Assembly (NCBI GenBank): GCA_013152535.1
Contig: JAADGE010000085.1
Location: 1-64,000 of the forward strand
DNA from: Chlorobiota bacterium
Lineage (GTDB): Bacteria > Bacteroidota > Bacteroidia > Bacteroidales > JAADGE01
Length of the DNA stretch: 64,000 nt
Reading direction: 5' to 3'
Shown here: piece after piece, positions 1 through 64,000 of the stretch
Layout of the letters: every line of letters begins with the position of its first letter
Position numbering within the stretch: the first letter of the stretch is position 1
The notes under the pieces: generated by a model
What the model saw: the letters and a program-made list of their open reading frames with translations, nothing else
Databases searched by the model: none
Told to the model about the DNA's origin: nothing
Program-made: the position numbers and the translations under genes

Positions 1-193
1 AACCGTCTTTTTTCGGCATCATAACATCCAATATAATCAGATGCGGTTTTTTTGTTTTTACGAGTTCGATTCCGTCTTTGCCGTTTTTTGCAGTGTAAAC
101 TTTATAGCCGGCATTTGCTATGTTAAATTTCAATATTTCTCTGACATCTTTCTCATCGTCTATTATTAATATTTTATATTTTGATGTTTCCAT
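1..193 (-). CDS. Response regulator, PhoB/OmpR-like (partial, cut by window edge)
   Basis: Reading the minus strand from an ATG at 193-191 gives a receiver domain that runs off the left edge after about 64 residues. It starts METSKYKILIIDDEKDVRE and holds the acidic pair IIDDE, then the phosphoacceptor Asp in LIILDVMMPKKDG. Only the first half of the receiver is visible, so the output domain cannot be read. The resemblance to PhoB/PhoP-type regulators of Bacteroidota is an inference. It diverges from the lipoprotein/TonB receptor pair, and the intervening region carries a Pho-box-like repeat array, which fits a phosphate regulator controlling its neighbours. A sensor kinase would be expected outside the window. 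Confidence 0.85.
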   Translation of the reverse strand, partial: METSKYKILIIDDEKDVREILKFNIANAGYKVYTAKNGKDGIELVKTKKPHLIILDVMMPKKDG

Positions 194-210
194 AATAAAA
201 TTTTTCAAGG

Positions 211-218
211 CAAAATTA
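211..218 (-). promoter_or_regulatory. -7 promoter box for the response regulator
   Basis: The minus strand reads TAATTTTG, matching the Bacteroidota TAnnTTTG box, about 18 nt upstream of the start codon. No clear -33 TTG is visible. Confidence 0.4.
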
Positions 219-254
219 ATATAAAAAATCATTCGGGTTTTAAAATATTAAGGA

Positions 255-320
255 CTTAATAATTGCTTAACATTAAACTTACAATTTCTTAAATTATACT
301 TAATCTTTTCTTAACCGGCT
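255..320 (+). promoter_or_regulatory. Six-copy CTTA(A) direct-repeat array, Pho-box-like operator
   Basis: CTTA(A) begins at 255, 266, 278, 288, 299 and 310, so successive copies lie 11, 12, 10, 11 and 11 bp apart, one per helical turn and all on the same strand. The last copy ends about 20 bp before the -7 box at 337, in the place of a -33 element. This is the architecture of tandem sites for OmpR/PhoB-family activators, and the units (TTAACA, TTACAA, TTAATC) resemble the Bacillus PhoP repeat. Assignment to phosphate control is an inference. Confidence 0.6.
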
Positions 321-336
321 TATCTGTCGGCAAATT

Positions 337-344
337 TAACTTTG
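337..344 (+). promoter_or_regulatory. -7 promoter box for the lipoprotein / TonB receptor operon
   Basis: TAACTTTG matches TAnnTTTG. It lies 46 bp upstream of the ATG at 391, directly downstream of the repeat array, with no good -33 box. That fits an activator-dependent promoter. Confidence 0.6.
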
Positions 345-390
345 CAGAAATTATAAACAGAAAATTATTCATTAATTAAATATTAAGAAA

Positions 391-1809
391 ATGAAAAACA
401 AATTTTTAAAAACAGCTTTATCGGCTTTAATGTTTTCAACGGTAATTTTTTCTTCTTGTAAAAAAGATACTCCGATTGAACCGAATCCGAATGCAACAAC
501 TTACGAAGATGACGAAAACGGAAATATTACCGTAACGGATAAAGGAGAAGGAACAGGAAATTATACTTTTACATCTGATAAAGTTTGGATATTAAACGGA
601 TTGGTCTTTGTAAATGACGGTCAAACTTTAACGATTGAACCGGGAGCATTAATTAAAGGAAAACCCGGAACGGGAGAAAATGCAAGTGCTTTAATCGTTG
701 CAAGAGGCGGTAAAATAAATGCAGTCGGAACTGCAAGTAAACCTATTATTTTTACGGCAGAAGCAGATAATGCAGAAGGAACAGGTGTCGGTGCCGATGC
801 GAGAGGTCTTTGGGGCGGGCTTATTTTGCTCGGTAAAGCAACTACAAGTAATTTAACTGTCGATAAAGCTGTTGAAGGCATTCCGACAAGCGAAACAAGA
901 GGTTTATACGGCGGAACAAATGATGCTGATAATTCAGGTACACTAAAATATGTTTCTGTTCGCCACGGCGGAACCGATATTGGTGAAGGCAATGAAATTA
1001 ACGGATTAACACTCGGTGCGGTAGGCAGCGGAACAACAATAGATTATATTGAAATTGTTGCAAATAACGATGACGGAATTGAATTCTTCGGCGGTGCAGT
1101 AATGGTAAAACATGCTTTAATTGTAAAATGTAAAGATGATTCTTATGATTATGACGAAGGTTTTCACGGGAAAGGTCAATTTTGGGCAACCATACAAGCT
1201 GCCGATTCTGACAGAGGCGGTGAACATGACGGCGGACCCGGTGATAATGAAACAGGAACACCTTATTCAAAACCCGAAATTTATAATGCAACATATATCA
1301 GCGCAGCAGGCAGCGGAAGCAGAACATTTACTTTAAGAGATAATGCCGGTGTTACTTATGCAAATTCAATTTTTGTAAACTTTGATAAAGGCGTTGATAT
1401 AGAATATTTACAAGATGACCAAGCAAATATGGTCGATTGTTCATATAAAATGTTTGAAAACGGAAATGTACATATTCAAAACAATGTTTTTTATAATGTA
1501 GCAGGTCAAACTGACGGAAGCAGTTATGATTCTTATGAATTATTTAAAATTTCAACACCTAAAGACGATCAAGGCAATCCTTTATATGAAGCACCTCAGG
1601 ATAAAAAAGATGCATGGGCATCAGCTTTTACAGGTAATACGAATAAAATTTCCGACCCGGGTATTTCTGCTGCAAATCCGGTACCTTCCAATCCTCAAAC
1701 CGATGATATGGCTTCATATCCTTCAGGATTTGAAAATGTATCTTATAAGGGAGCATTCGGAAGCACAAATTGGGCTGCAGGTTGGACTTTAACTTTTTTT
1801 AAAAATTAA
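391..1809 (+). CDS. Lipoprotein of a TonB-receptor-associated family
   Basis: This is a 472-residue secreted lipoprotein. A hydrophobic signal segment ends in the lipobox FSSC, and the Cys is followed by KKD, which resembles the Bacteroidota surface-export signal. The mature part has no membrane segment and contains beta-helix-like, Gly- and Asp-rich repeats (for example around TLTIEPGALIKGKPGTGEN and FTAEADNAEG). Families like this commonly sit beside a TonB-dependent receptor, as here: the receptor follows after about 100 bp. It is the first gene behind the CTTAA array, so phosphate-responsive expression is plausible. Binding of a nutrient for the receptor is an inference; the exact substrate is not recognisable. 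Confidence 0.75.
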   Translation: MKNKFLKTALSALMFSTVIFSSCKKDTPIEPNPNATTYEDDENGNITVTDKGEGTGNYTFTSDKVWILNGLVFVNDGQTLTIEPGALIKGKPGTGENASALIVARGGKINAVGTASKPIIFTAEADNAEGTGVGADARGLWGGLILLGKATTSNLTVDKAVEGIPTSETRGLYGGTNDADNSGTLKYVSVRHGGTDIGEGNEINGLTLGAVGSGTTIDYIEIVANNDDGIEFFGGAVMVKHALIVKCKDDSYDYDEGFHGKGQFWATIQAADSDRGGEHDGGPGDNETGTPYSKPEIYNATYISAAGSGSRTFTLRDNAGVTYANSIFVNFDKGVDIEYLQDDQANMVDCSYKMFENGNVHIQNNVFYNVAGQTDGSSYDSYELFKISTPKDDQGNPLYEAPQDKKDAWASAFTGNTNKISDPGISAANPVPSNPQTDDMASYPSGFENVSYKGAFGSTNWAAGWTLTFFKN

Positions 1810-1837
1810 ACAAACAGGAGTAAACAATTTGCTAAAC

Positions 1838-1869
1838 AAAAGCATCTCGTCTGTTGCGGGATGCATTTT
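1838..1869 (+). terminator. Hairpin between lipoprotein and TonB receptor, possible attenuator
   Basis: AAAAGCATC pairs with GATGCATTTT (one bulged A), with an inner CG/CG step, followed by a T-rich run. It lies inside the operon, after the lipoprotein stop and before the receptor ATG at 1907, so it could act as a partial terminator giving more lipoprotein than receptor. Confidence 0.45.
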
Positions 1870-1906
1870 GATTTATTTTCAAGCAAACAAACAAAATACA
1901 AAAACA

Positions 1907-4702
1907 ATGAAAAAAATTATTATCAGTGTCTTTCTGATTTTTATTTCAGTATCCTTTTTGCAAGCTCAAGATATGTGTGTTGTAAGAGGAAAAGTAACTG
2001 ACGGTGAAACGGGCGAAGCTCTGCCGGGTGCAATTGCTATGGTTGATAATTCAGATCCGGCAATTGTATCGGTAACAGATTATGACGGAAATTTCAGTTT
2101 GGAGAATGTCCCTGTAAACACAAAAAAAATCATTATTTCATTTCTTTCTTACGAAACGAAAATTATTGAAAATTTAAATCTGCCGGCAGGCGGCGTAAAA
2201 GTTATTAATTTACTGTTGGAAAAAACAGATTCAGAAATATCAGAAGTTTTTGTAAGTGCTAAATCATTGACAAATACAGAAAACGCAATGATTTCTTATC
2301 AAAAAAAATCGTCCGGATTGGTGAACGGAATTTCATCACAACAAATTTCAAAACTCGGAGATTCGGATGCGGCTTCGGCATTGAAACGTGTTTCAGGAGT
2401 TTCTGTTTCGGGAGGAAAATACGTGTTTATCAGAGGCTTAAGTGACAGATATTCGATGGTAAGCTTAAACGGCGGAGAAATACCGGGTTTAGACCCGAAT
2501 AAAAATACGGTTCAAATGGATATGTTTCCTTCAAATATTATTGATAATATTATTGTTTATAAATCTTTTACACCGGATTTACCGGCTTCTTTCACAGGTG
2601 GTTATATTAATATTGTAACAAAAACCTATCCCGAAAAGTTTACTTTAAGTTTTTCAACTTCTTTCGGGTATAATACGCAAAGCAGTTTGAATAAACAATT
2701 TTTAACCTATGAAGGCGGAAGGTATGATGTTTTGGGAATTGATGACGGAACACGTTCAATACCTGCGGCAGCTGCCGGTTATGTTCCGTTTCTTTATGAA
2801 AATAATGATGAATTAGACAAAATAACCGGTTCATTCAATAAAATAATGAAAACATCGTATAAAAAATCCTTTTTAAATCACAGTCATGCTTTTTCTGTCG
2901 GTAATCAAATTAAATTATTCGGAAAACCTTTCGGATTTATTTTTTCGGGAAGCTGTAAAAGGGATTTCAGTTCTTATGATAACGGCGTTTACGGACGTTA
3001 TAATTTAATTGAATCCGGAAGTGCCGGTATAATGAATCCGCTGATCAGTGAAACAGAACAAAAAGGAGATGAAGAAGTAATGATGTCTTTCCTTGCCGGA
3101 TTTTCTTATAAAATTAATCGAAATAACAGCATAAGTCTGACATTCTTAAGAGATAACAGCGGTTTGAAATCTGCTCGTTACCGAGAAGGCCAAAAACCTG
3201 AAGATAATCTTTATATGTATGAACATGTTTTGGGTTTTCAGGAACGCAAATTTTTAACCGAACAAATTTCCGGTATTCATGTTTTTCCGAATATTTTAAA
3301 CTTGAAAATTGATTGGATAAGTTCTTATACGCTGTCGGAACAAAGGGAACCGGATTTGCGTTTTTTTAATTATGACGGAGAAGCTAATCAATACAGTATC
3401 AGTTATAATGCCTATCCTTCACCTGCCAGATTTTACAGAAACTTATCCGAAATAAATTCTGATACAAAAATTAATTTTACCTTTCCCGTAAAAGTTTTTC
3501 AAAAGAAAAGCAAGTTTAAAGCAGGCGGTGCATATACTTATAAATCCAGAATTTCGGAATCGCGAAAATTTGACATATTATCTCAAGGATTAGATTTTAA
3601 CGGTCGTATTGAGGATTATTTATCAGATGCCGGTATCGGACAAAATGCTGAAAACGCAACTTACGGACTGTATGTTTCGGATGATGTACTGACAGACGCG
3701 TATAACAGCTATACCGCAAGTGAATATATCTCAGCGGGCTACGCTATGATTGACATTGATTTGCTGAAAAAAATGAAGCTGATTACAGGTATGCGTTATG
3801 AATACAGTTATACTTATATTGAAAATAATGTTGACCCTTCAAATTTTAAACATGTGAGAGCAGAACAAGCGTTAAATGATTTTTTACCTGTTTTGAACTT
3901 AAAATATTCATTAAATAAAAATTCAAATTTAAGATTAGTTTATGCAAGAACAGTTGCTCGTCCGGCATTTCGTGAGATTGCACCGTATGCATATTATGAT
4001 TTTAAAGAAGGGTGGCGTGTAGTAGGTAATCCCGAACTTAAAAGAACATTAATTGATAATGCGGATTTGCGATACGAATTATTCGGAAAAAACGGTGATA
4101 TTTTTTCTGTCAGTTTATTTTATAAATATTTCAATAATCCGATTGAGTTAATTGATGACCCGAGAGCCAACAATGCTGAATTTCATTATGTTAATGTCGA
4201 TAATTCAAAAATGTACGGATTTGAAACAGAATTGAAAAAACATTTGAATGAAATTAATATGCCGAATTTTTCAATCGGCGGAAATTACAGTTTGTTAAAA
4301 TCACAAGTAAAATATGTTGAAAATTTCGGAAGTGAAGATAATTCCGGTGTTATTTTACAACGTCCTATGTATGAACAAGCACCCTGGGTTGCAAATGCTT
4401 ATTTAAGTTATGATAATTCGGATAAGGGTTTAAATATAAATGCGGCATTTAATATCGAAGGAGATAAATTAGCTGTTGTTACAAAAGGAGCAACGCCGAA
4501 TATTTATAAAAAAGCATATCCCGATTTAAAATTTAATATATCAAAAACGTTCGGAAAATATTTCAAAATTAAATTCAATGTCAGTAATATTTTAAATCAA
4601 AATTATAAAAAATCTTACAATTATAAAGGAAAAGAATACATTTTTCAATCGTATAAACTCGGAAGAACTTACTCCTTATCTTTAAGTTATGATGTTAATT
4701 GA
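1907..4702 (+). CDS. TonB-dependent outer-membrane receptor
   Basis: The protein has 931 residues if translation starts at the ATG at 1907, which begins MKKIIISVFLIFISVSFLQA, a clear signal peptide; an upstream TTG at 1829 would place 26 non-signal residues before it and is rejected. Residues ~25-120 form a carboxypeptidase-regulatory-like domain (GKVTDGETGEALPGAIA). Next come a plug domain (ALKRVSGVSVSGGKYVFIRG) and a C-terminal beta barrel ending in SYDVN, with a terminal aromatic girdle typical of these barrels. It would take up a large or scarce substrate across the outer membrane using TonB energy. It is downstream of the lipoprotein, probably in one operon behind the Pho-like array. The ligand is unknown; a phosphorus compound is inferred only from the regulation. 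Confidence 0.9.
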   Translation: MKKIIISVFLIFISVSFLQAQDMCVVRGKVTDGETGEALPGAIAMVDNSDPAIVSVTDYDGNFSLENVPVNTKKIIISFLSYETKIIENLNLPAGGVKVINLLLEKTDSEISEVFVSAKSLTNTENAMISYQKKSSGLVNGISSQQISKLGDSDAASALKRVSGVSVSGGKYVFIRGLSDRYSMVSLNGGEIPGLDPNKNTVQMDMFPSNIIDNIIVYKSFTPDLPASFTGGYINIVTKTYPEKFTLSFSTSFGYNTQSSLNKQFLTYEGGRYDVLGIDDGTRSIPAAAAGYVPFLYENNDELDKITGSFNKIMKTSYKKSFLNHSHAFSVGNQIKLFGKPFGFIFSGSCKRDFSSYDNGVYGRYNLIESGSAGIMNPLISETEQKGDEEVMMSFLAGFSYKINRNNSISLTFLRDNSGLKSARYREGQKPEDNLYMYEHVLGFQERKFLTEQISGIHVFPNILNLKIDWISSYTLSEQREPDLRFFNYDGEANQYSISYNAYPSPARFYRNLSEINSDTKINFTFPVKVFQKKSKFKAGGAYTYKSRISESRKFDILSQGLDFNGRIEDYLSDAGIGQNAENATYGLYVSDDVLTDAYNSYTASEYISAGYAMIDIDLLKKMKLITGMRYEYSYTYIENNVDPSNFKHVRAEQALNDFLPVLNLKYSLNKNSNLRLVYARTVARPAFREIAPYAYYDFKEGWRVVGNPELKRTLIDNADLRYELFGKNGDIFSVSLFYKYFNNPIELIDDPRANNAEFHYVNVDNSKMYGFETELKKHLNEINMPNFSIGGNYSLLKSQVKYVENFGSEDNSGVILQRPMYEQAPWVANAYLSYDNSDKGLNINAAFNIEGDKLAVVTKGATPNIYKKAYPDLKFNISKTFGKYFKIKFNVSNILNQNYKKSYNYKGKEYIFQSYKLGRTYSLSLSYDVN

Positions 4703-4728
4703 CAGTACCGAATAAATCGGGTATTGTG
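4702..4728 (+). terminator. Weak terminator after the TonB receptor
   Basis: ACAGTACCGA pairs imperfectly (one bulged G, one wobble) with TCGGGTATTGTGT, followed by a T-rich stretch. It lies directly after the receptor stop codon. Confidence 0.35.
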
Positions 4729-4828
4729 TTTGTTTTGTACTTGCAACTGTTTGAACTGTAAGTGTAGAATGAGAAAATTGAAAATGCTAAAAAACATATT
4801 ATTAGGGTAGCTGTAAATTATATTTTTT

Positions 4829-4836
4829 TATCTTTG
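4829..4836 (+). promoter_or_regulatory. -7 promoter box for the 240-residue lipoprotein
   Basis: TATCTTTG matches TAnnTTTG, 34 bp upstream of the ATG at 4871. Confidence 0.5.
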
Positions 4837-4870
4837 CAAAAATTAATATTTTAACTAAATTTATTTAATT

Positions 4871-5593
4871 ATGAAAAACACTATTATTAAAACAGGAATT
4901 TCATTATTTGTAATTTCATTATTTGTTTTCAGTTCTTGTACAAAAACAAATGTTAGGCGCGGAAACAAACGTATTATAGGTACTTGGGAATTATCATCAC
5001 AAAAAAGTATATCTCAAGGCAGCGGAAATTCTAATTATACATTTACAACAAACACTTGCGGTTATGATAATTCGTCTTCTTCTTATACTTATATGGATTC
5101 TGTTATGATTGAGGGAACAACAGTTCATGAATATTATTCAAACAGTAATACTTCAAGCGGAGTAACAACTGACGACACAGGGGATACAACTTATACTCAG
5201 GATGATACAAGTTGGATGACATTTAATGAAGACGGAACTTGTAAAATGAAAGAAACGAGCAAAGATACTGATGATAACGGTTATCCTGATAATTATGACA
5301 GTGAATATACCGGTTATTGGAGTTGGATTGATTCATACAAAGAAAAAAGCGGAATAGTAATTGATCTTGTTAATATGTCCAAAAGTTACGGCGGTTCCAG
5401 GACTATGCGTCTTTATATTAAAACGTTGGATAAAGAACAATTAGTTTTCAGTTATACTACTACTTATACAAGTTCCGGTGAATATACTTCTTTTTGGGAT
5501 TATTGCTCAGATGACGGAACAGATGTGTACAGAACACGCAAATCGGATGATACAGGAACTGAATCCGGCGAAAAGTATTATTCAAAACAATAA
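4871..5593 (+). CDS. Lipocalin-like lipoprotein of unknown function
   Basis: This 240-residue protein has a signal peptide and the lipobox VFSSC, followed by TKTNVRRGN. The mature part opens with RIIGTWELSSQKS, the start typical of lipocalin-like domains of Bacteroidota (a G-T-W motif beginning a beta strand). It continues with Ser/Thr/Tyr/Asp-rich strands, a WMTFNEDGTCKMKET strand and a GYWSW turn, which together suggest a small beta barrel. It has its own promoter and a bidirectional terminator behind it, so it is monocistronic. Function cannot be assigned; the lipocalin-like fold is an inference from pattern only. Confidence 0.7.
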   Translation: MKNTIIKTGISLFVISLFVFSSCTKTNVRRGNKRIIGTWELSSQKSISQGSGNSNYTFTTNTCGYDNSSSSYTYMDSVMIEGTTVHEYYSNSNTSSGVTTDDTGDTTYTQDDTSWMTFNEDGTCKMKETSKDTDDNGYPDNYDSEYTGYWSWIDSYKEKSGIVIDLVNMSKSYGGSRTMRLYIKTLDKEQLVFSYTTTYTSSGEYTSFWDYCSDDGTDVYRTRKSDDTGTESGEKYYSKQ

Positions 5594-5621
5594 AAATAAT
5601 ATTTTTTGTACATAAAATAAT

Positions 5622-5658
5622 AAAAATGGAGAAGTGTGATAAATATTTCTCCATTTTT
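5622..5658. terminator. Bidirectional terminator, perfect 12-bp stem
   Basis: AAAAATGGAGAA (5622-5633) and TTCTCCATTTTT (5647-5658) are exact reverse complements with a 13-nt loop, giving a U-tract on either strand. It ends the lipoprotein transcript on the plus strand and abuts the stop codon of the truncated radical SAM gene on the minus strand. Confidence 0.8.
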
Positions 5659-5915
5659 TACACCGAAACTTGAACTTCAAAACCTTCCTTTTTTACTTTT
5701 TCGGCAATTTCATATAATTTTTCCTTTACTGCTTTTCGTTCATGAAATTGCTTACCTTGAAATTTGTTTTTGAAAGTTCTGCCGCATTCGCAATAAATAC
5801 AATCAAAGTTACAATATTTATAGTCAAGCGGCAAGAGATTTATTCCGAGTGATACACCGAGGCGGCGACTTTTTACGAGACCGAAAATAATTTCATCAAA
5901 TAAAAATACAGGCAT
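5658..5915 (-). pseudogene. Truncated radical SAM protein (N-terminal third only)
   Basis: From the ATG at 5915 (MPVFLFDEIIFGLVKSRRLG) the frame encodes 85 residues. They include the radical SAM cluster motif C-x3-C-x2-C in KYCNFDCIYCECG and the family signature LGVSLGINLLPLD. Known relatives are about 230-250 residues long and continue into a strand and a GNGEPT-like motif for SAM binding; here the frame stops at EGFEVQVSV, next to the hairpin at 5622-5658. About 150 residues are therefore missing and an active enzyme is unlikely. The ATG is chosen because a -7 box (5928-5935) sits just upstream; an upstream Met at 5978 would lie before that promoter. Confidence 0.7.
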
Positions 5916-5927
5916 TATTTTTTTCGA

Positions 5928-5935
5928 CAAATGTA
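5928..5935 (-). promoter_or_regulatory. -7 promoter box for the truncated radical SAM gene
   Basis: The minus strand reads TACATTTG (TAnnTTTG), 12 bp before the ATG at 5915, implying a very short 5' leader. Confidence 0.4.
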
Positions 5936-5949
5936 AAAAAATACGGATA

Positions 5950-5976
5950 AAAAAAGAGACACTTTTAAGGTGTCTC
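5950..5976 (-). terminator. Intrinsic terminator, minus strand
   Basis: GAGACAC (5956-5962) and GTGTCTC (5970-5976) form a stem that can extend inward through TT/AA. On the minus strand it is followed by seven U residues. It could end the echA operon or the small RNA proposed upstream. Confidence 0.7.
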
Positions 5977-6052
5977 AATTTTCTTTTTTCTTAAAGTACG
6001 TTTAAGATTGCTTAACTGTTTGTTTGATTTATATATTACGTAGGTTTTATTG
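5950..6052 (-). ncRNA. Candidate small RNA (promoter plus terminator, no gene between)
   Basis: A minus-strand promoter-like pair at 6059-6087 is followed, about 100 nt later, by the intrinsic terminator at 5950-5976. No ATG-started reading frame lies between them. The predicted transcript is about 100 nt, with an unstructured AU-rich body and the terminator hairpin. It does not match any RNA family I recognise. It could instead be only the 3' end of the echA message. Confidence 0.3.
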
Positions 6053-6058
6053 TTGTTG

Positions 6059-6087
6059 CAAATATACGGTGTTTGTATAATTGCAAA
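6059..6087 (-). promoter_or_regulatory. Promoter for the candidate small RNA
   Basis: The minus strand reads TTTG (6087-6084), 17 nt, then TATATTTG (6066-6059), matching -33 TTTG and -7 TAnnTTTG. Confidence 0.45.
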
Positions 6088-6218
6088 CTATTTGATTGAC
6101 GAACGGTAATATTAAATTGATTAATGTTTAAATTTTCGGGATTAAGAATAAAATATACTTCCCGAAAAACAGTTGCTTCTCGAAAAATAATGTGAATAAT
6201 CAATAAATTCCGGAATTA

Positions 6219-6998
6219 TTATTTTCCCGGAAAATCAGCTTTGCGTTTATTCATAAAAGCATCGGTTCCTTCTTTAAAATCTTCAGTTCCGAAACATTTT
6301 CCGAATTCTTTGACTTCAGCTTTAAAGCCGTCAACTCCGTCAGTATAATAAGCATCAACACAGGCAATTACCCCCGCTACAGCTACCGGCGATTGTTTCA
6401 TTATGTTTTTTAAAAGTTCTTCTGTTTTTGCAATAAGTTCTCCTTGGGGAATAACATAATTAACTAATCCGAGTTTCAGTGCTTCATCGGCTTTTATCAT
6501 TGCTCCGGTCATAAGCAGTTCCATAGCTTTTCCTTTCCCGATAAGTTGCGTGAGGCGTTGTGTTCCGGCATACCCGGGTGTTACTCCTAAGCTCACTTCC
6601 GGCTGACCGAAACGGGCATTGTCGGAAGCTAATCGGATGTGGCAAGCCATTGCCAGCTCTAAACCGCCGCCGAGAGCAAATCCGTTTACGGCAGCAATAA
6701 CCGGTTTGCTGAAAGTTTCAATAATTTTAAAGATACGTTGTCCGTTTGCCGATAATTCTTTGCCTTCTTCAACTGAAAAATTTGCAAATTCTTTAATGTC
6801 GGCACCTGCTGCAAATGCTTTTTCTCCGGAACCCGTGATGAGAATGCTTTTTACTTCGTCTTTTGTTGCAATGTCGGTAAAAATGCTTTCAACTTCCGTA
6901 AAAACGGCTTTGTTAAGTGCATTTAATTGTTTGGGACGGTTTAAGGTAATTGTTAAAATTCCGTCTTTAATTTCTGTTAAAATATTTTCGTATGTCAT
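6219..6998 (-). CDS. Enoyl-CoA hydratase / crotonase family protein
   Basis: The protein is 259 residues, the usual length for a soluble crotonase. The oxyanion-hole motifs AFAAGADIKEF and GFALGGGLELAMACH are intact, and the region FGQPEVSLGVTPGYAGTQRL carries the Glu expected for hydratase activity. It would hydrate short-chain 2-enoyl-CoA in the cytoplasm, as in butyrate-type fermentation or beta-oxidation; substrate length cannot be read from sequence. The start codon overlaps the stop of the HEPN gene by 4 bp (6995-6998), so it is translationally coupled to the MNT/HEPN pair, an unexpected partnership. No thiolase or hydroxyacyl-CoA dehydrogenase is nearby. Confidence 0.9.
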   Translation of the reverse strand: MTYENILTEIKDGILTITLNRPKQLNALNKAVFTEVESIFTDIATKDEVKSILITGSGEKAFAAGADIKEFANFSVEEGKELSANGQRIFKIIETFSKPVIAAVNGFALGGGLELAMACHIRLASDNARFGQPEVSLGVTPGYAGTQRLTQLIGKGKAMELLMTGAMIKADEALKLGLVNYVIPQGELIAKTEELLKNIMKQSPVAVAGVIACVDAYYTDGVDGFKAEVKEFGKCFGTEDFKEGTDAFMNKRKADFPGK

Positions 6999-7393
6999 TT
7001 TAATAGTTTTGAAATTTTATCTTCAGTTAATTTTTTTATTGAAATTGCTAAATTTTTATATTCTGTAACTTCTTTATTTGAAGGAATGTACATATCTCCC
7101 GGATAACGAGTATCAACGCCGAAATCACTTAAATTTTTCGGATCAACAGTTTTGAAATCTTCATCAAAATCAGCACATTCTGCAAGCAAAAATTCAATAT
7201 TATGGGTTTTAATAATTTCTTTTCCGTTGCTGATAAGATATGCTTTCAGAACTTTTTCGGTAAGTTGTTGGCAGTGAAAACAAACAGCAGAAGCAGCAAC
7301 TATATCAAATTCTGTTAATTTATTAATTACTAATAAATCTTCATCAGCTTTTTTCAGCCAACTGTTAATATATTCTTTTGTTTCTTCCGTCAT
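6995..7393 (-). CDS. HEPN-domain protein (MNT partner)
   Basis: This 132-residue helical protein has the HEPN pattern: SWLKKADEDL near the N terminus, VCFHCQQLTEKVLKAYLISN in the second helix, and KTHNIEFLLAEC. A C-terminal RYPGD motif is also common in this group. The canonical RNase motif R-x4-6-H is not present: the only Arg is in TRYPG, and the His in KTHN lacks an upstream Arg. It may therefore be a binding or regulatory HEPN rather than an active RNase toxin. It overlaps the MNT gene upstream and echA downstream by 4 bp each, so all three are made from one message. Confidence 0.85.
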   Translation of the reverse strand: MTEETKEYINSWLKKADEDLLVINKLTEFDIVAASAVCFHCQQLTEKVLKAYLISNGKEIIKTHNIEFLLAECADFDEDFKTVDPKNLSDFGVDTRYPGDMYIPSNKEVTEYKNLAISIKKLTEDKISKLLK

Positions 7394-7704
7394 AATTCTA
7401 CACCTTCTTTAACGGCTTGTCTGATAATATGACCTTTTATATTTTCTTTAATTTTAACTTCGCTTTTATTTTGGATGATTATATCTGCCGGGATCTTGTG
7501 TTCTGCAAGTTTTTTTCTGATTTGTGCCTGAAAGTTACGTTTTTCCTTAACAGATATTTTTTTTTCAGTAATTATAATGAAGTCATAATCACTGTTTTTC
7601 GAGCAATTACCTTTGGCTCTTGAGCCGAACATAATAATTTTTCCTGCAGGGAAAAATTGCAGGACAATTTCTTTAATGATTATTATTTCTGATGTTTCTT
7701 TCAT
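7390..7704 (-). CDS. MNT-type nucleotidyltransferase
   Basis: The protein has 104 residues and the polymerase-beta-type motif in MFGSRAKGNCSKNSDYDF, that is G-S-x-A-x-G followed by S-D-x-D. A third acidic residue lies in PADIIIQ. All expected catalytic acids are therefore present. Proteins of this size paired with HEPN partners form toxin-antitoxin-like modules; in characterised cases the MNT enzyme adds AMP to the HEPN protein. It is the first gene of the three-gene operon and has its own well-formed promoter at 7723-7753. Whether this pair is a true toxin-antitoxin system is not shown. Confidence 0.88.
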   Translation of the reverse strand: MKETSEIIIIKEIVLQFFPAGKIIMFGSRAKGNCSKNSDYDFIIITEKKISVKEKRNFQAQIRKKLAEHKIPADIIIQNKSEVKIKENIKGHIIRQAVKEGVEL

Positions 7705-7722
7705 AAATATACTTTATTAATG

Positions 7723-7753
7723 CAAATATAAAAAAAATCAAACAACCATCAAA
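7723..7753 (-). promoter_or_regulatory. Promoter of the MNT-HEPN-echA operon
   Basis: The minus strand reads TTTG (7753-7750), 19 nt, then TATATTTG (7730-7723), an excellent Bacteroidota promoter. The predicted start of transcription is about 12 nt before the MNT ATG. The -33 box lies inside the 3' end of the upstream gene. Confidence 0.65.
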
Positions 7754-8730
7754 TTACAACCTCTTACATCGGAATTATCAAATCTTCCGAGAATTTCAAA
7801 AGTATTGTCTTTGTGTATTTTTCCTAAATCTTTGGTTTCGACAAAAGAGCAGGAATAGAGATTTGCCAAATCTATGATATTAATGCCGCCGGATTGTCCT
7901 TTCGGGAGACATCCGAAAGGGTCGTTTGTGTCTCTTATCAAAATTTTCATCCAAGGCGGAGTAATGTACTTATTTGCTTGTTTTGCATAGGCTTGCGAAA
8001 GAAGTTCAGTCATTCCGTATTCAGAGTGTATTTGTTTTAAGCCGGTTGCATTTTTAATTATTTTATGAAGTTTTTCTCTTACGATTTCTTTTTTCCGACC
8101 TTTCATACCTCCTGTTTCAATAATTATTGTGTTTTTCAGCGACAGTTTATATTCCTCGAAAAAATCAATAAGGGCAAAACTTACTCCGAAAAGAATTGTT
8201 TTTTTATTTTGTTTTTCTAATTCCGAAAGTTTTTCAAAAAGTTCTTGATGATTGTATAAATAAAAATCATTATCCGGTTTGTTACTTATTTGCATTAATT
8301 TTTTAACCATATAAATAAGCGATGAACTGCCTTGCTCGGAGTAGGAGGGCAGAAGTGCCGTAAAGATATATTTATCAGGTTTACCGTAGAAGATTTTGAA
8401 TGTTTTCAAGAAACTTTTATCATAAATACTCAAATCTGTGATATGATGTTCGCTTCTTGACATTCCCGTTGTTCCGCTGCTTCGGAATGTTGTTTGAATT
8501 TTTTTACCGGAAGAAATAATTTTGTGTGTTTTAAAAAAATCAATCGGTAAAAAAGGTATTTCGGTAAAGTGTTTAATTTTTGAAATATCAATTTTAAGTT
8601 TTTTTATGTAATCCCGATATGTGTTATTGTTTTTGAATTGAAAATCAAATATTTGCAGAGCAATTTTGTTGAACTGCTCTTCATTTTCGATGTTGAAAAT
8701 CTCGTTTATTATTTTATTTTCCGGAAACAT
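7738..8730 (-). CDS. LuxE-like acyl-protein synthetase family protein
   Basis: This 330-residue protein shows the adenylate-forming core of the LuxE / phenylacetate-CoA-ligase-like group. Visible motifs are FLPIDFFKTHKI near residue 60, the nucleotide-binding loop TTFRSSGTTGMSRSEH, a middle motif IIETGGMKGRKKE, and HSEYGMTELLSQAYA with the conserved E-Y-G-M-T-E. These enzymes activate a carboxylic acid as an acyl-adenylate and pass it to a protein or thiol. No luxC/luxD-like reductase or transferase is nearby, so the acyl substrate is unknown. It has its own promoter box immediately upstream, predicting an almost leaderless message. Confidence 0.8.
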   Translation of the reverse strand: MFPENKIINEIFNIENEEQFNKIALQIFDFQFKNNNTYRDYIKKLKIDISKIKHFTEIPFLPIDFFKTHKIISSGKKIQTTFRSSGTTGMSRSEHHITDLSIYDKSFLKTFKIFYGKPDKYIFTALLPSYSEQGSSSLIYMVKKLMQISNKPDNDFYLYNHQELFEKLSELEKQNKKTILFGVSFALIDFFEEYKLSLKNTIIIETGGMKGRKKEIVREKLHKIIKNATGLKQIHSEYGMTELLSQAYAKQANKYITPPWMKILIRDTNDPFGCLPKGQSGGINIIDLANLYSCSFVETKDLGKIHKDNTFEILGRFDNSDVRGCNLMVV

Positions 8731-8735
8731 TTCTG

Positions 8736-8743
8736 CAAAAATA
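8736..8743 (-). promoter_or_regulatory. -7 promoter box for the LuxE-like gene
   Basis: The minus strand reads TATTTTTG (TAnnTTTG), only 5 bp from the ATG at 8730, so the message would be leaderless or nearly so. The -33 region overlaps the upstream terminator. Confidence 0.4.
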
Positions 8744-8746
8744 AAA

Positions 8747-8766
8747 AAACCTGCCGGAGCAGGTTT
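8747..8766 (-). terminator. Terminator of the peroxide-defence operon
   Basis: AAACCTGC and GCAGGTTT form an 8-bp stem around a 4-nt loop, with a U-run on the minus strand. It lies 17 bp past the peroxiredoxin stop codon. Confidence 0.85.
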
Positions 8767-8783
8767 CTGATTTTTAAAAATTA

Positions 8784-9443
8784 TTAAAGTTTTTTATGGC
8801 ATAACCACCAATCGTAACATTCATGTTCGCCTTCTTTAGCTTTTTCAAGTCTGTCTTTTGCCATTGCGGTGCTTGTTGCAGGCGGAACAATTACTCTGTC
8901 TTTCAATATTTCGTTATTCGGCCAGTTGGCAGGCATTGCTACACCGTTTTTATCGGAAATTTGCATACCTTCAACAGCTCTTAAAATTTCATCCATATTT
9001 CGTCCGAGTTCTTGCGGATAATAGAGAATAATTCTTATTTTTCCTTTGTCGTCAACAATAAAAACCGCTCTTACCGTATTTGTTCCTTTCCCGGGATGAA
9101 TAAGTCCCAAAGTTTCTGCAACTTTTCCGGTATCGGCAATAATAGGGAATTGAATTTCAACATTCATATTATCTTTAATCCATTCTTCCCATTTTATGTG
9201 GGCAAAAACCTGATCGACACTTAATCCGATTAATTCGCAGTTTAATGCTCTGAATTTATCGTAGCGTTGCTGAAATGCAACAAATTCAGTAGTGCAAACC
9301 GGTGTGAAATCGGCAGGATGACTAAATAATACAAACCATTTTCCAGCGTAATCAATCGGTAATATTTTTATTCCGTGCGTTGTTTGGACTTCTATTCTCG
9401 GAAAGTCATCCCCTAATAAAGGCATCCTCTTTTTTTCTTCCAT
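8784..9443 (-). CDS. Peroxiredoxin, Prx6/archaeal-type
   Basis: The 219-residue length and long C-terminal extension match the Prx6-like group. The peroxidatic Cys is C50 in [13 protein letters not shown], with the Pro/Thr/Cys active-site pattern intact. Two further Cys near the end (C209 and C215 in [12 protein letters not shown]) correspond to the resolving cysteines of archaeal members. It reduces H2O2 and organic peroxides in the cytoplasm. It is the last gene of the operon that starts with the Fur/PerR-type regulator at 11173, 20 bp behind rubrerythrin, and is followed by a strong terminator. Confidence 0.93.
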
Positions 9444-9463
9444 TTTTTTGAGTTTTTGAATTG

Positions 9464-10039
9464 TTAATAATTAGTTTCTTTAATTTCAAAATATGATTGC
9501 GGATGCAGACAAGCCGGACAAACTTTAGGTGCTTTTTCGCCTTCATGAACATAACCGCAGTTTCTGCATTTCCAATATATTTTTCCGTTACGTTCAAATA
9601 CTTTTCCGGATTCTAAGTTGTCATATAAGGTTTTGTAACGTTTTTCGTGTTCTGCTTCTACTTTTGCAATCATTCTGTATGCTGTTGCTATTTCTTTAAA
9701 TCCTTCTTCTTCTGCAATTTTGGCAAATTCCGGATAAAGTTCTGTCCATTCTTCATTTTCACCTTCGGCAGAAGCTTTTAAATTTTCTAAAGTAGTTCCT
9801 ATCTTTCCTGCAGGGTATGTAGCCGTAATTTCTACCATATTTCCTTCTAAGAATTTGAAAAAACGTTTAGCATGTTCTTTCTCATTAAGTGCAGTTTCAG
9901 CAAAAATAGCTGAGATTTGTTCCAAACCTTCTTTTTTTGCTTGTTTCGAGAAATAATCGTAACGCATTCTTGCCTGTGATTCGCCGGCGAACGATTTTAA
10001 TAAATTTTGTTCTGTTTTTGTTCCTTTTAAACTTTTCAT
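9464..10039 (-). CDS. Rubrerythrin
   Basis: This 191-residue protein has an N-terminal diiron four-helix domain with the E-x2-H-type ligands ([18 protein letters not shown] and [16 protein letters not shown]). A C-terminal rubredoxin domain carries two Cys pairs ([12 protein letters not shown] and KVCPACLHP). Rubrerythrin reduces hydrogen peroxide in anaerobes, using electrons passed through its rubredoxin centre. The adjacent flavin reductase-rubredoxin protein is the likely electron donor, and peroxiredoxin follows in the same operon. All metal ligands I would expect are present. Confidence 0.95.
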
Positions 10040-10069
10040 AATGTAAAAATTTTAATTATTAATTTTATT

Positions 10070-10744
10070 TTATTGAATTTCTGAAAATTCTTCTTTACTG
10101 ACACCGCAAGTCGGACATTTCCAATCATCCGGCAGTTCTTCAAATTTTATTTTTTCAATGTTGTTATCATAGATATGCCCGCAAATTGAACACTTGTAAA
10201 TTTTTAATTTTGTGTTTTTGTTTTTTGCATTTTCTTTTTTTATGTATGTCGGAGCATTTTTAGGGGCAATTCCTTTCTTCACATTTTTATAATAAGCATA
10301 TGTTAAAGGTGTTTCGGATTTCCCAATCATTTGAGTATCAACTAATTCTCCGATAAATAAAAAATGTGAATTTATATCAATTACATCAGTTAATTTAAAC
10401 TCCAAGTATGCAATGCTGTCGTTTGTAAAAATCGGAGTTCCTGTTTTTCCGTATTTAATATCAAATCCTTCTGATTTATTGAAATTTTTACCGCTTTTAA
10501 AACCGAAATTTCCTATTGTGTCGGATTTTGTTTCTTGTTTTAGTATTGAAACTGAAAAACTTTTATATTCTCGGATTAATTCACTTGTGTAATTATTTTT
10601 ATTACAGCTAATCGCAAACTTTGCAGGTTCGGAAGTTATTTGAAAAACTGTATTTGCAATGTATCCGTTAGCTTTTTCTTTGTTGCCGGAACTAACTATG
10701 TATAAGCCGTATGAGATATAATTTAATGCTTCTTTATTTATCAT
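10070..10744 (-). CDS. Flavin reductase-rubredoxin fusion (flavoredoxin-like)
   Basis: The protein has 224 residues. Residues ~1-165 form a flavin-reductase-like FMN-binding split barrel (start NYISYGLYIVSSGNKEKANG; SVSILKQETK). Residues ~175-224 form a rubredoxin with ligands YKCSICGHIYD and WKCPTCGVSKEEF. This architecture is that of high-molecular-weight rubredoxin, which passes electrons from NAD(P)H to peroxide- or oxygen-reducing partners. It lies between the regulator and rubrerythrin, 12 bp after the first and 30 bp before the second, supporting a direct electron-donor role. Confidence 0.9.
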   Translation of the reverse strand: MINKEALNYISYGLYIVSSGNKEKANGYIANTVFQITSEPAKFAISCNKNNYTSELIREYKSFSVSILKQETKSDTIGNFGFKSGKNFNKSEGFDIKYGKTGTPIFTNDSIAYLEFKLTDVIDINSHFLFIGELVDTQMIGKSETPLTYAYYKNVKKGIAPKNAPTYIKKENAKNKNTKLKIYKCSICGHIYDNNIEKIKFEELPDDWKCPTCGVSKEEFSEIQ

Positions 10745-10756
10745 TTTGTTGAGATT

Positions 10757-11173
10757 TTAGTTTTTCGAAGCACATGTTTTGCATACTCCTTTAATCATAA
10801 CATCAGTTTGATTTAAAATGAAATTTTCAAGACCACTGTATTTTAAATCATTATAATTATAGTCAAAATCGTATATTGCTCCGCATTGTTCACATTTAAA
10901 ATGTCCGTGAATATGGGTTTGTACATCGTATCTGATTTCGTTTTCTTCTATATTGACACTTTTTATAATACCGTGTTCTTCAAAAAGTTTCAGTGTATTA
11001 TAAACCGTTGTTTTTGACAGTGTCGGAATTCCGTCTGCTAATTTCTTGTATATCATATCAACGGTCGGATGTATGTTGTTTTTGAGTAAATAGTCATAAA
11101 TTTTTATTCGTTGATAAGATGGTTTTATATCAAATCTCAGCAGTTCACTGCCAATATTTTGTATCTCTTTCAT
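10757..11173 (-). CDS. Fur-family regulator, PerR-like
   Basis: This 138-residue protein has an N-terminal winged helix (RIKIYDYLLKNNIHPTVDMI, then TLSKTTVYNTLKLFEEHGI) and a C-terminal metal-sensing part with HIHGHFKCEQCGAIYDF and a second Cys pair CKTCASKN, giving a structural Cys4 zinc site. It heads an operon of peroxide-reducing proteins, so PerR-type sensing of peroxide is the best reading. An iron-sensing Fur cannot be excluded from sequence. The promoter carries a perfect 13-bp inverted repeat straddling the -33 position, so autoregulation is likely. Confidence 0.88.
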   Translation of the reverse strand: MKEIQNIGSELLRFDIKPSYQRIKIYDYLLKNNIHPTVDMIYKKLADGIPTLSKTTVYNTLKLFEEHGIIKSVNIEENEIRYDVQTHIHGHFKCEQCGAIYDFDYNYNDLKYSGLENFILNQTDVMIKGVCKTCASKN

Positions 11174-11204
11174 AATTGTAATTATTATAAAATTAAAAAC
11201 ATTG

Positions 11205-11212
11205 CAAATTTA
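11205..11212 (-). promoter_or_regulatory. -7 promoter box of the peroxide-defence operon
   Basis: The minus strand reads TAAATTTG (TAnnTTTG). Transcription would start about 25 nt before the regulator ATG. The -33 position falls in the spacer of the inverted repeat at 11217-11250. Confidence 0.55.
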
Positions 11213-11216
11213 AAAC

Positions 11217-11250
11217 AATAAAATGAAATATGCAAGGATTTCATTTTATT
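11217..11250. promoter_or_regulatory. Perfect 13-bp inverted repeat, likely PerR/Fur operator
   Basis: AATAAAATGAAAT (11217-11229) and ATTTCATTTTATT (11238-11250) are exact reverse complements with an 8-bp spacer ATGCAAGG. The repeat spans the -33 region of the operon's promoter, where a repressor would block RNA polymerase. Its A/T-rich dyad form is typical of Fur-family sites. A terminator for the upstream gene is less likely because the stem is AT-only rich and no clean U-tract follows. Confidence 0.6.
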
Positions 11251-11302
11251 ATTTTTCGTTTAAATGTAATCAGTTGTTAATCAGTAATATAATTTGACAG
11301 GA

Positions 11303-12061
11303 TTAAAGTTTGACAACTTCAGAAGCGTTTTGTCGGGATGTGAGTATGATTTTATATTTATCGGAAAGAGTCTCAAAAGTTTCATTTACAAGTTGATGTG
11401 TATTGTTTACAGCTGAGATGTGAGAAAAAAATAATATTTTTAAATCATATGAAGCAAATTTTTCAATAAGTTCTTTGGCTTGATGATTCGATAAATGTCC
11501 TTTTGGTGAGCTTACTCTTTGTTTCAGATGATAGGGGTATAATCCGTTTTGCAGCATATCTTCATCATAGTTTGCTTCAAGAAAAACCGCATTGCATTTT
11601 GAAAATTCGTTTTGCAGAGTTTTATCAACTTTACCTATGTCAGTCATAACACCTATATTTTTGCCGTCGATCTCAATTCTGAAACTACAGGGGTCTGCTG
11701 CATCATGGTTTTTTTTAAAAGAATGAATTTTAATTTTTCCTAAAATATAAGGTGCACCCGGTTCAAAAATTCCGAAATTATCAGTTTTATTTTTATCGTA
11801 ACATTTATGATAAGTTTTTTTTGTATAGAAAACAGGAATACCTAATTTTTTGGAAGTAACTCGTGCTCCCTGAATGTGGTCGGTATGTTCGTGCGAAATA
11901 AAAATAGCTTTTATTTTATTTTTATCTAAACCGGTTTCGTTTAATCGCTCAATTAATCGTTTGTAATAAATGCCTATGTCAATAAGTATTGCTGAATTTT
12001 CATTTCCGATGTAGTAACAATTTCCGTTACTGCCGGATGCGAGGGCACAAATTTCTGTCAT
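11303..12061 (-). CDS. MBL-fold metallo-hydrolase, YycJ/WalJ family
   Basis: This 252-residue protein has a metallo-beta-lactamase fold. It opens with CALASGSNGNCYYIGNEN, the family signature. The metal motif H-x-H-x-D-H is intact in FISHEHTDHIQG, followed by a later Asp-containing segment (GVMTDIGKVD) and a C-terminal His in LKILFFSHISAVNN. Members act as cytoplasmic hydrolases, with a proposed role in DNA or cell-wall maintenance; the substrate is not established. It is probably monocistronic on the minus strand, upstream of the peroxide operon and divergent from ppiD. Confidence 0.9.
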   Translation of the reverse strand: MTEICALASGSNGNCYYIGNENSAILIDIGIYYKRLIERLNETGLDKNKIKAIFISHEHTDHIQGARVTSKKLGIPVFYTKKTYHKCYDKNKTDNFGIFEPGAPYILGKIKIHSFKKNHDAADPCSFRIEIDGKNIGVMTDIGKVDKTLQNEFSKCNAVFLEANYDEDMLQNGLYPYHLKQRVSSPKGHLSNHQAKELIEKFASYDLKILFFSHISAVNNTHQLVNETFETLSDKYKIILTSRQNASEVVKL

Positions 12062-12149
12062 AAGTTTTTTTGTAAAGAAAAGAATAATTTCATAAATTCT
12101 GATTTTAAAATAATATTAAATGAATAATTTATTCTTTAATAATTTTATA

Positions 12150-12157
12150 TATATTTG
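12150..12157 (+). promoter_or_regulatory. -7 promoter box for ppiD-like gene
   Basis: TATATTTG matches TAnnTTTG, 43 bp upstream of the ATG at 12201. Confidence 0.55.
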
Positions 12158-12200
12158 CAAACTTTAATTTTTAGAACTAAAATAATATAATCATTTAAAA

Positions 12201-14288
12201 ATGGCTACATTACAAAGAATACGAAATGCAGGACCTATAATTGTAATCGTAATCGGCTTAGCATTGGTTGCTTTTTTATTGGGAGATGTTAATAAACTTT
12301 TCTCTCGCTCAGAAAAAGATGTTGCAGAGATTAACGGAACTCCTGTTACAATTCAGGAATATCAGGCTCGGTTTAAGAATTATGAAGAAAGTATGAAAAC
12401 TCTGACCGGAAAATCTTCTTTAGATGAACAAAATCAAAAATTCGTTAAAGAACAAGTTTGGGATAAAATTGTAAAAAAATATGCACTTTCTTCTGTTTAT
12501 GATAATTTAGGACTTGGAGTCAGTGATTTAGAACTTGCTAAAATAGTAAGCGGAGAAAATATACAAACCGGACTTGATCCTTTAACACGACAAATATTTA
12601 CTGATCCGAACACTCGACAGTTTAATGTAAAAGCTGCCGTAAATTTTTTTTCCAATGCAAATCAATCCGAAGAGAGTTTGCAAGTTGCTAAATTTTTGGA
12701 AAATGAAATGCGTGATAACAGAGAATATACAAAATATACGTCATTAATTTTAAAAGGGTTAAATATTACTGATTTTGAGGCTAAGCAGTTATATAAAGAT
12801 CGTGTTAATATTGTTGATTTTGATTATACGACTAAAAAATACAGTTTAATTCCTGACAGTATAATATCAGTTTCGGAAACAGAACTTCAAAAATATTACG
12901 ATAATCATAATACTGATTTTGAACAAAAAAAATCTCGTGATATAGAATATGTTACATTAAATGTTATCCCTTCTGAAGATGATTTTAAAACAGCAAAAAA
13001 GGATATTGATTATGACATACCGGAATTTCGTGAAATCTCGGTTGATACTTCAATTACTGAAATTATTGACTATGTAAATGCTAATTCAGAAGTTCCTTTC
13101 AGCGATGCTCACCTTACTCTTGCTGAACTCGGAGATACTGCTTTGTTCTATGCATCTCCGGATTCTGTTTTCGGACCTGTTTTAGAAAACGGATATTATG
13201 TATTAAAACGTGTTTTCGACAGAGTTAATATACCTGATACCGTCGGTGCACGCCATATATTAATTAAAGTTGACGGACAAGTTATTAAAGATATGGCAAG
13301 AGCTGAAGAAATTGCAGACAGTTTGAAAGTTTTAATCAAAAACGGTGCTGATTTTGCTCAGCTGGCAAAGGATAATTCTGCCGATCAAGGTTCTGCACAA
13401 AAAGGCGGAGATCTCGGTAAATTTACAGAAGGTCGAATGGTAAGGGCATTCAGCGATGCTTGTTTTGAAGGTAAAACCGGCGATTTGCTGGTTGTCAAAA
13501 CTCAATACGGAGTTCATTTAATTGAAATCACTTATCAAAGCAGTCCGAAAAAAGAAAAAGTACGGCTTGCTAAAATAGTTAATAAAGTAAGACCGGGTAA
13601 TAATACGATTAGTGAATATTATGCCAAAGCAACCGCTTTATCTGCAAATTCAGCAAATAATATCAAAAAATTTGATGACTTAATTGATAAAGAACATTTA
13701 ACAAAAAAAATTGCGACTGAAATAACTCCCGAAACAGAAATTATTGCCGGAATAGATAATCCGGAGCCTATTATTCGTTGGGTTTTTAAAGATGAAACTG
13801 AAAAAGGCAGTGTTTCAGAACCATTCCAAGACGGAGATATTTTTATTGTAGTTGCAGTAACAGAGGTAAGAAAAGACGGTATTGCTCCTTTAGAACAAGT
13901 TAAAGATATTGTAACCGCAAAAGTAATAAAACAAAAGAAAGGTAAAATGTTAGCTGACGAAATGCAAGATGTTACGACTTTTGATAAAACTGCTGCGAAT
14001 ATCAGTTTTTCATCTTCACGATTAAATAACGACGGTATTGAATATGCTGTAATTGCAACTGCAACTCAGCTTGAAAAAGATAAAATTTCAAAACCGATTA
14101 TAGGTGAAAACGGTGTTTATGTTTTAAAAGTTACATCTAAAACAAGTGTCAGCAAAGTCGAAGATAAAGACGCAGTTAATGATAAAAGAAATGCAGAAAG
14201 AAGATTATATTTTACTGTTTCTCGTAAAATATTTGATGCCTTAAAAGATGCTGCTGACGTAAGAGACGACAGAAGCAAATTCTTTTAA
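12201..14288 (+). CDS. Peptidylprolyl isomerase, PpiD/SurA-like membrane-anchored foldase
   Basis: The protein has 695 residues. A single N-terminal membrane segment (AGPIIVIVIGLALVAFLLGD) anchors it, followed by a SurA-N-like region (VAEINGTPVTIQEYQARFKN). A parvulin domain near residues 345-445 contains ARHILIKVDGQ, ADSLKVLIKNGADFAQLAKD and GGDLGKFTEGRM. A second, degenerate parvulin-like segment may lie towards the C terminus (SKPIIGENGVYVLKV). It would help fold secreted and outer-membrane proteins from the periplasmic face of the inner membrane. It is monocistronic, ending at a bidirectional terminator. Confidence 0.92.
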   Translation: MATLQRIRNAGPIIVIVIGLALVAFLLGDVNKLFSRSEKDVAEINGTPVTIQEYQARFKNYEESMKTLTGKSSLDEQNQKFVKEQVWDKIVKKYALSSVYDNLGLGVSDLELAKIVSGENIQTGLDPLTRQIFTDPNTRQFNVKAAVNFFSNANQSEESLQVAKFLENEMRDNREYTKYTSLILKGLNITDFEAKQLYKDRVNIVDFDYTTKKYSLIPDSIISVSETELQKYYDNHNTDFEQKKSRDIEYVTLNVIPSEDDFKTAKKDIDYDIPEFREISVDTSITEIIDYVNANSEVPFSDAHLTLAELGDTALFYASPDSVFGPVLENGYYVLKRVFDRVNIPDTVGARHILIKVDGQVIKDMARAEEIADSLKVLIKNGADFAQLAKDNSADQGSAQKGGDLGKFTEGRMVRAFSDACFEGKTGDLLVVKTQYGVHLIEITYQSSPKKEKVRLAKIVNKVRPGNNTISEYYAKATALSANSANNIKKFDDLIDKEHLTKKIATEITPETEIIAGIDNPEPIIRWVFKDETEKGSVSEPFQDGDIFIVVAVTEVRKDGIAPLEQVKDIVTAKVIKQKKGKMLADEMQDVTTFDKTAANISFSSSRLNNDGIEYAVIATATQLEKDKISKPIIGENGVYVLKVTSKTSVSKVEDKDAVNDKRNAERRLYFTVSRKIFDALKDAADVRDDRSKFF

Positions 14289-14307
14289 AATCTAATGACA
14301 GATAATT

Positions 14308-14340
14308 AAAAAATCCGAGCATTCAGTGTTCGGATTTTTT
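14308..14340. terminator. Bidirectional terminator between ppiD-like and rhomboid genes
   Basis: AAAAAATCCGA (14308-14318) and TCGGATTTTTT (14330-14340) form a perfect 11-bp stem. The stop codon of the convergent rhomboid gene (14323-14325) lies in the loop. Confidence 0.85.
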
Positions 14341-15024
14341 ATTTTCATCTTCATTATAATGCCATTTTACTTCCGTAATATCTTCAAAAAAACTTTCAGG
14401 ATTTGAAAAATCATAAAGAAACTTATCATCATTTTCATTTGTTTCACCTGCATTGCTGAGTTCAATATGTTTAGGTGCAAATATAATTGCAGAAATAAAA
14501 CCGGTTAATGCTCCGAATAAATGCGATTCCCAAGAAACTTCCGGTTTTAAAGGTAAAACTCCCCACACCATGCCGCCGTAGATAAAAACAATTAATAATG
14601 AAAGTGCCGCCATAGAACGATTTTTATGAAGTAATCCCGAAAAAAATAAGAAAGAAGCAAAACCGTAAATCATTCCGCTTGCACCTATATGATAGGCAGG
14701 TCGGGCGGCTAACCAAACCCAAAATCCCGAAAACAGCCATATTATTAAAAAAACTTTATAGGCAGATTCCTTATAAAAATAAAATAAACCCGTTCCTAAC
14801 AGTAAAAACGGAATTGTGTTGGAAAGTAAATGTTCAAAACTTCCGTGTATGAACGGTGCCGTAATTATTCCCGTTAAGCAATTTAATCTTTGCGGATAAA
14901 TTCCGTAGGTATATAAATGAAGATTTAATGAATATTCGATAATTTTTATTAACCACATTATTATTAAGAATAATACAGGAACCGTTAAACTTAATTTTAA
15001 TCTTATTTTCTCAATATTATTCAT
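14323..15024 (-). CDS. Rhomboid-family intramembrane serine protease
   Basis: The ATG at 15024 (MNNIEKIRLKLSLTVPVLF) gives a 233-residue protein; an upstream Met at 15126 would overlap tgt and precede the -7 box at 15044, so it is rejected. Six or so membrane segments are visible. The rhomboid motifs are in order: HGSFEHLLSNTIPFLL, IGASGMIYGFASF with the catalytic Ser of GASG, and ESHLFGALTG with the catalytic His. The last ~35 residues are a charged cytoplasmic tail. Rhomboids cut membrane proteins within the bilayer; the substrate is unknown. The stop codon lies inside the shared terminator loop. Confidence 0.9.
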   Translation of the reverse strand: MNNIEKIRLKLSLTVPVLFLIIMWLIKIIEYSLNLHLYTYGIYPQRLNCLTGIITAPFIHGSFEHLLSNTIPFLLLGTGLFYFYKESAYKVFLIIWLFSGFWVWLAARPAYHIGASGMIYGFASFLFFSGLLHKNRSMAALSLLIVFIYGGMVWGVLPLKPEVSWESHLFGALTGFISAIIFAPKHIELSNAGETNENDDKFLYDFSNPESFFEDITEVKWHYNEDENKKSEH

Positions 15025-15043
15025 TAATTTTACCTTTTTAATA

Positions 15044-15051
15044 CAAATGTA
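15044..15051 (-). promoter_or_regulatory. -7 promoter box for the rhomboid gene
   Basis: The minus strand reads TACATTTG (TAnnTTTG), 19 bp before the ATG at 15024, with a possible -33 CTTG 21 nt further upstream. Confidence 0.5.
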
Positions 15052-15083
15052 ATTATTAATAAAAATATTTTGCAAGAAATCAG

Positions 15084-16214
15084 ATGAAGTTTGAAATAAT
15101 AAAAAGAGATGCAGATACAAAAGCAAAAACAGGAGTTTTGCATACCGATCACGGAAAAATTGAAACTCCGATATTTATGCCTGTCGGAACTGTCGGTTCG
15201 GTTAAAGCCGTTCATCAAAAAGAATTGGACGAAGATATAAAAGCTCAAATAATTTTGGGAAATACTTATCATCTTTATTTGCGTCCGGGAGTAAAAATTT
15301 TGGAACAAGCCGGCGGATTACACAAATTTATGAATTGGAATAAACCTATTTTAACCGACAGCGGCGGATACCAAGTTTTTTCGCTTTCGGATATAAGGAA
15401 AATTACGGAAGAGGGAGTTCGATTCAGCTCACATATTGACGGGTCAAAACATTTATTCACACCTGAAAGCGTTGTAGAAACAGAACGGTCGATAGGTGCC
15501 GATATTATGATGGCTTTGGATGAATGTCCTCCGTATCCGGCAGATTATGAGTATGTTAAAAACTCTATGGGTTTAACGCATCGCTGGCTTGAAAGAGGAG
15601 TAAAACACTTTAAAAAAACTTCCGGAAAATACGGATACAAACAAGCATATTTTCCGATAGTACAGGGAGGAACACACAGAGACTTACGCTTGCAATCTGC
15701 CGAATTTATTGCATCGCAACAATGCGACGGAAATGCAATAGGCGGTTTGTCGGTAGGAGAACCAACTGAAATGATGTATGAAATGATTGAATTGGTTAAT
15801 ACTGTTTTGCCCGATGATAAACCGCGATATTTAATGGGTGTGGGGACACCGGAAAATATTTTGGAGGGTATTGCTCTCGGAGTTGATATGTTTGATTGTG
15901 TAATGCCTACACGCAACGGAAGAAACGGAATGTTGTTTACTTGGAACGGTCGTATAAATATTAAAAATAAAAAATGGGAAAATGATTTTTCTCCTTTGGA
16001 TGAATCCGGAACATCTTTTGTCGATAGTTTTTATTCAAAATCATATGTGCGTCATTTGATGAAATCTCAAGAACGACTTGCCGCTCAAATTGCAAGTATT
16101 CATAATTTAGCTTTTTACTTGGAATTGGTAAGAGTTGCAAGAAAAAAAATAAATAACGGAACTTTTTCGCAATGGAAAGAAAAGGCAATAAAACAATTAT
16201 CTGTAAGGTTATAA
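15084..16214 (+). CDS. tgt: tRNA-guanine transglycosylase
   Basis: This 376-residue enzyme exchanges guanine-34 for a queuine precursor in tRNAs with GUN anticodons. Hallmark segments are TPIFMPVGTVGSVKAV, NTYHLYLRPG, TDSGGYQVFSLSDIRK with the catalytic-region Asp, GGLSVGEPTEMMYEMI, and MFDCVMPTRNGRNG. The usual zinc motif C-x-C-x2-C is absent: aligned positions are G309, S311 and D314 (SPLDESGTSFVDSFYSK), while the later His is kept. The protein appears otherwise complete. It starts 59 bp from the divergent rhomboid gene, and the histidine kinase follows 4 bp after its stop, suggesting co-transcription. Confidence 0.95.
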   Translation: MKFEIIKRDADTKAKTGVLHTDHGKIETPIFMPVGTVGSVKAVHQKELDEDIKAQIILGNTYHLYLRPGVKILEQAGGLHKFMNWNKPILTDSGGYQVFSLSDIRKITEEGVRFSSHIDGSKHLFTPESVVETERSIGADIMMALDECPPYPADYEYVKNSMGLTHRWLERGVKHFKKTSGKYGYKQAYFPIVQGGTHRDLRLQSAEFIASQQCDGNAIGGLSVGEPTEMMYEMIELVNTVLPDDKPRYLMGVGTPENILEGIALGVDMFDCVMPTRNGRNGMLFTWNGRINIKNKKWENDFSPLDESGTSFVDSFYSKSYVRHLMKSQERLAAQIASIHNLAFYLELVRVARKKINNGTFSQWKEKAIKQLSVRL

Positions 16215-16218
16215 TATT

Positions 16219-17790
16219 ATGAGAAAAAAATACATTCAATTATTAGTCGTTATTATGCTCATAACGATAGTGCTTTTAATTTTTGTACAACTGGCATGGG
16301 TTGACAAAGCATTAATAATTGAAGAACAGGTATTTAAGGATAAAGTAAATAAATCACTTTTTGAGGTTGTAAAAATTGCGGAGGAACGAGAAGCTTTACT
16401 GCAAATAACACACTCATCCGTACCGTTCGGGAAAGATACCTCTGATACCGGAAGTAAGTTTTTATTTGAGAAAAATTTTATTGAAGATGAAAAGGACGTG
16501 AGTGAAGAAAAAGATTCAATTAATCGTGATTCTATAAATGAAAAAAGAACAATTTATTATCTGAAAGGTGATTCTCTTTACAGAATTGATGCCGGTGTTA
16601 AAGACTCTTTAGGAAATTATAAAGAATTTACACAAGATGATTTAAAAAAACGAATTATAGGAAATATCAGTAAAAAAACAATTTTTATTCAGGATATTTT
16701 AAATCGCTTAATTTCAAACGAAACATCTGTAGATAAACGTTTAGAAGCAGTTCAGATAAAACAAATAATAGCTAATGTATTTAATCATAACAAAATAAGG
16801 TATCAATATTTTTATGGTGTCAGAAATCAGAAAAATGAATTCTCGGTAAAATCTCCGGGATTTGATGCCGAGTCCTCAAATCATACCTATGAAATTCAAT
16901 TATTTCCTAATGATATTTTACCCTCTGAATATTATCTTGTTGTGTATTTTAAAAGAAATAAGCATTTAATGCCTAAAGATATTCCGAAACAAATGGTTAT
17001 TTCAATTATTATTACAATTATTATTACAATTACTTTTACCTTTATCATTTATCTTATTTTAAAACAACGGAAACTCTCTGAGTTGAAAAATGATTTTATT
17101 AATAATATGACACATGAACTTAAAACACCAATTTCAACAATTTCTTTAGCATCACAAATGTTGACTGATGATACTATTCATATTGATAAAAATAAAGTAG
17201 ATTCGATAACAAAAATTATTAATGACGAAAGCAAACGCCTTGAATTTCAAATAGAAAAAGTATTACAAATTTCTTTATTCGAAAAAGGAAATATTCATTT
17301 TAATATTCAGGATATTGATATACATGAGATAATTGAAACCGCTGTGTTGAATACAGATATTAAAGTTAAAAACAAAGGCGGCAAAATAAGTAAAGAATTA
17401 ACAGCAAAAAAACATATAATTAAAGGGGACAAATTGCATTTGACGAATATTTTTTTCAATTTAATTGATAATGCCGTTAAATATTCTAAAGAAAACAGAC
17501 CGCCGAAAATTTTTGTAAAAACAGAAAATTCTGATAATAAAATAAAAATCATTATTTCAGATAACGGTATAGGTATTAATAAAGAAGGACAAAAAAAGAT
17601 TTTTAATAAATTTTATCGAGTTCCTACCGGAAATGTTCATGATGTAAAAGGGTTCGGATTGGGGTTAAGTTATGTAAAAAGAATTGTTGACGAACACAGC
17701 GGACATATTTCCGTAAAAAGTGAGTTGAATGTCGGTACGGATTTCATTATTTATTTTCCTTTATCTGAAACAAAAAAAGTTTTAAAATAA
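16219..17790 (+). CDS. Sensor histidine kinase
   Basis: This 523-residue kinase has an N-terminal membrane segment (LLVVIMLITIVLLIFVQLAW), a periplasmic sensor region of about 230 residues with no recognisable domain, and a second membrane segment (VISIIITIIITITFTFIIYL). The HisKA motif NNMTHELKTPISTIS carries the phospho-His (about residue 299). The ATPase boxes are NLIDNAVKYS, IISDNGIGI and GFGLGLSYVKRIV. It overlaps no gene but lies 4 bp after tgt and 62 bp before its cognate regulator. The architecture resembles the RprX type of Bacteroides; the signal is unknown. Confidence 0.93.
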   Translation: MRKKYIQLLVVIMLITIVLLIFVQLAWVDKALIIEEQVFKDKVNKSLFEVVKIAEEREALLQITHSSVPFGKDTSDTGSKFLFEKNFIEDEKDVSEEKDSINRDSINEKRTIYYLKGDSLYRIDAGVKDSLGNYKEFTQDDLKKRIIGNISKKTIFIQDILNRLISNETSVDKRLEAVQIKQIIANVFNHNKIRYQYFYGVRNQKNEFSVKSPGFDAESSNHTYEIQLFPNDILPSEYYLVVYFKRNKHLMPKDIPKQMVISIIITIIITITFTFIIYLILKQRKLSELKNDFINNMTHELKTPISTISLASQMLTDDTIHIDKNKVDSITKIINDESKRLEFQIEKVLQISLFEKGNIHFNIQDIDIHEIIETAVLNTDIKVKNKGGKISKELTAKKHIIKGDKLHLTNIFFNLIDNAVKYSKENRPPKIFVKTENSDNKIKIIISDNGIGINKEGQKKIFNKFYRVPTGNVHDVKGFGLGLSYVKRIVDEHSGHISVKSELNVGTDFIIYFPLSETKKVLK

Positions 17791-17852
17791 ATTTGCCGGA
17801 AAAAGGTTAAAAATATTCTATGTGATCATTAAAAACCATAAATAAAAAAACT

Positions 17853-18551
17853 ATGAAGAAAATTAAAATTTTATTAGCTGAAGATGATGTAAATCTGGGA
17901 TCTTTACTGCAACAATATTTAGAAGCTAAAGATTTTGACACTCAATTATATACTGATGGTGAAGCTGCATATAATGCCTACATGAAAAATGAATTTGATT
18001 TGTGTATTTTAGATGTGATGATGCCCAAAAAAGACGGCTTTGAATTAGCAAAAAATTTTAAAGCTGTAAATGATGCAGTTCCCGTAATTTTTCTTACGGC
18101 AAAAGTACTCAAAGAAGATGTTTTAAAAGGGTTCAAACTGGGTGCTGATGATTATATTACGAAACCTTTTAATATGGAGGAACTTCTTTATCGCATCGAG
18201 GCTGTTTTAAGACGATTCGGAAGAGAAACCGTTGAAGAGCAATCTGTATTTCAAATAGGAATAATTCATTTTGATTCTAATTCTCAGACAATAAAAACCG
18301 GAGATAATGTTGAAATTAATAAACTGACATCTAAAGAATCTGATTTGCTGAAATTACTCTGTCAATATAAAAATTCTGTTATGCGCAGAGACTTTGCTCT
18401 GAAAGCAATTTGGGGTGTTGATAATTATTTCAATGCCAGAAGTATGGATGTTTATATTACTAAATTAAGAAAAATATTGCAGGCTGATCCCAATATTAAA
18501 ATAATTAATAAACACGGCGAAGGCTATAAATTAATTGTTGGTGAAGAATGA
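17853..18551 (+). CDS. OmpR-family response regulator
   Basis: The 232-residue protein has a receiver domain (LLAEDDVNLG; phosphoacceptor D54 in LCILDVMMPKKDG; conserved Thr/Lys in FLTAKV and YITKPF). A winged-helix output domain follows, ending NARSMDVYITKLRKILQADP and INKHGEGYKLIV. It pairs with the kinase directly upstream. The layout resembles RprY of Bacteroides, but the regulon cannot be inferred here. Enolase follows 42 bp later and may share the transcript. Confidence 0.95.
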   Translation: MKKIKILLAEDDVNLGSLLQQYLEAKDFDTQLYTDGEAAYNAYMKNEFDLCILDVMMPKKDGFELAKNFKAVNDAVPVIFLTAKVLKEDVLKGFKLGADDYITKPFNMEELLYRIEAVLRRFGRETVEEQSVFQIGIIHFDSNSQTIKTGDNVEINKLTSKESDLLKLLCQYKNSVMRRDFALKAIWGVDNYFNARSMDVYITKLRKILQADPNIKIINKHGEGYKLIVGEE

Positions 18552-18593
18552 TATTAAGTAATTGATAATAATCTATTTATAAAAAAGGATATT

Positions 18594-19862
18594 ATGTCGC
18601 AAATTTTGCAAATAAAAGCTCGTCAAATTTTGGATTCCTGCGGAAATCCGACTATTGAAACGGAGGTGATAACAAATCAAGGAATCGTTGGCAGAGCATC
18701 AGTTCCGTCAGGGACATCTGTCGGGAAATATGAAGCCCTTGAATTACGAGATAATGATAAAGGGTTTTTTCTCGGAAAAGGCGTATTGCGTGCTGTTTCT
18801 AATGTAAATAAAATTTTTTCGGAAGAATTAAAAGGAGCAAATATATTTGATCAAAGCGGTATTGATGCTGCAATGATTCAACTCGACGGAACAAAAAATA
18901 AATCAAATACAGGGGCAAATGCTGTTTTAAGTGTATCACTTGCCGTAGCACGAGCTGCAGCACAAAGCACAGGGCAAAGTTTGTTCAGATATATCGGCGG
19001 CGTTAATGCCGATACTTTACCTATACCGATGATGAATATTTTAAGCGGCGGGAGTCATGCTGACAATAACCTTGATATTCAGGAATTTATGATTATCCCG
19101 ATTGGTGCACAACAATTCAGTGAAGCTTTACGGACAGGTGCTGAAATTTTTCAACATTTAAAATTAGTTCTGAAAAAAAATAAATATTCTGTAAATGTAG
19201 GTGAAGACGGAGGATTTGCCCCAAACTTAAAATCGCATGAAGAAGCGTTTGAATTACTTTTAAAAGCTGTTGAAAATGCCGGTTATAAAACCGGTAAAGA
19301 TGTTGTATTTGCAATAGATGCTGCTGCATCTGAATTTTACGACAAAAAGAAAAAAAAATATCATCTGAAATCTTTGAAAAAATATTTAAGTTCTGCCGAA
19401 CTTATTAATTATTGGGATAAATTAACGGAAAGTTATCCGATTGCATCTTTGGAAGACGGCTTGCATAAGGATGATTGGGCAGCTTGGAAAATATTGAATG
19501 AAAAAATAGGAGACCAAATACAAATTGTAGGAGATGATTTATTTGCAACAAATCCTGAACGTTTGATAAAAGGATTTGAAAATAATGCTGCAAATGCAAT
19601 TTTAATAAAACCAAATCAAACAGGAACTTTAACAGAAACAATTAACACTGTTAATTTAGCAAAGAAAAACGGATACAATACAATTATAAGTCATCGTTCC
19701 GGAGAAACAGAAGATACTTTTATTGCCGAATTAGCCGTTGCATTAAATACAGGAATGATAAAAGCAGGGTCTTTATCAAGAACCGATCGTTTGGCAAAAT
19801 ATAACGAATTGTTACGAATTGAAGAAACTTTGGGTGCTTCGGCAAGGTTCGGAATATTTTGA
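18594..19862 (+). CDS. eno: Enolase
   Basis: This 422-residue glycolytic enzyme interconverts 2-phosphoglycerate and phosphoenolpyruvate. Visible signatures are [33 protein letters not shown], the metal ligand region [22 protein letters not shown], the catalytic Lys in [14 protein letters not shown], and [17 protein letters not shown]-like [17 protein letters not shown]. All catalytic residues appear intact. In many Bacteroidota eno lies behind rplQ; here it sits behind a two-component system instead. It converges on the LptG/LptF-type gene with only 33 bp between the stops and no clear terminator. Confidence 0.97.
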
Positions 19863-19895
19863 TTTAGTGTTTGTTAAAAGAATTTACAGTAAGCT

Positions 19896-20975
19896 TTATT
19901 TCGGAGCAATACGATATAAAAATACTGCTACAATTGTGAAAATAATATTAGGTGTCCAAGCTGCTAATATTGGAGAAAATCCTCCTTTTATTGAAAATTG
20001 TGCTGCAATTTGCATTAAAAAAATATATACAAAACTGATTAATACACCGATCCCCAATTTTAATCCGGCTCCGCCTTTGGTTTTTCTTGAAGCTAAAGAT
20101 ACACCGATTAAAGTTAATATAAAAGTTGAAAACGGAAATGCTGTTCGTTGCTGTTTTTCAATAATATAAGTATTAATATTGGATTCGCCTCGAAGTTTCT
20201 TTTCGGCAATGTATTTATTAAGCTCAAAATAATCCATTGTAGATTTTTCTGTGTCTCTTCGCTTAAAATCTATGGGTGTAATATTTAATGATGTATCAAT
20301 CTTCATTCCTTTTGTAATAACATCTCTGTTCTTTCGTATTTTTCTGATATAATAATTGTAAATTGTCCATTTATTAATGGTACTGTCCCAAACTACTTTT
20401 TTTGACATGAGTTTAGAAATTAATTGATTGCCTTTGAATTTTTCTATCGAAAATTTATTTCCGGTATTCGTTAACGTATTAAAATTTTCCATATAAATAA
20501 AAACACCCGGACTGATTTGTTTGTGAATATTTCTGTCGCTGTTATAATATGTTCCGTTTATGTATGTATTTTCAAAATCCAGCCTTTCTCTGTTTGCCGG
20601 CGGAATTATAAAATTACTTAAGAAAAAAGAAGTAAGAGCAAGAATGAGTGCTGAAATAAAATAAGGATACATTAATCGCTGAAAACTTATTCCCGAACCG
20701 AGAATTGCAATAATTTCTGAGTTGTCAGCCATTTTTGATGTAAAAAAAACAACGCTTATGAAAACAAAAAGAAATAGAAATAAATTAGTATAAAACGGAA
20801 TAAAATTAAAATAATATCTGAAAATAATTTCATGCAAAGGAACTTGTTTTTCGATAAAAGAACCAATTTTTTCAGAAACATCAATTACAACAGCTAAGCT
20901 TATAATTAATATAATGGAAAAAATAAACGTTCCCAGAAATTTTTTTATAATATATCGATCAAGTATTTTAAGCAT
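19896..20975 (-). CDS. LptF/LptG-type permease (YjgP/YjgQ family)
   Basis: The ATG at 20975 (MLKILDRYIIKKFLGTFIFS) gives 359 residues and places the family-typical amphipathic start first; an upstream Met at 21080 would overlap the terminator at 21071-21098 and is rejected. Three membrane segments at the N-terminal end, a periplasmic beta-rich domain of about 150 residues, and three more at the C-terminal end (FPFSTFILTLIGVSLASRK; LGIGVLISFVYIFLMQIA; TPNIIFTIVAVFLYRI) match LptF/LptG. Such permeases extract lipopolysaccharide from the inner membrane with LptB. Which paralogue it is cannot be said. Confidence 0.9.
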   Translation of the reverse strand: MLKILDRYIIKKFLGTFIFSIILIISLAVVIDVSEKIGSFIEKQVPLHEIIFRYYFNFIPFYTNLFLFLFVFISVVFFTSKMADNSEIIAILGSGISFQRLMYPYFISALILALTSFFLSNFIIPPANRERLDFENTYINGTYYNSDRNIHKQISPGVFIYMENFNTLTNTGNKFSIEKFKGNQLISKLMSKKVVWDSTINKWTIYNYYIRKIRKNRDVITKGMKIDTSLNITPIDFKRRDTEKSTMDYFELNKYIAEKKLRGESNINTYIIEKQQRTAFPFSTFILTLIGVSLASRKTKGGAGLKLGIGVLISFVYIFLMQIAAQFSIKGGFSPILAAWTPNIIFTIVAVFLYRIAPK

Positions 20976-21070
20976 TAAATAGTTCTTATTTATGAAACAT
21001 CCCTTTTTAAATAAAATTGTTTCTGTAATAAATTTTGTGTAAAAATATTTAAATAAAGGTAAAGCAAAAA

Positions 21071-21098
21071 ATAAAAGCACTCAATTGAGTGCTTTTAT
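21071..21098 (-). terminator. Terminator after the EF-G-like gene
   Basis: A perfect 28-nt palindrome, ATAAAAGCACTC then AATT then GAGTGCTTTTAT, lies 20 bp past the stop codon at 21119. It provides a U-run on the minus strand. Confidence 0.8.
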
Positions 21099-21118
21099 AA
21101 AAATAGTATAAAAGAAAA

Positions 21119-23278
21119 TTAATTTTCTTCTTCTTCTTCAGCTTCGTGAGCTTTAATTAAGTCATTTTGAATATCTCCCGGAACAGGGGCATATTCTGAA
21201 AATTCCATTTCAAAAGTAGCTCTTCCGCCCGAAATTGAACTTAAAGCTGTTGCATATTTTGTAATTTCAGCCAAGGGTACTTTTGCTTTAATAACTTCAA
21301 ATCCGTTGGCACTGCTCATACCCAGAATAATAGCTCTTCTTCCTTGAAGATCGCTCATCACGTCTCCCATATTTTCTGAAGGAACCATCACGTCTAAATT
21401 ATAAACAGGTTCTAAAATCTTAGGTCCGGCTTTTTTAAAGGCATCAGAAAATGCTTTAGAACCGGCAATTTTAAATGAAATTTCATTAGAGTCAACATCA
21501 TGCATTTTTCCGTCGTAAACCATAACACGAATATCTCTGGCGTAGCTTCCGGTAAGCGGACCGTTTTCCATTTTTTCCATCAATCCTTTTATAATTGCGG
21601 GCATATAGTTTTTGTCAATAACACCGCCTACAATACAGTTGTAGAAAACCAATTTTCCGCCCCATTTCAAATCAATAACATCTTCATCTCTGACATTTAC
21701 AGTAATTTCTTTACCGTTAAATTTATATGTACCGGGTTTCGCTTTTCCTTCTTCGTGGGGTTCAATAATCATATGAACTTCTCCGAATTGTCCGGCACCG
21801 CCCGATTGTTTTTTATGACGATAATCTGCTTGAGCTGCTTTTGTAATTGTTTCTCTGTACGGAATTTTCGGAGCAATAAATTCTGTTTCTACTTTAAAAA
21901 TATTATCTAAATGCCATTTCAATGTATTCAAGTGGTGATCCCCTTGTCCGTGAATAATTAATTGTTTCAATTCTTTTGAATATTCAAGAATATATGTCGG
22001 GTCTTCATCTCTTAATCGGTGTAAATATTCTCCTAATTTTTCTTCATCGGATTCGCTTAATGCTCTGATTGCTTTTCTGAATTTAGGATTCGGATAGTCA
22101 ATATCTTTAAATTTAAAATCGCAACCTTTTTCATTTAATGTATCACCGTTTGATGTACTTTTCAATTTTACGGTTGCTCCTATATCTCCTGCAACAATTG
22201 AACTTATATTTTCTCGATTTTTTCCGTTAGAAGCAAAAATTTGAGAAATACGTTCTTTATTTTGATTTTTTTGATTAATTAAATCTTCACTTTCATTAAT
22301 TTCCCCTGACATCACTTTAAAAAATAAAACTTCACCGAGATGTTCCTCAACACTTGTTTTAAAAACAAATAATGATTTAGGACCGGCAGCATCCGGTTTT
22401 ACCTCTTTCCCGTCAATAGTTTTTTCTGCAGGCATATCTTCCGGTGAAGGTAAGGCATTTTGAATAAAGTCGAGCAATCTGCGAGTACCCATATTTTGTT
22501 TTGCAGCCGTGCATAAAACCGGAAACATTCCTCTATCAAGAATTCCTTTAAGAATTCCTTCTCTCATTTCATCTTCTGTCAGCGTTTCTTTTTCAAAAAA
22601 AGTTTCCATTAAAGATTCATCGTTTTCAGCGGCTGATTCAATTAATACCATTCTCAGTTCTTGAGCTTTATCTGCTTCTTCCGCAGGAATATCCATAATT
22701 TCCGGATTATTTCCGTCAGAATCCCATTTATACATCTTCATTGTAATGAGATCAATAATTGAACTAAATTCAGTACCTTGATTTACCGGATATTGTACAA
22801 TTGTAATATTATTTGATAATTGCTCTTTGGCAAGCTCTATCGTTTTCTCAAAATTTGTTTTATCATGATTTAAGTGGTTCGCAATTATTATTACAGGTTT
22901 GTTAAACTTCTCGGTCAACCTCCAATGAATTTCAGACCCTACTTCAATACCGTTTTGAGTATTTAAAAGAAGTAAAGTTGTATCTGCAATCGAAATTGAT
23001 GATACGGCACCGCTTATAAAATCCAAAGCACCGGGGGCATCTAAAATGTTAATTTTTGTATTATTCCATTCGGTATGTAAAACGGATGAAAAAACAGAAC
23101 CTTCTTGTTCGTGTTCTACCGGTTTATAGTCAGATAAAGTCGTTTTTGTATCAATACTTCCTCTTCTTTGAATTTTTTTTCCTTCAAAAGCCATATTTTC
23201 GGCTAAAGTAGTTTTACCGCTTCCGGCATGCCCTGCAAGAGCAATATTCCTGATATCTTTTGTCTTATAAACTTTCAT
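21119..23278 (-). CDS. EF-G paralogue with degenerate GTPase motifs (EF-G2-like)
   Basis: This 719-residue protein has the full EF-G domain order, including a C-terminal Glu-rich tail. The P-loop GHAGSGKTT (residues 16-24) is kept. Other GTPase motifs are altered: the switch-I Thr region reads EGSVFSS, the catalytic-His motif DTPGHVDF is replaced by DAPGALDF (A84 for His), and NKxD is NHLN (134-137). Known Bacteroides EF-G2 also lacks GTPase activity and supports slow translation during starvation and gut colonisation; equivalence here is an inference. It is divergent from rpsL and has its own promoter and terminator. The canonical EF-G lies 1.3 kb away. Confidence 0.9.
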   Translation of the reverse strand: MKVYKTKDIRNIALAGHAGSGKTTLAENMAFEGKKIQRRGSIDTKTTLSDYKPVEHEQEGSVFSSVLHTEWNNTKINILDAPGALDFISGAVSSISIADTTLLLLNTQNGIEVGSEIHWRLTEKFNKPVIIIANHLNHDKTNFEKTIELAKEQLSNNITIVQYPVNQGTEFSSIIDLITMKMYKWDSDGNNPEIMDIPAEEADKAQELRMVLIESAAENDESLMETFFEKETLTEDEMREGILKGILDRGMFPVLCTAAKQNMGTRRLLDFIQNALPSPEDMPAEKTIDGKEVKPDAAGPKSLFVFKTSVEEHLGEVLFFKVMSGEINESEDLINQKNQNKERISQIFASNGKNRENISSIVAGDIGATVKLKSTSNGDTLNEKGCDFKFKDIDYPNPKFRKAIRALSESDEEKLGEYLHRLRDEDPTYILEYSKELKQLIIHGQGDHHLNTLKWHLDNIFKVETEFIAPKIPYRETITKAAQADYRHKKQSGGAGQFGEVHMIIEPHEEGKAKPGTYKFNGKEITVNVRDEDVIDLKWGGKLVFYNCIVGGVIDKNYMPAIIKGLMEKMENGPLTGSYARDIRVMVYDGKMHDVDSNEISFKIAGSKAFSDAFKKAGPKILEPVYNLDVMVPSENMGDVMSDLQGRRAIILGMSSANGFEVIKAKVPLAEITKYATALSSISGGRATFEMEFSEYAPVPGDIQNDLIKAHEAEEEEEN

Positions 23279-23322
23279 CGGATATTTATTAAGATTTAAT
23301 AAGTAATTTTTTAAAGTGCCGA

Positions 23323-23352
23323 CAAAAATAATAAAAAAATAATAATATTCAA
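23323..23352 (-). promoter_or_regulatory. Promoter of the EF-G2-like gene
   Basis: The minus strand reads TTG (23352-23350), 19 nt, then TATTTTTG (23330-23323). Transcription would start about 38 nt before the ATG. Confidence 0.55.
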
Positions 23353-23624
23353 GTTTTGATATCGTATTACAGATTATGTTGATATGTTATATAATATGTA
23401 ATGAATTTAGTAAATGAGGTTTTTTATTAAATTACAGTGCATAGAATAAACATATTTTTTAGTCAATGAAAAGGAATATATTTTAAAAATCGAGTTTAAT
23501 AATTCTTGATTTTGATAAATACATTAATAGTTCATTTTATTGAAAACAAAATGTCTGAAAAACCTGAAAAAATAATGATACTTTTCCTATTAATTGATTT
23601 TATTAAATTTATTTAAAAAAACTA

Positions 23625-23654
23625 TTGCATTGAAAAAAAATAATTCTACCTTTG
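23625..23654 (+). promoter_or_regulatory. Promoter of the ribosomal protein supercluster
   Basis: TTG (23625-23627), 19 nt, then TACCTTTG (23647-23654). Transcription would start about 20 nt before rpsL. No other strong promoter was noticed until after rplQ, so this may drive the whole cluster. Confidence 0.65.
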
Positions 23655-23681
23655 CAGCCCAAATTTTAAAATAAGTCAGAA

Positions 23682-24059
23682 ATGCCTACAATTCAACAAT
23701 TAATAAGAAAAGGTAGAAAAACAGTAAAAGGAAAAAGTAAATCTCCGGCATTAAATTCAAGTCCTCAAAAACGAGGTGTCTGTGTCAGAGTTTATACAAC
23801 TACGCCGAAAAAACCGAATTCAGCAATGCGAAAAGTTGCCAGAGTCAGATTGACAAACGGAAAAGAAGTAAATGCTTATATTCCGGGTGAAGGTCATAAT
23901 TTGCAGGAACATTCTATTGTTCTGGTAAGGGGCGGAAGAGTGAAAGACTTGCCCGGCGTAAGATATCATGTTATAAGAGGAACTCTTGATACTCAGGGAG
24001 TTGATGACAGAACTCAAAGACGTTCTAAATACGGTACTAAAAAACCTAAGAAAAAATAA
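23682..24059 (+). CDS. rpsL: Ribosomal protein S12
   Basis: The 125-residue decoding-centre protein of the 30S subunit. The motifs [19 protein letters not shown] and [17 protein letters not shown] are intact. The residues linked to streptomycin response, K43 and K88, are the wild-type lysines, so the protein predicts sensitivity. First gene of the cluster, with a leader of about 20 nt; rpsG follows 17 bp later. Confidence 0.98.
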
Positions 24060-24076
24060 TTATATATTAAAGGTAT

Positions 24077-24553
24077 ATGAGAAATCAAAAGAAAAGAAAA
24101 TTCGGAATTCAACTTGATCCGAAATTTAATGACAAAATGGTTACACAGTTTGTCAATAATTTGATGTTAGACGGGAAAAAGAATGTTTCGTTTAATATTT
24201 TTTATTCGGCACTTGACATTGTTGGGCAAAGAGCAAAAGACACTGAAAGTACACCGATTGAAATTTGGAAAAAAGCAATTGCAAATATAACGCCTCAGGT
24301 TGAAGTTAAAAGCAGAAGAGTCGGCGGTGCAACTTTTCAAGTTCCTACTGAAATTAATCCTGGCAGAAAAATGTCTATCAGTATGAAGAATATGATAAAA
24401 TATGCAAGATCCAGAAGAGGAAAATCGATGGCTGAAAAATTAGCAGCCGAAATTCTTGATGCTTTTCATGAAGAAGGCGGAGCTTTTAAAAGAAAAGAAG
24501 AAACACACAGAATGGCTGAAGCAAATAAAGCATTTGCACATTTCAGATTCTAA
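24077..24553 (+). CDS. rpsG: Ribosomal protein S7
   Basis: The 158-residue primary 16S rRNA-binding protein of the 30S head. Recognisable segments are [19 protein letters not shown] and [14 protein letters not shown], with [18 protein letters not shown] and a basic C-terminal helix near the exit site. It lies 17 bp after rpsL and 8 bp before fusA, the conserved str order. Confidence 0.98.
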
Positions 24554-24561
24554 AAAGATAA

Positions 24562-26676
24562 ATGGCAGCAGAAGATTTAAAATATTTGCGTAACATTGGT
24601 ATCATGGCTCACATCGATGCCGGTAAAACTACAACAACCGAAAGGATATTGTATTATACCGGTGTGAATTATAAAATCGGGGAAGTGCATGACGGTCTTG
24701 CTACAATGGATTGGATGGAGCAAGAACAAGAACGCGGTATTACAATAACTTCTGCAGCAACTACAACTTATTGGAAACACAATGATATAGAATACAAAAT
24801 CAATATAATTGACACACCCGGTCACGTTGATTTTACAGTTGAAGTTGAACGCTCATTAAGAGTATTAGACGGTGCCGTTGCTGTATTTTGTGCTGTGGGA
24901 GGAGTCGAACCTCAATCCGAAACTGTCTGGAGACAAGCCGATAAATATCATGTTCCGGTTGTTGCCTTTGTGAATAAAATGGACAGAACAGGTGCTGATT
25001 TTTTTGGAGTTGTTGAACAAATAGAAGAAAAACTCGGAGCACATCCCGTGCCGTTTCAATTGCCTATAGGTTCTGAAGAAAACTTTAAGGGTGTTATTGA
25101 CTTAATTGAAAAAAAATCATATATTTGGAATAACGAAGACGAATACGGAGAAAAATATGAGATTTCTGATATAAGTGAAGAGTATACAGAAATAGTTGAA
25201 GAGTGGAGGGAATATTTAATTGAAAATGTTATTGAGAATGATGATGAAATGATAGAACGATTTTTTGAAAATCGTAATAGTATTTCTGTTCAGGAATTTA
25301 AAGAAGTGGCAAGGAAAGCAGTGTTGCTGAGGAAAATAATCCCTGTTTTTTGCGGTACGGCATTACGAAATAAAGGGATACAGATGTTATTAGATGCTGT
25401 TGCAGATTATCTGCCGAGTCCTGTTGATATTCCGCCTGTTAAGGGGATTAATCCTAAAAGTAATAATGAAGTCATAAGAAACGCAGATAAAAATGAACCT
25501 TTATCTGCATTGGTTTTTAAAATATCAACTGATAAATATGTCGGAAAATTAGCTTATGTCAGAGTATATTCAGGTTTTTTAAAAGCTAAATCACAAGTTT
25601 TCAATCCCAGAACAAAAAAGCGTGAACGCTTAATGAATTTATATCACATGCATGCAAATAAACAAATTGCTGTTGAAGAAGTTACGGCAGGTGATATTTG
25701 TGCAATAAGCGGATTTAAAGATATTCAAACCGGAGACACTCTCACAGCTGAAAATAAACAAGTTATTCTGGAAAATATTCAATTTCCCGAACCTGTAATC
25801 GGAATTGTAATTGAACCTAAAGCCCAGAAAGATATTGATAAATTAGCCGATTCATTGCAAGTATTGTCAGAAGAAGATCCTACATTCAAAGTTAAAATTG
25901 ACAAAAATACCGGACAAAGAATTATATACGGTATGGGTGAACTTCATTTAGAAATTATTACTGACAGATTAGAACGAGAATTTAATATTAAATGTAATAA
26001 AGGTAAACCTCAAGTATCGTATAAAGAAGAATTAACCAAAGAGGTTTTGCATCATGAAATTTTTGATAAAGATAATGCCGGAAAAGGAAAATTTGCTGAA
26101 ATAAAAGTAAAAATAGGACCTTTTCATACAAACGATGATACTGATAATTTTAGATTTCTAAACAGACTTAATAAAGGTGTATTACCTTCTAATTTTACGG
26201 AAGCAATTAAAAGAGGATTTATTCAGGCTATGAATAACGGACCTTTGGTAGGATATCCCTTGGAAAATTTATCTGTTGAATTATTAGATGCAACCTATAA
26301 ACAAGATGAATCTGACGAACTTTCATTTGAAATAGCAGCCAGACAAGCCTGCCGAATAGCATTTGTTAATGCAGCACCGGTACTACTCGAACCTTTTATG
26401 GAAATTGAAGTATTAACTCCGGGAGAATATCTTGGCGATATCGTTTCAGATTTAAATAAAAGACGCGCTAAAATAAACGGAACATCAGAAAAAGCAAATA
26501 TGCAGGTTATTCATGCAGTTGCACCATTATCTGAAATGTTCGGTTATGTTACAATTTTAAGAACTTTAAGTTCGGGAAGAGCTTCTTCCGTTATGGAATT
26601 CTCTCATTACGGTAAAGTAGAAGATAAAATATCAAATGGAATAATTGCAAGATTAACAGGAAAAATATTTGCTTAA
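24562..26676 (+). CDS. fusA: Elongation factor G (canonical)
   Basis: This 704-residue translocase has every GTPase motif intact: [16 protein letters not shown], the switch-I segment [25 protein letters not shown] with the catalytic His, and [14 protein letters not shown]. Domains II-V follow, ending with [20 protein letters not shown]. It moves tRNA and mRNA through the ribosome using GTP. It contrasts with the EF-G-like paralogue encoded 1.3 kb upstream on the other strand. Position between rpsG and rpsJ joins the str and S10 operons. Confidence 0.98.
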
Positions 26677-26688
26677 AATTTTATATAA

Positions 26689-26994
26689 ATGGCACAAAAA
26701 ATCAGAATAAAATTAAAATCTTACGATCACAACTTGGTTGATAATTCAGCTGAAAAGATTGTAAAGACCGTTAAAACAACAGGTGCAGTAGTAAGCGGAC
26801 CAATCCCTTTACCTACTCAAAAAAGAATTTTTACTGTTTTACGTTCAACTTTTGTAAATAAAAAATCAAGAGAACAATTTCAACTCTCTTCATTCAAAAG
26901 ATTGATTGATATTTACAGTTCAAATGCAAAAACTGTTGATGCATTAATGAAATTAGAACTTCCGAGCGGAGTTGATGTTGAAATAAAAGTGTAA
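26689..26994 (+). CDS. rpsJ: Ribosomal protein S10
   Basis: The 101-residue 30S protein and potential NusE antitermination factor. Signatures are [20 protein letters not shown] and [17 protein letters not shown]. It opens the S10 block just 12 bp after fusA; rplC follows after 30 bp. Confidence 0.98.
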
Positions 26995-27024
26995 TTTTTT
27001 ATTAATTAATAAAAAGAAAGTAAA

Positions 27025-27645
27025 ATGGCCGGATTAATCGGAAAAAAAATCGGAATGACATCCGTTTTCAGTGCCGAGGGAAAAAATATTCCATGCACTG
27101 TTTTAGAAGCCGGACCTTGTGTTGTTACTCAAATTAAAACGATTGACAACGACGGGTATGAAGCTGTACAATTAGCGTACGATGAAAAAAAAGAAAAAAG
27201 AACTAATAAAGCACAAGCGGGGCATTTTAAAAATGCTAAAACTACTCCGAAAAGAAAATTAGTTGAATTTTCAACGGAAAAAGGAATTGAATACAAATTA
27301 GGAGACATTATTGATGTAGAAACATTTAATAATGACACTTGGGTTGATGTTACCGGATTCTCTAAAGGTAAAGGTTTTCAGGGAGTTGTAAAGAGATATA
27401 ACTTTAAAGGTGTAAATGATGCAACTCACGGACAACACAACAGATTAAGAGCACCGGGTTCCCTCGGAGCATCTTCATATCCTTCGAGAGTTTTTAAAGG
27501 AATGCGCATGGCAGGAAGAACAGGAAACGACAGAGTCAAAGTTTTAAATCTTCGTATTCTGAAAGTTATTCCTGAAAATAATATTATTATAGTAAAAGGG
27601 TCCGTTCCGGGTCCGAAAGGTTCATATATCTTAATCGAAAAATAA
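27025..27645 (+). CDS. rplC: Ribosomal protein L3
   Basis: The 206-residue early-assembly 50S protein, beginning [19 protein letters not shown]. The rRNA-contacting loop is [20 protein letters not shown], followed by [19 protein letters not shown]. Its stop codon shares one base with the rplD start (TAATG), implying coupled translation. Confidence 0.98.
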
Positions 27646-28286
27646 TGGAATTGAATATATTAAATAAAGACGGAAAAGATACCGGCAAAAAAGTAACATT
27701 GTCTGACGAGATATTTGGTGTTGAACCTAATGACCATGTTATATATTTAGATGTAAAACAACATCTGGCAAATAAAAGGCAAGGTACTCATAAAGCAAAA
27801 GAAAGAGGAGAGGTAAAAGGGAGTACAAGAAAAATTAAAAAACAAAAAGGTACCGGTACCGCAAGGGCAGGAAGTATTAAAAGCCCGGTTTTAAGAGGAG
27901 GAGGAAGAGTTTTCGGTCCCAGACCGAGGGATTATAGTTTTAAGCTGAATAAAAAAGTTAAACAATTAGCCCGTAAATCAGCACTCTCTTACAAAGCTTC
28001 CGGTAATAATATTTTGGTTGTCGAAAACCTTGATTTTCAAGTACCTAAAACGAAAACACTCATTGATTTTAAAAATAATTTAAAAATTAATGATAAAAAA
28101 GTGCTTTTAGTTTTATCAAATGAAAATAAAAACATATATTTGTCAGCTCGAAATTTAAAGAAGTCTAAAGTCTTAACAGTTTCACAATTAAATACTTATG
28201 ATGTATTAAACAGTGAAACTCTGGTCTTAACAGAAGGCTCAATTGATAAAATTAACAAAGTTTTGGGCGTAAATCAAGAAAAATAA
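27645..28286 (+). CDS. rplD: Ribosomal protein L4
   Basis: The 213-residue 50S protein whose loop lines the exit tunnel. The loop signature is seen in [20 protein letters not shown] and [13 protein letters not shown]. In E. coli L4 also represses the S10 operon; no similar leader structure was seen here. It overlaps rplC by one base. Confidence 0.97.
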
Positions 28287-28290
28287 GATT

Positions 28291-28581
28291 ATGAATATCC
28301 TTATTGAACCGATAATAACCGAAAAAATGACTGAAAAAAGTGAAAAACTTAATCAGTACGGATTTATTGTCAAAAAAGATGCAAATAAGATTGAAATTAA
28401 AAAAGCTGTTGAGAATTTTTATAATGTTACCGTAGAAAATGTAAATACAATGATTTACGGAGGAAAAAGAAGAGACCGTTTTACAAAACGCGGTTTAATT
28501 AAGGGAAGAACCAAATCATTTAAAAAAGCACTGGTTACATTATCCGACGGCGACACAATTGATTTTTACAGCAATATCTAA
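28291..28581 (+). CDS. rplW: Ribosomal protein L23
   Basis: The 96-residue 50S protein at the exit-tunnel rim, a docking site for trigger factor and SRP. It reads IEPIITEKMTEKSEKLNQYG then KAVENFYNVTVENVNTM. It lies 4 bp after rplD and 6 bp before rplB. Confidence 0.97.
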   Translation: MNILIEPIITEKMTEKSEKLNQYGFIVKKDANKIEIKKAVENFYNVTVENVNTMIYGGKRRDRFTKRGLIKGRTKSFKKALVTLSDGDTIDFYSNI

Positions 28582-28587
28582 GAGAAG

Positions 28588-29421
28588 ATGGGAGTTAAGA
28601 AATTAAAACCGGTTACACCCGGACAGAGACGAAAAATAGTCAACACTTTTGAAGAAATTACTGTTTCAAAACCTGAAAAAAGTTTGATTAAAGGTAAGTC
28701 GAAATCAGGAGGAAGAAATAACCAAGGGCGTATGACTATGCGTTATATAGGCGGCGGTCATAAAAAATCATACAGATTTGTTGATTTCAAAAGAAATAAA
28801 GACGGAGTTCCTGCAACAGTAAAGACAGTTGAATACGACCCGAACAGAACTGCATTTATATCTTTATTATTTTATGCTGACGGAGAAAAACGATATATTA
28901 TTGCTCCGAACGGTTTAAAAGTCGGAGATGTTATATTGTCCGGTAAAGATGTTGCACCGGAAATCGGAAATACTTTATTTTTATCTGACATTCCTTTAGG
29001 AACCGTTGTACATAATGTTGAGTTACAACCCGGAAAAGGCGGAGAAATGGCAAGAAGTGCTGGTTCATATGCACAATTAGTTTCTAAAGAAGGCAAGTTT
29101 GTTGTATTAAAATTACCTTCAGGAGAACTCAGAAAAATTTTGAGTACTTGCAGAGCTACTGTAGGAACTGTTTCCAACTCTGATAATGCACTTTTAAAAT
29201 CAGGAAAAGCAGGTCGCTCACGTTGGAAAGGAAGAAGACCCAGAGTAAGAGGCGTTGCAATGAACCCTGTTGATCACCCCATGGGAGGCGGTGAAGGAAA
29301 ATCTTCAGGAGGACATCCGCGGTCAAGAAACGGTATATTAGCTAAAGGTTTTAAAACCAGAGGTAAAAAAGTTTCTGATAAATATATTGTAGAAAGAAGA
29401 AAAAACAAGAAAAGAAAATAA
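28588..29421 (+). CDS. rplB: Ribosomal protein L2
   Basis: The 277-residue 50S protein required for subunit association and peptidyl-transferase assembly. The C-terminal signature [20 protein letters not shown], with its conserved His, and the basic tail [20 protein letters not shown] are intact. It sits between rplW and rpsS in conserved order. Confidence 0.98.
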
Positions 29422-29438
29422 ATTTATAATTATTTTTT

Positions 29439-29702
29439 ATGAGCAGATCTCTCAAAAAAGGACCGTATATAGACTTTAAACTTGACAAAAAAGTTAAAGA
29501 AATGACTGAGTCCGGTAAAAAGAAAGTCATTAAAACATGGGCTAGAAATTCAATGATTTCCCCCGACTTTGTCGGACAAACAATAGCAGTACACAACGGT
29601 AAAAAATTTATTCCCGTTTACGTAACTGAAAATATGGTGGGACACAGATTAGGTGAATTTTCACCCACAAGAACATATAGAGGACATAAAAAGAAAAAAT
29701 AA
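29439..29702 (+). CDS. rpsS: Ribosomal protein S19
   Basis: An 87-residue 30S head protein, starting [19 protein letters not shown], with [20 protein letters not shown] and [16 protein letters not shown]. Its stop overlaps the rplV start by one base. Confidence 0.97.
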
Positions 29703-30103
29703 TGGGTGTACGTAAAAAACAAAGAGCAGAACAATTAAAAGAGCTGCGAAAAACGCAATATTTTGCAGTGCTTAAAGGTTGTCCGACCTCTCCTCGAAAA
29801 ATGAGATTGGTCGCCGATTTAATAAGAGGTGAAGAAGTATTAAAAGCCCTTGATATTTTAAAATATAATCCGAAAGAAGCTTCCGGAAGATTAGAAAAAC
29901 TTCTGAAATCTGCCATTGCTAATTGGGAAAATAAAAACGAAGGACAAAAACCTGAAGACCACTTTCTTTATATTAAAGAAATTCGTGTGGATTCAGCAAC
30001 AATGTTGAAAAGATATCAACCGGCTCCTCAAGGAAGAGCACACAGAATAAGAAAACGTTCAAATCACGTTACTTTATATATTGACAGTAAAGAAAACAAA
30101 TAA
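29702..30103 (+). CDS. rplV: Ribosomal protein L22
   Basis: The 133-residue 50S protein whose beta hairpin lines the exit tunnel. [17 protein letters not shown] opens the fold, and the tunnel hairpin corresponds to [20 protein letters not shown]. It overlaps both rpsS and rpsC by one base, so three genes are translationally coupled. Confidence 0.97.
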
Positions 30104-30819
30104 TGGGACAAAAAATAAATCCGATAAGTAACAGACTTGGTATCATCAGAGGATGGGATTCTAATTGGTTCGGCGGAAAAAAATATGCTGACAAAATTCT
30201 TGAAGACAGTAAAATTCGAAAATATCTTAAAACTCGTTTGGCTAAAGCCGGAGTCTCAAGAATTATCATTGAAAGAACTTTAAAACTCATTACTGTTACC
30301 ATTACTACTTCAAGACCCGGTATTATTATCGGAAAAGGAGGACAGGAAGTTGATAAGTTAAAAGAAGAATTGAAAAAAATAACAGGTGAAAAAGATATTC
30401 AAATTAATATTTTTGAAATCAAAAAACCTGAACTTGATGCAGTTATAGTTGCAGAAAATATTGCTAAACAAGTAGAAGGAAATATTGCATACCGAAGAGC
30501 AGTAAGAATGGCAATCTCTTCTACAATGAGAATGGGAGCCGAAGGAATTAAAGTATTGGTTTCAGGTCGTTTAAACGGTGCTGAAATGGCTCGTAACGAA
30601 ATGTATAAAGAAGGAAGAACTCCTTTACATACCTTAAGAGCCGATATTGATTACTTTAATGCGGAAGCATTGACAAAAGTCGGCTTAATCGGAATTAAAG
30701 TTTGGATTTGCCGAGGTGAAAAATTCGGAAAACAAGATTTAACCCCGAATTTCAGTAAACAAACAAAAAAAGGATCACACCACCGTTCAGGCGGACCCAA
30801 AAGAAGAAGAAGAAATTAA
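30103..30819 (+). CDS. rpsC: Ribosomal protein S3
   Basis: The 238-residue 30S protein at the mRNA entry channel. The KH domain holds the G-x-x-G loop in [18 protein letters not shown], followed by [19 protein letters not shown]. The basic C terminus GGPKRRRRN completes it. It overlaps rplV by one base. Confidence 0.97.
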
Positions 30820-30837
30820 CAGTTAAGTTATTTTAAA

Positions 30838-31263
30838 ATGTTACAACCAAAGAAAACAAAATTCAGAAAACAACAAAAAGGGAGAATGAAAGGTAATTCT
30901 CACAGAGGAACTACCATTGCATTTGGTTCATTTGCTATAAAATCCCTTGAAACTGAATGGCTGACAGGAAGACAAATTGAAGCAGCTCGTCAAGCTGTTA
31001 CAAGATATATGAAACGTGAAGGAAATATATGGATTCGTATTTTTCCCGATAAACCGGTAACTAAAAAACCTGCGGAAGTTCGTATGGGTAAAGGTAAAGG
31101 AGAACCGGAATTATTTGTTGCAAGAGTTCAGCCCGGAAGAATTTTATTTGAAGCAGACGGAGTACCCGAAGCAGTTGCTCGCGAAGCAATGAGATTAGCA
31201 GCTCAAAAATTACCTGTAAAAACGAAATTTATTGTACGAAGAGATTATACTGAAACTGTTTAA
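30838..31263 (+). CDS. rplP: Ribosomal protein L16
   Basis: The 141-residue 50S protein next to the A-site tRNA. It begins [19 protein letters not shown] and contains [20 protein letters not shown] and [14 protein letters not shown], all family signatures. It lies 18 bp after rpsC. Confidence 0.97.
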
Positions 31264-31291
31264 TCTTTTATTATAGTTAAAATAATACGAA

Positions 31292-31495
31292 ATGAAAAAT
31301 TCTGAAATAAAAGAATTGTCAACAAAAGAGTTGTTTGAAAGATTAGTCAGTGAAAGTGATAACTTATTTTCATTGAGAATGAATCACAAAATATCTGATC
31401 TAGATAACCCTCATCAAATTAAAGAATCTAAAAGATCTGTTGCTCGTTTAAAAACAGAAATAAGAAAAAGAGAATTAAACGAAGTTAAATCTTAA
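31292..31495 (+). CDS. rpmC: Ribosomal protein L29
   Basis: The 67-residue two-helix protein at the exit-tunnel rim. It reads IKELSTKELFERLVSESDNL and ends with SVARLKTEIRKRE. It is in its usual place between rplP and rpsQ. Confidence 0.95.
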   Translation: MKNSEIKELSTKELFERLVSESDNLFSLRMNHKISDLDNPHQIKESKRSVARLKTEIRKRELNEVKS

Positions 31496-31510
31496 TTTGA
31501 TATAAAAAAA

Positions 31511-31768
31511 ATGGAACAAAGGAATTTAAGAAAAGAACGAACAGGTACTGTTACCGGTGATAAAATGCAAAAGTCAATTACCGTTACCGTAAGAACACGA
31601 TATAAACATAAGATGTACGGTAAATTTATGACTAAAACAAAAAAGTATATTGCTCATGATGAGGAAGATACTTGCAAGCTGGGTGATGTAGTCAAAATTG
31701 CAGAAACAAGACCGCTCAGTAAGAGAAAAAAATGGAGATTAGTTGAAATAATTGAAAGAGCTAAGTAA
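31511..31768 (+). CDS. rpsQ: Ribosomal protein S17
   Basis: The 85-residue OB-fold 30S protein. [20 protein letters not shown] and [19 protein letters not shown] are family signatures. It lies 2 bp before rplN. Confidence 0.97.
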
Positions 31769-31770
31769 TC

Positions 31771-32136
31771 ATGATACAACAAGAAAGCAGAGTAAATGTT
31801 GCTGATAACAGCGGAGCAAAAGAAGTGCTGGTAATCAGAGTTTTAGGAGGTACTAAAAAAAGATATGCCACTATCGGAGATCAAGTAGTTGTTGCCGTAA
31901 AAAGTGCCATACCGGCAGGTGAAATAAAAAAAGGTACCGTAACTAAAGGCGTTGTGGTCAGAACAAAAAAAGAAATTCGCAGACCGGACGGTTCTTATAT
32001 TCGTTTTGACGATAATGCAGTTGTTCTTTTAAATGCAACGGGTGAAATGAGGGGTACACGTGTTTTCGGTCCGATACCGAGAGAATTGCGTAAAACAAAT
32101 ATGAAAATTATTTCATTGGCTCCGGAAGTTTTATAA
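31771..32136 (+). CDS. rplN: Ribosomal protein L14
   Basis: The 121-residue 50S interface protein. It starts [20 protein letters not shown], includes [20 protein letters not shown], and ends with [20 protein letters not shown]. It opens the spc block. Confidence 0.98.
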
Positions 32137-32154
32137 ATTGAAAATTTTAGTTTA

Positions 32155-32484
32155 ATGCAAAAGAAAATATACATTAAGAAAGGCGATATCGTTTTTGTAA
32201 ATTCAGGAAATGATAAAGGCAAAAAAGGTCGTGTTTTGATGGTTAACCGTGATAAGTATAAAGCTATCGTTGAAGGAGTTAATATTATTTCAAAACATAC
32301 AAAACCTAATGCAAAATATCCTGAAGGAGGAATTATAAAAGAAGAAGCTTCTATTCATATTTCAAATTTAAATGTAATATGTCCGGAAACCGGTGTTCCC
32401 ACAAGAATAGGAAGAAAATTAAACAGTAACGGGAAATTAGTTCGTTACTCTAAAAAGTCTAAGAACCAACAAGAGATTAAATAA
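32155..32484 (+). CDS. rplX: Ribosomal protein L24
   Basis: The 109-residue assembly-initiator protein of the 50S subunit with a KOW motif, [20 protein letters not shown], followed by [12 protein letters not shown]. Its final base overlaps the rplE start. Confidence 0.96.
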
Positions 32485-33032
32485 TGGAAAAGAGAATTCC
32501 GACATTAAAGAAAAAATTTAAAGAAGAAATTACTCCTTCATTACAAAAAGAATTTAAATATTCCAGTGTAATGCAAGTTCCGAGATTAGAAAAAATTGTT
32601 TTGAATCAAGGAATAGGTCAGGGTGTTGCCGATAAAAAAGTAATTACTACAGCTCAAGAAGAGTTATCAGTAATAGCAGGTCAACATGCAATACAACGTA
32701 TTGCAAAAAACAACATTTCTAACTTTAAATTACGTGAAGGAATGCCGATAGGTGTTTCAGTAACTTTGAGAAAAGACAGAATGTATGAATTTTTGGAAAA
32801 ACTTTTAGTTGTTGCCATTCCCAGAATCAAGGATTTTAACGGAATTTCCAATAAATTTGACGGAAGAGGTAACTATACCCTCGGGATAGAAGAACAATTT
32901 ATTTTTCCTGAAATTGAACTCGATAAGATTGATAAAATCTTAGGTATGAATATAACATTTGTTACATCTGCAAAAACCGACGAAGAAGGTTATGCACTAT
33001 TAAAACATTTCGGATTTCCTTTTAAAAAATAA
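32484..33032 (+). CDS. rplE: Ribosomal protein L5
   Basis: The 182-residue 50S central-protuberance protein that binds 5S rRNA. Signatures are [20 protein letters not shown] and [20 protein letters not shown]. It overlaps rplX by one base; rpsN follows 5 bp later. Confidence 0.97.
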
Positions 33033-33037
33033 TAAAT

Positions 33038-33307
33038 ATGGCTAAAGAATCAATGAAAGCTCGTGAGCGAAAAAGACAAAAAATGGTCGATAAATACGCT
33101 GAAAAAAGAGCAAAATTAAAAGCTGAAGGTGATTGGGAAGGATTGCAAAAATTACCGAAAAATTCATCTAAAGTTCGTTTGCATAACAGATGCAGCATCA
33201 CGGGCAGACCAAAAGGTTATATGAGGCAATTCGGAATCAGCAGAATAACATTCAGAGAAATGGCTTCTGAAGGATTAATTCCCGGAGTTAAGAAAGCAAG
33301 TTGGTAA
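33038..33307 (+). CDS. rpsN: Ribosomal protein S14 (zinc-free type)
   Basis: The 89-residue 30S head protein. The conserved block [20 protein letters not shown] is present, but only one Cys occurs, so this is the zinc-independent C-minus type. It lies 5 bp after rplE. Confidence 0.97.
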
Positions 33308-33325
33308 ATTTTAAATAAATTAGTA

Positions 33326-33724
33326 ATGATTACAGATACGGTTGCAGATTACCTTACACGAATCAGAAATGCTGTTATGGCAAAACATAAAGTTGTCGAA
33401 ATTCCGGCTTCTAATTTGAAAAAAGCTATAACTAAGTTATTATTTGATCAAGGATATATATTAAGTTATAAATTTGAAGATGATGATAAGCAAGGAATTA
33501 TTAAAATAGCCCTTAAATATCATCCTAAAACAAAAGTACCCGCTATTCATAAATTAGAACGCGTAAGTACACCCGGTTTACGAAAATATACTTCTGCAGC
33601 AGATATGCCCAGAGTATTAAACGGATTAGGTATAGCAATTATATCTACCTCCGGAGGCGTAATGACAAATAAAGAAGCTGCTCGTCAAAAAATAGGCGGT
33701 GAGGTATTATGTTATGTATATTAG
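33326..33724 (+). CDS. rpsH: Ribosomal protein S8
   Basis: The 132-residue primary 16S-binding protein, which in E. coli also represses the spc operon. It reads DTVADYLTRIRNAVMAKHKV and ends with GLGIAIISTSGGVMTNKEA. It lies between rpsN and rplF as usual. Confidence 0.97.
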   Translation: MITDTVADYLTRIRNAVMAKHKVVEIPASNLKKAITKLLFDQGYILSYKFEDDDKQGIIKIALKYHPKTKVPAIHKLERVSTPGLRKYTSAADMPRVLNGLGIAIISTSGGVMTNKEAARQKIGGEVLCYVY

Positions 33725-33757
33725 AATTAAAAATTTGAAATAAAAGGATAAGATAAG

Positions 33758-34312
33758 ATGTCACGAATAGGTAAATTACCGGTTATTATTCCGGATGGTG
33801 TTAAAGTTGATGTTTCTGAGGATAACGTAGTTACCGTAAAAGGGAAACTAGGAGAATTATCTCAAAAAATTCACAAAGACATTAAACTTGAGATTGAAGG
33901 AAATATAATCAATTTAACACGACCTTCTGATTCTAAACAACATAAATCGTTTCACGGTTTATCTCGCGTATTAGTTAATAATATGGTTGAAGGAGTTTCT
34001 AAAGGATTTGAGAAAAAACTTGAAGTTATAGGAGTCGGTTACAGAGCTTCTGCAAACGGTCAATTATTAGAAGTAAATGTAGGGTATTCTCATCCTATTA
34101 TAATTCAATTGCCTGATGCAGTTAAAGTTGAAGTTCAACAGGAAAAAAGACAAAATGCATTTATCACTCTTAAAAGTTTTGATAAACAATTATTGGGCAA
34201 CGTTGCTGCTAAAGTAAGATCCTTCAGAAAACCGGAACCCTATAAAGGAAAAGGTATTCGCTACGTTGGTGAATATGTAAGGAAAAAAGTCGGAAAAGCA
34301 GCATCAGAATAA
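33758..34312 (+). CDS. rplF: Ribosomal protein L6
   Basis: The 184-residue 50S protein near the factor-binding site. Two similar domains are visible, beginning [20 protein letters not shown]; the C-terminal signature is [20 protein letters not shown]. Confidence 0.97.
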
Positions 34313-34337
34313 TATATTTATTATAAAAAGAATTAAA

Positions 34338-34697
34338 ATGGCTTTATCAAAGAGAGACAGAAGATTACGAATCAGAAGACGAATCAGAAAAAGAATTCAC
34401 GGAACTGCCGAAATACCCAGAATGTCAGTTTTCCGTAGTAATAAACATATTTATGTACAATTGATTGATGATATTTCAGCTAAAACTCTTGTTGCAGCAT
34501 CTTCAGCAGATAAAGGCTTAATTGAAGACAATAAAGCTAAGAAAGAAGTTATTGCCGCAGTTGTAGGGAAAAAAATTGCCGAAAAAGCAAAAGATAATAA
34601 AATATCTCAAATTGTTTTTGACAGAGGCGGATATTTATATCACGGCAGAGTTAAATCTTTAGCTGAAGCAGCAAGAAAAGAAGGACTTAAATTTTAA
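34338..34697 (+). CDS. rplR: Ribosomal protein L18
   Basis: The 119-residue 5S rRNA-binding protein. It has a basic N terminus ([20 protein letters not shown]), then [19 protein letters not shown], and ends with [20 protein letters not shown]. It lies 5 bp before rpsE. Confidence 0.97.
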
Positions 34698-34702
34698 CGA
34701 AC

Positions 34703-35221
34703 ATGGCAGAACGCAGAGAAAAAAAAGTTAGAAATACAGATTTAGAATTAAAAGACAGATTAGTTGCTATTAAAAGAGTTACTAAAGTTACTAAAGGCGG
34801 TCGTACATTCAGTTTTGCTGCAATTGTAGTTGTCGGTGACGAACATGGTATTGTAGGTCAAGGTCTCGGTAAGGCAGGTGAAGTTGCAACAGCTATCCAA
34901 AAAGGAATAGAAGACGCAAAAAAGAATCTTCACAAGGTTCCCGTTTTAAAAGGTACAATTCCTCACAAACAAACTGCTCGTTACGGAGGTGCTGATGTTC
35001 TCATGATTCCTGCTTCTCACGGAACAGGTGTGAAAGCCGGCGGTGCAATGCGTGCAGTACTTGAAAGTGCCGGAGTAAAAGATGTACTGGCAAAATCTAA
35101 AGGTTCTTCAAATCCTCATAATCTTGTTAAAGCTACTATGAAAGCATTATTAACAATGAGAGATGCATACACAATTACTCAGCACAGAGGAATTTCTATT
35201 GATAAAGTTTTTAACGGATAG
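34703..35221 (+). CDS. rpsE: Ribosomal protein S5
   Basis: The 172-residue 30S fidelity protein. The dsRNA-binding-like N-terminal domain includes [20 protein letters not shown], and the C-terminal domain contains [20 protein letters not shown]. Typical length and order. Confidence 0.97.
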
Positions 35222-35231
35222 ATAATATAAA

Positions 35232-35414
35232 ATGGCAAAGATAAAAGTTACAAAACGGAAAAGCAGTATCGGTTCTACCGAAAGACAAAAAGCAACATTA
35301 ACGGCTTTAGGTTTAGGAAAAATAAACAGTTCTGCTGAACACGAAGAAACAGATCAAATTAAAGGAATGATTCGAAAAGTCAACCATTTGGTATCTGTTG
35401 AAAAAATAAAATAA
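35232..35414 (+). CDS. rpmD: Ribosomal protein L30
   Basis: A 60-residue 50S protein. KVTKRKSSIGSTERQKATLT and LGLGKINSSAEHE match the family; the ending is GMIRKVNHLVSVEKI. It is in conserved position between rpsE and rplO. Confidence 0.95.
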   Translation: MAKIKVTKRKSSIGSTERQKATLTALGLGKINSSAEHEETDQIKGMIRKVNHLVSVEKIK

Positions 35415-35439
35415 TTAATACCTGAAGAAATATTAAACG

Positions 35440-35892
35440 ATGGATTTAAGTAATTTACAACCTGCAAAAGGGTCAATTAAAAAGAAAAAAAGAATAGCAA
35501 GAGGTATCGGTTCAGGTAAAGGACGCACTGCAACTCGAGGACATAATGGGCAGAAATCCAGATCCGGTTATTCACGAAGATTCGGTTTTGAAGGCGGTCA
35601 AATGCCTATCCACAGAAGATTACCGAAATTCGGTTTCAGAAATATCAATCGAGTTGAATATAAAGCGATTAATATTGAAACTCTTGAAAAACTTGCAAAA
35701 GATAAATCTATGACAGTTATAGATGTTGAATCATTAAAAAATGCAGGTTTTATTCAAAAAAATGATTTGGTTAAAATACTCGGAAATGGTGAATTAACCG
35801 CTAAAATTGAAGTTAAAGCTCATGCTTTTTCAAAATCAGCTGTTGAAGCTATAGAAAAAGCCGGTGGTAAAGTTGAAAAAATTCAGAATTAA
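35440..35892 (+). CDS. rplO: Ribosomal protein L15
   Basis: The 150-residue 50S protein. The Gly/Arg-rich N terminus (IARGIGSGKGRTATRGHNGQ) and GFEGGQMPIHRRLPKFGF are characteristic. Its last base overlaps the secY start codon, coupling the two. Confidence 0.97.
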   Translation: MDLSNLQPAKGSIKKKKRIARGIGSGKGRTATRGHNGQKSRSGYSRRFGFEGGQMPIHRRLPKFGFRNINRVEYKAINIETLEKLAKDKSMTVIDVESLKNAGFIQKNDLVKILGNGELTAKIEVKAHAFSKSAVEAIEKAGGKVEKIQN

Positions 35893-37235
35893 TGAAAAAG
35901 TTTATTGAAACAATAAAGAATATTATTGCTATTGAGGATTTAAGAAATAAAATTCTTGCAACTCTGGGATTAATTCTTATCTATCGTCTCGGTGCTCATG
36001 TTGTATTACCCGGCGTCAACCCTCTCGCAATTTCAGCATTCCAAAAAGAAGCAAGTTCAGGCGGTATTATTGCTTTGATAAACATGTTTTCCGGGGGTGC
36101 TTTTGCCAACGCATCTGTTTTTGCACTCGGTATTATGCCGTATATCTCTGCATCAATTGTTATTCAATTGTTAGGGATGGCAGTACCGTATTTCCAGCGA
36201 TTACAACGTGAAGGAGAAAGCGGAAGAACTAAAATTAACCAAATTACACGATATTTAACTGTTTTAATTACAGGATTTCAAGCTCCTGCATACTTAACGA
36301 ACTTAAAATACCGATTACCTGCCGAAGCCTTTGTAATGCACAGTCAGGATTTATTCTGGATTTCAGCAGTCGTTTTAATGATTGCAGGTACAATGTTTAC
36401 TATGTGGCTGGGTGAAAAAATTACAGATAAAGGTATCGGGAACGGTATTTCTCTTTTAATTATGATTGGTATTATTGCCAGATTACCTAATTCTTTTGCT
36501 GCGGAACTCGTTTCTAAATTAGGATCCGGCGGCGGAGGAATGATTGCTTTTATTGTTGAAATGGTAATTCTCTTTTTAGTATTCGTTGCATCAATAGCAC
36601 TTGTGCAAGCAGTACGGAGGGTCCCGGTGCAGTATGCAAAAAGGATAGTCGGAAATAAACAATACGGCGGTGTACGTCAGTACATACCCTTAAAAGTTAA
36701 TGCTGCCGGTGTAATGCCTATTATCTTTGCACAAGCATTAATGTTTATACCAATGATGCTTACTCGTTTCGATTCAGAAACAACAAATGCAATAGCAGCA
36801 TCATTCTCGGATATTACCGGATTTTGGTATAACTTTACTTACGGTATATTAGTTGTTGTGTTTACATATTTTTATACCGCAATTACCGTTAATCCGACGC
36901 AAATGGCTGAGGATATGAAGAAAAACGGAGGTTTTATTCCCGGTATTAAACCCGGAAGAAAAACTATTGAGCATTTAGATGAAATTATGTCAAGAATAAC
37001 ATTGCCGGGTTCAGTTTTTTTAGCCTTAATAGCTATAATGCCGGCATTTGCAAAAATAGGCGGAATTAATAATCAATTTTCTTATTTTTTCGGAGGTACT
37101 TCCTTATTGATTTTGGTGGGTGTTGTATTAGATACTTTACAGCATATCGAAAGTCATCTGTTAATGAGACATTATGACGGATTGACTAAGTCAGGAAGAA
37201 TTGCCGGAAGAGGCGGATCTCAAATTTCTATGTAA
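35892..37235 (+). CDS. secY: Protein translocase subunit SecY
   Basis: The 447-residue channel of the Sec translocon, with ten membrane segments. The plug-region segment ALINMFSGGAFANASVFALG and the conserved GITVNPTQMAEDMKKNGGF-like ITVNPTQMAEDMKKNGGFIP are present, as is the C-terminal QHIESHLLMRHYDG. It exports proteins across, and inserts them into, the inner membrane. In Bacteroides the methionine aminopeptidase gene (map) usually follows; here infA follows directly after 3 bp. Confidence 0.98.
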   Translation: MKKFIETIKNIIAIEDLRNKILATLGLILIYRLGAHVVLPGVNPLAISAFQKEASSGGIIALINMFSGGAFANASVFALGIMPYISASIVIQLLGMAVPYFQRLQREGESGRTKINQITRYLTVLITGFQAPAYLTNLKYRLPAEAFVMHSQDLFWISAVVLMIAGTMFTMWLGEKITDKGIGNGISLLIMIGIIARLPNSFAAELVSKLGSGGGGMIAFIVEMVILFLVFVASIALVQAVRRVPVQYAKRIVGNKQYGGVRQYIPLKVNAAGVMPIIFAQALMFIPMMLTRFDSETTNAIAASFSDITGFWYNFTYGILVVVFTYFYTAITVNPTQMAEDMKKNGGFIPGIKPGRKTIEHLDEIMSRITLPGSVFLALIAIMPAFAKIGGINNQFSYFFGGTSLLILVGVVLDTLQHIESHLLMRHYDGLTKSGRIAGRGGSQISM

Positions 37236-37238
37236 AAT

Positions 37239-37460
37239 ATGGCAAAACAACCTTCAATAGAACAAGACGGTGTCGTTACAGAAGCTCTTTCTAATGCTAT
37301 GTTCAGAGTAGAATTGGAAAACGGACACACCATTACGGCTCATATTGCCGGTAAAATGAGAATGCACTATATCAGAATTTTACCCGGAGATAAGGTAAAG
37401 GTTGAAATGTCGCCTTACGATTTGACAAAAGGAAGAATAAAATATCGATATAAAAATTAA
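37239..37460 (+). CDS. infA: Translation initiation factor IF-1
   Basis: The 73-residue OB-fold factor that occupies the A site during initiation. It reads [20 protein letters not shown] then [19 protein letters not shown] and [15 protein letters not shown]. It lies between secY and rpmJ. Confidence 0.98.
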
Positions 37461-37464
37461 TAAA

Positions 37465-37581
37465 ATGAAAATCAGAGCATCAGTTAAAAAAAGAAGTGCT
37501 GATTGTAAAATCGTCAGAAGAAAAGGACGACTTTATGTAATCAACAAAAAAAATCCTAAATTTAAACAAAGACAAGGTTAA
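37465..37581 (+). CDS. rpmJ: Ribosomal protein L36 (zinc-free type)
   Basis: A 38-codon gene starting at the ATG 37465, 4 bp after infA and ending 18 bp before rpsM. The product begins [19 protein letters not shown] and ends [13 protein letters not shown], an unmistakable L36. Only one Cys is present, so it lacks the Zn ribbon, paralleling the zinc-free S14 nearby. Confidence 0.95.
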
Positions 37582-37599
37582 TATTAAAACAATATAATT

Positions 37600-37950
37600 A
37601 TGGCCAGAATAGCAGGTGTAGATATACCGGATAATAAAAGAGGTGAAATTTCTTTGACCTATATATACGGAATCGGAAAAACAACAGCTCAAAAAGTACT
37701 TGAACAAGCGAAAGTTGATAAAAATATTAAAGTTCAGGATTGGACGGATGATCAAAAAGGGAACATTCGTAATATCATTGTAGATAATTATAAAATCGAA
37801 GGAGAATTACGTTCTGAAAAACAAATGAATATTAAGCGATTAAGAGATATTGGTTCTTATCGAGGTATTCGACACAGAATGGGATTACCCGTAAGAGGAC
37901 AGAAAACAAAAAACAATGCTCGAACTCGTAAGATAAGAAGAGTATTTTAA
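37600..37950 (+). CDS. rpsM: Ribosomal protein S13
   Basis: The 116-residue 30S head protein contacting the 50S subunit. [36 protein letters not shown] and the basic C terminus [17 protein letters not shown] are recognisable. The C-terminal tail is a little shorter than the ~125 residues common in Bacteroidota. It opens the alpha block. Confidence 0.96.
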
Positions 37951-37981
37951 TTAATTAGTTTATTATTTCTTTTATAATAAT

Positions 37982-38374
37982 ATGGCAAAGAAAAGCACAA
38001 AACCGACAAAAAAAAGAAAAGTTATTGTTGAAGCAGCAGGACAAGCACACATCCATTCTTCTTTTAACAATATAATAATCACTTTATCCAATGCCACAGG
38101 TCAGGTAATTTCTTGGTCTTCAGCCGGCAAAATGGGTTTTAGAGGTTCTAAAAAGAATACTCCGTATGCAGCTCAGGTTGCAGCTTCTGATTGTGCAAAA
38201 GTAGCTCACGATTTAGGATTAAGAAGAGTTAGAGTATATGTCAAAGGTCCCGGGAACGGTCGTGAAGCAGCAATCAGAGCAATACATACCGCCGGTATTA
38301 TGGTTACCGAAATTCAGGATGTAACACCATTACCGCATAACGGTTGCAGACCACCTAAAAGACGAAGAGTTTAA
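37982..38374 (+). CDS. rpsK: Ribosomal protein S11
   Basis: The 130-residue 30S platform protein. [40 protein letters not shown] and the Arg/Lys-rich end [13 protein letters not shown] are family signatures. Confidence 0.98.
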
Positions 38375-38404
38375 ATTTAATAATATTAGTAAAGATAAAA
38401 TGTA

Positions 38405-39010
38405 ATGGCAAGATACAGAGGTCCAAAAACAAAAATAGCCAGAAAACTCGGTTCTCCGATTTACGGTCCGGATAAAACGTTTGAAAAAAAGAATTATCCT
38501 CCGGGGCAACACGGGAACAACCGAAGAAGAAAAGTTTCCGAATACGGTATTCAGCTTAAAGAAAAACAAAAAGCTCGTTATACTTACGGTTTGGCTGAAA
38601 AACAATTTTATAATACATTTAAAAAAGCTGATGCTATTAAAGGTATTACAGGGGAAGTTTTTCTTCAATTATTAGAAGCAAGATTAGATAATGTCGTGTT
38701 TAGAATGGGAATTGCTCCTACAAGATCTGCAGCTCGACAATTAGTCTCACACAGACATATTACCGTAAACGGAAACATTGTTAATATTCCGTCGTTTGAA
38801 GCAAAACCCGGTGATATTGTAGGAGTCAGAGAAAAATCTAAATCACTCGAAGTTATTACTGATGCACTTTCTAAAGGTGTGCATACTAAATATTCTTGGA
38901 TTGAATGGGATAATAATTTATTAGCCGGTAAATTTGTTACTATGCCGGAACGTTCCGAAATCCCCGAAAATATCAGAGAACAATTAATTGTTGAATTATA
39001 TTCAAAATAG
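38405..39010 (+). CDS. rpsD: Ribosomal protein S4
   Basis: The 201-residue 16S-nucleating protein, which in E. coli represses the alpha operon. It begins [16 protein letters not shown]; its S4 RNA-binding domain includes [20 protein letters not shown] and [11 protein letters not shown]. rpoA follows 19 bp after the stop. Confidence 0.97.
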
Positions 39011-39029
39011 TAATTATAATATATCTTTT

Positions 39030-40022
39030 ATGGCTATTTTAGATTTCCAAAAACCTGATAAGGTTATAATGATTGAGCAGGATGAATTTTCCGGCAAATT
39101 TGAATTCCGTCCCCTTGAACCCGGTTACGGTATTACTGTCGGAAATGCTTTACGCAGAATTCTGTTATCTTCCTTAGAAGGATTTGCAATAACATCTTTA
39201 AAAATTGACGGAGTAGATCACGAATTTTCTACTATTTCCGGAGTAATAGAAGATGTTCCCCGTATCATTTTAAATTTGAAACAAATCAGATTTAAAAGAT
39301 TATCGGAAGAAAATGAATCTGAAAAATTTGTTTTAAACTTTACCGGTAAATCAGTTCTGAAAGCCGGTGATTTTAATAATTTTATGACAGATTTTGAAGT
39401 TTTAAATCCGGATTTAATTATTTGTAATTTAGAGAAAGATGTTAAATTACAAATGGATTTGACCGTAGAAAAAGGCAGAGGGTATGTTGCCGGTGAAGAT
39501 CATAATATAGATATGTCTGATATTGGTCTCATTGCCGTTGATTCTATTTTTACTCCGATTAAAAATGTGAAATATTCAATTGAAAATTTCAGAGTCGGAC
39601 AAAAAACAGATTATGAAAAATTAATTTTCAATATTGAAACAGACGGTTCAATTACACCTAAAGATGCTCTTAAAGAAGCTGCAAAAATTTTAATTCATCA
39701 TTTTATGTTATTTTCTGATGAGAAAATTACGCATGATTATGAGGAAAAGAAGGAAAATGAAGAATTTGATGAAGAAATTTTGCATATGAGACAACAATTA
39801 AAAACTCAATTGGTTGATTTAGATTTATCTGTCAGAGCTTTAAATTGTCTCAAATCTGCAGATGTTGACACACTCGGAGAACTGGTTGTTTATAATAAGA
39901 ACGATTTATTAAAATTCAGAAATTTCGGAAAAAAATCTTTAACTGAAATCGAAGAACTTCTGGAAAACAGAGGATTATCATTCGGAATGGATGTAACAAA
40001 ATATAAATTAGATAAGGAATAA
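39030..40022 (+). CDS. rpoA: RNA polymerase alpha subunit
   Basis: The ATG at 39030 ([20 protein letters not shown]) gives 330 residues; an upstream Met at 38988 would overlap rpsD and adds 14 non-conserved residues. The N-terminal dimerisation domain has [20 protein letters not shown], and the C-terminal DNA- and activator-binding domain has [20 protein letters not shown] and [19 protein letters not shown]. In its usual place between rpsD and rplQ. Confidence 0.97.
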
Positions 40023-40027
40023 AGAAA

Positions 40028-40624
40028 ATGAGACACAGGAAGAAATTCAATCATTTAGGAAGAAAAACAGCTCACAGAAAGGCTATGTTGTCAAATATGG
40101 CAATATCTTTAATAGAACATAAAAGAATTAAAACAACGGTTGCCAAAGCTAAAGCTTTAAGAAGTTTTGTCGAACCTATTATTAACCGTTCTAAAGACGA
40201 TACAACTCACTCCAGAAGAATGGTTTTCAGAAAGTTGCAAAACAAGCATGCTGTTAACGAACTTTTCAGAGAAATTTCTCAAAAAATTGCCGAAAGAGAA
40301 GGCGGTTATACCCGAATTTTAAAAACAGGTGCCAGATTAGGTGATAATGCAGAAATGTGTATTATTGAATTAGTTGATTATAACGAAAACTATTTTTCAG
40401 GAAAAACTGCTGATACTAAAAGAAAAAGAACCAGAAGAGGTAAACCAAAAACAACTGAGAATAAAGTTGCGGAAAGCACAGAAGTGTCTGAGGTTGAGAA
40501 CAATAATGATGAAGTTGTTGACGAAATAAATGAAGAAATTGTTGACGAAGTTAAAGCAGAAACAAAAGGAATACCTAAAATTGAAGAATCTGATTCTGAA
40601 GAAACAAAAAAAGAAGAAGAATAA
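40028..40624 (+). CDS. rplQ: Ribosomal protein L17 with acidic C-terminal extension
   Basis: The first ~125 residues form a standard L17 ([31 protein letters not shown]-like [39 protein letters not shown]). The following ~70 residues are low-complexity, first basic ([12 protein letters not shown]) then strongly acidic (Glu/Asp-rich, ending ETKKEEE). Extended L17 is common in Bacteroidota, but this tail is long. It closes the ribosomal cluster, followed by a terminator. Confidence 0.95.
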
Positions 40625-40652
40625 ATATTTAAGTTTTTAAAAAAAATTATTA

Positions 40653-40680
40653 AAAAGAGCAGTCATAAGATTGCTCTTTT
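40653..40680 (+). terminator. Terminator of the ribosomal supercluster
   Basis: AAAAGAGCA (40653-40661) pairs with TGCTCTTTT (40672-40680), 28 bp past rplQ and directly before the next gene's -7 box. Confidence 0.8.
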
Positions 40681-40682
40681 CT

Positions 40683-40690
40683 TATTTTTG
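40683..40690 (+). promoter_or_regulatory. -7 promoter box for the T9SS cargo gene
   Basis: TATTTTTG (TAnnTTTG) lies 16 bp before the ATG at 40707 and abuts the preceding terminator. Confidence 0.5.
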
Positions 40691-40706
40691 TAAAAAAGTA
40701 AAACTT

Positions 40707-42173
40707 ATGAAACATCTTTTACTCTGTTTTTTGTTTGTTAACATATTATATAGCGGACTGTATGCTCAACAATTTTCAGTTAATACCGACAGTGTTGTAA
40801 TAAATTCCGGTTCGGATTTTAAGTCAACTGACGAATTTCTTATAACGCACTCACATTCTCAGGGTATTGTTCCCGGCAATACTGCTTTATGTAATAAAAA
40901 TTTATTTCATTATGAAAATTCCTATTTTTTAGTTTATGATTTGCAAAATGATTTTAATTTAAACGGAGATTGGCTCGTACAAAATCTTGAATTTGCCGTA
41001 GAGGATGCAGAAGCCGGTAATAATATTTCACAACCCCTGATAATAAAACTTTGGGTAATGTCTGATTATAACCATCATAGTTTTATTCAGGACAGTTTAA
41101 CTTTATTAGTGTCGGATACAATTTCTGTTTCAGATACCGATTCCGGTACCTTGAAAAATATTGAATTCAATCATGATAATACAGTTTCTGAAGGGAAAGT
41201 TTTAGTTGTTGAATTTTTATTACCCGATGGTACGGAAAATAATAATTTACTTTTTCTGGGGTCGAATAATGACCGATATTCTGATTCAACCTACATCAGA
41301 GCACCACATTGCGGAGTTGCTGAACCGGTAAATGTCTCTGAAATTTTATTTCCAGATATGATGCTGATTGCAAATATTTACGGTCAATATTTATCCCCGA
41401 ATCCCGAAATTTTATCCTTTCATATAAATGGGCAGATTACTGATACTCAGATAAATAACGACCCTGATTATACCGTAAAAGTTGTGATGCCTGCTGATAC
41501 GGTTTTGAATGCCTTAGTTCCTGATATTCAGATTCCTGCAGGTTTTCAAGTTACGCCTGCTTCGGGTGATACCGTCGATTTTTCATCCGGTCCGGTAACA
41601 TATACTGTTGATAATAATCTTTCAAAAGTTACAAAATCCTGGGCTGTTAGTGTTGTAAAAGCCGGTCCTGATATTATAAATGCAAGTTTGCCTGAGCAAC
41701 AAGGTCAGATAGTGATTAATAATACAGATTTTACTGTTACAATTCCCGTTCTTGAAGGTTCAGATTTAAGTAATTTATCTCCGACAATATATGTTTATGA
41801 CGGTTTTACGGTAACTCCGGCATCTGGTACATCACAGGATTTTTCTGCGGGTCCCGTAACTTATACGGTCTCACATAACTCATTACCTATAACGCAAGAT
41901 TGGCAAGTTTCAGTTTTTGAGGTTCCTGCAGTAACGAGTGTTGAAGATTTATACGCAGACAAAATTAAAATATTCCCTAATCCTGCAAATACTTACTTTT
42001 TTATTGAATATAATGAACTTAATAGAGCAGAAATTTTTAACATAACAGGAAAGAAAATAATTGATACTTCAGATAATAAAATTTCAGTTTCTGATTTTCC
42101 CGACGGAATTTATTTTTTGAAAATTTATTCAAACAATAAGGTTTATAATAAGAAAATTATGATAATTCATTAA
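40707..42173 (+). CDS. Secreted protein with T9SS sorting tail and two repeated Ig-like domains
   Basis: The ATG at 40707 gives 488 residues with a signal peptide (MKHLLLCFLFVNILYSGLYA). Residues ~20-240 are a beta-rich region of unknown type. Two repeated domains follow (~240-325 and ~326-410), sharing the core VTPASG-x-x-x-DFS-x-GPVTYTV, like the DUF5018-type domains of Bacteroidota. The end, KIFPNPANTYFFIEYNELN to the C-terminal KKIMIIH, is a type A sorting tail for export by the type IX system. It would be surface-attached or released. No catalytic motif was found. It has its own promoter between the ribosomal terminator and the gene. Confidence 0.82.
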   Translation: MKHLLLCFLFVNILYSGLYAQQFSVNTDSVVINSGSDFKSTDEFLITHSHSQGIVPGNTALCNKNLFHYENSYFLVYDLQNDFNLNGDWLVQNLEFAVEDAEAGNNISQPLIIKLWVMSDYNHHSFIQDSLTLLVSDTISVSDTDSGTLKNIEFNHDNTVSEGKVLVVEFLLPDGTENNNLLFLGSNNDRYSDSTYIRAPHCGVAEPVNVSEILFPDMMLIANIYGQYLSPNPEILSFHINGQITDTQINNDPDYTVKVVMPADTVLNALVPDIQIPAGFQVTPASGDTVDFSSGPVTYTVDNNLSKVTKSWAVSVVKAGPDIINASLPEQQGQIVINNTDFTVTIPVLEGSDLSNLSPTIYVYDGFTVTPASGTSQDFSAGPVTYTVSHNSLPITQDWQVSVFEVPAVTSVEDLYADKIKIFPNPANTYFFIEYNELNRAEIFNITGKKIIDTSDNKISVSDFPDGIYFLKIYSNNKVYNKKIMIIH

Positions 42174-42174
42174 T

Positions 42175-43278
42175 TTACTGTTTGCTCTTTTTCAGCAGAC
42201 CGGTAATGCCGGTAAAAACAATATAAAAAGGGTGAATTATACTTAAAAAGGGAATGTAAAATAATAATTTTCTTTGTTTGAAATAAATTCCGAATGTTAT
42301 AAGTAAAATTATATCCGGAATAAACTTTATTAGAAATAAAATAAATAAATTATTGAATGTTAATACTTTGAATAAAGTCAAAAAAACAGCTGAAATTAAA
42401 ATTAAGTTTATAATAAAAACAATTATTGATACAAAAATTGTATCAAAATCTGTATAACTGCTGCTTTTTGATGCCCATCTAATTCTTTGTTTACTAAATT
42501 TGTTAAAAGTTTTTTCAGATTTTGTGTAAACAACAGCATCCTCTGATTTTAAATAATGAATTTTTTCAGGATATTTTTTTTTGAAATTGTGAAGTAAGAA
42601 AACATCATCACCGGAAATTTCATTCATATACATAGCATCTTCAAACTCATTAAAAACGGCTTTCTCATACACTAAATTAGCCCCGTTACACATAATAGGA
42701 TGCCCTATTCCGGCAGCTCCTGCAGCGGATGCTGCGAGACTTAAAAAATCAAGTGCTTGTAACCTGCCGAAAAAAGTAGTACCTGTCATTATTACCGGAG
42801 CAATTATCATTTTAGGATTATGTTCTGAGTAATAGTTATAAATTGTTTCCAGCCATTTTTTTTGGTAACGGCAATCAGCATCGGAAGTAACAATAAGTTC
42901 ATTTTCAGCCTTTCTTATACCTTCTTTTAATGCTTGTTTTTTTCCGTTTTTTTCGTTTTGCAGCGATAGAATTCTAAAATTAGGAATATCGGTGATTAAA
43001 TCTGATAATAATGTTTCAGATTTATCTTCAGAATGATCATTGATAAAAATAATTTCATATAAATTTGTATCAAGAGTTTGAGTTTTTAATCCCGAAACCA
43101 ATAACGGAAGATTTATTTGTCCATTCTTAAAAGGAATAAGAACAGAGATTTTTACAATATTTTTTTTTATTTTTTTATTTACAGAAAACGATTTAAGCTG
43201 AATGAATCCGAATATAAAAACTGATATTAAAAAAAAATATAAAGACAGAAAAATAAAACTGATTATTTCCGATACCAT
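42175..43278 (-). CDS. Membrane-bound family 2 glycosyltransferase
   Basis: This 367-residue protein starts with a membrane segment, followed by a GT-A catalytic domain: VSVLIPFKNGQINLPLLVSG, EIIFINDHSEDKSE, the metal-binding TSDADCRYQ, and the acceptor-site motif SKQRIRWASKS of processive GT2 enzymes. Three C-terminal membrane segments follow. It would transfer sugars to a lipid or polysaccharide at the inner membrane; donor and acceptor are unknown. It converges with the T9SS cargo gene, one base between the stop codons, and is not part of a larger sugar cluster. Confidence 0.9.
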   Translation of the reverse strand: MVSEIISFIFLSLYFFLISVFIFGFIQLKSFSVNKKIKKNIVKISVLIPFKNGQINLPLLVSGLKTQTLDTNLYEIIFINDHSEDKSETLLSDLITDIPNFRILSLQNEKNGKKQALKEGIRKAENELIVTSDADCRYQKKWLETIYNYYSEHNPKMIIAPVIMTGTTFFGRLQALDFLSLAASAAGAAGIGHPIMCNGANLVYEKAVFNEFEDAMYMNEISGDDVFLLHNFKKKYPEKIHYLKSEDAVVYTKSEKTFNKFSKQRIRWASKSSSYTDFDTIFVSIIVFIINLILISAVFLTLFKVLTFNNLFILFLIKFIPDIILLITFGIYFKQRKLLFYIPFLSIIHPFYIVFTGITGLLKKSKQ

Positions 43279-43337
43279 TGAGTTAGATTTGAATTTCTTT
43301 TACCGCCCCTTTTAAAAAAACGATTCTAATGCAGACT

Positions 43338-43706
43338 TTAATACCTTTCAGTAAAATTAAAAGGAATATTTGTAATCTCAGCCATATCTTCGCCTGTTTC
43401 GATAATATCACTGTCTCCTCCGGGGCTAATCCAAGAGATCTTAATTTTTTTACCGGAACCAAAGAAATATTCTAATCGCTCAATTATTTTAATAATTCCT
43501 TTCAGTGAAGCACTGCTGATCATTTCAAATTGAAATTTCCAATTTATGTCACAATCTGTATCAGGTAAATTTTTATCAATCCAGTCTGCAACATTATTAT
43601 AAATTTCGTCAATTAATACGGAATAAGAATTGCCTTTTATTTCAAAATCACAAGTTTCAACTGATAAATGGACGTAGGGTGTGTCTTTTTGAGCGAGTAT
43701 TAACAT
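43338..43706 (-). CDS. DUF1987 / SiaC-like regulatory phosphoprotein
   Basis: This 122-residue protein follows the DUF1987 pattern: YVHLSVETCDFEIKGNSYSV, VADWIDKNLPDTD, SASLKGIIKIIERLEYFFGS, and KKIKISWISPGGDSDIIE. In Pseudomonas SiaC this family is phosphorylated on a Thr by a partner kinase and dephosphorylated by a PP2C phosphatase, controlling a diguanylate cyclase. By my alignment from memory that Thr corresponds to Ser65 here. A second member lies 2.2 kb away next to a SpoIIE phosphatase. No SiaB-type kinase or cyclase is in the window, so the output is unknown. Confidence 0.78.
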   Translation of the reverse strand: MLILAQKDTPYVHLSVETCDFEIKGNSYSVLIDEIYNNVADWIDKNLPDTDCDINWKFQFEMISSASLKGIIKIIERLEYFFGSGKKIKISWISPGGDSDIIETGEDMAEITNIPFNFTERY

Positions 43707-43736
43707 AAAGTACTTTTACTATATTCATATTTTTTA

Positions 43737-43744
43737 CAAATATA
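43737..43744 (-). promoter_or_regulatory. -7 promoter box for the first DUF1987 gene
   Basis: The minus strand reads TATATTTG, 30 bp before the ATG at 43706. Confidence 0.5.
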
Positions 43745-43888
43745 TAAATTACAGAGTAAAATTAATAAAAAACTGTTATTTAGAAAATGAAATATTTTAT
43801 GAAGAAGTGCAAGTGAAAAATAAACTTTTTATATTCATTGTTTGGATGGCGTTTTGATATAAGTATGTAATTTAAGCCATTAATTAAA

Positions 43889-43920
43889 AAAAGAGATTAC
43901 CGGTTTCGATAATCTCTTTT
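43889..43920 (-). terminator. Terminator of the first Roadblock gene
   Basis: AAAAGAGATTA (43889-43899) pairs with TAATCTCTTTT (43910-43920), a perfect 11-bp stem, with a U-run on the minus strand. It lies 34 bp past the stop codon at 43955. Confidence 0.8.
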
Positions 43921-43954
43921 ACTCTTTACAAGATACTGCAAAAAATATAAATTA

Positions 43955-44335
43955 TTACATAGTTTTAACAATTTCACTGCTATAATCTTTTAATAAAGAT
44001 CTTACCAAACCTAAACTGGTATCTTTAGCATTTATTGCTACGTAAATAAGAAATGCATTATCATTTGTAACTGTTAAAATGTGTATCTGGTTATCTAAAG
44101 TAATTAAGATATCGGATATAGTTTCTTTTAAACCCAAAGCATCAATAGCTTTAAACTTAGCTTTCACTACTTCTAGATTATATATAGCCGCTTTTTCCGG
44201 ATCAAACTTAGGATTTTTAGTCCCTGATATAAGAGATAATCCATCTTTTATATCTACTATTGAAAATGCAATAACACCCGGAACGTTGTTCATAACATTT
44301 TCTTTAAACTCTTTTAAAATTTCATTTGTACTCAT
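43955..44335 (-). CDS. Roadblock/LC7-domain protein (MglB-like)
   Basis: This 126-residue protein matches the Roadblock/LC7 fold: an N-terminal helix (STNEILKEFKENVMNNVPGV), a beta strand pair IAFSIVDIKDGLSLISG, a central helix AAIYNLEVVKAKFKAIDALG, and ISDILITLDNQIHILTVTND with a final helix LGLVRSLLKDY. Such proteins regulate small Ras-like GTPases or form scaffolds. No MglA-like GTPase is encoded nearby. It is the most canonical of three Roadblock-like genes in this locus and has its own promoter and terminator. Confidence 0.8.
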   Translation of the reverse strand: MSTNEILKEFKENVMNNVPGVIAFSIVDIKDGLSLISGTKNPKFDPEKAAIYNLEVVKAKFKAIDALGLKETISDILITLDNQIHILTVTNDNAFLIYVAINAKDTSLGLVRSLLKDYSSEIVKTM

Positions 44336-44361
44336 ATGTATATATTTTAATGTTAGTGATG

Positions 44362-44369
44362 CAAAAGTA
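44362..44369 (-). promoter_or_regulatory. -7 promoter box for the first Roadblock gene
   Basis: The minus strand reads TACTTTTG (TAnnTTTG), 26 bp before the ATG at 44335. Confidence 0.5.
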
Positions 44370-44433
44370 AATTTTTTTTTATAAACAGAAAATTAAATGG
44401 TAAATAATATAGGTAAAAACACTTAAATTATAA

Positions 44434-44802
44434 TTATTTTAATACTTTAATTAATGCTTTATGTGCATCAGGTATTGCAACGTTTAGTAAGAATCCGAGA
44501 TTAATTTCTTTCTTATTTATAAGTACTGACCATTGATATTTATCCATAATGAGAACAATTACTAAAGAGTCATCGTCAAAGTCCATTAAGTAATAATCTT
44601 GAAGCCCGGGTAAATCTGCATCTTTCAACATTTTTGAAATATAACCGGTAACTTGTTCCAAAACAGCAGTTAATTTTGTATCAGTATTAAATCCTGCAAT
44701 TGATTGACCTGTACCTGTCATCCGAATGTCACAAGCAGTCAGCCCTTTCCCTAAATTGTCTTTTAATGTTTCAATTGCATTGTTAAATTCTTTTATATTC
44801 AT
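44434..44802 (-). CDS. Roadblock-like protein, second copy
   Basis: This 122-residue protein is related to the C-terminal domain of the gene directly upstream: both run IKxFxxxIExLxDDLG-like, then a G-x-S-I/V strand, a T-D/N helix, YYLMDF or FYLLDL, a strand ending in LI/IF, then NKxEINLG/NKTKIKLG with a C-terminal helix. The fold resembles Roadblock/LC7, but the match is weaker than for the 126-residue neighbour. It lies 13 bp after the DUF4388-fusion gene, so the two are co-transcribed. Confidence 0.65.
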   Translation of the reverse strand: MNIKEFNNAIETLKDNLGKGLTACDIRMTGTGQSIAGFNTDTKLTAVLEQVTGYISKMLKDADLPGLQDYYLMDFDDDSLVIVLIMDKYQWSVLINKKEINLGFLLNVAIPDAHKALIKVLK

Positions 44803-44815
44803 TAATATTTTGTTT

Positions 44816-45760
44816 TTAATTGTTTATTGATTTTTTATAATCGTTAATTAATAAGGGTTTTAAGATGCTTAATAAATAACCTAATTTTATCTTTGTCTTA
44901 TTAAAAATTAAAGCAATATGATGATTTTTGAAAATTAAAATAAATAAAAGATAATTATTTTTCAAATCCAATAAATAAAAGCTGTTCTTTTTCTCGAATT
45001 TTGATTTTAAAAATAAGTTATTTATTGATTTATGAAACTTCGCAAATACAACTGTCTGATTAGTTTTAAGGCTATATACCGATTCTCCGTTATCAGCGGA
45101 ATAAACGCTTCCGGAAATAAAGGTATCTCCTAAATCATCTTGTAATTGAGTAAATGATTGTTTAATTATATTTATGTTAATCTTTGTCGAATTTTTCGGA
45201 ATGGTTTTTTTTGATTTTTTGATTTTTTCACTATGAATAATTTCACTGAAATATTCCTTTAAATCTCCTGTTTGTCCTACCTTGTTATATTTAATTTTAA
45301 CAATATCCTTTTTTTCAGTATCTTTTATAATTGTATTAAAAAACAATTTAATATCTTCAGGTAATGGCTCAATCTCAACAATTGCACCTTCCGAACAAAC
45401 AATTTTAGCAGGTTTATTATTAAAATTAAAATTTATTTCTGCACTGATAGCGGAAATTTCAATAAAATGTAAAATGTTTCTGAGTTCTTTATAGTCAAGT
45501 TCAAATTCGCTGTTCCATTTTTGATAAAAGAAACTTCCTTTAGTCCAATTCAAAATTTCTTTTGCGTTATTAATATGATAGTCATTATTCAATACGGCAT
45601 CTATGAGATTTCCGTCTTTTAAAAATAATGCTCCGGTATCATTGCCGCTTTCTGCGTTTAGGATGCAGGTAAACGAAATATAATCTGTAATTGACCGAAG
45701 CGGAATACGCTCAATATTCCCTTTAAATTTTAAAGGTGCAAGTTTCTCTTTAATGTACAT
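44816..45760 (-). CDS. DUF4388-like domain fused to a Roadblock-like domain
   Basis: This 314-residue protein has an N-terminal DUF4388 (PATAN)-like domain (~residues 1-90), recognised by RSITDYISFTCILNAESGND, GALFLKDGNLIDAVLNND and EILNWTKGSFFYQ. A Lys-rich linker (~185-200) leads to a C-terminal Roadblock-like domain (~205-314) homologous to the neighbouring 122-residue protein. DUF4388 domains occur in bacterial signalling and motility proteins beside Roadblock/MglA switches. It probably acts in the cytoplasm as a scaffold or sensor. It begins the minus-strand operon, divergent from the second DUF1987 gene. Confidence 0.65.
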   Translation of the reverse strand: MYIKEKLAPLKFKGNIERIPLRSITDYISFTCILNAESGNDTGALFLKDGNLIDAVLNNDYHINNAKEILNWTKGSFFYQKWNSEFELDYKELRNILHFIEISAISAEINFNFNNKPAKIVCSEGAIVEIEPLPEDIKLFFNTIIKDTEKKDIVKIKYNKVGQTGDLKEYFSEIIHSEKIKKSKKTIPKNSTKININIIKQSFTQLQDDLGDTFISGSVYSADNGESVYSLKTNQTVVFAKFHKSINNLFLKSKFEKKNSFYLLDLKNNYLLFILIFKNHHIALIFNKTKIKLGYLLSILKPLLINDYKKSINN

Positions 45761-45823
45761 AGGTATTTAAAAATTATTTAATACTCAAATTTTTGTAATA
45801 AGTTTTTTGTGTAGATATTGTTG

Positions 45824-45831
45824 CAAAGTTA
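45824..45831 (-). promoter_or_regulatory. -7 promoter box for the DUF4388-Roadblock operon
   Basis: The minus strand reads TAACTTTG, 63 bp before the ATG at 45760. Confidence 0.5.
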
Positions 45832-45870
45832 AAAAAATATTGTTAAAAATAAAAGATATTAATATTTTTA

Positions 45871-45878
45871 TATATTTG
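45871..45878 (+). promoter_or_regulatory. -7 promoter box for the second DUF1987 gene
   Basis: TATATTTG lies 13 bp before the ATG at 45892, back to back with the minus-strand promoter. Confidence 0.55.
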
Positions 45879-45891
45879 TTGCGTTAAACAA

Positions 45892-46263
45892 ATGCTTATG
45901 AAACAGAATAAAACAAAAAATAAACCTTTTATTAATCTTTCACTAAACCTATGTAAAATTGAAATCAAGGGCCCTTCCTATTCCGAAGATATTGATGATA
46001 TTTATGCAGAAATAATAAAGTGGATGCAAGATAATATCCCGAAAATGAAATGTGAATTAATTTGTGAATTTCATTTTAATATTCTTAACAGTATTTCTCA
46101 TAAGAATTTATTGCAAATATTTTCTTTATTATCTGAGTTTTCTGAAAAAGGAAAGAAAATGAAAATTGTTTGGTATGCAGATAAAAATGATGAGGATATT
46201 TTGGAACTTGCTGATGATATTTCTGAATTGTTTAATTTGCAGTTTAAAGTAGTTGAAAAATAA
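45892..46263 (+). CDS. DUF1987 / SiaC-like regulatory phosphoprotein, second copy
   Basis: This 123-residue protein shares the pattern of the 43338-43706 gene: FINLSLNLCKIEIKGPSYSE, IIKWMQDNIPKMKC, ISHKNLLQIFSLLSEFSEKG, and KMKIVWYADKNDEDILELAD. The residue aligned with the phosphorylated Thr of SiaC is Ser67 (alignment from memory). It is followed 30 bp later by a PAS-SpoIIE phosphatase, the same pairing as SiaC with its PP2C phosphatase SiaA, so that protein is its likely dephosphorylating partner. An alternative ATG lies two codons downstream. Confidence 0.78.
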   Translation: MLMKQNKTKNKPFINLSLNLCKIEIKGPSYSEDIDDIYAEIIKWMQDNIPKMKCELICEFHFNILNSISHKNLLQIFSLLSEFSEKGKKMKIVWYADKNDEDILELADDISELFNLQFKVVEK

Positions 46264-46293
46264 TTAACTAACAAAATATATAATTCATACTTT

Positions 46294-47517
46294 ATGGAAG
46301 ATAAATTTCAAAAAATTGTCAGAGATTTAGGGGAAGGAATAGTAATTGTAAATTTTAAGGAAGAATTTATATTTGCGAATTCTTCAGCTTGCAAAATTTT
46401 TGATGTTCCGAACGGAAAATTAATTAACAAAACTCTGAAAGATTTTGTTGACGATGAAGAATGGAAAAAAGTTCTTAATCAAACTTCAAAACGTAAAATC
46501 GGGGAGCCGGGAAAATATCATTTAGAAATTAATACAAATAATCATAATAAAAAAATGTTATTGGTTACGGCAAAGCCTGAGTACAATGAATCCGGAGAAG
46601 TCATTGATACTGTTGCAGTTTTTTTTGATATAACTGAAAACATTAATGAACATAAGAAATTAAAAGAATTTAATCAACAATTTGAAGAATTGGAAGGTCA
46701 ATTATTTGAACAAGCCATTGAAGCCGATATCCGGAAAAAAGAAGCAGAAAAGCTTTTAAAGCATTTTAATGACAGTATTAATTATGCAAAAACAATACAA
46801 TATTCATTATTGCCGTCTTTATCTCATCTGAATAAAATGCTAACAAAAGATGTTTTTGTTCTTTATAAACCCAAACATACCATAGGAGGAGACTTTTATT
46901 ATATGAAACGAAGAGATGATTCTATAATTTTTGCAGTAGCAGATTGTACCGGACACGGTGTTTCGGGAGCTTTGATTTCAATGCTGGGAATTACTTTTTT
47001 AAATGACATCATTGATCAAAATTTATTATTTAATTCCTCTGAAATACTTAGTAAGTTAAGAAAAAAAATAAAACATACCTTTAAAGAGTACGGTAACGAT
47101 TTTCAAAACAAAAACGGGATGGACATTGCACTTTGTATTATAAGTTTAAAAACAAATATGATGCAATTTTCCGGAGCATTTAATCCTTTGTATATAATCA
47201 GAAATAATGAATTAACAGAATATAAAGCAACAAAAAATCCGATTGCATATTATCCTGTCGAAAAAGAGTTTGAATCTCATAATATACAATTATTTAAAAA
47301 TGATACTTTCTATTTATTCTCCGATGGTTTTCAGGATCAGTTAGGAGGTGAGTCAGAAAAAAAATATTCTAAAAAAAAATTTCGTGAATTTCTTTTAAAA
47401 ATACATAAGGAAGATATGACAGAACAAAAGAAATTATTAGAAAAAGAATTTGTCAGTTGGCAATCTGAAAATGATCAGGTGGATGATATGACCGTTATGG
47501 GAGTGAAATGGGATTAA
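46294..47517 (+). CDS. PAS-domain SpoIIE/PP2C-family phosphatase
   Basis: This 407-residue soluble protein has a PAS domain (~1-120: GEGIVIVNFKEEFIFANSSA; VAVFFDITENINEHK), a coiled-coil linker (~125-165) and a C-terminal SpoIIE-type phosphatase. The metal-binding motifs are intact: GGDFYYMKRRDD, VADCTGHGVSGALISMLG, YLFSDGFQDQLGG and ENDQVDDMTVMGV. It would remove phosphate from a Ser/Thr regulatory protein; the DUF1987 protein 30 bp upstream is the obvious candidate. The PAS domain suggests a cytoplasmic ligand or redox signal. No partner kinase is in the window. Confidence 0.9.
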   Translation: MEDKFQKIVRDLGEGIVIVNFKEEFIFANSSACKIFDVPNGKLINKTLKDFVDDEEWKKVLNQTSKRKIGEPGKYHLEINTNNHNKKMLLVTAKPEYNESGEVIDTVAVFFDITENINEHKKLKEFNQQFEELEGQLFEQAIEADIRKKEAEKLLKHFNDSINYAKTIQYSLLPSLSHLNKMLTKDVFVLYKPKHTIGGDFYYMKRRDDSIIFAVADCTGHGVSGALISMLGITFLNDIIDQNLLFNSSEILSKLRKKIKHTFKEYGNDFQNKNGMDIALCIISLKTNMMQFSGAFNPLYIIRNNELTEYKATKNPIAYYPVEKEFESHNIQLFKNDTFYLFSDGFQDQLGGESEKKYSKKKFREFLLKIHKEDMTEQKKLLEKEFVSWQSENDQVDDMTVMGVKWD

Positions 47518-47626
47518 TATAACATATATTTTAATCGAAAGGATTTTTTCGACACTCTTCGTTCGGGGGATCCGTAGGAAAGTTAGATTTTTATAACACT
47601 TTGAAAAAGTATTATGAATTTGTAAA

Positions 47627-47830
47627 ATGATCGACCATATAACAAAAGTTCATATTAAGACAGTTCGTTTATATCATTTAGTTTTTCCGTTAATATATTG
47701 AAAGAAAGTCATCACAGTTGAAATAGGAGAGAGCTTAAAAGAATTTTGCTTTGAAATATCAGAGCATTTTGAGATTTGTTTTATTGAAATTGGTTATGAC
47801 GCAGATTATGTTCGTTTTTTACAAATAAAA
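47627..47830 (+). pseudogene. IS200/IS605-family TnpA relic
   Basis: The frame from the ATG at 47627 reads MIDHITKVHIKTVRLYHLVF, a TGA stop at 47699-47701, then KKVITVEIGESLKEFCFEIS, EHFEICFIEIGYDADYVRF. This follows the IS200 TnpA order: YHLVF-x-x-KYRKKV, then a helix, then EIG-x-D-x-DHVHFL. The HUH catalytic pair is lost (DHVHF has become DYVRF), an Arg codon appears to have become the stop, and the catalytic Tyr region cannot be recognised. The element is therefore a dead fragment, readable to about 47830. Confidence 0.65.
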
Positions 47831-47880
47831 ATTTATTTTGTTTCAGTTTTATTTATGTTAAAGAAACACATTATCCGTTT

Positions 47881-47909
47881 TTGTAATTCTGTATTAAATA
47901 TTACTTTTG
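47881..47909 (+). promoter_or_regulatory. Promoter of ppdK
   Basis: TTG (47881-47883), 18 nt, then TACTTTTG (47902-47909), with 45 bp to the ATG. The promoter lies in the tail of the transposase relic frame. Confidence 0.55.
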
Positions 47910-47954
47910 TAAGTTCAAAATGAAATTATTTTTTACATTAAAATATCATTTAAA

Positions 47955-50696
47955 ATGAGTAACATGAAAAGAGTTTATACTTTCGGAAACAAACAAGCCG
48001 AAGGAAAAACAGAAATGAAAAATTTGCTCGGCGGAAAAGGAGCAAATCTTGCTGAAATGAATCTTGTAGGTGTCCCTGTCCCTCCCGGATTCACAATTAC
48101 AACTGAAGTTTGTACGGAATACAATAAAAACGGAAAAGATAAAACTGTTGACGCTTTAAAATCTGATGTTGAAAAATCGGTAAAACAAATTGAAAATATA
48201 ATGGGAACCAAGTTCGGAGATAAAGAAAATCCTCTGTTGGTTTCGGTACGTTCGGGTGCAAGAGTTTCAATGCCGGGCATGATGGATACGGTTTTAAATC
48301 TTGGTTTGAATAAAGATGCTGTGGAAGGTATTGCCAAAAAATCCGGTAATGCTCGTTTTGCATGGGATTCTTACCGTCGATTTGTTCAAATGTACGGCGA
48401 TGTTGTACTCGGTATGAAACCCGAATCAAAAGAAGATATCGATCCTTTTGAAGCCATTATGGATGAAGTAAAAAAAGCAAAAGGTGTAGAAGATGATACA
48501 CAATTGGAAGTTGATGATTTAAAAGAACTTGTAATAAAATTTAAAGCTGCTGTTAAAAAACAAACCGGACATGATTTTCCTGATAATCCTTGGGAACAAC
48601 TCTGGGGAGCAGTAATGGCAGTGTTCGACAGTTGGAATACTGACCGAGCCATATATTACAGAAAAATGAATAAAATACCGGAAGAGTGGGGAACTGCCGT
48701 AAATGTTCAAGCCATGGTATTCGGAAATATGGGACAAAATTCTGCAACAGGTGTTGCTTTTACCAGAGATGCCGGTACCGGAGAAAATATATTTACCGGT
48801 GAATATTTAATAAATGCTCAGGGAGAAGATGTTGTTGCCGGTGTAAGAACTCCGCAACAAATTACTTTGGAAGGTTCAAAACGATGGGCAAAATTGGCTA
48901 ATGTTTCGGAAGACGAAAGAGCTTCAAAATATCCTTCTTTGGAAGAAATAATGCCTGAGCAATATAAGGAATTAAATACTATTCAAGAAAAACTTGAAAA
49001 ACATTATAAAGATATGCAAGATCTTGAATTTACGATTCAAGACGGAAAACTTTGGTTGTTACAAACTCGTAACGGAAAACGAACCGGAGCTGCAATGGTA
49101 AAAATAGCTATGGACATGCTGAAAGAAGGTATGATTGACGAAAAAACAGCAATTATGCGTCAGGAACCTGAGAAATTAGACGAACTTCTTCATCCTGTTT
49201 TAGACGAACTTCTTCATCCTGTTTTTGAAAAAGAAGCTATTGCCGGAGCAAATGTTGTTGCTAAAGGTTTACCTGCATCTCCGGGAGCTGCAACCGGTCA
49301 AATCGTATTTTTTGCCGATGAAGCTGATAAATTTGATAATTCAATTTTAGTACGTATCGAAACTTCTCCCGAAGACCTTGAAGGAATGAATGTTGCAAAA
49401 GGTATTTTGACTGAAAGAGGCGGAATGACTTCTCATGCTGCAGTTGTTGCCAGAGGAATGGGGAAATGTTGTGTTTCAGGTGCAGGCGAAATAAAAATTA
49501 ACTATAAAGAACGAACTTTAACAACAGGCGGAGTAACTTTTAAACAAGGAGATTGGATTTCCTTAAACGGTTCAACCGGTGAAGTTTATGAAGGTAAAAC
49601 GGCCACTATTGATTCCGAAGTAGGAGGTGATTTTGCAGAATTAATGGAACTTGCCGATAAACATGCTCGCATGTATGTAAGAACAAATGCTGATACACCG
49701 AGAGATGCTGCTGTTGCACGTAATTTCGGTGCCAAAGGTATCGGGCTTACCAGAACGGAACATATGTTCTTTGAAGGTGAAAAAATTGTTGCCATGCGTG
49801 AAATGATTCTGGCTGAAGATGTTAAAGGAAGAATAGAAGCACTTGACAGATTATTACCCATACAACGTAAAGATTTTGAAGGTATTTTTGAAGCAATGCA
49901 GGATTTACCTGTTACGGTTCGTCTGTTAGATCCGCCTTTACATGAGTTTGTTCCTCATGATGAAGCCGGACAAAAAGAAATGGCAGAAGTAATGGGCGTG
50001 AGTGTTGAGGATATTAAAGAAAAAGTTGAAGATTTATCTGAAGTGAACCCGATGCTCGGACACCGCGGTTGTCGCTTGGGAAATACTTATCCCGAAATAA
50101 CCGAAATGCAAACTCGTGCTATTATTGAAGCTGCTCTGAATCTTAAGAAAAAAGGTATAAAAGCTCATCCTGAAATTATGATTCCTTTAACAGGAACCTT
50201 GGCGGAAATGAAGATGCAGGAAGATATTGTGAGAACTACAATAGCTAAAATATTTGAAGAAAGAAACGATTCAATTGATTACATGGTAGGAACCATGATT
50301 GAAATTCCGCGTGCGGCACTTACGGCTGATTTAATTGCTCAGTCTGCCGAATTTTTCTCTTTCGGAACTAATGATTTAACTCAAATGACTTTCGGATATT
50401 CACGAGACGATGCCGGTAAATTTTTACCGATTTACATTGAAAAAGGTCTTTTGAAAAATGATCCTTTTGAAGTATTAGACCAAGAAGGCGTCGGACAATT
50501 GGTTGAAATGGCAGTTAAAAAAGGTCGTCAAACCCGTCCGAATATCAAACTCGGAATTTGCGGTGAACACGGCGGAGAGCCTTCTTCTGTTGAGTTCTGC
50601 CACAGAACAGGGCTTGATTACGTAAGTTGTTCTCCTTATCGTGTGCCTATTGCAAGACTGGCAGCAGCTCAAGCAGCAGTAAGAGAAACTTTATAA
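47955..50696 (+). CDS. ppdK: Pyruvate, phosphate dikinase
   Basis: The 913-residue enzyme interconverts pyruvate and phosphoenolpyruvate using ATP and phosphate (PPi in reverse), typical of anaerobes. The N-terminal nucleotide domain has LLGGKGANLAEMNLVGVPVP and VSVRSGARVSMPGMMDTVLN. The swivelling domain has GGMTSHAAVVARGMGKCCVS, with the phospho-His and the preceding regulatory Thr. The PEP domain includes IGLTRTEHMFF, MLGHRGCRLG, FFSFGTNDLTQMTFG and GICGEHGGEP. An 8-residue tandem repeat LDELLHPV-LDELLHPV before the swivelling domain comes from a perfect 24-bp duplication at 49176-49223. It is monocistronic. Confidence 0.96.
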   Translation: MSNMKRVYTFGNKQAEGKTEMKNLLGGKGANLAEMNLVGVPVPPGFTITTEVCTEYNKNGKDKTVDALKSDVEKSVKQIENIMGTKFGDKENPLLVSVRSGARVSMPGMMDTVLNLGLNKDAVEGIAKKSGNARFAWDSYRRFVQMYGDVVLGMKPESKEDIDPFEAIMDEVKKAKGVEDDTQLEVDDLKELVIKFKAAVKKQTGHDFPDNPWEQLWGAVMAVFDSWNTDRAIYYRKMNKIPEEWGTAVNVQAMVFGNMGQNSATGVAFTRDAGTGENIFTGEYLINAQGEDVVAGVRTPQQITLEGSKRWAKLANVSEDERASKYPSLEEIMPEQYKELNTIQEKLEKHYKDMQDLEFTIQDGKLWLLQTRNGKRTGAAMVKIAMDMLKEGMIDEKTAIMRQEPEKLDELLHPVLDELLHPVFEKEAIAGANVVAKGLPASPGAATGQIVFFADEADKFDNSILVRIETSPEDLEGMNVAKGILTERGGMTSHAAVVARGMGKCCVSGAGEIKINYKERTLTTGGVTFKQGDWISLNGSTGEVYEGKTATIDSEVGGDFAELMELADKHARMYVRTNADTPRDAAVARNFGAKGIGLTRTEHMFFEGEKIVAMREMILAEDVKGRIEALDRLLPIQRKDFEGIFEAMQDLPVTVRLLDPPLHEFVPHDEAGQKEMAEVMGVSVEDIKEKVEDLSEVNPMLGHRGCRLGNTYPEITEMQTRAIIEAALNLKKKGIKAHPEIMIPLTGTLAEMKMQEDIVRTTIAKIFEERNDSIDYMVGTMIEIPRAALTADLIAQSAEFFSFGTNDLTQMTFGYSRDDAGKFLPIYIEKGLLKNDPFEVLDQEGVGQLVEMAVKKGRQTRPNIKLGICGEHGGEPSSVEFCHRTGLDYVSCSPYRVPIARLAAAQAAVRETL
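49176..49223 (+). repeat. Perfect 24-bp tandem duplication inside ppdK
   Basis: The 24-bp unit at 49176-49199 is repeated exactly at 49200-49223, in frame, duplicating LDELLHPV in the protein. Perfect identity suggests a recent event. Confidence 0.9.
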
Positions 50697-50720
50697 TCAC
50701 ATAATGCTGTATAATAAAAG

Positions 50721-50747
50721 AAAGACAAGTCATAACGACTTGTCTTT
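50721..50747 (+). terminator. Terminator of ppdK
   Basis: AAAGACAAGTC (50721-50731) pairs with GACTTGTCTTT (50737-50747) around a 5-nt loop, followed by a T-rich run. Confidence 0.85.
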
Positions 50748-50825
50748 TCCTTTTTTACATCCTATCATTGCATTAGGTGTTTAAAATGTATTTTTGATAT
50801 TTTTCGGATAAATACTATAAGTCAA

Positions 50826-51638
50826 TTAATTTTTTTCTTTAGTTGTATTCTCGTCGATATTAATGTGTTGAATATCAAAATTAAGTTCTGTTAAATCGGA
50901 TTCACTAAATGTATCTTTCCAAACAATGTCCATGTCGGCAAATTGCATATCCGTAATTTTTCCGGGAATTTCAAAATTAACCGTAAAACTTACACTTTCT
51001 CCTTTTTGCAGAATTTTAATTTTTTCTTTTGATTTTACGGTTGCCCACTCCTTGCCGTTTTCTGTTCGTAAAACACAATTTGATGGTATAATGATACCGA
51101 TTTTATCTCCTGTATATGTGCATTTAAATTTCACGGCAGTTTCATCGGTTTGTTTTTTTAATTTCAGCATATTTATTTTAAAAGCAGCACCGGATATTTT
51201 ATTTTTGTCAGGCGGCAAATGAAACGGTTCTGTTTCAACAGTAACGCCTTTGGCCGGAAAAGTATAAATACCGCCGGGTCTGAAATCAATATCGTTTGTT
51301 AAATAGTTTGTTTGTTTTTCTGATTTTACGGTAAAAATTTCTGTTTTTCCGGGTTTAAGAATACGCCCTTTTTTTACTGTTTTAAGGGAATAGGAATTTT
51401 GGTTTACAACAAATTTGCATTTGTCTTTTAAAAATAAAATATAGTTTTTTGTTTGATTATTAATTTCAAGTCCTAATTTAACAAAGTCGGTTTTTGAAAT
51501 TATATTTTTTGCAATTAATTTAACTCCGAACTGTTCGCCGAAAGTTGCATCATAATAAAAATTCGTCATTTTCGAAGATTTTTGTGCAAAAACTGAGAAA
51601 CTGACGAGCAGGAGTGTGAAAAATGTAATTTGTTTCAT
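50826..51638 (-). CDS. Secreted protein of unknown function
   Basis: This 270-residue protein begins with a signal peptide, MKQITFFTLLLVSFSVFAQK, and no lipobox, so it is probably periplasmic. The rest is beta-strand-rich and Lys-rich, with repeated stretches of the type VKLIAKNIISKTDFVKLGLE and ATVKSKEKIKILQKGESVSF. These suggest two Ig-like or immunoglobulin-fold domains. No catalytic motif is seen and I do not recognise the family. It converges with ppdK. Confidence 0.6.
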   Translation of the reverse strand: MKQITFFTLLLVSFSVFAQKSSKMTNFYYDATFGEQFGVKLIAKNIISKTDFVKLGLEINNQTKNYILFLKDKCKFVVNQNSYSLKTVKKGRILKPGKTEIFTVKSEKQTNYLTNDIDFRPGGIYTFPAKGVTVETEPFHLPPDKNKISGAAFKINMLKLKKQTDETAVKFKCTYTGDKIGIIIPSNCVLRTENGKEWATVKSKEKIKILQKGESVSFTVNFEIPGKITDMQFADMDIVWKDTFSESDLTELNFDIQHINIDENTTKEKN

Positions 51639-51692
51639 TTCGTTTAGTTTATATTTAATAATTATTGATGTTAACAGAAATTAAAAAATCAA

Positions 51693-51710
51693 AGAGGGAT
51701 TTTTCCCTCT
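51693..51710 (-). terminator. Terminator of the 142-residue lipoprotein gene
   Basis: AGAGGGA and TCCCTCT form a 7-bp stem with a 4-nt loop; the minus strand continues into a T-rich run. Confidence 0.65.
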
Positions 51711-51826
51711 CTTATAGTATTTGTATCTTGAGTTTGTTTAAAAAAGCAAAATTAACAAAAAAATTGTATTGATTTGGTTTTTATATTTTGTAAAAAATGA
51801 TTGTTAATCTGTTGAGGTCAATTTTT

Positions 51827-52255
51827 TCAGTCTTCTTTATCAATAGCTGCTTTATTCTTATTGTAAACAAATTCATAGAGTTTATAGGCATCTCCTCTTT
51901 TTACGAATTTTAATTTTTCAAAAACGGTATGACCTTTTTCAGTGTCGCATTTGAATTTTAAAGTTACGGTTGTCAAACCGTTATTCGTATTTGTCGAAAA
52001 TGCGTATCGTTTGTGATTTGTAACAGTGCCGAAAGCCGAAGCATGTTTATTAAAAACATCATAAAAGTCATCTTTAATCCCGGCATCAATAACAGATTCT
52101 TTATCTAATATTGTTTCCATGGCTTTTTCATCTTGATTATTGAAAGCTTCAAAAAAACTGTCAGCAGCTTTTTGTGCATCGTCAACCGATTTGCAACTTG
52201 TGAAGGAAATTAATCCTAAAATAAAAAATAATCCGAGTAATTTAATTCGTTTCAT
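51827..52255 (-). CDS. NTF2-like lipoprotein of unknown function
   Basis: This 142-residue protein has a signal peptide and the lipobox ISFTSC, followed by KSVDDAQKAADSFFEAFNNQ, the helix that opens SnoaL/NTF2-like (DUF4878-type) domains. Beta strands follow (TTVTLKFKCDTEKGHTVFEK) and an end such as RGDAYKLYEFVYNK. It is probably anchored in a periplasmic leaflet. The role is unknown. Its terminator lies downstream. Confidence 0.7.
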   Translation of the reverse strand: MKRIKLLGLFFILGLISFTSCKSVDDAQKAADSFFEAFNNQDEKAMETILDKESVIDAGIKDDFYDVFNKHASAFGTVTNHKRYAFSTNTNNGLTTVTLKFKCDTEKGHTVFEKLKFVKRGDAYKLYEFVYNKNKAAIDKED

Positions 52256-52382
52256 ATGTAAAATTTAGTTTTTAAAGCATTAAATATACAAAAAAAAAGA
52301 TAATCAAGACAGATTTTTTTATCAAATGCAGTATATTTTCCGTAAAAGATGATTCTGCGGATGATTTTTCAGATAAGAATAT

Positions 52383-54614
52383 TTAAAACGCATTTAAAAA
52401 TTTTTTGATTTCGGTTTGATTTAAAGAACTGTTTATGGCTTTTGAGATAATCTTTTTCTCACGATTTGTCAAATGCCAACTCACGGAAATATGGCGTTCG
52501 TTACTGTTGATTTGAAGATTAATAAAAACAATCTTTTTTCTGAGTTTTTTTTGGGTTTGGAAATAAAGTTCTTCCGCGTTTATTCTTTGAAAGTTAAAAT
52601 AGTTATTTAGAGCACCTTGAAACGGTTCGGTTAAATCAGAAAGAAAGTTAAAATCGGATGTTTGTTTATTTTTTCCGTCACAACTGATATTAATAAAGAT
52701 TATTTTATCGGTATTCTTGATAAACCAATCGGAAAAAACAGATAAAAACTGAAAAGAAGTTGACAAACCGTAATTATCAGTCATTCCGGCATCAGATAAT
52801 TTTAAATGATCTTTTCCGGGTAATGAAACATAAGGAGAAACAAACGGAAAACTCGCACTCATTCTGACGGCTGTTGTAAAGCGAAGATTACCGGCATTAT
52901 AATCCTTGTATTTTGTGTTAAAATCGATATTGACTTTTTTATTATTATTTTGAATGGTTTTGAAAGTATTACTTAAAAAAGATATTCCCGATGAAGATAT
53001 CAGAACTTTTCTGCCGTTCTCAATTTCGGCAGGACTGAAAATCATCATTGGAATCAGTGCATTTTCTTCCGGTTTTTTATAGGCAGACATTGGTTTGTCA
53101 AGAACGTAATTTGTATGTTCATTAAATGATTTTTCGAGCATATAGGCTCTGTCTTTAAAATAAAAATTGTTGTTATACTTGAATTTCCGAGAAATATAAA
53201 AAATATCGGATGAAACGTAACTGAACAAAACAGGATTCAACATATCTTTTGACAGATTATTTAATATTGTATCGTTATGCCAAGTCTTAATTTTATTTAA
53301 GGTTTTTTCATAATAAAGTTCTCGGGCATAAGCAGCACCGAACATGCCTCCCGAAGCACCGGTAATTAATTGTGTGTGCTCAAAAAAACGGCCGTTTGTA
53401 AGAATGTCGAGATAGGCTGAAATGACATAAGTCCAAACACCGGCTTTTAAACCGCCTCCGGCTGTGTTTACAAAAATGAATGAAACTTTTTGCTTTGTAT
53501 TTATTAAATGCTGTCTGCGTTTTTGTAAAGTTTTCAAAACTTTCTGATAATCTTTTTTTTGAATTTTTTGATAATCAATAACAGAAGGAGTGTTTATTTT
53601 ATTTTTATTTATTTTATAATTAATACCGTATGCCGACCGGTGATAATCAAGAAAAACGTTTTGATTGATATAAGCAAAAAGGATAAAGAACCCGATAAAA
53701 ACATAAGCCGACCATTCTTTAAAAAAAGTATATAAGGCAGCAAAAGCGATAATAATAAACGAAATAAGCAGCATAATACTGACGGCGGCAGGCAAGTTAA
53801 ATACTGGGATTTCTTTGTACAACCCGAGAATAAAAATAATAAGAATTAAAACTCCGGAATAAATTAAAGCATCTTTATAATTATGAGCTAAAACCTTTTG
53901 AATTTTTTTCGGATCGTAGTGTTCGAATAATTGAGTTCGTTTGAGTTTGCCCGGATTTTTTAAGTATGTTTTTACCGACCAAAAACGATTGGCGGCATCG
54001 GGTGCATGTGTTTTTTTCCATTCTTCATCAAGATTTCGAATTTTTTCAATTGTTTTAGAACCTTTTTTAGTCTTATTGTTTATTTTTTCTTCTAATATAT
54101 TTAAATCAATATTACGAGCTTGAAACCAACTGAAAGAAGCAAAATACAATAAGATAATTCCGACAAATAAACCGAGACAATTTAGTAAAATTTCCGGAAA
54201 AGAATATAGCTGAATATTAATTTGAAAATTAATTGATTCGATAAAATAGCTTATTATAAATGTAAGCGGAATAACAAAATTATTTAACGAGAATTTATAA
54301 AACGGGTTTTTTACCGTTGCAAGAAACGGAAACAGATAAGCATTTGTTACATAGCCCGAAATGTGAAAGGCAATGAAAAAAATTCCGAAACTTATACCCA
54401 AAAGGAAGTATGATAAAAAATTGACTTTATGTAAATATTCCGGAGAGAAAAACAGAGTGGGAATGCCGTATTTTGTGCCGAAATTACCGGTAATAATTAA
54501 AAAAACAAAAATCCACAGTAAAAATAAAAAACGATTTCTTCTAAGATTAACCAACAGAAGACGAACCGGAAGAAATTGAAGAAAATTATGGTATTGTTTT
54601 AATATTTTACCCAA
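52383..54614 (-). CDS. Patatin-like phospholipase with N-terminal membrane domain
   Basis: The 743-residue protein has about eight membrane segments in its first ~330 residues (for example FLFLLWIFVFLIITGNFG; LIYSGVLILIIFILGLYKEI) and a C-terminal patatin domain. The latter shows the nucleophile elbow G-A-S-G-G in LITGASGGMFGAAYARELY, an oxyanion-region glycine run NTAGGGLKAG, and the catalytic Asp in LSDAGMTDNYG. It is a serine hydrolase of lipids held at the inner membrane. The combination with a large membrane region is unusual among simple patatins. It has a good promoter and no operon partner. Confidence 0.85.
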   Translation of the reverse strand: MGKILKQYHNFLQFLPVRLLLVNLRRNRFLFLLWIFVFLIITGNFGTKYGIPTLFFSPEYLHKVNFLSYFLLGISFGIFFIAFHISGYVTNAYLFPFLATVKNPFYKFSLNNFVIPLTFIISYFIESINFQINIQLYSFPEILLNCLGLFVGIILLYFASFSWFQARNIDLNILEEKINNKTKKGSKTIEKIRNLDEEWKKTHAPDAANRFWSVKTYLKNPGKLKRTQLFEHYDPKKIQKVLAHNYKDALIYSGVLILIIFILGLYKEIPVFNLPAAVSIMLLISFIIIAFAALYTFFKEWSAYVFIGFFILFAYINQNVFLDYHRSAYGINYKINKNKINTPSVIDYQKIQKKDYQKVLKTLQKRRQHLINTKQKVSFIFVNTAGGGLKAGVWTYVISAYLDILTNGRFFEHTQLITGASGGMFGAAYARELYYEKTLNKIKTWHNDTILNNLSKDMLNPVLFSYVSSDIFYISRKFKYNNNFYFKDRAYMLEKSFNEHTNYVLDKPMSAYKKPEENALIPMMIFSPAEIENGRKVLISSSGISFLSNTFKTIQNNNKKVNIDFNTKYKDYNAGNLRFTTAVRMSASFPFVSPYVSLPGKDHLKLSDAGMTDNYGLSTSFQFLSVFSDWFIKNTDKIIFINISCDGKNKQTSDFNFLSDLTEPFQGALNNYFNFQRINAEELYFQTQKKLRKKIVFINLQINSNERHISVSWHLTNREKKIISKAINSSLNQTEIKKFLNAF

Positions 54615-54647
54615 AGATTAAATTATTAGAATTTAATTTCATTGAAA

Positions 54648-54678
54648 CAAATATATCTAAATATTTCTTGTAAAACAA
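54648..54678 (-). promoter_or_regulatory. Promoter of the patatin gene
   Basis: The minus strand reads TTG (54678-54676), 20 nt, then TATATTTG (54655-54648), with 33 bp to the ATG at 54614. Confidence 0.55.
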
Positions 54679-54711
54679 TTTTTGAATATAAATGAGCAAT
54701 AAAAATTTGAA

Positions 54712-56004
54712 TTACAAAATTGTATGAATAATTTTTCCCGTTTGCCAACGTTCTCCGTTTTGATATTGTATAAAATAAATTCCCGAAGGATATTTTGACA
54801 GACTTATTCTGAATGTGCTTTGTTTATTAATATCGAAACGCTGCAATATTTTTCCCGATACATCGGCTAAAAACATTTCTTTCATATCTCCGCTGATTTC
54901 AATATTTAAAATATCGACAGTCGGGTTAGGATAGTATTTTACTTTTCCGAGTAATATCGGATTGTCAATATGTGTTGCGTCTGTTGTATCAACCGAGCTT
55001 GTGTCTTTCGGCAAACTGTTGTCGATAATGTATGAAGTATCCTGAATTTCTTCTTGGTTATAAACAATATCTTCTTCACAATCGGGAATAGTCAAGTATT
55101 GATTTATCAGTCTGATAAAAATGTCATTAAGCAATTCAACCTGAAACTCATCAGTTGTAGGTTTTATATGCGAATTCCCGATACCGCTGTCATCGGTTAA
55201 AAAAACGTAAGTGCCGTTAGTTGCAAGGGCAATTGAACGCATTAAGTATTCGGTGCTTTTATCAATTCCGCTGGCTGTTACGGGAATAATACGTATGCCT
55301 TTTGATGCTGCATTTTTTGTCAGGTTTTGCATTTTTTTTATACTAAGGCTGTCATTATGCGGCGGTGCATCTAATATTAAAAATACGACTTTTGCCAAAG
55401 CATCTTCCGACCACGATAATTCGTTAATTGCCGTATTCAGCCCGGCATCAACGGCTTCGGGAAAATCGCCTCCGCCTCCGGCAGTTTGTTGTTTGATAAA
55501 ATCTGTTGTTGTTTTAACATTATCCGAAAAATCAGATTTTTTTGTTAAGTACGAATCGTGAATATCTCTGTAAAACACACTTGCTGTATTAATTGTAATA
55601 TCTTTATGTTGTTTTTGAATTTTATTCAGAACATCTTTCAGTTCTGCTTTTAAATAAGCAATTTCATCACCCATGGATCCGGTTGCATCAACAACAAATG
55701 CAATGTCTGCTTTTTCGGGAACATAACAACTTGCCGGAAGATTTATAAAGTTTATACCGTCGTGAAATTTTTCCGGTTTTGATAATTTATACGTTTGTCC
55801 TTTATCAACCACAGTAATTATTAAATTTTTTCCTGAAGATGAATTATCAAAAATATTTAACCAAAGTTCGGCTTTTCCGGTATTATCCGTACAGGCTGCC
55901 CAAAGTGTGTCTCCTTTTTCTGTTTGCAAATATACTTTTGCATTTACCAAAGGTTTGTCTTTATAGTTTGTAACTTGAACACAATACCGTTCTTGCGGCA
56001 TCAT
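54712..56004 (-). CDS. VWA-domain protein with T9SS tail (3' part of a frameshifted gene)
   Basis: This 430-residue frame has no signal peptide. It holds a von Willebrand A domain with the MIDAS motif D-x-T-G-S-M in IAFVVDATGSMGDEIAYLK, followed by PPHNDSLSIKKMQNLTKNA. A T9SS sorting tail closes it (KYYPNPTVDILNIEISGDM to KIIHTIL). It is best read as the 3' part of one gene with the CarboxypepD_reg frame at 56001-56552: an 8-bp tandem duplication at 56069-56084 shifts the frame. Without the duplication the frames join through DYGKWELWKDISENQLKTYK into a 610-residue protein. As written, this half could not be exported. Confidence 0.8.
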   Translation of the reverse strand: MMPQERYCVQVTNYKDKPLVNAKVYLQTEKGDTLWAACTDNTGKAELWLNIFDNSSSGKNLIITVVDKGQTYKLSKPEKFHDGINFINLPASCYVPEKADIAFVVDATGSMGDEIAYLKAELKDVLNKIQKQHKDITINTASVFYRDIHDSYLTKKSDFSDNVKTTTDFIKQQTAGGGGDFPEAVDAGLNTAINELSWSEDALAKVVFLILDAPPHNDSLSIKKMQNLTKNAASKGIRIIPVTASGIDKSTEYLMRSIALATNGTYVFLTDDSGIGNSHIKPTTDEFQVELLNDIFIRLINQYLTIPDCEEDIVYNQEEIQDTSYIIDNSLPKDTSSVDTTDATHIDNPILLGKVKYYPNPTVDILNIEISGDMKEMFLADVSGKILQRFDINKQSTFRISLSKYPSGIYFIQYQNGERWQTGKIIHTIL

Positions 56005-56552
56005 TTTCCATGCGGTTTTGTATGTTTTAAGTTGATTTTCGGAAATATCTTTCCAAAGTTCCCATTTGCCGTAATCCCGTAATCGTTAAGTTCTCCGGCA
56101 GTTAATAATCCGCTTTTTGCCGGATTTTTATCTTTGCTGTCTCTTCCCGTTCCGTAATCGGAATCTTCATAAATCGGATAGTCACTTCTTGAAATATCTT
56201 TATGTTGGAATATTGGTCTGCTTTTTCTCCCGAGAGCTGTAACAACAATTTCATCAAGTTCTTCTCCGGAAGCTGACATGGTGATATTTAACGTATCACC
56301 GGTAATTTTTTTCTCAATAGTCTGCATTCCTATATACGAAAAAACTAAGATTGCTGATTTTGATTTTACGGTAATTGAATACATTCCGCTTCCTGATGTC
56401 ATTGTTCCGTTTTTTGTGCCTTTTTCCAGAACGGAAACGCCCGGAAGAACAGTGCCGGTTTCATCTGTTACTTTTCCCGTAATTGTATGTTGTGCAAAGA
56501 TGCTGTTTACGGTCAGAAAGCTGATAATGAAAACAGAGTATAAAGATTTCAT
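56001..56552 (-). CDS. CarboxypepD_reg-like N-terminal part of the frameshifted VWA protein
   Basis: The 183-residue frame has a signal peptide (MKSLYSVFIISFLTVNSIFA) and a carboxypeptidase-regulatory-like domain (HTITGKVTDETGTVLPGVSV; VFSYIGMQTIEKKITGD). After AGELNDYG the frame reads unrelated residues (ITANGNFGK onward) and stops, because of the extra 8 bp at 56069-56084. Removing one unit joins it to the VWA frame. Without its VWA partner this fragment is unlikely to function. It was probably a single surface protein for T9SS export. Confidence 0.75.
   Translation of the reverse strand: MKSLYSVFIISFLTVNSIFAQHTITGKVTDETGTVLPGVSVLEKGTKNGTMTSGSGMYSITVKSKSAILVFSYIGMQTIEKKITGDTLNITMSASGEELDEIVVTALGRKSRPIFQHKDISRSDYPIYEDSDYGTGRDSKDKNPAKSGLLTAGELNDYGITANGNFGKIFPKINLKHTKPHGK
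56069..56084 (-). repeat. 8-bp tandem duplication causing a frameshift
   Basis: CCGTAATC occurs twice in tandem at 56069-56076 and 56077-56084 (plus-strand reading). With one copy the two flanking frames merge: the combined length 1841 minus 8 is 1833, divisible by 3. Confidence 0.85.
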
Positions 56553-56636
56553 TGAAATTGGGTTTAAAGGTTTCTGTATATCAGATAATTTTTTTGTATG
56601 AATTCCATATTGTTTCAGAAAGTTTTTTTGTAAAAA

Positions 56637-56660
56637 AAGCCCGCCGAAATTGGCGAGCTT
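56637..56660 (-). terminator. Terminator of the cold-shock gene
   Basis: AAGC-C-CGCC pairs with GGCG-A-GCTT (one mismatch) around a 6-nt loop. On the minus strand it is followed by a U-run of seven. Confidence 0.75.
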
Positions 56661-56685
56661 ATTTAAAAAAGTTAAAGACTAAATA

Positions 56686-56877
56686 TTAAAGTACTTTTAC
56701 ATTTACTGCATTTAAACCTTTTTTGCCTTCTGTTAATTCGAATTCAACGGCATCGCCTTCACGAATTTCGTCAATTAAACCGGACACGTGAACAAAATAT
56801 TCACTTTTTGTTTCGTCGTCAATAATGAAACCAAAACCTTTGGAATCATTAAAAAATTTTACTGTTCCTTTTTTCAT
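56686..56877 (-). CDS. Cold-shock-domain protein
   Basis: This 63-residue single CSD protein binds single-stranded RNA/DNA. It starts MKKGTVKFFNDSKGFGFIID with RNP1 (KGFGFI) and then RNP2 (YFVHVSGL), ending ELTEGKKGLNAVNVKVL. Such proteins act as RNA chaperones in growth and stress. It has its own promoter box and terminator. Confidence 0.95.
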   Translation of the reverse strand: MKKGTVKFFNDSKGFGFIIDDETKSEYFVHVSGLIDEIREGDAVEFELTEGKKGLNAVNVKVL

Positions 56878-57244
56878 TGTATTGTAATATAAATTTTTAA
56901 AAAAACAAAGGTAAGGATAATTATTTAAAAACTGATATTTTTATTAAGATAATACAACCCGCATATGCAAATCGTAAATGTAAAAATCACGATTCTAATT
57001 TATAAAAAGATATTCAGGAGAATCAAAATTAAGTCCTTCTACTTATTTTCTGCCTGTTTTATACTGAATATCAGGTATATCCGTATATGTAAAATATAAT
57101 AAAACAGATTTGTTCGGGATTATTGTATTATTAATTTGTTTGCTGTTTTTTTATTTGCGGCAAATTCAGTTCTGTTATCAGCTGTGACAGATTTGATTTT
57201 TTTATACGAAAAGATAAAAACATTTTCATAACAGTTTGGTATTA
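56878..57244. other. 367-bp intergenic region upstream of the cold-shock gene
   Basis: Apart from the cold-shock promoter box at 56906-56913, I see no repeat, RNA structure or supported reading frame in this AT-rich stretch. Confidence 0.4.
56906..56913 (-). promoter_or_regulatory. -7 promoter box for the cold-shock gene
   Basis: The minus strand reads TACCTTTG (TAnnTTTG), 28 bp before the ATG at 56877. No long cold-shock leader is present. Confidence 0.5.
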
Positions 57245-58669
57245 TTAATTGATTTTACGATTTGTAATATATTTTGTTAATACAGTACAAGCTATTGAAG
57301 AAGTTATTGAGACACCTAATAACCCGTGAAAATTAATACTTTGACCCGTTAAAAACAAATTCTTAAATTTCGTATTTACAGAAAATATTGTTTCCGAAGA
57401 TTTCGTATAATCTTTTAATATGCCGTATGAAGAACCTTCAGGACTTCCGGTATAATCTCGGAAAGTTAAAGGTGTTGAAACAAAATAGTTGTGAATATTT
57501 TCTTTAAACCCGGGAAAGTATTTTTCAATAAAATTAAAAATCTCTTTCGCTCTTTCATTTTTATACAAATTGTAATTGTCTTTACGTTTATTAGGCTTTG
57601 TATCAGTCCATTGAGAATAGGGAGCAACATTATCTTCAATCATTATTTTTGCAGTGCCGGCATAATTCTCATTTTTTCCGGAAACAGGAAAATAAAACAG
57701 AACAGATTTTCCCTCTGTATTAATAAATTTGGGTTTATTATCAAACAAAACAGTCTTTTTATTAAGAATAACATTTATTATTAACGAAGCTTTGCTGTTT
57801 GATAATCCGGCAATTCGTTTTCGATAAAACGTTTTTAATAAAGGTGATTGTATTTTCGGTATTATGTTTTGAGGATGTAATGTTGAAAGAAACGTATCTG
57901 CAAAATATGCAGTTCCGTCATTGCACACACAATGAGAAATATAATCATTTTTCGTAATTATTTTTTCAACTTCTTTTTTTGTTAATATAGTTCCTTTATT
58001 ATTTAAAATTTGATTTTCCAAAACTTCAATAAACTGTTTAGAACCATTTGTAAAAGTTCCGGCAGATTGTAAAAAAGACCCTGTTATTACAGCATATATA
58101 TATAAAGGTGTTGTTTCGAGATTACTCCCGAATAATAAATTGTTAAATTTCAATAATTCTGCAAGTTCTCTGTTTTTTGTTACGGAATTAATAAACTTCA
58201 AAGCACTTTTCTCATAATATTGTAAAAATGATAAATCTTCAAAATCGGATTCAAGTGAAATATGATAAAAAATCTCTTTTATTTGTTTTAAAAATACTTT
58301 TATTCCTTCTTTTTCTTTAGGGAAGTAAGAAATTAACTGTTTTTCAAATCTTTCAAAATTATTAGGAATTTTATATTTTCCGTTTTTTGCAACAAGTTCA
58401 AAATTCGATATTTTTGTGATATTTGTTTTACCGGCAATACCGAAACTTTTAAACAGCTCATTTTGAATTTGACCTTTTTCAAAAGCTCCGAAAAAATTCA
58501 TTCCGGTATCAAAAGAAATACCTTCTCGGTTAAAAGATTGAATCATTCCTCCTGTATCTCTGTTTTTTTCAAGGACACAAATCTTTAAGCCTTTGCGACT
58601 TAATGCAGAAGCAGACAACAAACCGCTTAATCCGCCTCCGATAATAACTACATCAAATTTTTTCGGCAT
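57245..58669 (-). CDS. Phytoene-desaturase-like FAD oxidoreductase
   Basis: This 474-residue flavoprotein has an N-terminal FAD-binding Rossmann motif (FDVVIIGGGLSGLLSASALS, then VLEKNRDTGGMIQSF) and a typical C-terminal FAD-contact region (NLFLTGQSINFHGLLGVSIT). It resembles the CrtI / retinol-saturase group of desaturases and isomerases. The substrate (carotenoid, polyene lipid or other) cannot be read from sequence; no other carotenoid gene is nearby. A -7 box almost abuts the start codon. Confidence 0.85.
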   Translation of the reverse strand: MPKKFDVVIIGGGLSGLLSASALSRKGLKICVLEKNRDTGGMIQSFNREGISFDTGMNFFGAFEKGQIQNELFKSFGIAGKTNITKISNFELVAKNGKYKIPNNFERFEKQLISYFPKEKEGIKVFLKQIKEIFYHISLESDFEDLSFLQYYEKSALKFINSVTKNRELAELLKFNNLLFGSNLETTPLYIYAVITGSFLQSAGTFTNGSKQFIEVLENQILNNKGTILTKKEVEKIITKNDYISHCVCNDGTAYFADTFLSTLHPQNIIPKIQSPLLKTFYRKRIAGLSNSKASLIINVILNKKTVLFDNKPKFINTEGKSVLFYFPVSGKNENYAGTAKIMIEDNVAPYSQWTDTKPNKRKDNYNLYKNERAKEIFNFIEKYFPGFKENIHNYFVSTPLTFRDYTGSPEGSSYGILKDYTKSSETIFSVNTKFKNLFLTGQSINFHGLLGVSITSSIACTVLTKYITNRKIN

Positions 58670-58676
58670 TTATATT

Positions 58677-58684
58677 CAAATATA
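58677..58684 (-). promoter_or_regulatory. -7 promoter box for the FAD oxidoreductase gene
   Basis: The minus strand reads TATATTTG, ending 8 bp before the ATG at 58669, so the message would be leaderless or nearly so. Confidence 0.45.
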
Positions 58685-58746
58685 ATCGCAAATTTAATTA
58701 AACATCTTATTTAATAAAAAACTGTTTTAAGTTTAGTAAAAATAAC

Positions 58747-58754
58747 TATATTTG
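58747..58754 (+). promoter_or_regulatory. -7 promoter box for the RelA/SpoT homologue
   Basis: TATATTTG lies 25 bp before the ATG at 58780. No clear -33 TTG is visible. Confidence 0.5.
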
Positions 58755-58779
58755 TTATCTGTTTATGCAGTGATAAAAG

Positions 58780-60957
58780 ATGGTGATAAAACACAAAACC
58801 GAAGAACAAGTTTTGATGTCAGATTTTGAAAATTTTCTGAAAGAAAACAAAAAACGGTTTAAAAACGAAAAAAATACAGAACTGATTCGTAAAGCATTCC
58901 GCTATTCTCATAAAGCTCATGAGAATATGAAAAGGCAAAACGGAGAATTATACATAAATCATTGCCTGAAAACTGCAAAAATTGTTACTCAAGATTTCGG
59001 ATTAGGCACAACTTCTGCAATTGCTGCTCTTTTACACGATGTTCCGACAAAAACCGAATACACTTCAGAGGATATTAAAAATAAATTCGGTGAAAAAATC
59101 TTTAATATTATTGAGGGATTGGTAAAAATTAAAAATGCCGAATATTTTGAAAATAATTCTGAAGCATCTACTTTTCGACAAATTCTAATCTCCGTTTCTG
59201 ATGATATTCGTGTTATTTTTATCAAAATTGCCGATAAATTAGATAATGTAAGAACAATAAGTTCATTATCCGATCAAAATAAAAAGAAGACAATTAACGA
59301 AACTTTAACTATTTATGCTCCCATTGCTCACCGTATTGGGCTTTATAATGTTAAAGCCGAAATGGAAGATATATGTTTGCAACATACGAATCCTTATATT
59401 TATAATGAAATTGAAAACCGACTGCAAACTTCAGAACGCGAACGACTTCAATTTATTAACAGATTTATACAACCTGTAAAAGCTAAACTGGACGCAAATA
59501 ATATTAATTATAAAATTTCAGGAAGACCTAAAACCGTTTATTCCATATGGAAAAAGATGGAGCAAAAAAAGGTCAGTTTCGATGAAATTTATGATTTATT
59601 TGCTGTCAGGATTATTTTCTCTCCGAAAAATAAAAAAAATGAAAATTATGAAGCACTTCAAATCGGCTCGTTAATTACGGATTTATTTCCCGAAAAAAAG
59701 GAACGTAAGCGAAATTGGCTGCAAATACCAAAAAAAACGGGTTACAGGGCATTGCATATTACCGTAATGAGTGATGAAGGACAATGGGTTGAAATTCAAA
59801 TACGTTCAAAAGAAATGCACGAAGCAGCTGAACATGGTTTAGCGGCACACTGGAAATATAAAGGACTTAAAGAAAAGAAAACAGAATTTGATGAGAAAAT
59901 TAAAGATCTTTTAGATTTCTTAAATGAAGATAACTCATCTGCAATTACATTTATAGACAACCTTAAAATAAATCTTTTTAATCCGGAAATTTTTGTCTTC
60001 ACACCTAAAGGAGAAATTAAAAGTCTTCCGAACGGAGCAACTGTACTTGATTTTGCTTTTAAAGTTCATACCGATATCGGATTAAAATGTATTGCCGGAA
60101 AAGTTAACGGAAAAACTCAGGCATTAAACACACAACTCAAAAACGGTGATCAAGTTGAAATTATAACAACTAAAAATCAAAAACCGCAACGCGAATGGCT
60201 TGAATTTGTAAAAACACAAAATGCAATTTACATCCTTAAAAGATTATTCAGAGAAGATATCCGAAAAAGTATCGAAGAAGGTAAAAAAATAATTGAACAA
60301 CTTCTTAAAGAAAGGGGAATTGATAATTTGGGAAAATGTACCGATAACTTAAGCAAAGAATTTAATTATCGTAATAAAGAAAAATTTCTGGAAGATATCG
60401 GTGAAAGTAAATTAGCACAAACAACTCTTAAAGATATTGTTAAGAATACTTGCAAAAAAGAGAAACAAGTCAGATTTTGGAATATTAAAATGCCTTTTTC
60501 CGGTTCTGATAAAAAAAATGAATCTGATGAAATTAAACTGCCGGATATTTATAAACTTGCTGATTGCTGCTTACCGGTTCCGGGTGATGACATTATCGGA
60601 ATTCAAGACCTTTCCTATAATAAAATTTTAATCCACAAAGCGCATTGTCCTTCTGCTGTTGCCGATTTGGCTTTCGGCGAAAAAGCAGTAAAAGTAAAAT
60701 GGACATCGCAAACAAAAATTTCGGTTCTCAAAGAATTTAAAATATCAGGAAAATACGAGCCCGGTTTGTTAAATAAAATTATTTCAATTATTTCTAAAGA
60801 TTTATCCGTAAATATTAAATCTTTAAATTTTGATAATGAAAAATCAAACTTTACGATACGCATAAAAGTTTATACCAAACAAGAAAAGTTTTCGGATAAT
60901 TTATTAAAACAACTGGAAAAAATTCCTGCTGTTAACAGTATTGAAATAATTAATTAA
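58780..60957 (+). CDS. RelA/SpoT homologue, long form with altered hydrolase site
   Basis: The 725-residue (p)ppGpp enzyme has the full long-RSH order: HD hydrolase domain (~25-190), synthetase (GRPKTVYSIWKKM; YRALHITVMSDEGQW; VEIQIRSKEMHEAAEHGLAA), TGS (EIFVFTPKGEIKSLPNGATV), a Cys-containing region (ADCCLPVPGDDIIG) and a C-terminal ACT domain. Synthetase residues look intact. In the hydrolase, the metal ligands (H61, H86-D87, D152, and N156 nearby) remain, but the catalytic pair of HDxxED is lost: the sequence is H86-D-V-P-T-K91. It is therefore probably a synthetase with little or no hydrolase, a RelA-like state; a separate hydrolase should exist elsewhere. Confidence 0.92.
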   Translation: MVIKHKTEEQVLMSDFENFLKENKKRFKNEKNTELIRKAFRYSHKAHENMKRQNGELYINHCLKTAKIVTQDFGLGTTSAIAALLHDVPTKTEYTSEDIKNKFGEKIFNIIEGLVKIKNAEYFENNSEASTFRQILISVSDDIRVIFIKIADKLDNVRTISSLSDQNKKKTINETLTIYAPIAHRIGLYNVKAEMEDICLQHTNPYIYNEIENRLQTSERERLQFINRFIQPVKAKLDANNINYKISGRPKTVYSIWKKMEQKKVSFDEIYDLFAVRIIFSPKNKKNENYEALQIGSLITDLFPEKKERKRNWLQIPKKTGYRALHITVMSDEGQWVEIQIRSKEMHEAAEHGLAAHWKYKGLKEKKTEFDEKIKDLLDFLNEDNSSAITFIDNLKINLFNPEIFVFTPKGEIKSLPNGATVLDFAFKVHTDIGLKCIAGKVNGKTQALNTQLKNGDQVEIITTKNQKPQREWLEFVKTQNAIYILKRLFREDIRKSIEEGKKIIEQLLKERGIDNLGKCTDNLSKEFNYRNKEKFLEDIGESKLAQTTLKDIVKNTCKKEKQVRFWNIKMPFSGSDKKNESDEIKLPDIYKLADCCLPVPGDDIIGIQDLSYNKILIHKAHCPSAVADLAFGEKAVKVKWTSQTKISVLKEFKISGKYEPGLLNKIISIISKDLSVNIKSLNFDNEKSNFTIRIKVYTKQEKFSDNLLKQLEKIPAVNSIEIIN

Positions 60958-61146
60958 TATTTTTTAAGCAAATAAATATTCAGACTTCCTTAATCTTTTG
61001 CCTTAAAAATTTTTACCTTCATATTCTGACACAAAGACTCATTTTATTGAAAACTGTTTTATTTTTTCTTTGTGTTAATAAATAAATCATTTTTTTCTTT
61101 AAAGTTCTTCGGTTTTATATTATTTTTAGCCGATAATTAGATAACT

Positions 61147-61605
61147 ATGAATACACCGGATATTATAAAAACCGTAATTGAAATTTTTACGGAATACTTA
61201 GACAATAAAGGTCACCGAAAAACTCCCGAACGTTTTGCAATTTTAGAAGAAATTTATTCCAGAGAAGGACATTTTGATATTGAAACTTTATACATTTCAA
61301 TGAAAAATAAAAATTACAGAGTAAGTCGTGCAACAATATACAACACAATGGATCTTCTTCTTGACAGCAGTTTGATAATAAAACATCAATTTGAAAAAAA
61401 CATTGCACAATTCGAACGGTCATATAAATACAAACAACACGACCATCTTGTATGTGATAAATGCGGAAAAATTATTGAATTTTGTGATCCGAGAATTCAA
61501 AATATTCAATCCACTGTCGGTAAATTAATGAATTTCAAAATTAATTATCATTCTTTGTATTTCCATGGGATTTGTGATGAATGCGAAAAAGCAGGAGAAA
61601 AATAA
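61147..61605 (+). CDS. Fur-family transcriptional regulator
   Basis: This 152-residue protein is distinct from the PerR-like gene at 10757. Its winged helix includes [20 protein letters not shown], and the metal-binding part carries [20 protein letters not shown] and [11 protein letters not shown], giving the structural zinc Cys pairs. It may be an iron or zinc regulator. It lies 64 bp before purA and may share its transcript. No metal-transport gene is near enough to suggest its target. Confidence 0.9.
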
Positions 61606-61669
61606 TTATCAGTTAATTGATGACACTTTTTTATTAAATACCTTAAAAAATATAAACATATACGGCATA

Positions 61670-62932
61670 ATGAAAGCAGATGTTCTTTTAGGATTACAAT
61701 GGGGCGATGAAGGCAAGGGCAAAATAGTAGATGTCCTCAGTCCGAATTATGATATTATTGCACGATTTCAAGGCGGACCAAATGCCGGGCATACACTTAT
61801 TTTCAATAATCAAAAGTTTGTTTTACATTTAATACCTTCGGGTATTTTCAGAAAACACACATTAAATATTATTGGTGACGGTGTTGTCTTAGACCCGGTT
61901 ATTTTTGCTGAAGAAGTTGAACAAATAGAAAACACAGGCAGAGATTTATCCGAAAATCTTTTAATTGCCGAAAAAACAAATTTAATCCTTCCTACTCATC
62001 GAATTTTAGATGCTGCAAATGAAAACGAGCTCGGAAAAGCTAAAATCGGTTCAACCGGAAAAGGAATTGGTCCGGCATATATTGACAAGATAGGAAGAAA
62101 TGCTTTGAGAATCGGTGATATTGCTTCTGCCGATTTTAAAAATAAATATAATAATTTAAAAGAAAGGCATTTAAAAAGATTAAAAAGTTATAAATACGAT
62201 TTTGACATTAGCGAATACGAAAAAAAATGGTTTCAGGGAATTGAAAAACTAAAACGATTTAAAATTATTAACAGCAGCTATTTTTTCAATAAAGCATTAA
62301 CTGAAGGGAAAAAGATTTTAGCCGAAGGTGCACAAGGAACTTTACTTGATATAAATTCCGGTACTTATCCTTTCGTAACATCTTCCGCCGTTACTTCTGC
62401 CGGTGTTTGCACAGGTTTAGGCATTGCACCTTCAAAAATAGGTAATGTTTACGGAATTTTTAAAGCATACACCACTCGTGTCGGAAGCGGTCCGTTTCCT
62501 ACTGAACTTTTTGACAGCAACGGAGAAAAATTACAAAAATTCGGGCACGAATACGGAGCAACTACAGGAAGAAAACGTCGTTGCGGATGGTTGGATTTAA
62601 CAGCATTAAAATATACAGTACAAATTAACGGTGTTACAGCTTTAATTATTACCAAAGCAGATATATTATCTGAGTTTGATAATTTTAAAATATCAGAATA
62701 TTATAAAATAAACAATAACAAAATTGATTATTTTCCTTATGAAATAAATGAAAATATAAAACCTGTTTATAAAACATTTAAAGGTTGGAAAACAAATATT
62801 AGTAATTGTAAAACTAAAGAAGATTTCCCGAAAGAATTTAAGAACTTTATCAAATACATTGAAAAAGAAACCGGTGTTCCGATTATAATTATTTCAACCG
62901 GTGCCGACAGAGATGATACAATTATTTTATAA
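61670..62932 (+). CDS. purA: Adenylosuccinate synthetase
   Basis: The ATG at 61670 (MKADVLLGLQWGDEGKGKIV) gives 420 residues, the normal start and length; an upstream Met at 61565 overlaps the Fur gene and adds 35 unconserved residues. It condenses IMP and aspartate with GTP in purine biosynthesis. Visible motifs are WGDEGKGK, RFQGGPNAGHT, IGSTGKGIGPAYIDKIGR, GAQGTLLDINSGTYPFVTS and ATTGRKRRCGWLD. coaD follows 36 bp later. Confidence 0.97.
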   Translation: MKADVLLGLQWGDEGKGKIVDVLSPNYDIIARFQGGPNAGHTLIFNNQKFVLHLIPSGIFRKHTLNIIGDGVVLDPVIFAEEVEQIENTGRDLSENLLIAEKTNLILPTHRILDAANENELGKAKIGSTGKGIGPAYIDKIGRNALRIGDIASADFKNKYNNLKERHLKRLKSYKYDFDISEYEKKWFQGIEKLKRFKIINSSYFFNKALTEGKKILAEGAQGTLLDINSGTYPFVTSSAVTSAGVCTGLGIAPSKIGNVYGIFKAYTTRVGSGPFPTELFDSNGEKLQKFGHEYGATTGRKRRCGWLDLTALKYTVQINGVTALIITKADILSEFDNFKISEYYKINNNKIDYFPYEINENIKPVYKTFKGWKTNISNCKTKEDFPKEFKNFIKYIEKETGVPIIIISTGADRDDTIIL

Positions 62933-62968
62933 TTTTTTTTATTAAACCATTTACTAAATTCAAAAACT

Positions 62969-63436
62969 ATGAAACGTGCAATTTTTCCCGGTTCATTCGA
63001 TCCTTTTACAATAGGTCATGAGTCTGTTGTATTAAGGGCATTAGAACTTTTTGACGAAATTGTAATAGCCATTGGTATTAATTCAGAAAAAAAAGGATTT
63101 TTTACCGTTGAAAATCGCATAAAATTTATTGAAGATGTATTTAAAGATAAAAACAGAGTTTCAGTAAAAAAATATAACAAACTAACTATCAATTTCTGTA
63201 AAGATGAAGGTATAAATTTTATTTTAAGAGGGCTGAGAACCGCTTCAGATTTTGAATACGAAAGAGCCATTGCACAAATGAACCGGTTTATGGAAAATGA
63301 CATCGAAACTGTTTTTTTATTAACCGAAACAAAACATACACCCGTGAGTTCTACCATTCTTCGCGAAATTCTTAAATACAACGGTGATGTCAGCAAATTT
63401 ATTCCTAAAAATACAGACATAAAAAAATATCTGTAG
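62969..63436 (+). CDS. coaD: Pantetheine-phosphate adenylyltransferase
   Basis: This 155-residue enzyme performs the fourth step of coenzyme A synthesis, joining 4'-phosphopantetheine to AMP from ATP. The nucleotidyltransferase motif FPGSFDPFTIGHESVV carries the T-x-G-H signature; the ligand-binding segment INFILRGLRTASDFEYE and the LTETKHTPVSSTILRE end are intact. Confidence 0.97.
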   Translation: MKRAIFPGSFDPFTIGHESVVLRALELFDEIVIAIGINSEKKGFFTVENRIKFIEDVFKDKNRVSVKKYNKLTINFCKDEGINFILRGLRTASDFEYERAIAQMNRFMENDIETVFLLTETKHTPVSSTILREILKYNGDVSKFIPKNTDIKKYL

Positions 63437-63498
63437 AAAATATTTCTGTTTTATTGTTATTTGTCGTAAATTGAGGAAAATCTATTTTGTACTATGCT

Positions 63499-64000
63499 AT
63501 GTTACAAGAAGCATTATATTATAAAAAACTTCAAAATCAATCAGTTCAATGTACGCTATGCCCTCACGACTGCATCATAAACAACGGTAAATCAGGAATT
63601 TGTAAAGTCAGAAAAAATAAAGACGGAATATTATATTCTTTAAATTACGAAGAATTATCTGCTGTTCATATTGATCCTATTGAAAAAAAACCGCTTTATC
63701 ATTTCTATCCCGGAAAAAATATCCTGTCACTCGGAAGTCTCGGTTGCAACCTGAAATGTAATTATTGCCAAAACAGCCATATTTCACAGTTTAACCCGGA
63801 AAAAAAATATTCAGTTAAAAATCTTAACTCTGAAATAATAATTAAAGAAGCAGAACGAACTCGAAATAATATCGGGATTGCCTATACCTATAATGAACCG
63901 ATTGTTTGGTATGAATACATGCTCGAAACAGCAAGAAAAGCAAAAAAACATCATCTGAAAAATGTTGTAGTCTCTAACGGATTTATCAACCCGGAGCCCT
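63499..64000 (+). CDS. AmmeMemoRadiSam-type radical SAM enzyme (partial, cut by window edge)
   Basis: From the ATG at 63499 the frame runs to the window end, about 167 residues (MLQEALYYKKLQNQSVQCTL). It has an N-terminal Cys cluster (CTLCPHDCIINNGKSGICKV) and the radical SAM motif C-x3-C-x2-C in SLGCNLKCNYCQNSHIS, followed by IGIAYTYNEPIVWYEYM. This combination is that of the radical SAM component (COG1180, PflA-like) often encoded with AMMECR1 and Memo proteins. Its substrate is unknown. The Memo/AMMECR1 partners, if present, would be outside the window. Confidence 0.85.
   Translation, partial: MLQEALYYKKLQNQSVQCTLCPHDCIINNGKSGICKVRKNKDGILYSLNYEELSAVHIDPIEKKPLYHFYPGKNILSLGSLGCNLKCNYCQNSHISQFNPEKKYSVKNLNSEIIIKEAERTRNNIGIAYTYNEPIVWYEYMLETARKAKKHHLKNVVVSNGFINPEP

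Follow-up and report, generated by a model that had tools for sequence, protein, structure and literature searches.

A six-gene locus in the window (the whole 64,000-nucleotide stretch of DNA analysed here, contig C79 of genome G000) brings two SiaC (DUF1987) proteins and a PAS-SpoIIE phosphatase together with three Roadblock-fold proteins. We read one of the SiaC proteins and the phosphatase (genes E and F) as a putative satellite arm of a partner switch of the SiaABC type; the arm has no kinase of its own, would be served by one encoded on contig C8 of the same genome and would act on a PATAN-Roadblock output. We put the probability of this reading at about 0.4.

The six genes, lettered A to F, were borne out by an open reading frame check as real open frames in the positions and order given to them by a sequence-only reading of this DNA (Table 1). 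That reading had proposed a single signalling module, an idea that is not supported: the locus appears to comprise three transcription units, and its D-C and E-F halves vary separately in relatives. The division into D-C-B, E-F and A alone is inferred from spacing, strand and a terminator. E-F is divergent from D across a gap of 131 bp. The terminator lies 34 bp past the stop of B, between D-C-B and A (the scan of the region found one such structure against 1.1 expected by chance), and A begins approximately 180 bp beyond it. The Bacteroidota -7/-33 promoter motif was no more frequent at the locus than expected by chance. The glycosyltransferase gene that marks one edge of the locus is downstream of rpoA-rplQ.

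Table 1. Features of the locus and its flanks in window coordinates.
Feature	Coordinates	Strand	Size or structure	Basis
Flank: glycosyltransferase family 2, one edge of variable slot	42175..43278	-		Pfam
A: SiaC (DUF1987)	43338..43706	-	122 aa	Pfam
Intrinsic terminator	43889..43920	-	14-pair stem + T tail	
B: Roadblock-fold protein	43955..44335	-	126 aa	AF2 + structure comparison
C: Roadblock-fold protein	44434..44802	-	122 aa	AF2 + structure comparison
D: DUF4388 (PATAN) + C-like Roadblock domain	44816..45760	-	314 aa	Pfam, C-family profile
E: SiaC	45892..46263	+	123 aa	Pfam, trees
F: PAS - coiled region - SpoIIE/PP2C phosphatase	46294..47517	+	407 aa	
Flank: pyruvate phosphate dikinase (PPDK), other slot edge	47955..50696	+		Pfam

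Both A and E match the SiaC/DUF1987 model PF09345 over positions 3-119 of 120, at 86 bits (E=1.7e-24) and 90 bits (E=9.1e-26), respectively, against a cut-off of 24.5 bits, and both fall below the NCBIfam SiaC equivalog cut-off. Each has a serine at the expected phosphorylation site: Ser65 in A and Ser67 in E occupy the alignment position of Thr68 in Pseudomonas aeruginosa SiaC, a residue that is phosphorylated by SiaB and dephosphorylated by SiaA (PMC7647112). The two had been called duplicates, and this description has to be dropped. They are 37% identical, and in the SiaC tree (52 rows; the tree program warned of long branches) A clusters with same-slot copies from the genus relatives G006 and G012 as well as with copies at two further loci (support 100/98), while E is placed elsewhere. 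A sister relationship is rejected by the AU test (p=4e-6), which rules out a local duplication; the tree indicates that A and E split long ago. Orthologues of A adjoin the same glycosyltransferase gene in G006 (69% identical) and G012 (58%), with no phosphatase alongside. A thus belongs to an orphan subclade, and we read it as an older SiaC, separate from E, which may use the same kinase and phosphatase as E.

Pfam assigns F a PAS domain (8e-11) and a SpoIIE domain (4e-20; 73 bits versus a cut-off of 25). Its SpoIIE/PP2C domain has the metal-binding Asp motifs, which read GGDF (198), DCTGHG (217), SDGF (343) and DDMT (397). Only the C-terminal half of the protein, residues 126-405, matches the NCBIfam SiaA phosphatase model (3.2e-53), and it does so below the equivalog cut-off (181 bits versus 700). 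The earlier description of F as a PAS-SpoIIE phosphatase stands, and the enzyme is SiaA-like.

SiaC proteins fall into two deep clades (100/99). Those of clade 1 mostly have Thr at the phosphosite and often have a kinase alongside; those of clade 2 have Ser in all 26 rows checked. At the base of clade 2 are nine slow-evolving SiaC proteins, eight of which adjoin a facing two-domain DUF6272 protein in conserved order, in many cases with an Hsp90-like gene alongside. The other 27 are fast-evolving, derived and have no DUF6272 kinase nearby; many are paired with a phosphatase of the F clade, and their neighbours differ, being hemerythrins or Roadblocks. For kinase adjacency in these 27 versus the other 25 SiaC, Fisher's test gives p ~1e-8, a value inflated by the use of related loci of our own choosing. 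In the phosphatase tree, the phosphatases adjoining derived clade-2 SiaC, F included, make up one clade of 15 rows (support 100/99), separate from those adjoining clade-1 SiaC; 14 of the 15 adjoin a clade-2 SiaC, and the sole exception, on C55, is beside no SiaC. Outside this clade are the second, TPR-type phosphatase of some hemerythrin loci and a TPR-type phosphatase near the C8 hub described below. Because the phosphatases beside clade-2 SiaC form a clade of their own, SiaC and phosphatase have diversified together. With high probability, E and F constitute a working SiaC-phosphatase pair.

The genome encodes 14 SiaC, 24 SpoIIE and 11 DUF6272 (SiaB-like) domains; well-assembled genomes of the genus carry about 10-19 DUF1987 copies each. 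All 11 DUF6272 domains lie outside the window's contig, as had been foreseen in the proposal that the kinase is missing locally and encoded elsewhere, and among them is one good candidate for the SiaC clade of E. This is the two-domain SiaB-like protein of C8, whose first domain has SLQN-RH and GGGGLG motifs (intact N and G boxes) and whose second is degenerate, the Gly-rich motif being lost. Nine further DUF6272 domains sit in other proteins. On C8 (L046:3648-8552), an Hsp90-like gene lies by the hub SiaC and the convergent kinase gene, an order that recurs in L083, L105 and L112 and is kept in several genus members. The basal SiaC of relative G005 has no kinase alongside, and a six-frame search beside it found no decayed kinase. 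Elsewhere in the window's genome (G000:C76:12942-14411, L045), a 489-aa protein combines two DUF6272 domains with SiaC, placing kinase and substrate in one chain. On phylogenetic and positional grounds, a hub kinase with satellite SiaC proteins is plausible, at even odds or somewhat under. Well short of even odds is a hub-and-spoke arrangement in which one slow-evolving SiaC and a two-domain kinase (one domain active, one degenerate) would serve many kinase-less satellites, many of these having a phosphatase of the dedicated clade and partners of their own (hemerythrins, or PATAN-Roadblock proteins here).

The other half of the locus was recognised by fold. B and C match no Pfam or NCBIfam family, and a PDB sequence search gave nothing useful; the Roadblock model PF03259 (Robl_LC7) has zero matches in the whole genome at E<=10 and none among the scanned relatives of C. 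Their proposed Roadblock identity is upheld by predicted structures, compared by VIA, and not by sequence models. The AlphaFold model of C (pLDDT 88; 15-row alignment) has the Roadblock order of helix-2 strands-helix-3 strands-helix, with Z 17.0 to Roadblock3 (rmsd 1.8 over 114) and Z 16.3 to MglB. That of B, predicted from a single sequence with moderate confidence (pLDDT 71), gives Z 13.6 to Roadblock3 (rmsd 2.5 over 116) and Z 12.9 to MglB. The models place B and C clearly as divergent members of the Roadblock/LC7 group. B had no detectable homologue among 197 relatives; with its Roadblock fold predicted from one sequence, it was possibly acquired or is evolving very fast. The proposed DUF4388-Roadblock fusion in D was likewise found. 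Pfam detects DUF4388, which we take to be the PATAN domain of the literature, at E=2.2e-6 (28.2 bits versus a cut-off of 25; 27.3 bits in G009 and G012), and the C-terminal domain is homologous to C, at 6.6e-39 against a C-family profile that included this domain as a row and at about 1e-8 when C and D are compared independently of the profile.

The C family is sparsely distributed in Bacteroidota, and among 395 genomes of the phylum the window's genome is its sole bearer. At two Flavobacteriales loci, a longer protein precedes C, with a C-like C-terminal domain that was detected in one (L064) and is alignable in the other (L065). Because these loci repeat the order of longer protein and C, the D-C half probably functions as a two-protein Roadblock unit. 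At three other Bacteroidota loci (L061, L062 and L058), a C-family gene, with neither D nor SiaC, adjoins a divergent 469-aa protein and lies downstream of an HMG-CoA reductase/GHMP-kinase-like/VTT/NMP-kinase-like set, in which HMG-CoA reductase was identified in L061 alone.

The resemblance of the predicted B and C folds to MglB bears on an alternative in which B, C and D would be MglB-like activators or exchangers of a Ras-like GTPase encoded at another site, with the SiaC switch regulating that system. The occurrence of MglB genes near PATAN genes, already noted in PMC4316618 (citing Makarova 2006), is in line with it. However, B and C are outside the Robl_LC7 model, and the small GTPase partner that had been suggested did not emerge: a PF00025 search of the genome (98% complete, 92 contigs) found no MglA-like gene. 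It gave weak matches only, in frames of 295-843 aa whose length marks them as presumably translation-type GTPases (Era, Der, EF-Tu and similar), and no single-domain GTPase of 180-200 aa, although GTPases of the Rup type, which are reported in Bacteroidetes/Chlorobi (PMC4316618), may escape this model. We consider GTPase control very improbable.

Whether the two halves belong together was addressed by comparing the slot between the glycosyltransferase and PPDK genes in 14 genomes of the genus (relatives carry G numbers). It holds nothing in G001, A only in G006, A and a fused D-C in G012, the E-phosphatase pair only in G008 (where the contig ends), C-D divergent from E-phosphatase in G007, the same plus a second phosphatase in G009 and G013, and A-B-C-D divergent from E-F in the window. 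Because its contents vary between A alone, A with a D-C fusion, and nothing, the slot is a site of turnover. The conserved clustering looked for in relatives was found in part. D-C is divergent from SiaC-phosphatase in 4 of the 14 genomes (the window, G009, G013 and G007), C, E and F of the three relatives being 44-60% identical to those of the window and D 26-50%. The halves also occur alone: D-C is without SiaC in G005 and apparently in G008, and C-family genes are without SiaC in all five loci outside the genus, which belong to other Bacteroidota groups. In G008, a D homologue that is 81% identical to its G007 counterpart is found beside dnaA at a contig end, although the SiaC-phosphatase pair remains in the slot. 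Since each half also occurs alone, the link between D-C and SiaC-phosphatase is suggestive only. We put the odds of a functional link between E-F and D-C as roughly even.

The halves may instead be neighbours by chance, with E-phosphatase, D-C and the orphan SiaC A kept independently in the slot and sharing no function. The free variation of the slot within the genus fits this alternative, as do the solitary D-C of G005 and the solitary C-family genes of other orders. Moreover, G007 and G008 are near-identical in SiaC, yet D adjoins SiaC in one only, and adjacency of SiaC and SpoIIE is common in a genome with so many genes of each. On the other hand, the divergent D/E arrangement with its short gap is kept in four genomes at ~50% protein identity, and within the slot D-C never occurs without a SiaC, which is A in G012 and E in the other genomes. 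We regard chance neighbourhood as a serious contender, though short of an even chance.

Among the closest relatives of the E-F pair are those at a second, conserved kind of locus, which combines a single SiaC gene or two with three to five bacteriohemerythrin genes, lacks a kinase and usually includes an F-clade phosphatase, present where the contig reaches that far. Such loci were found in six other genus members (L069, L070, L071, L072, L073 and L076) and in the window's own genome (G000:C76:389-5934, L045:392-5934). In one of them (L070:949-4356, G001:C6), a gene for a WD40-repeat protein with a C-terminal caspase domain (Peptidase_C14) lies immediately before the tandem SiaC-hemerythrin genes, on their upstream side. 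No Roadblock genes were found at the other SiaC loci of the genus that were examined, which have hemerythrins or unrelated genes instead. The same switch core is found with quite different neighbours, which favours a role for these as partners, inputs or outputs. The hemerythrin loci put sensor-like proteins, not obvious outputs, at the same position by the same SiaC-phosphatase pair, as would be expected if the direction of control were reversed. In that case the PATAN-Roadblock complex would control F or E as a sensor or localiser, and the protein on which E really acts would be encoded elsewhere. Polarity and scaffold systems do employ Roadblock and PATAN proteins (PMC4316618, PMC9481161). 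F carries a PAS sensor domain of its own, however, and we judge the reversed direction unlikely.

What the analysis shows for the satellite-arm reading is which genes are present, how their products are predicted to fold, and their clades and synteny; phosphorylation, the identity of the kinase and binding between E and D-C are inferred, as follows. The PAS domain of F would detect a signal, and F would dephosphorylate E at Ser67. The phosphate would be added by a kinase from another locus, the best candidate being the one tandem-domain SiaB-like protein of C8. Unphosphorylated E would bind the output, for which the likeliest candidate is the divergently encoded PATAN-Roadblock/Roadblock complex of D and C, plus B in this genome. 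This complex would be a dimeric scaffold, rather than a GTPase activator. If so, the states of many SiaC proteins would be set by a single kinase that they share and by numerous phosphatases dedicated to them, an inverted fan compared with the usual partner switch of one kinase and one target. Control by SiaC would extend beyond a cyclase to Roadblock scaffolds and hemerythrins, and testable roles would follow for the DUF1987 copies of the genus and for Roadblock proteins without a GTPase partner.

The combination had been called unrecognised, and in a literature search covering few subscription journals we found no prior description of SiaC or DUF1987 together with Roadblock, with DUF6272 or with partner switching in the phylum, nor of a PATAN-Roadblock fusion adjoining a SiaC switch, nor of a SiaC network with hub and satellites. 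The parts, namely the SiaABC switch and MglB genes near PATAN genes, are already known; the arrangement is new. As in SiaABCD of P. aeruginosa (PMC7647112, PMC8457831), the SiaC phosphosite is at the same alignment position, the PP2C C-terminal half of F matches SiaA, and the genome has SiaB-type kinases. Unlike SiaABCD, the window's locus lacks both a kinase and a diguanylate cyclase (SiaD), with no GGDEF match by Pfam in the six genes and two flanking genes; A and E have Ser for Thr, PAS replaces the N-terminal part of SiaA, and Roadblock genes adjoin. The MglB/Roadblock-LC7 genes with PATAN neighbours, as noted in PMC4316618 (citing Makarova 2006), share the Roadblock fold and a PATAN domain close by. 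Here, in contrast, PATAN is fused within D, no MglA-like GTPase was found, the proteins are outside PF03259, and a SiaC-phosphatase pair is linked. The closest paralogous arrangement is that of the SiaC-SiaC-hemerythrin x3-5-SpoIIE loci of the genus, which have the same SiaC and phosphatase clades and likewise no kinase, but in which bacteriohemerythrins replace the Roadblock proteins and the SiaC genes are in true tandem.
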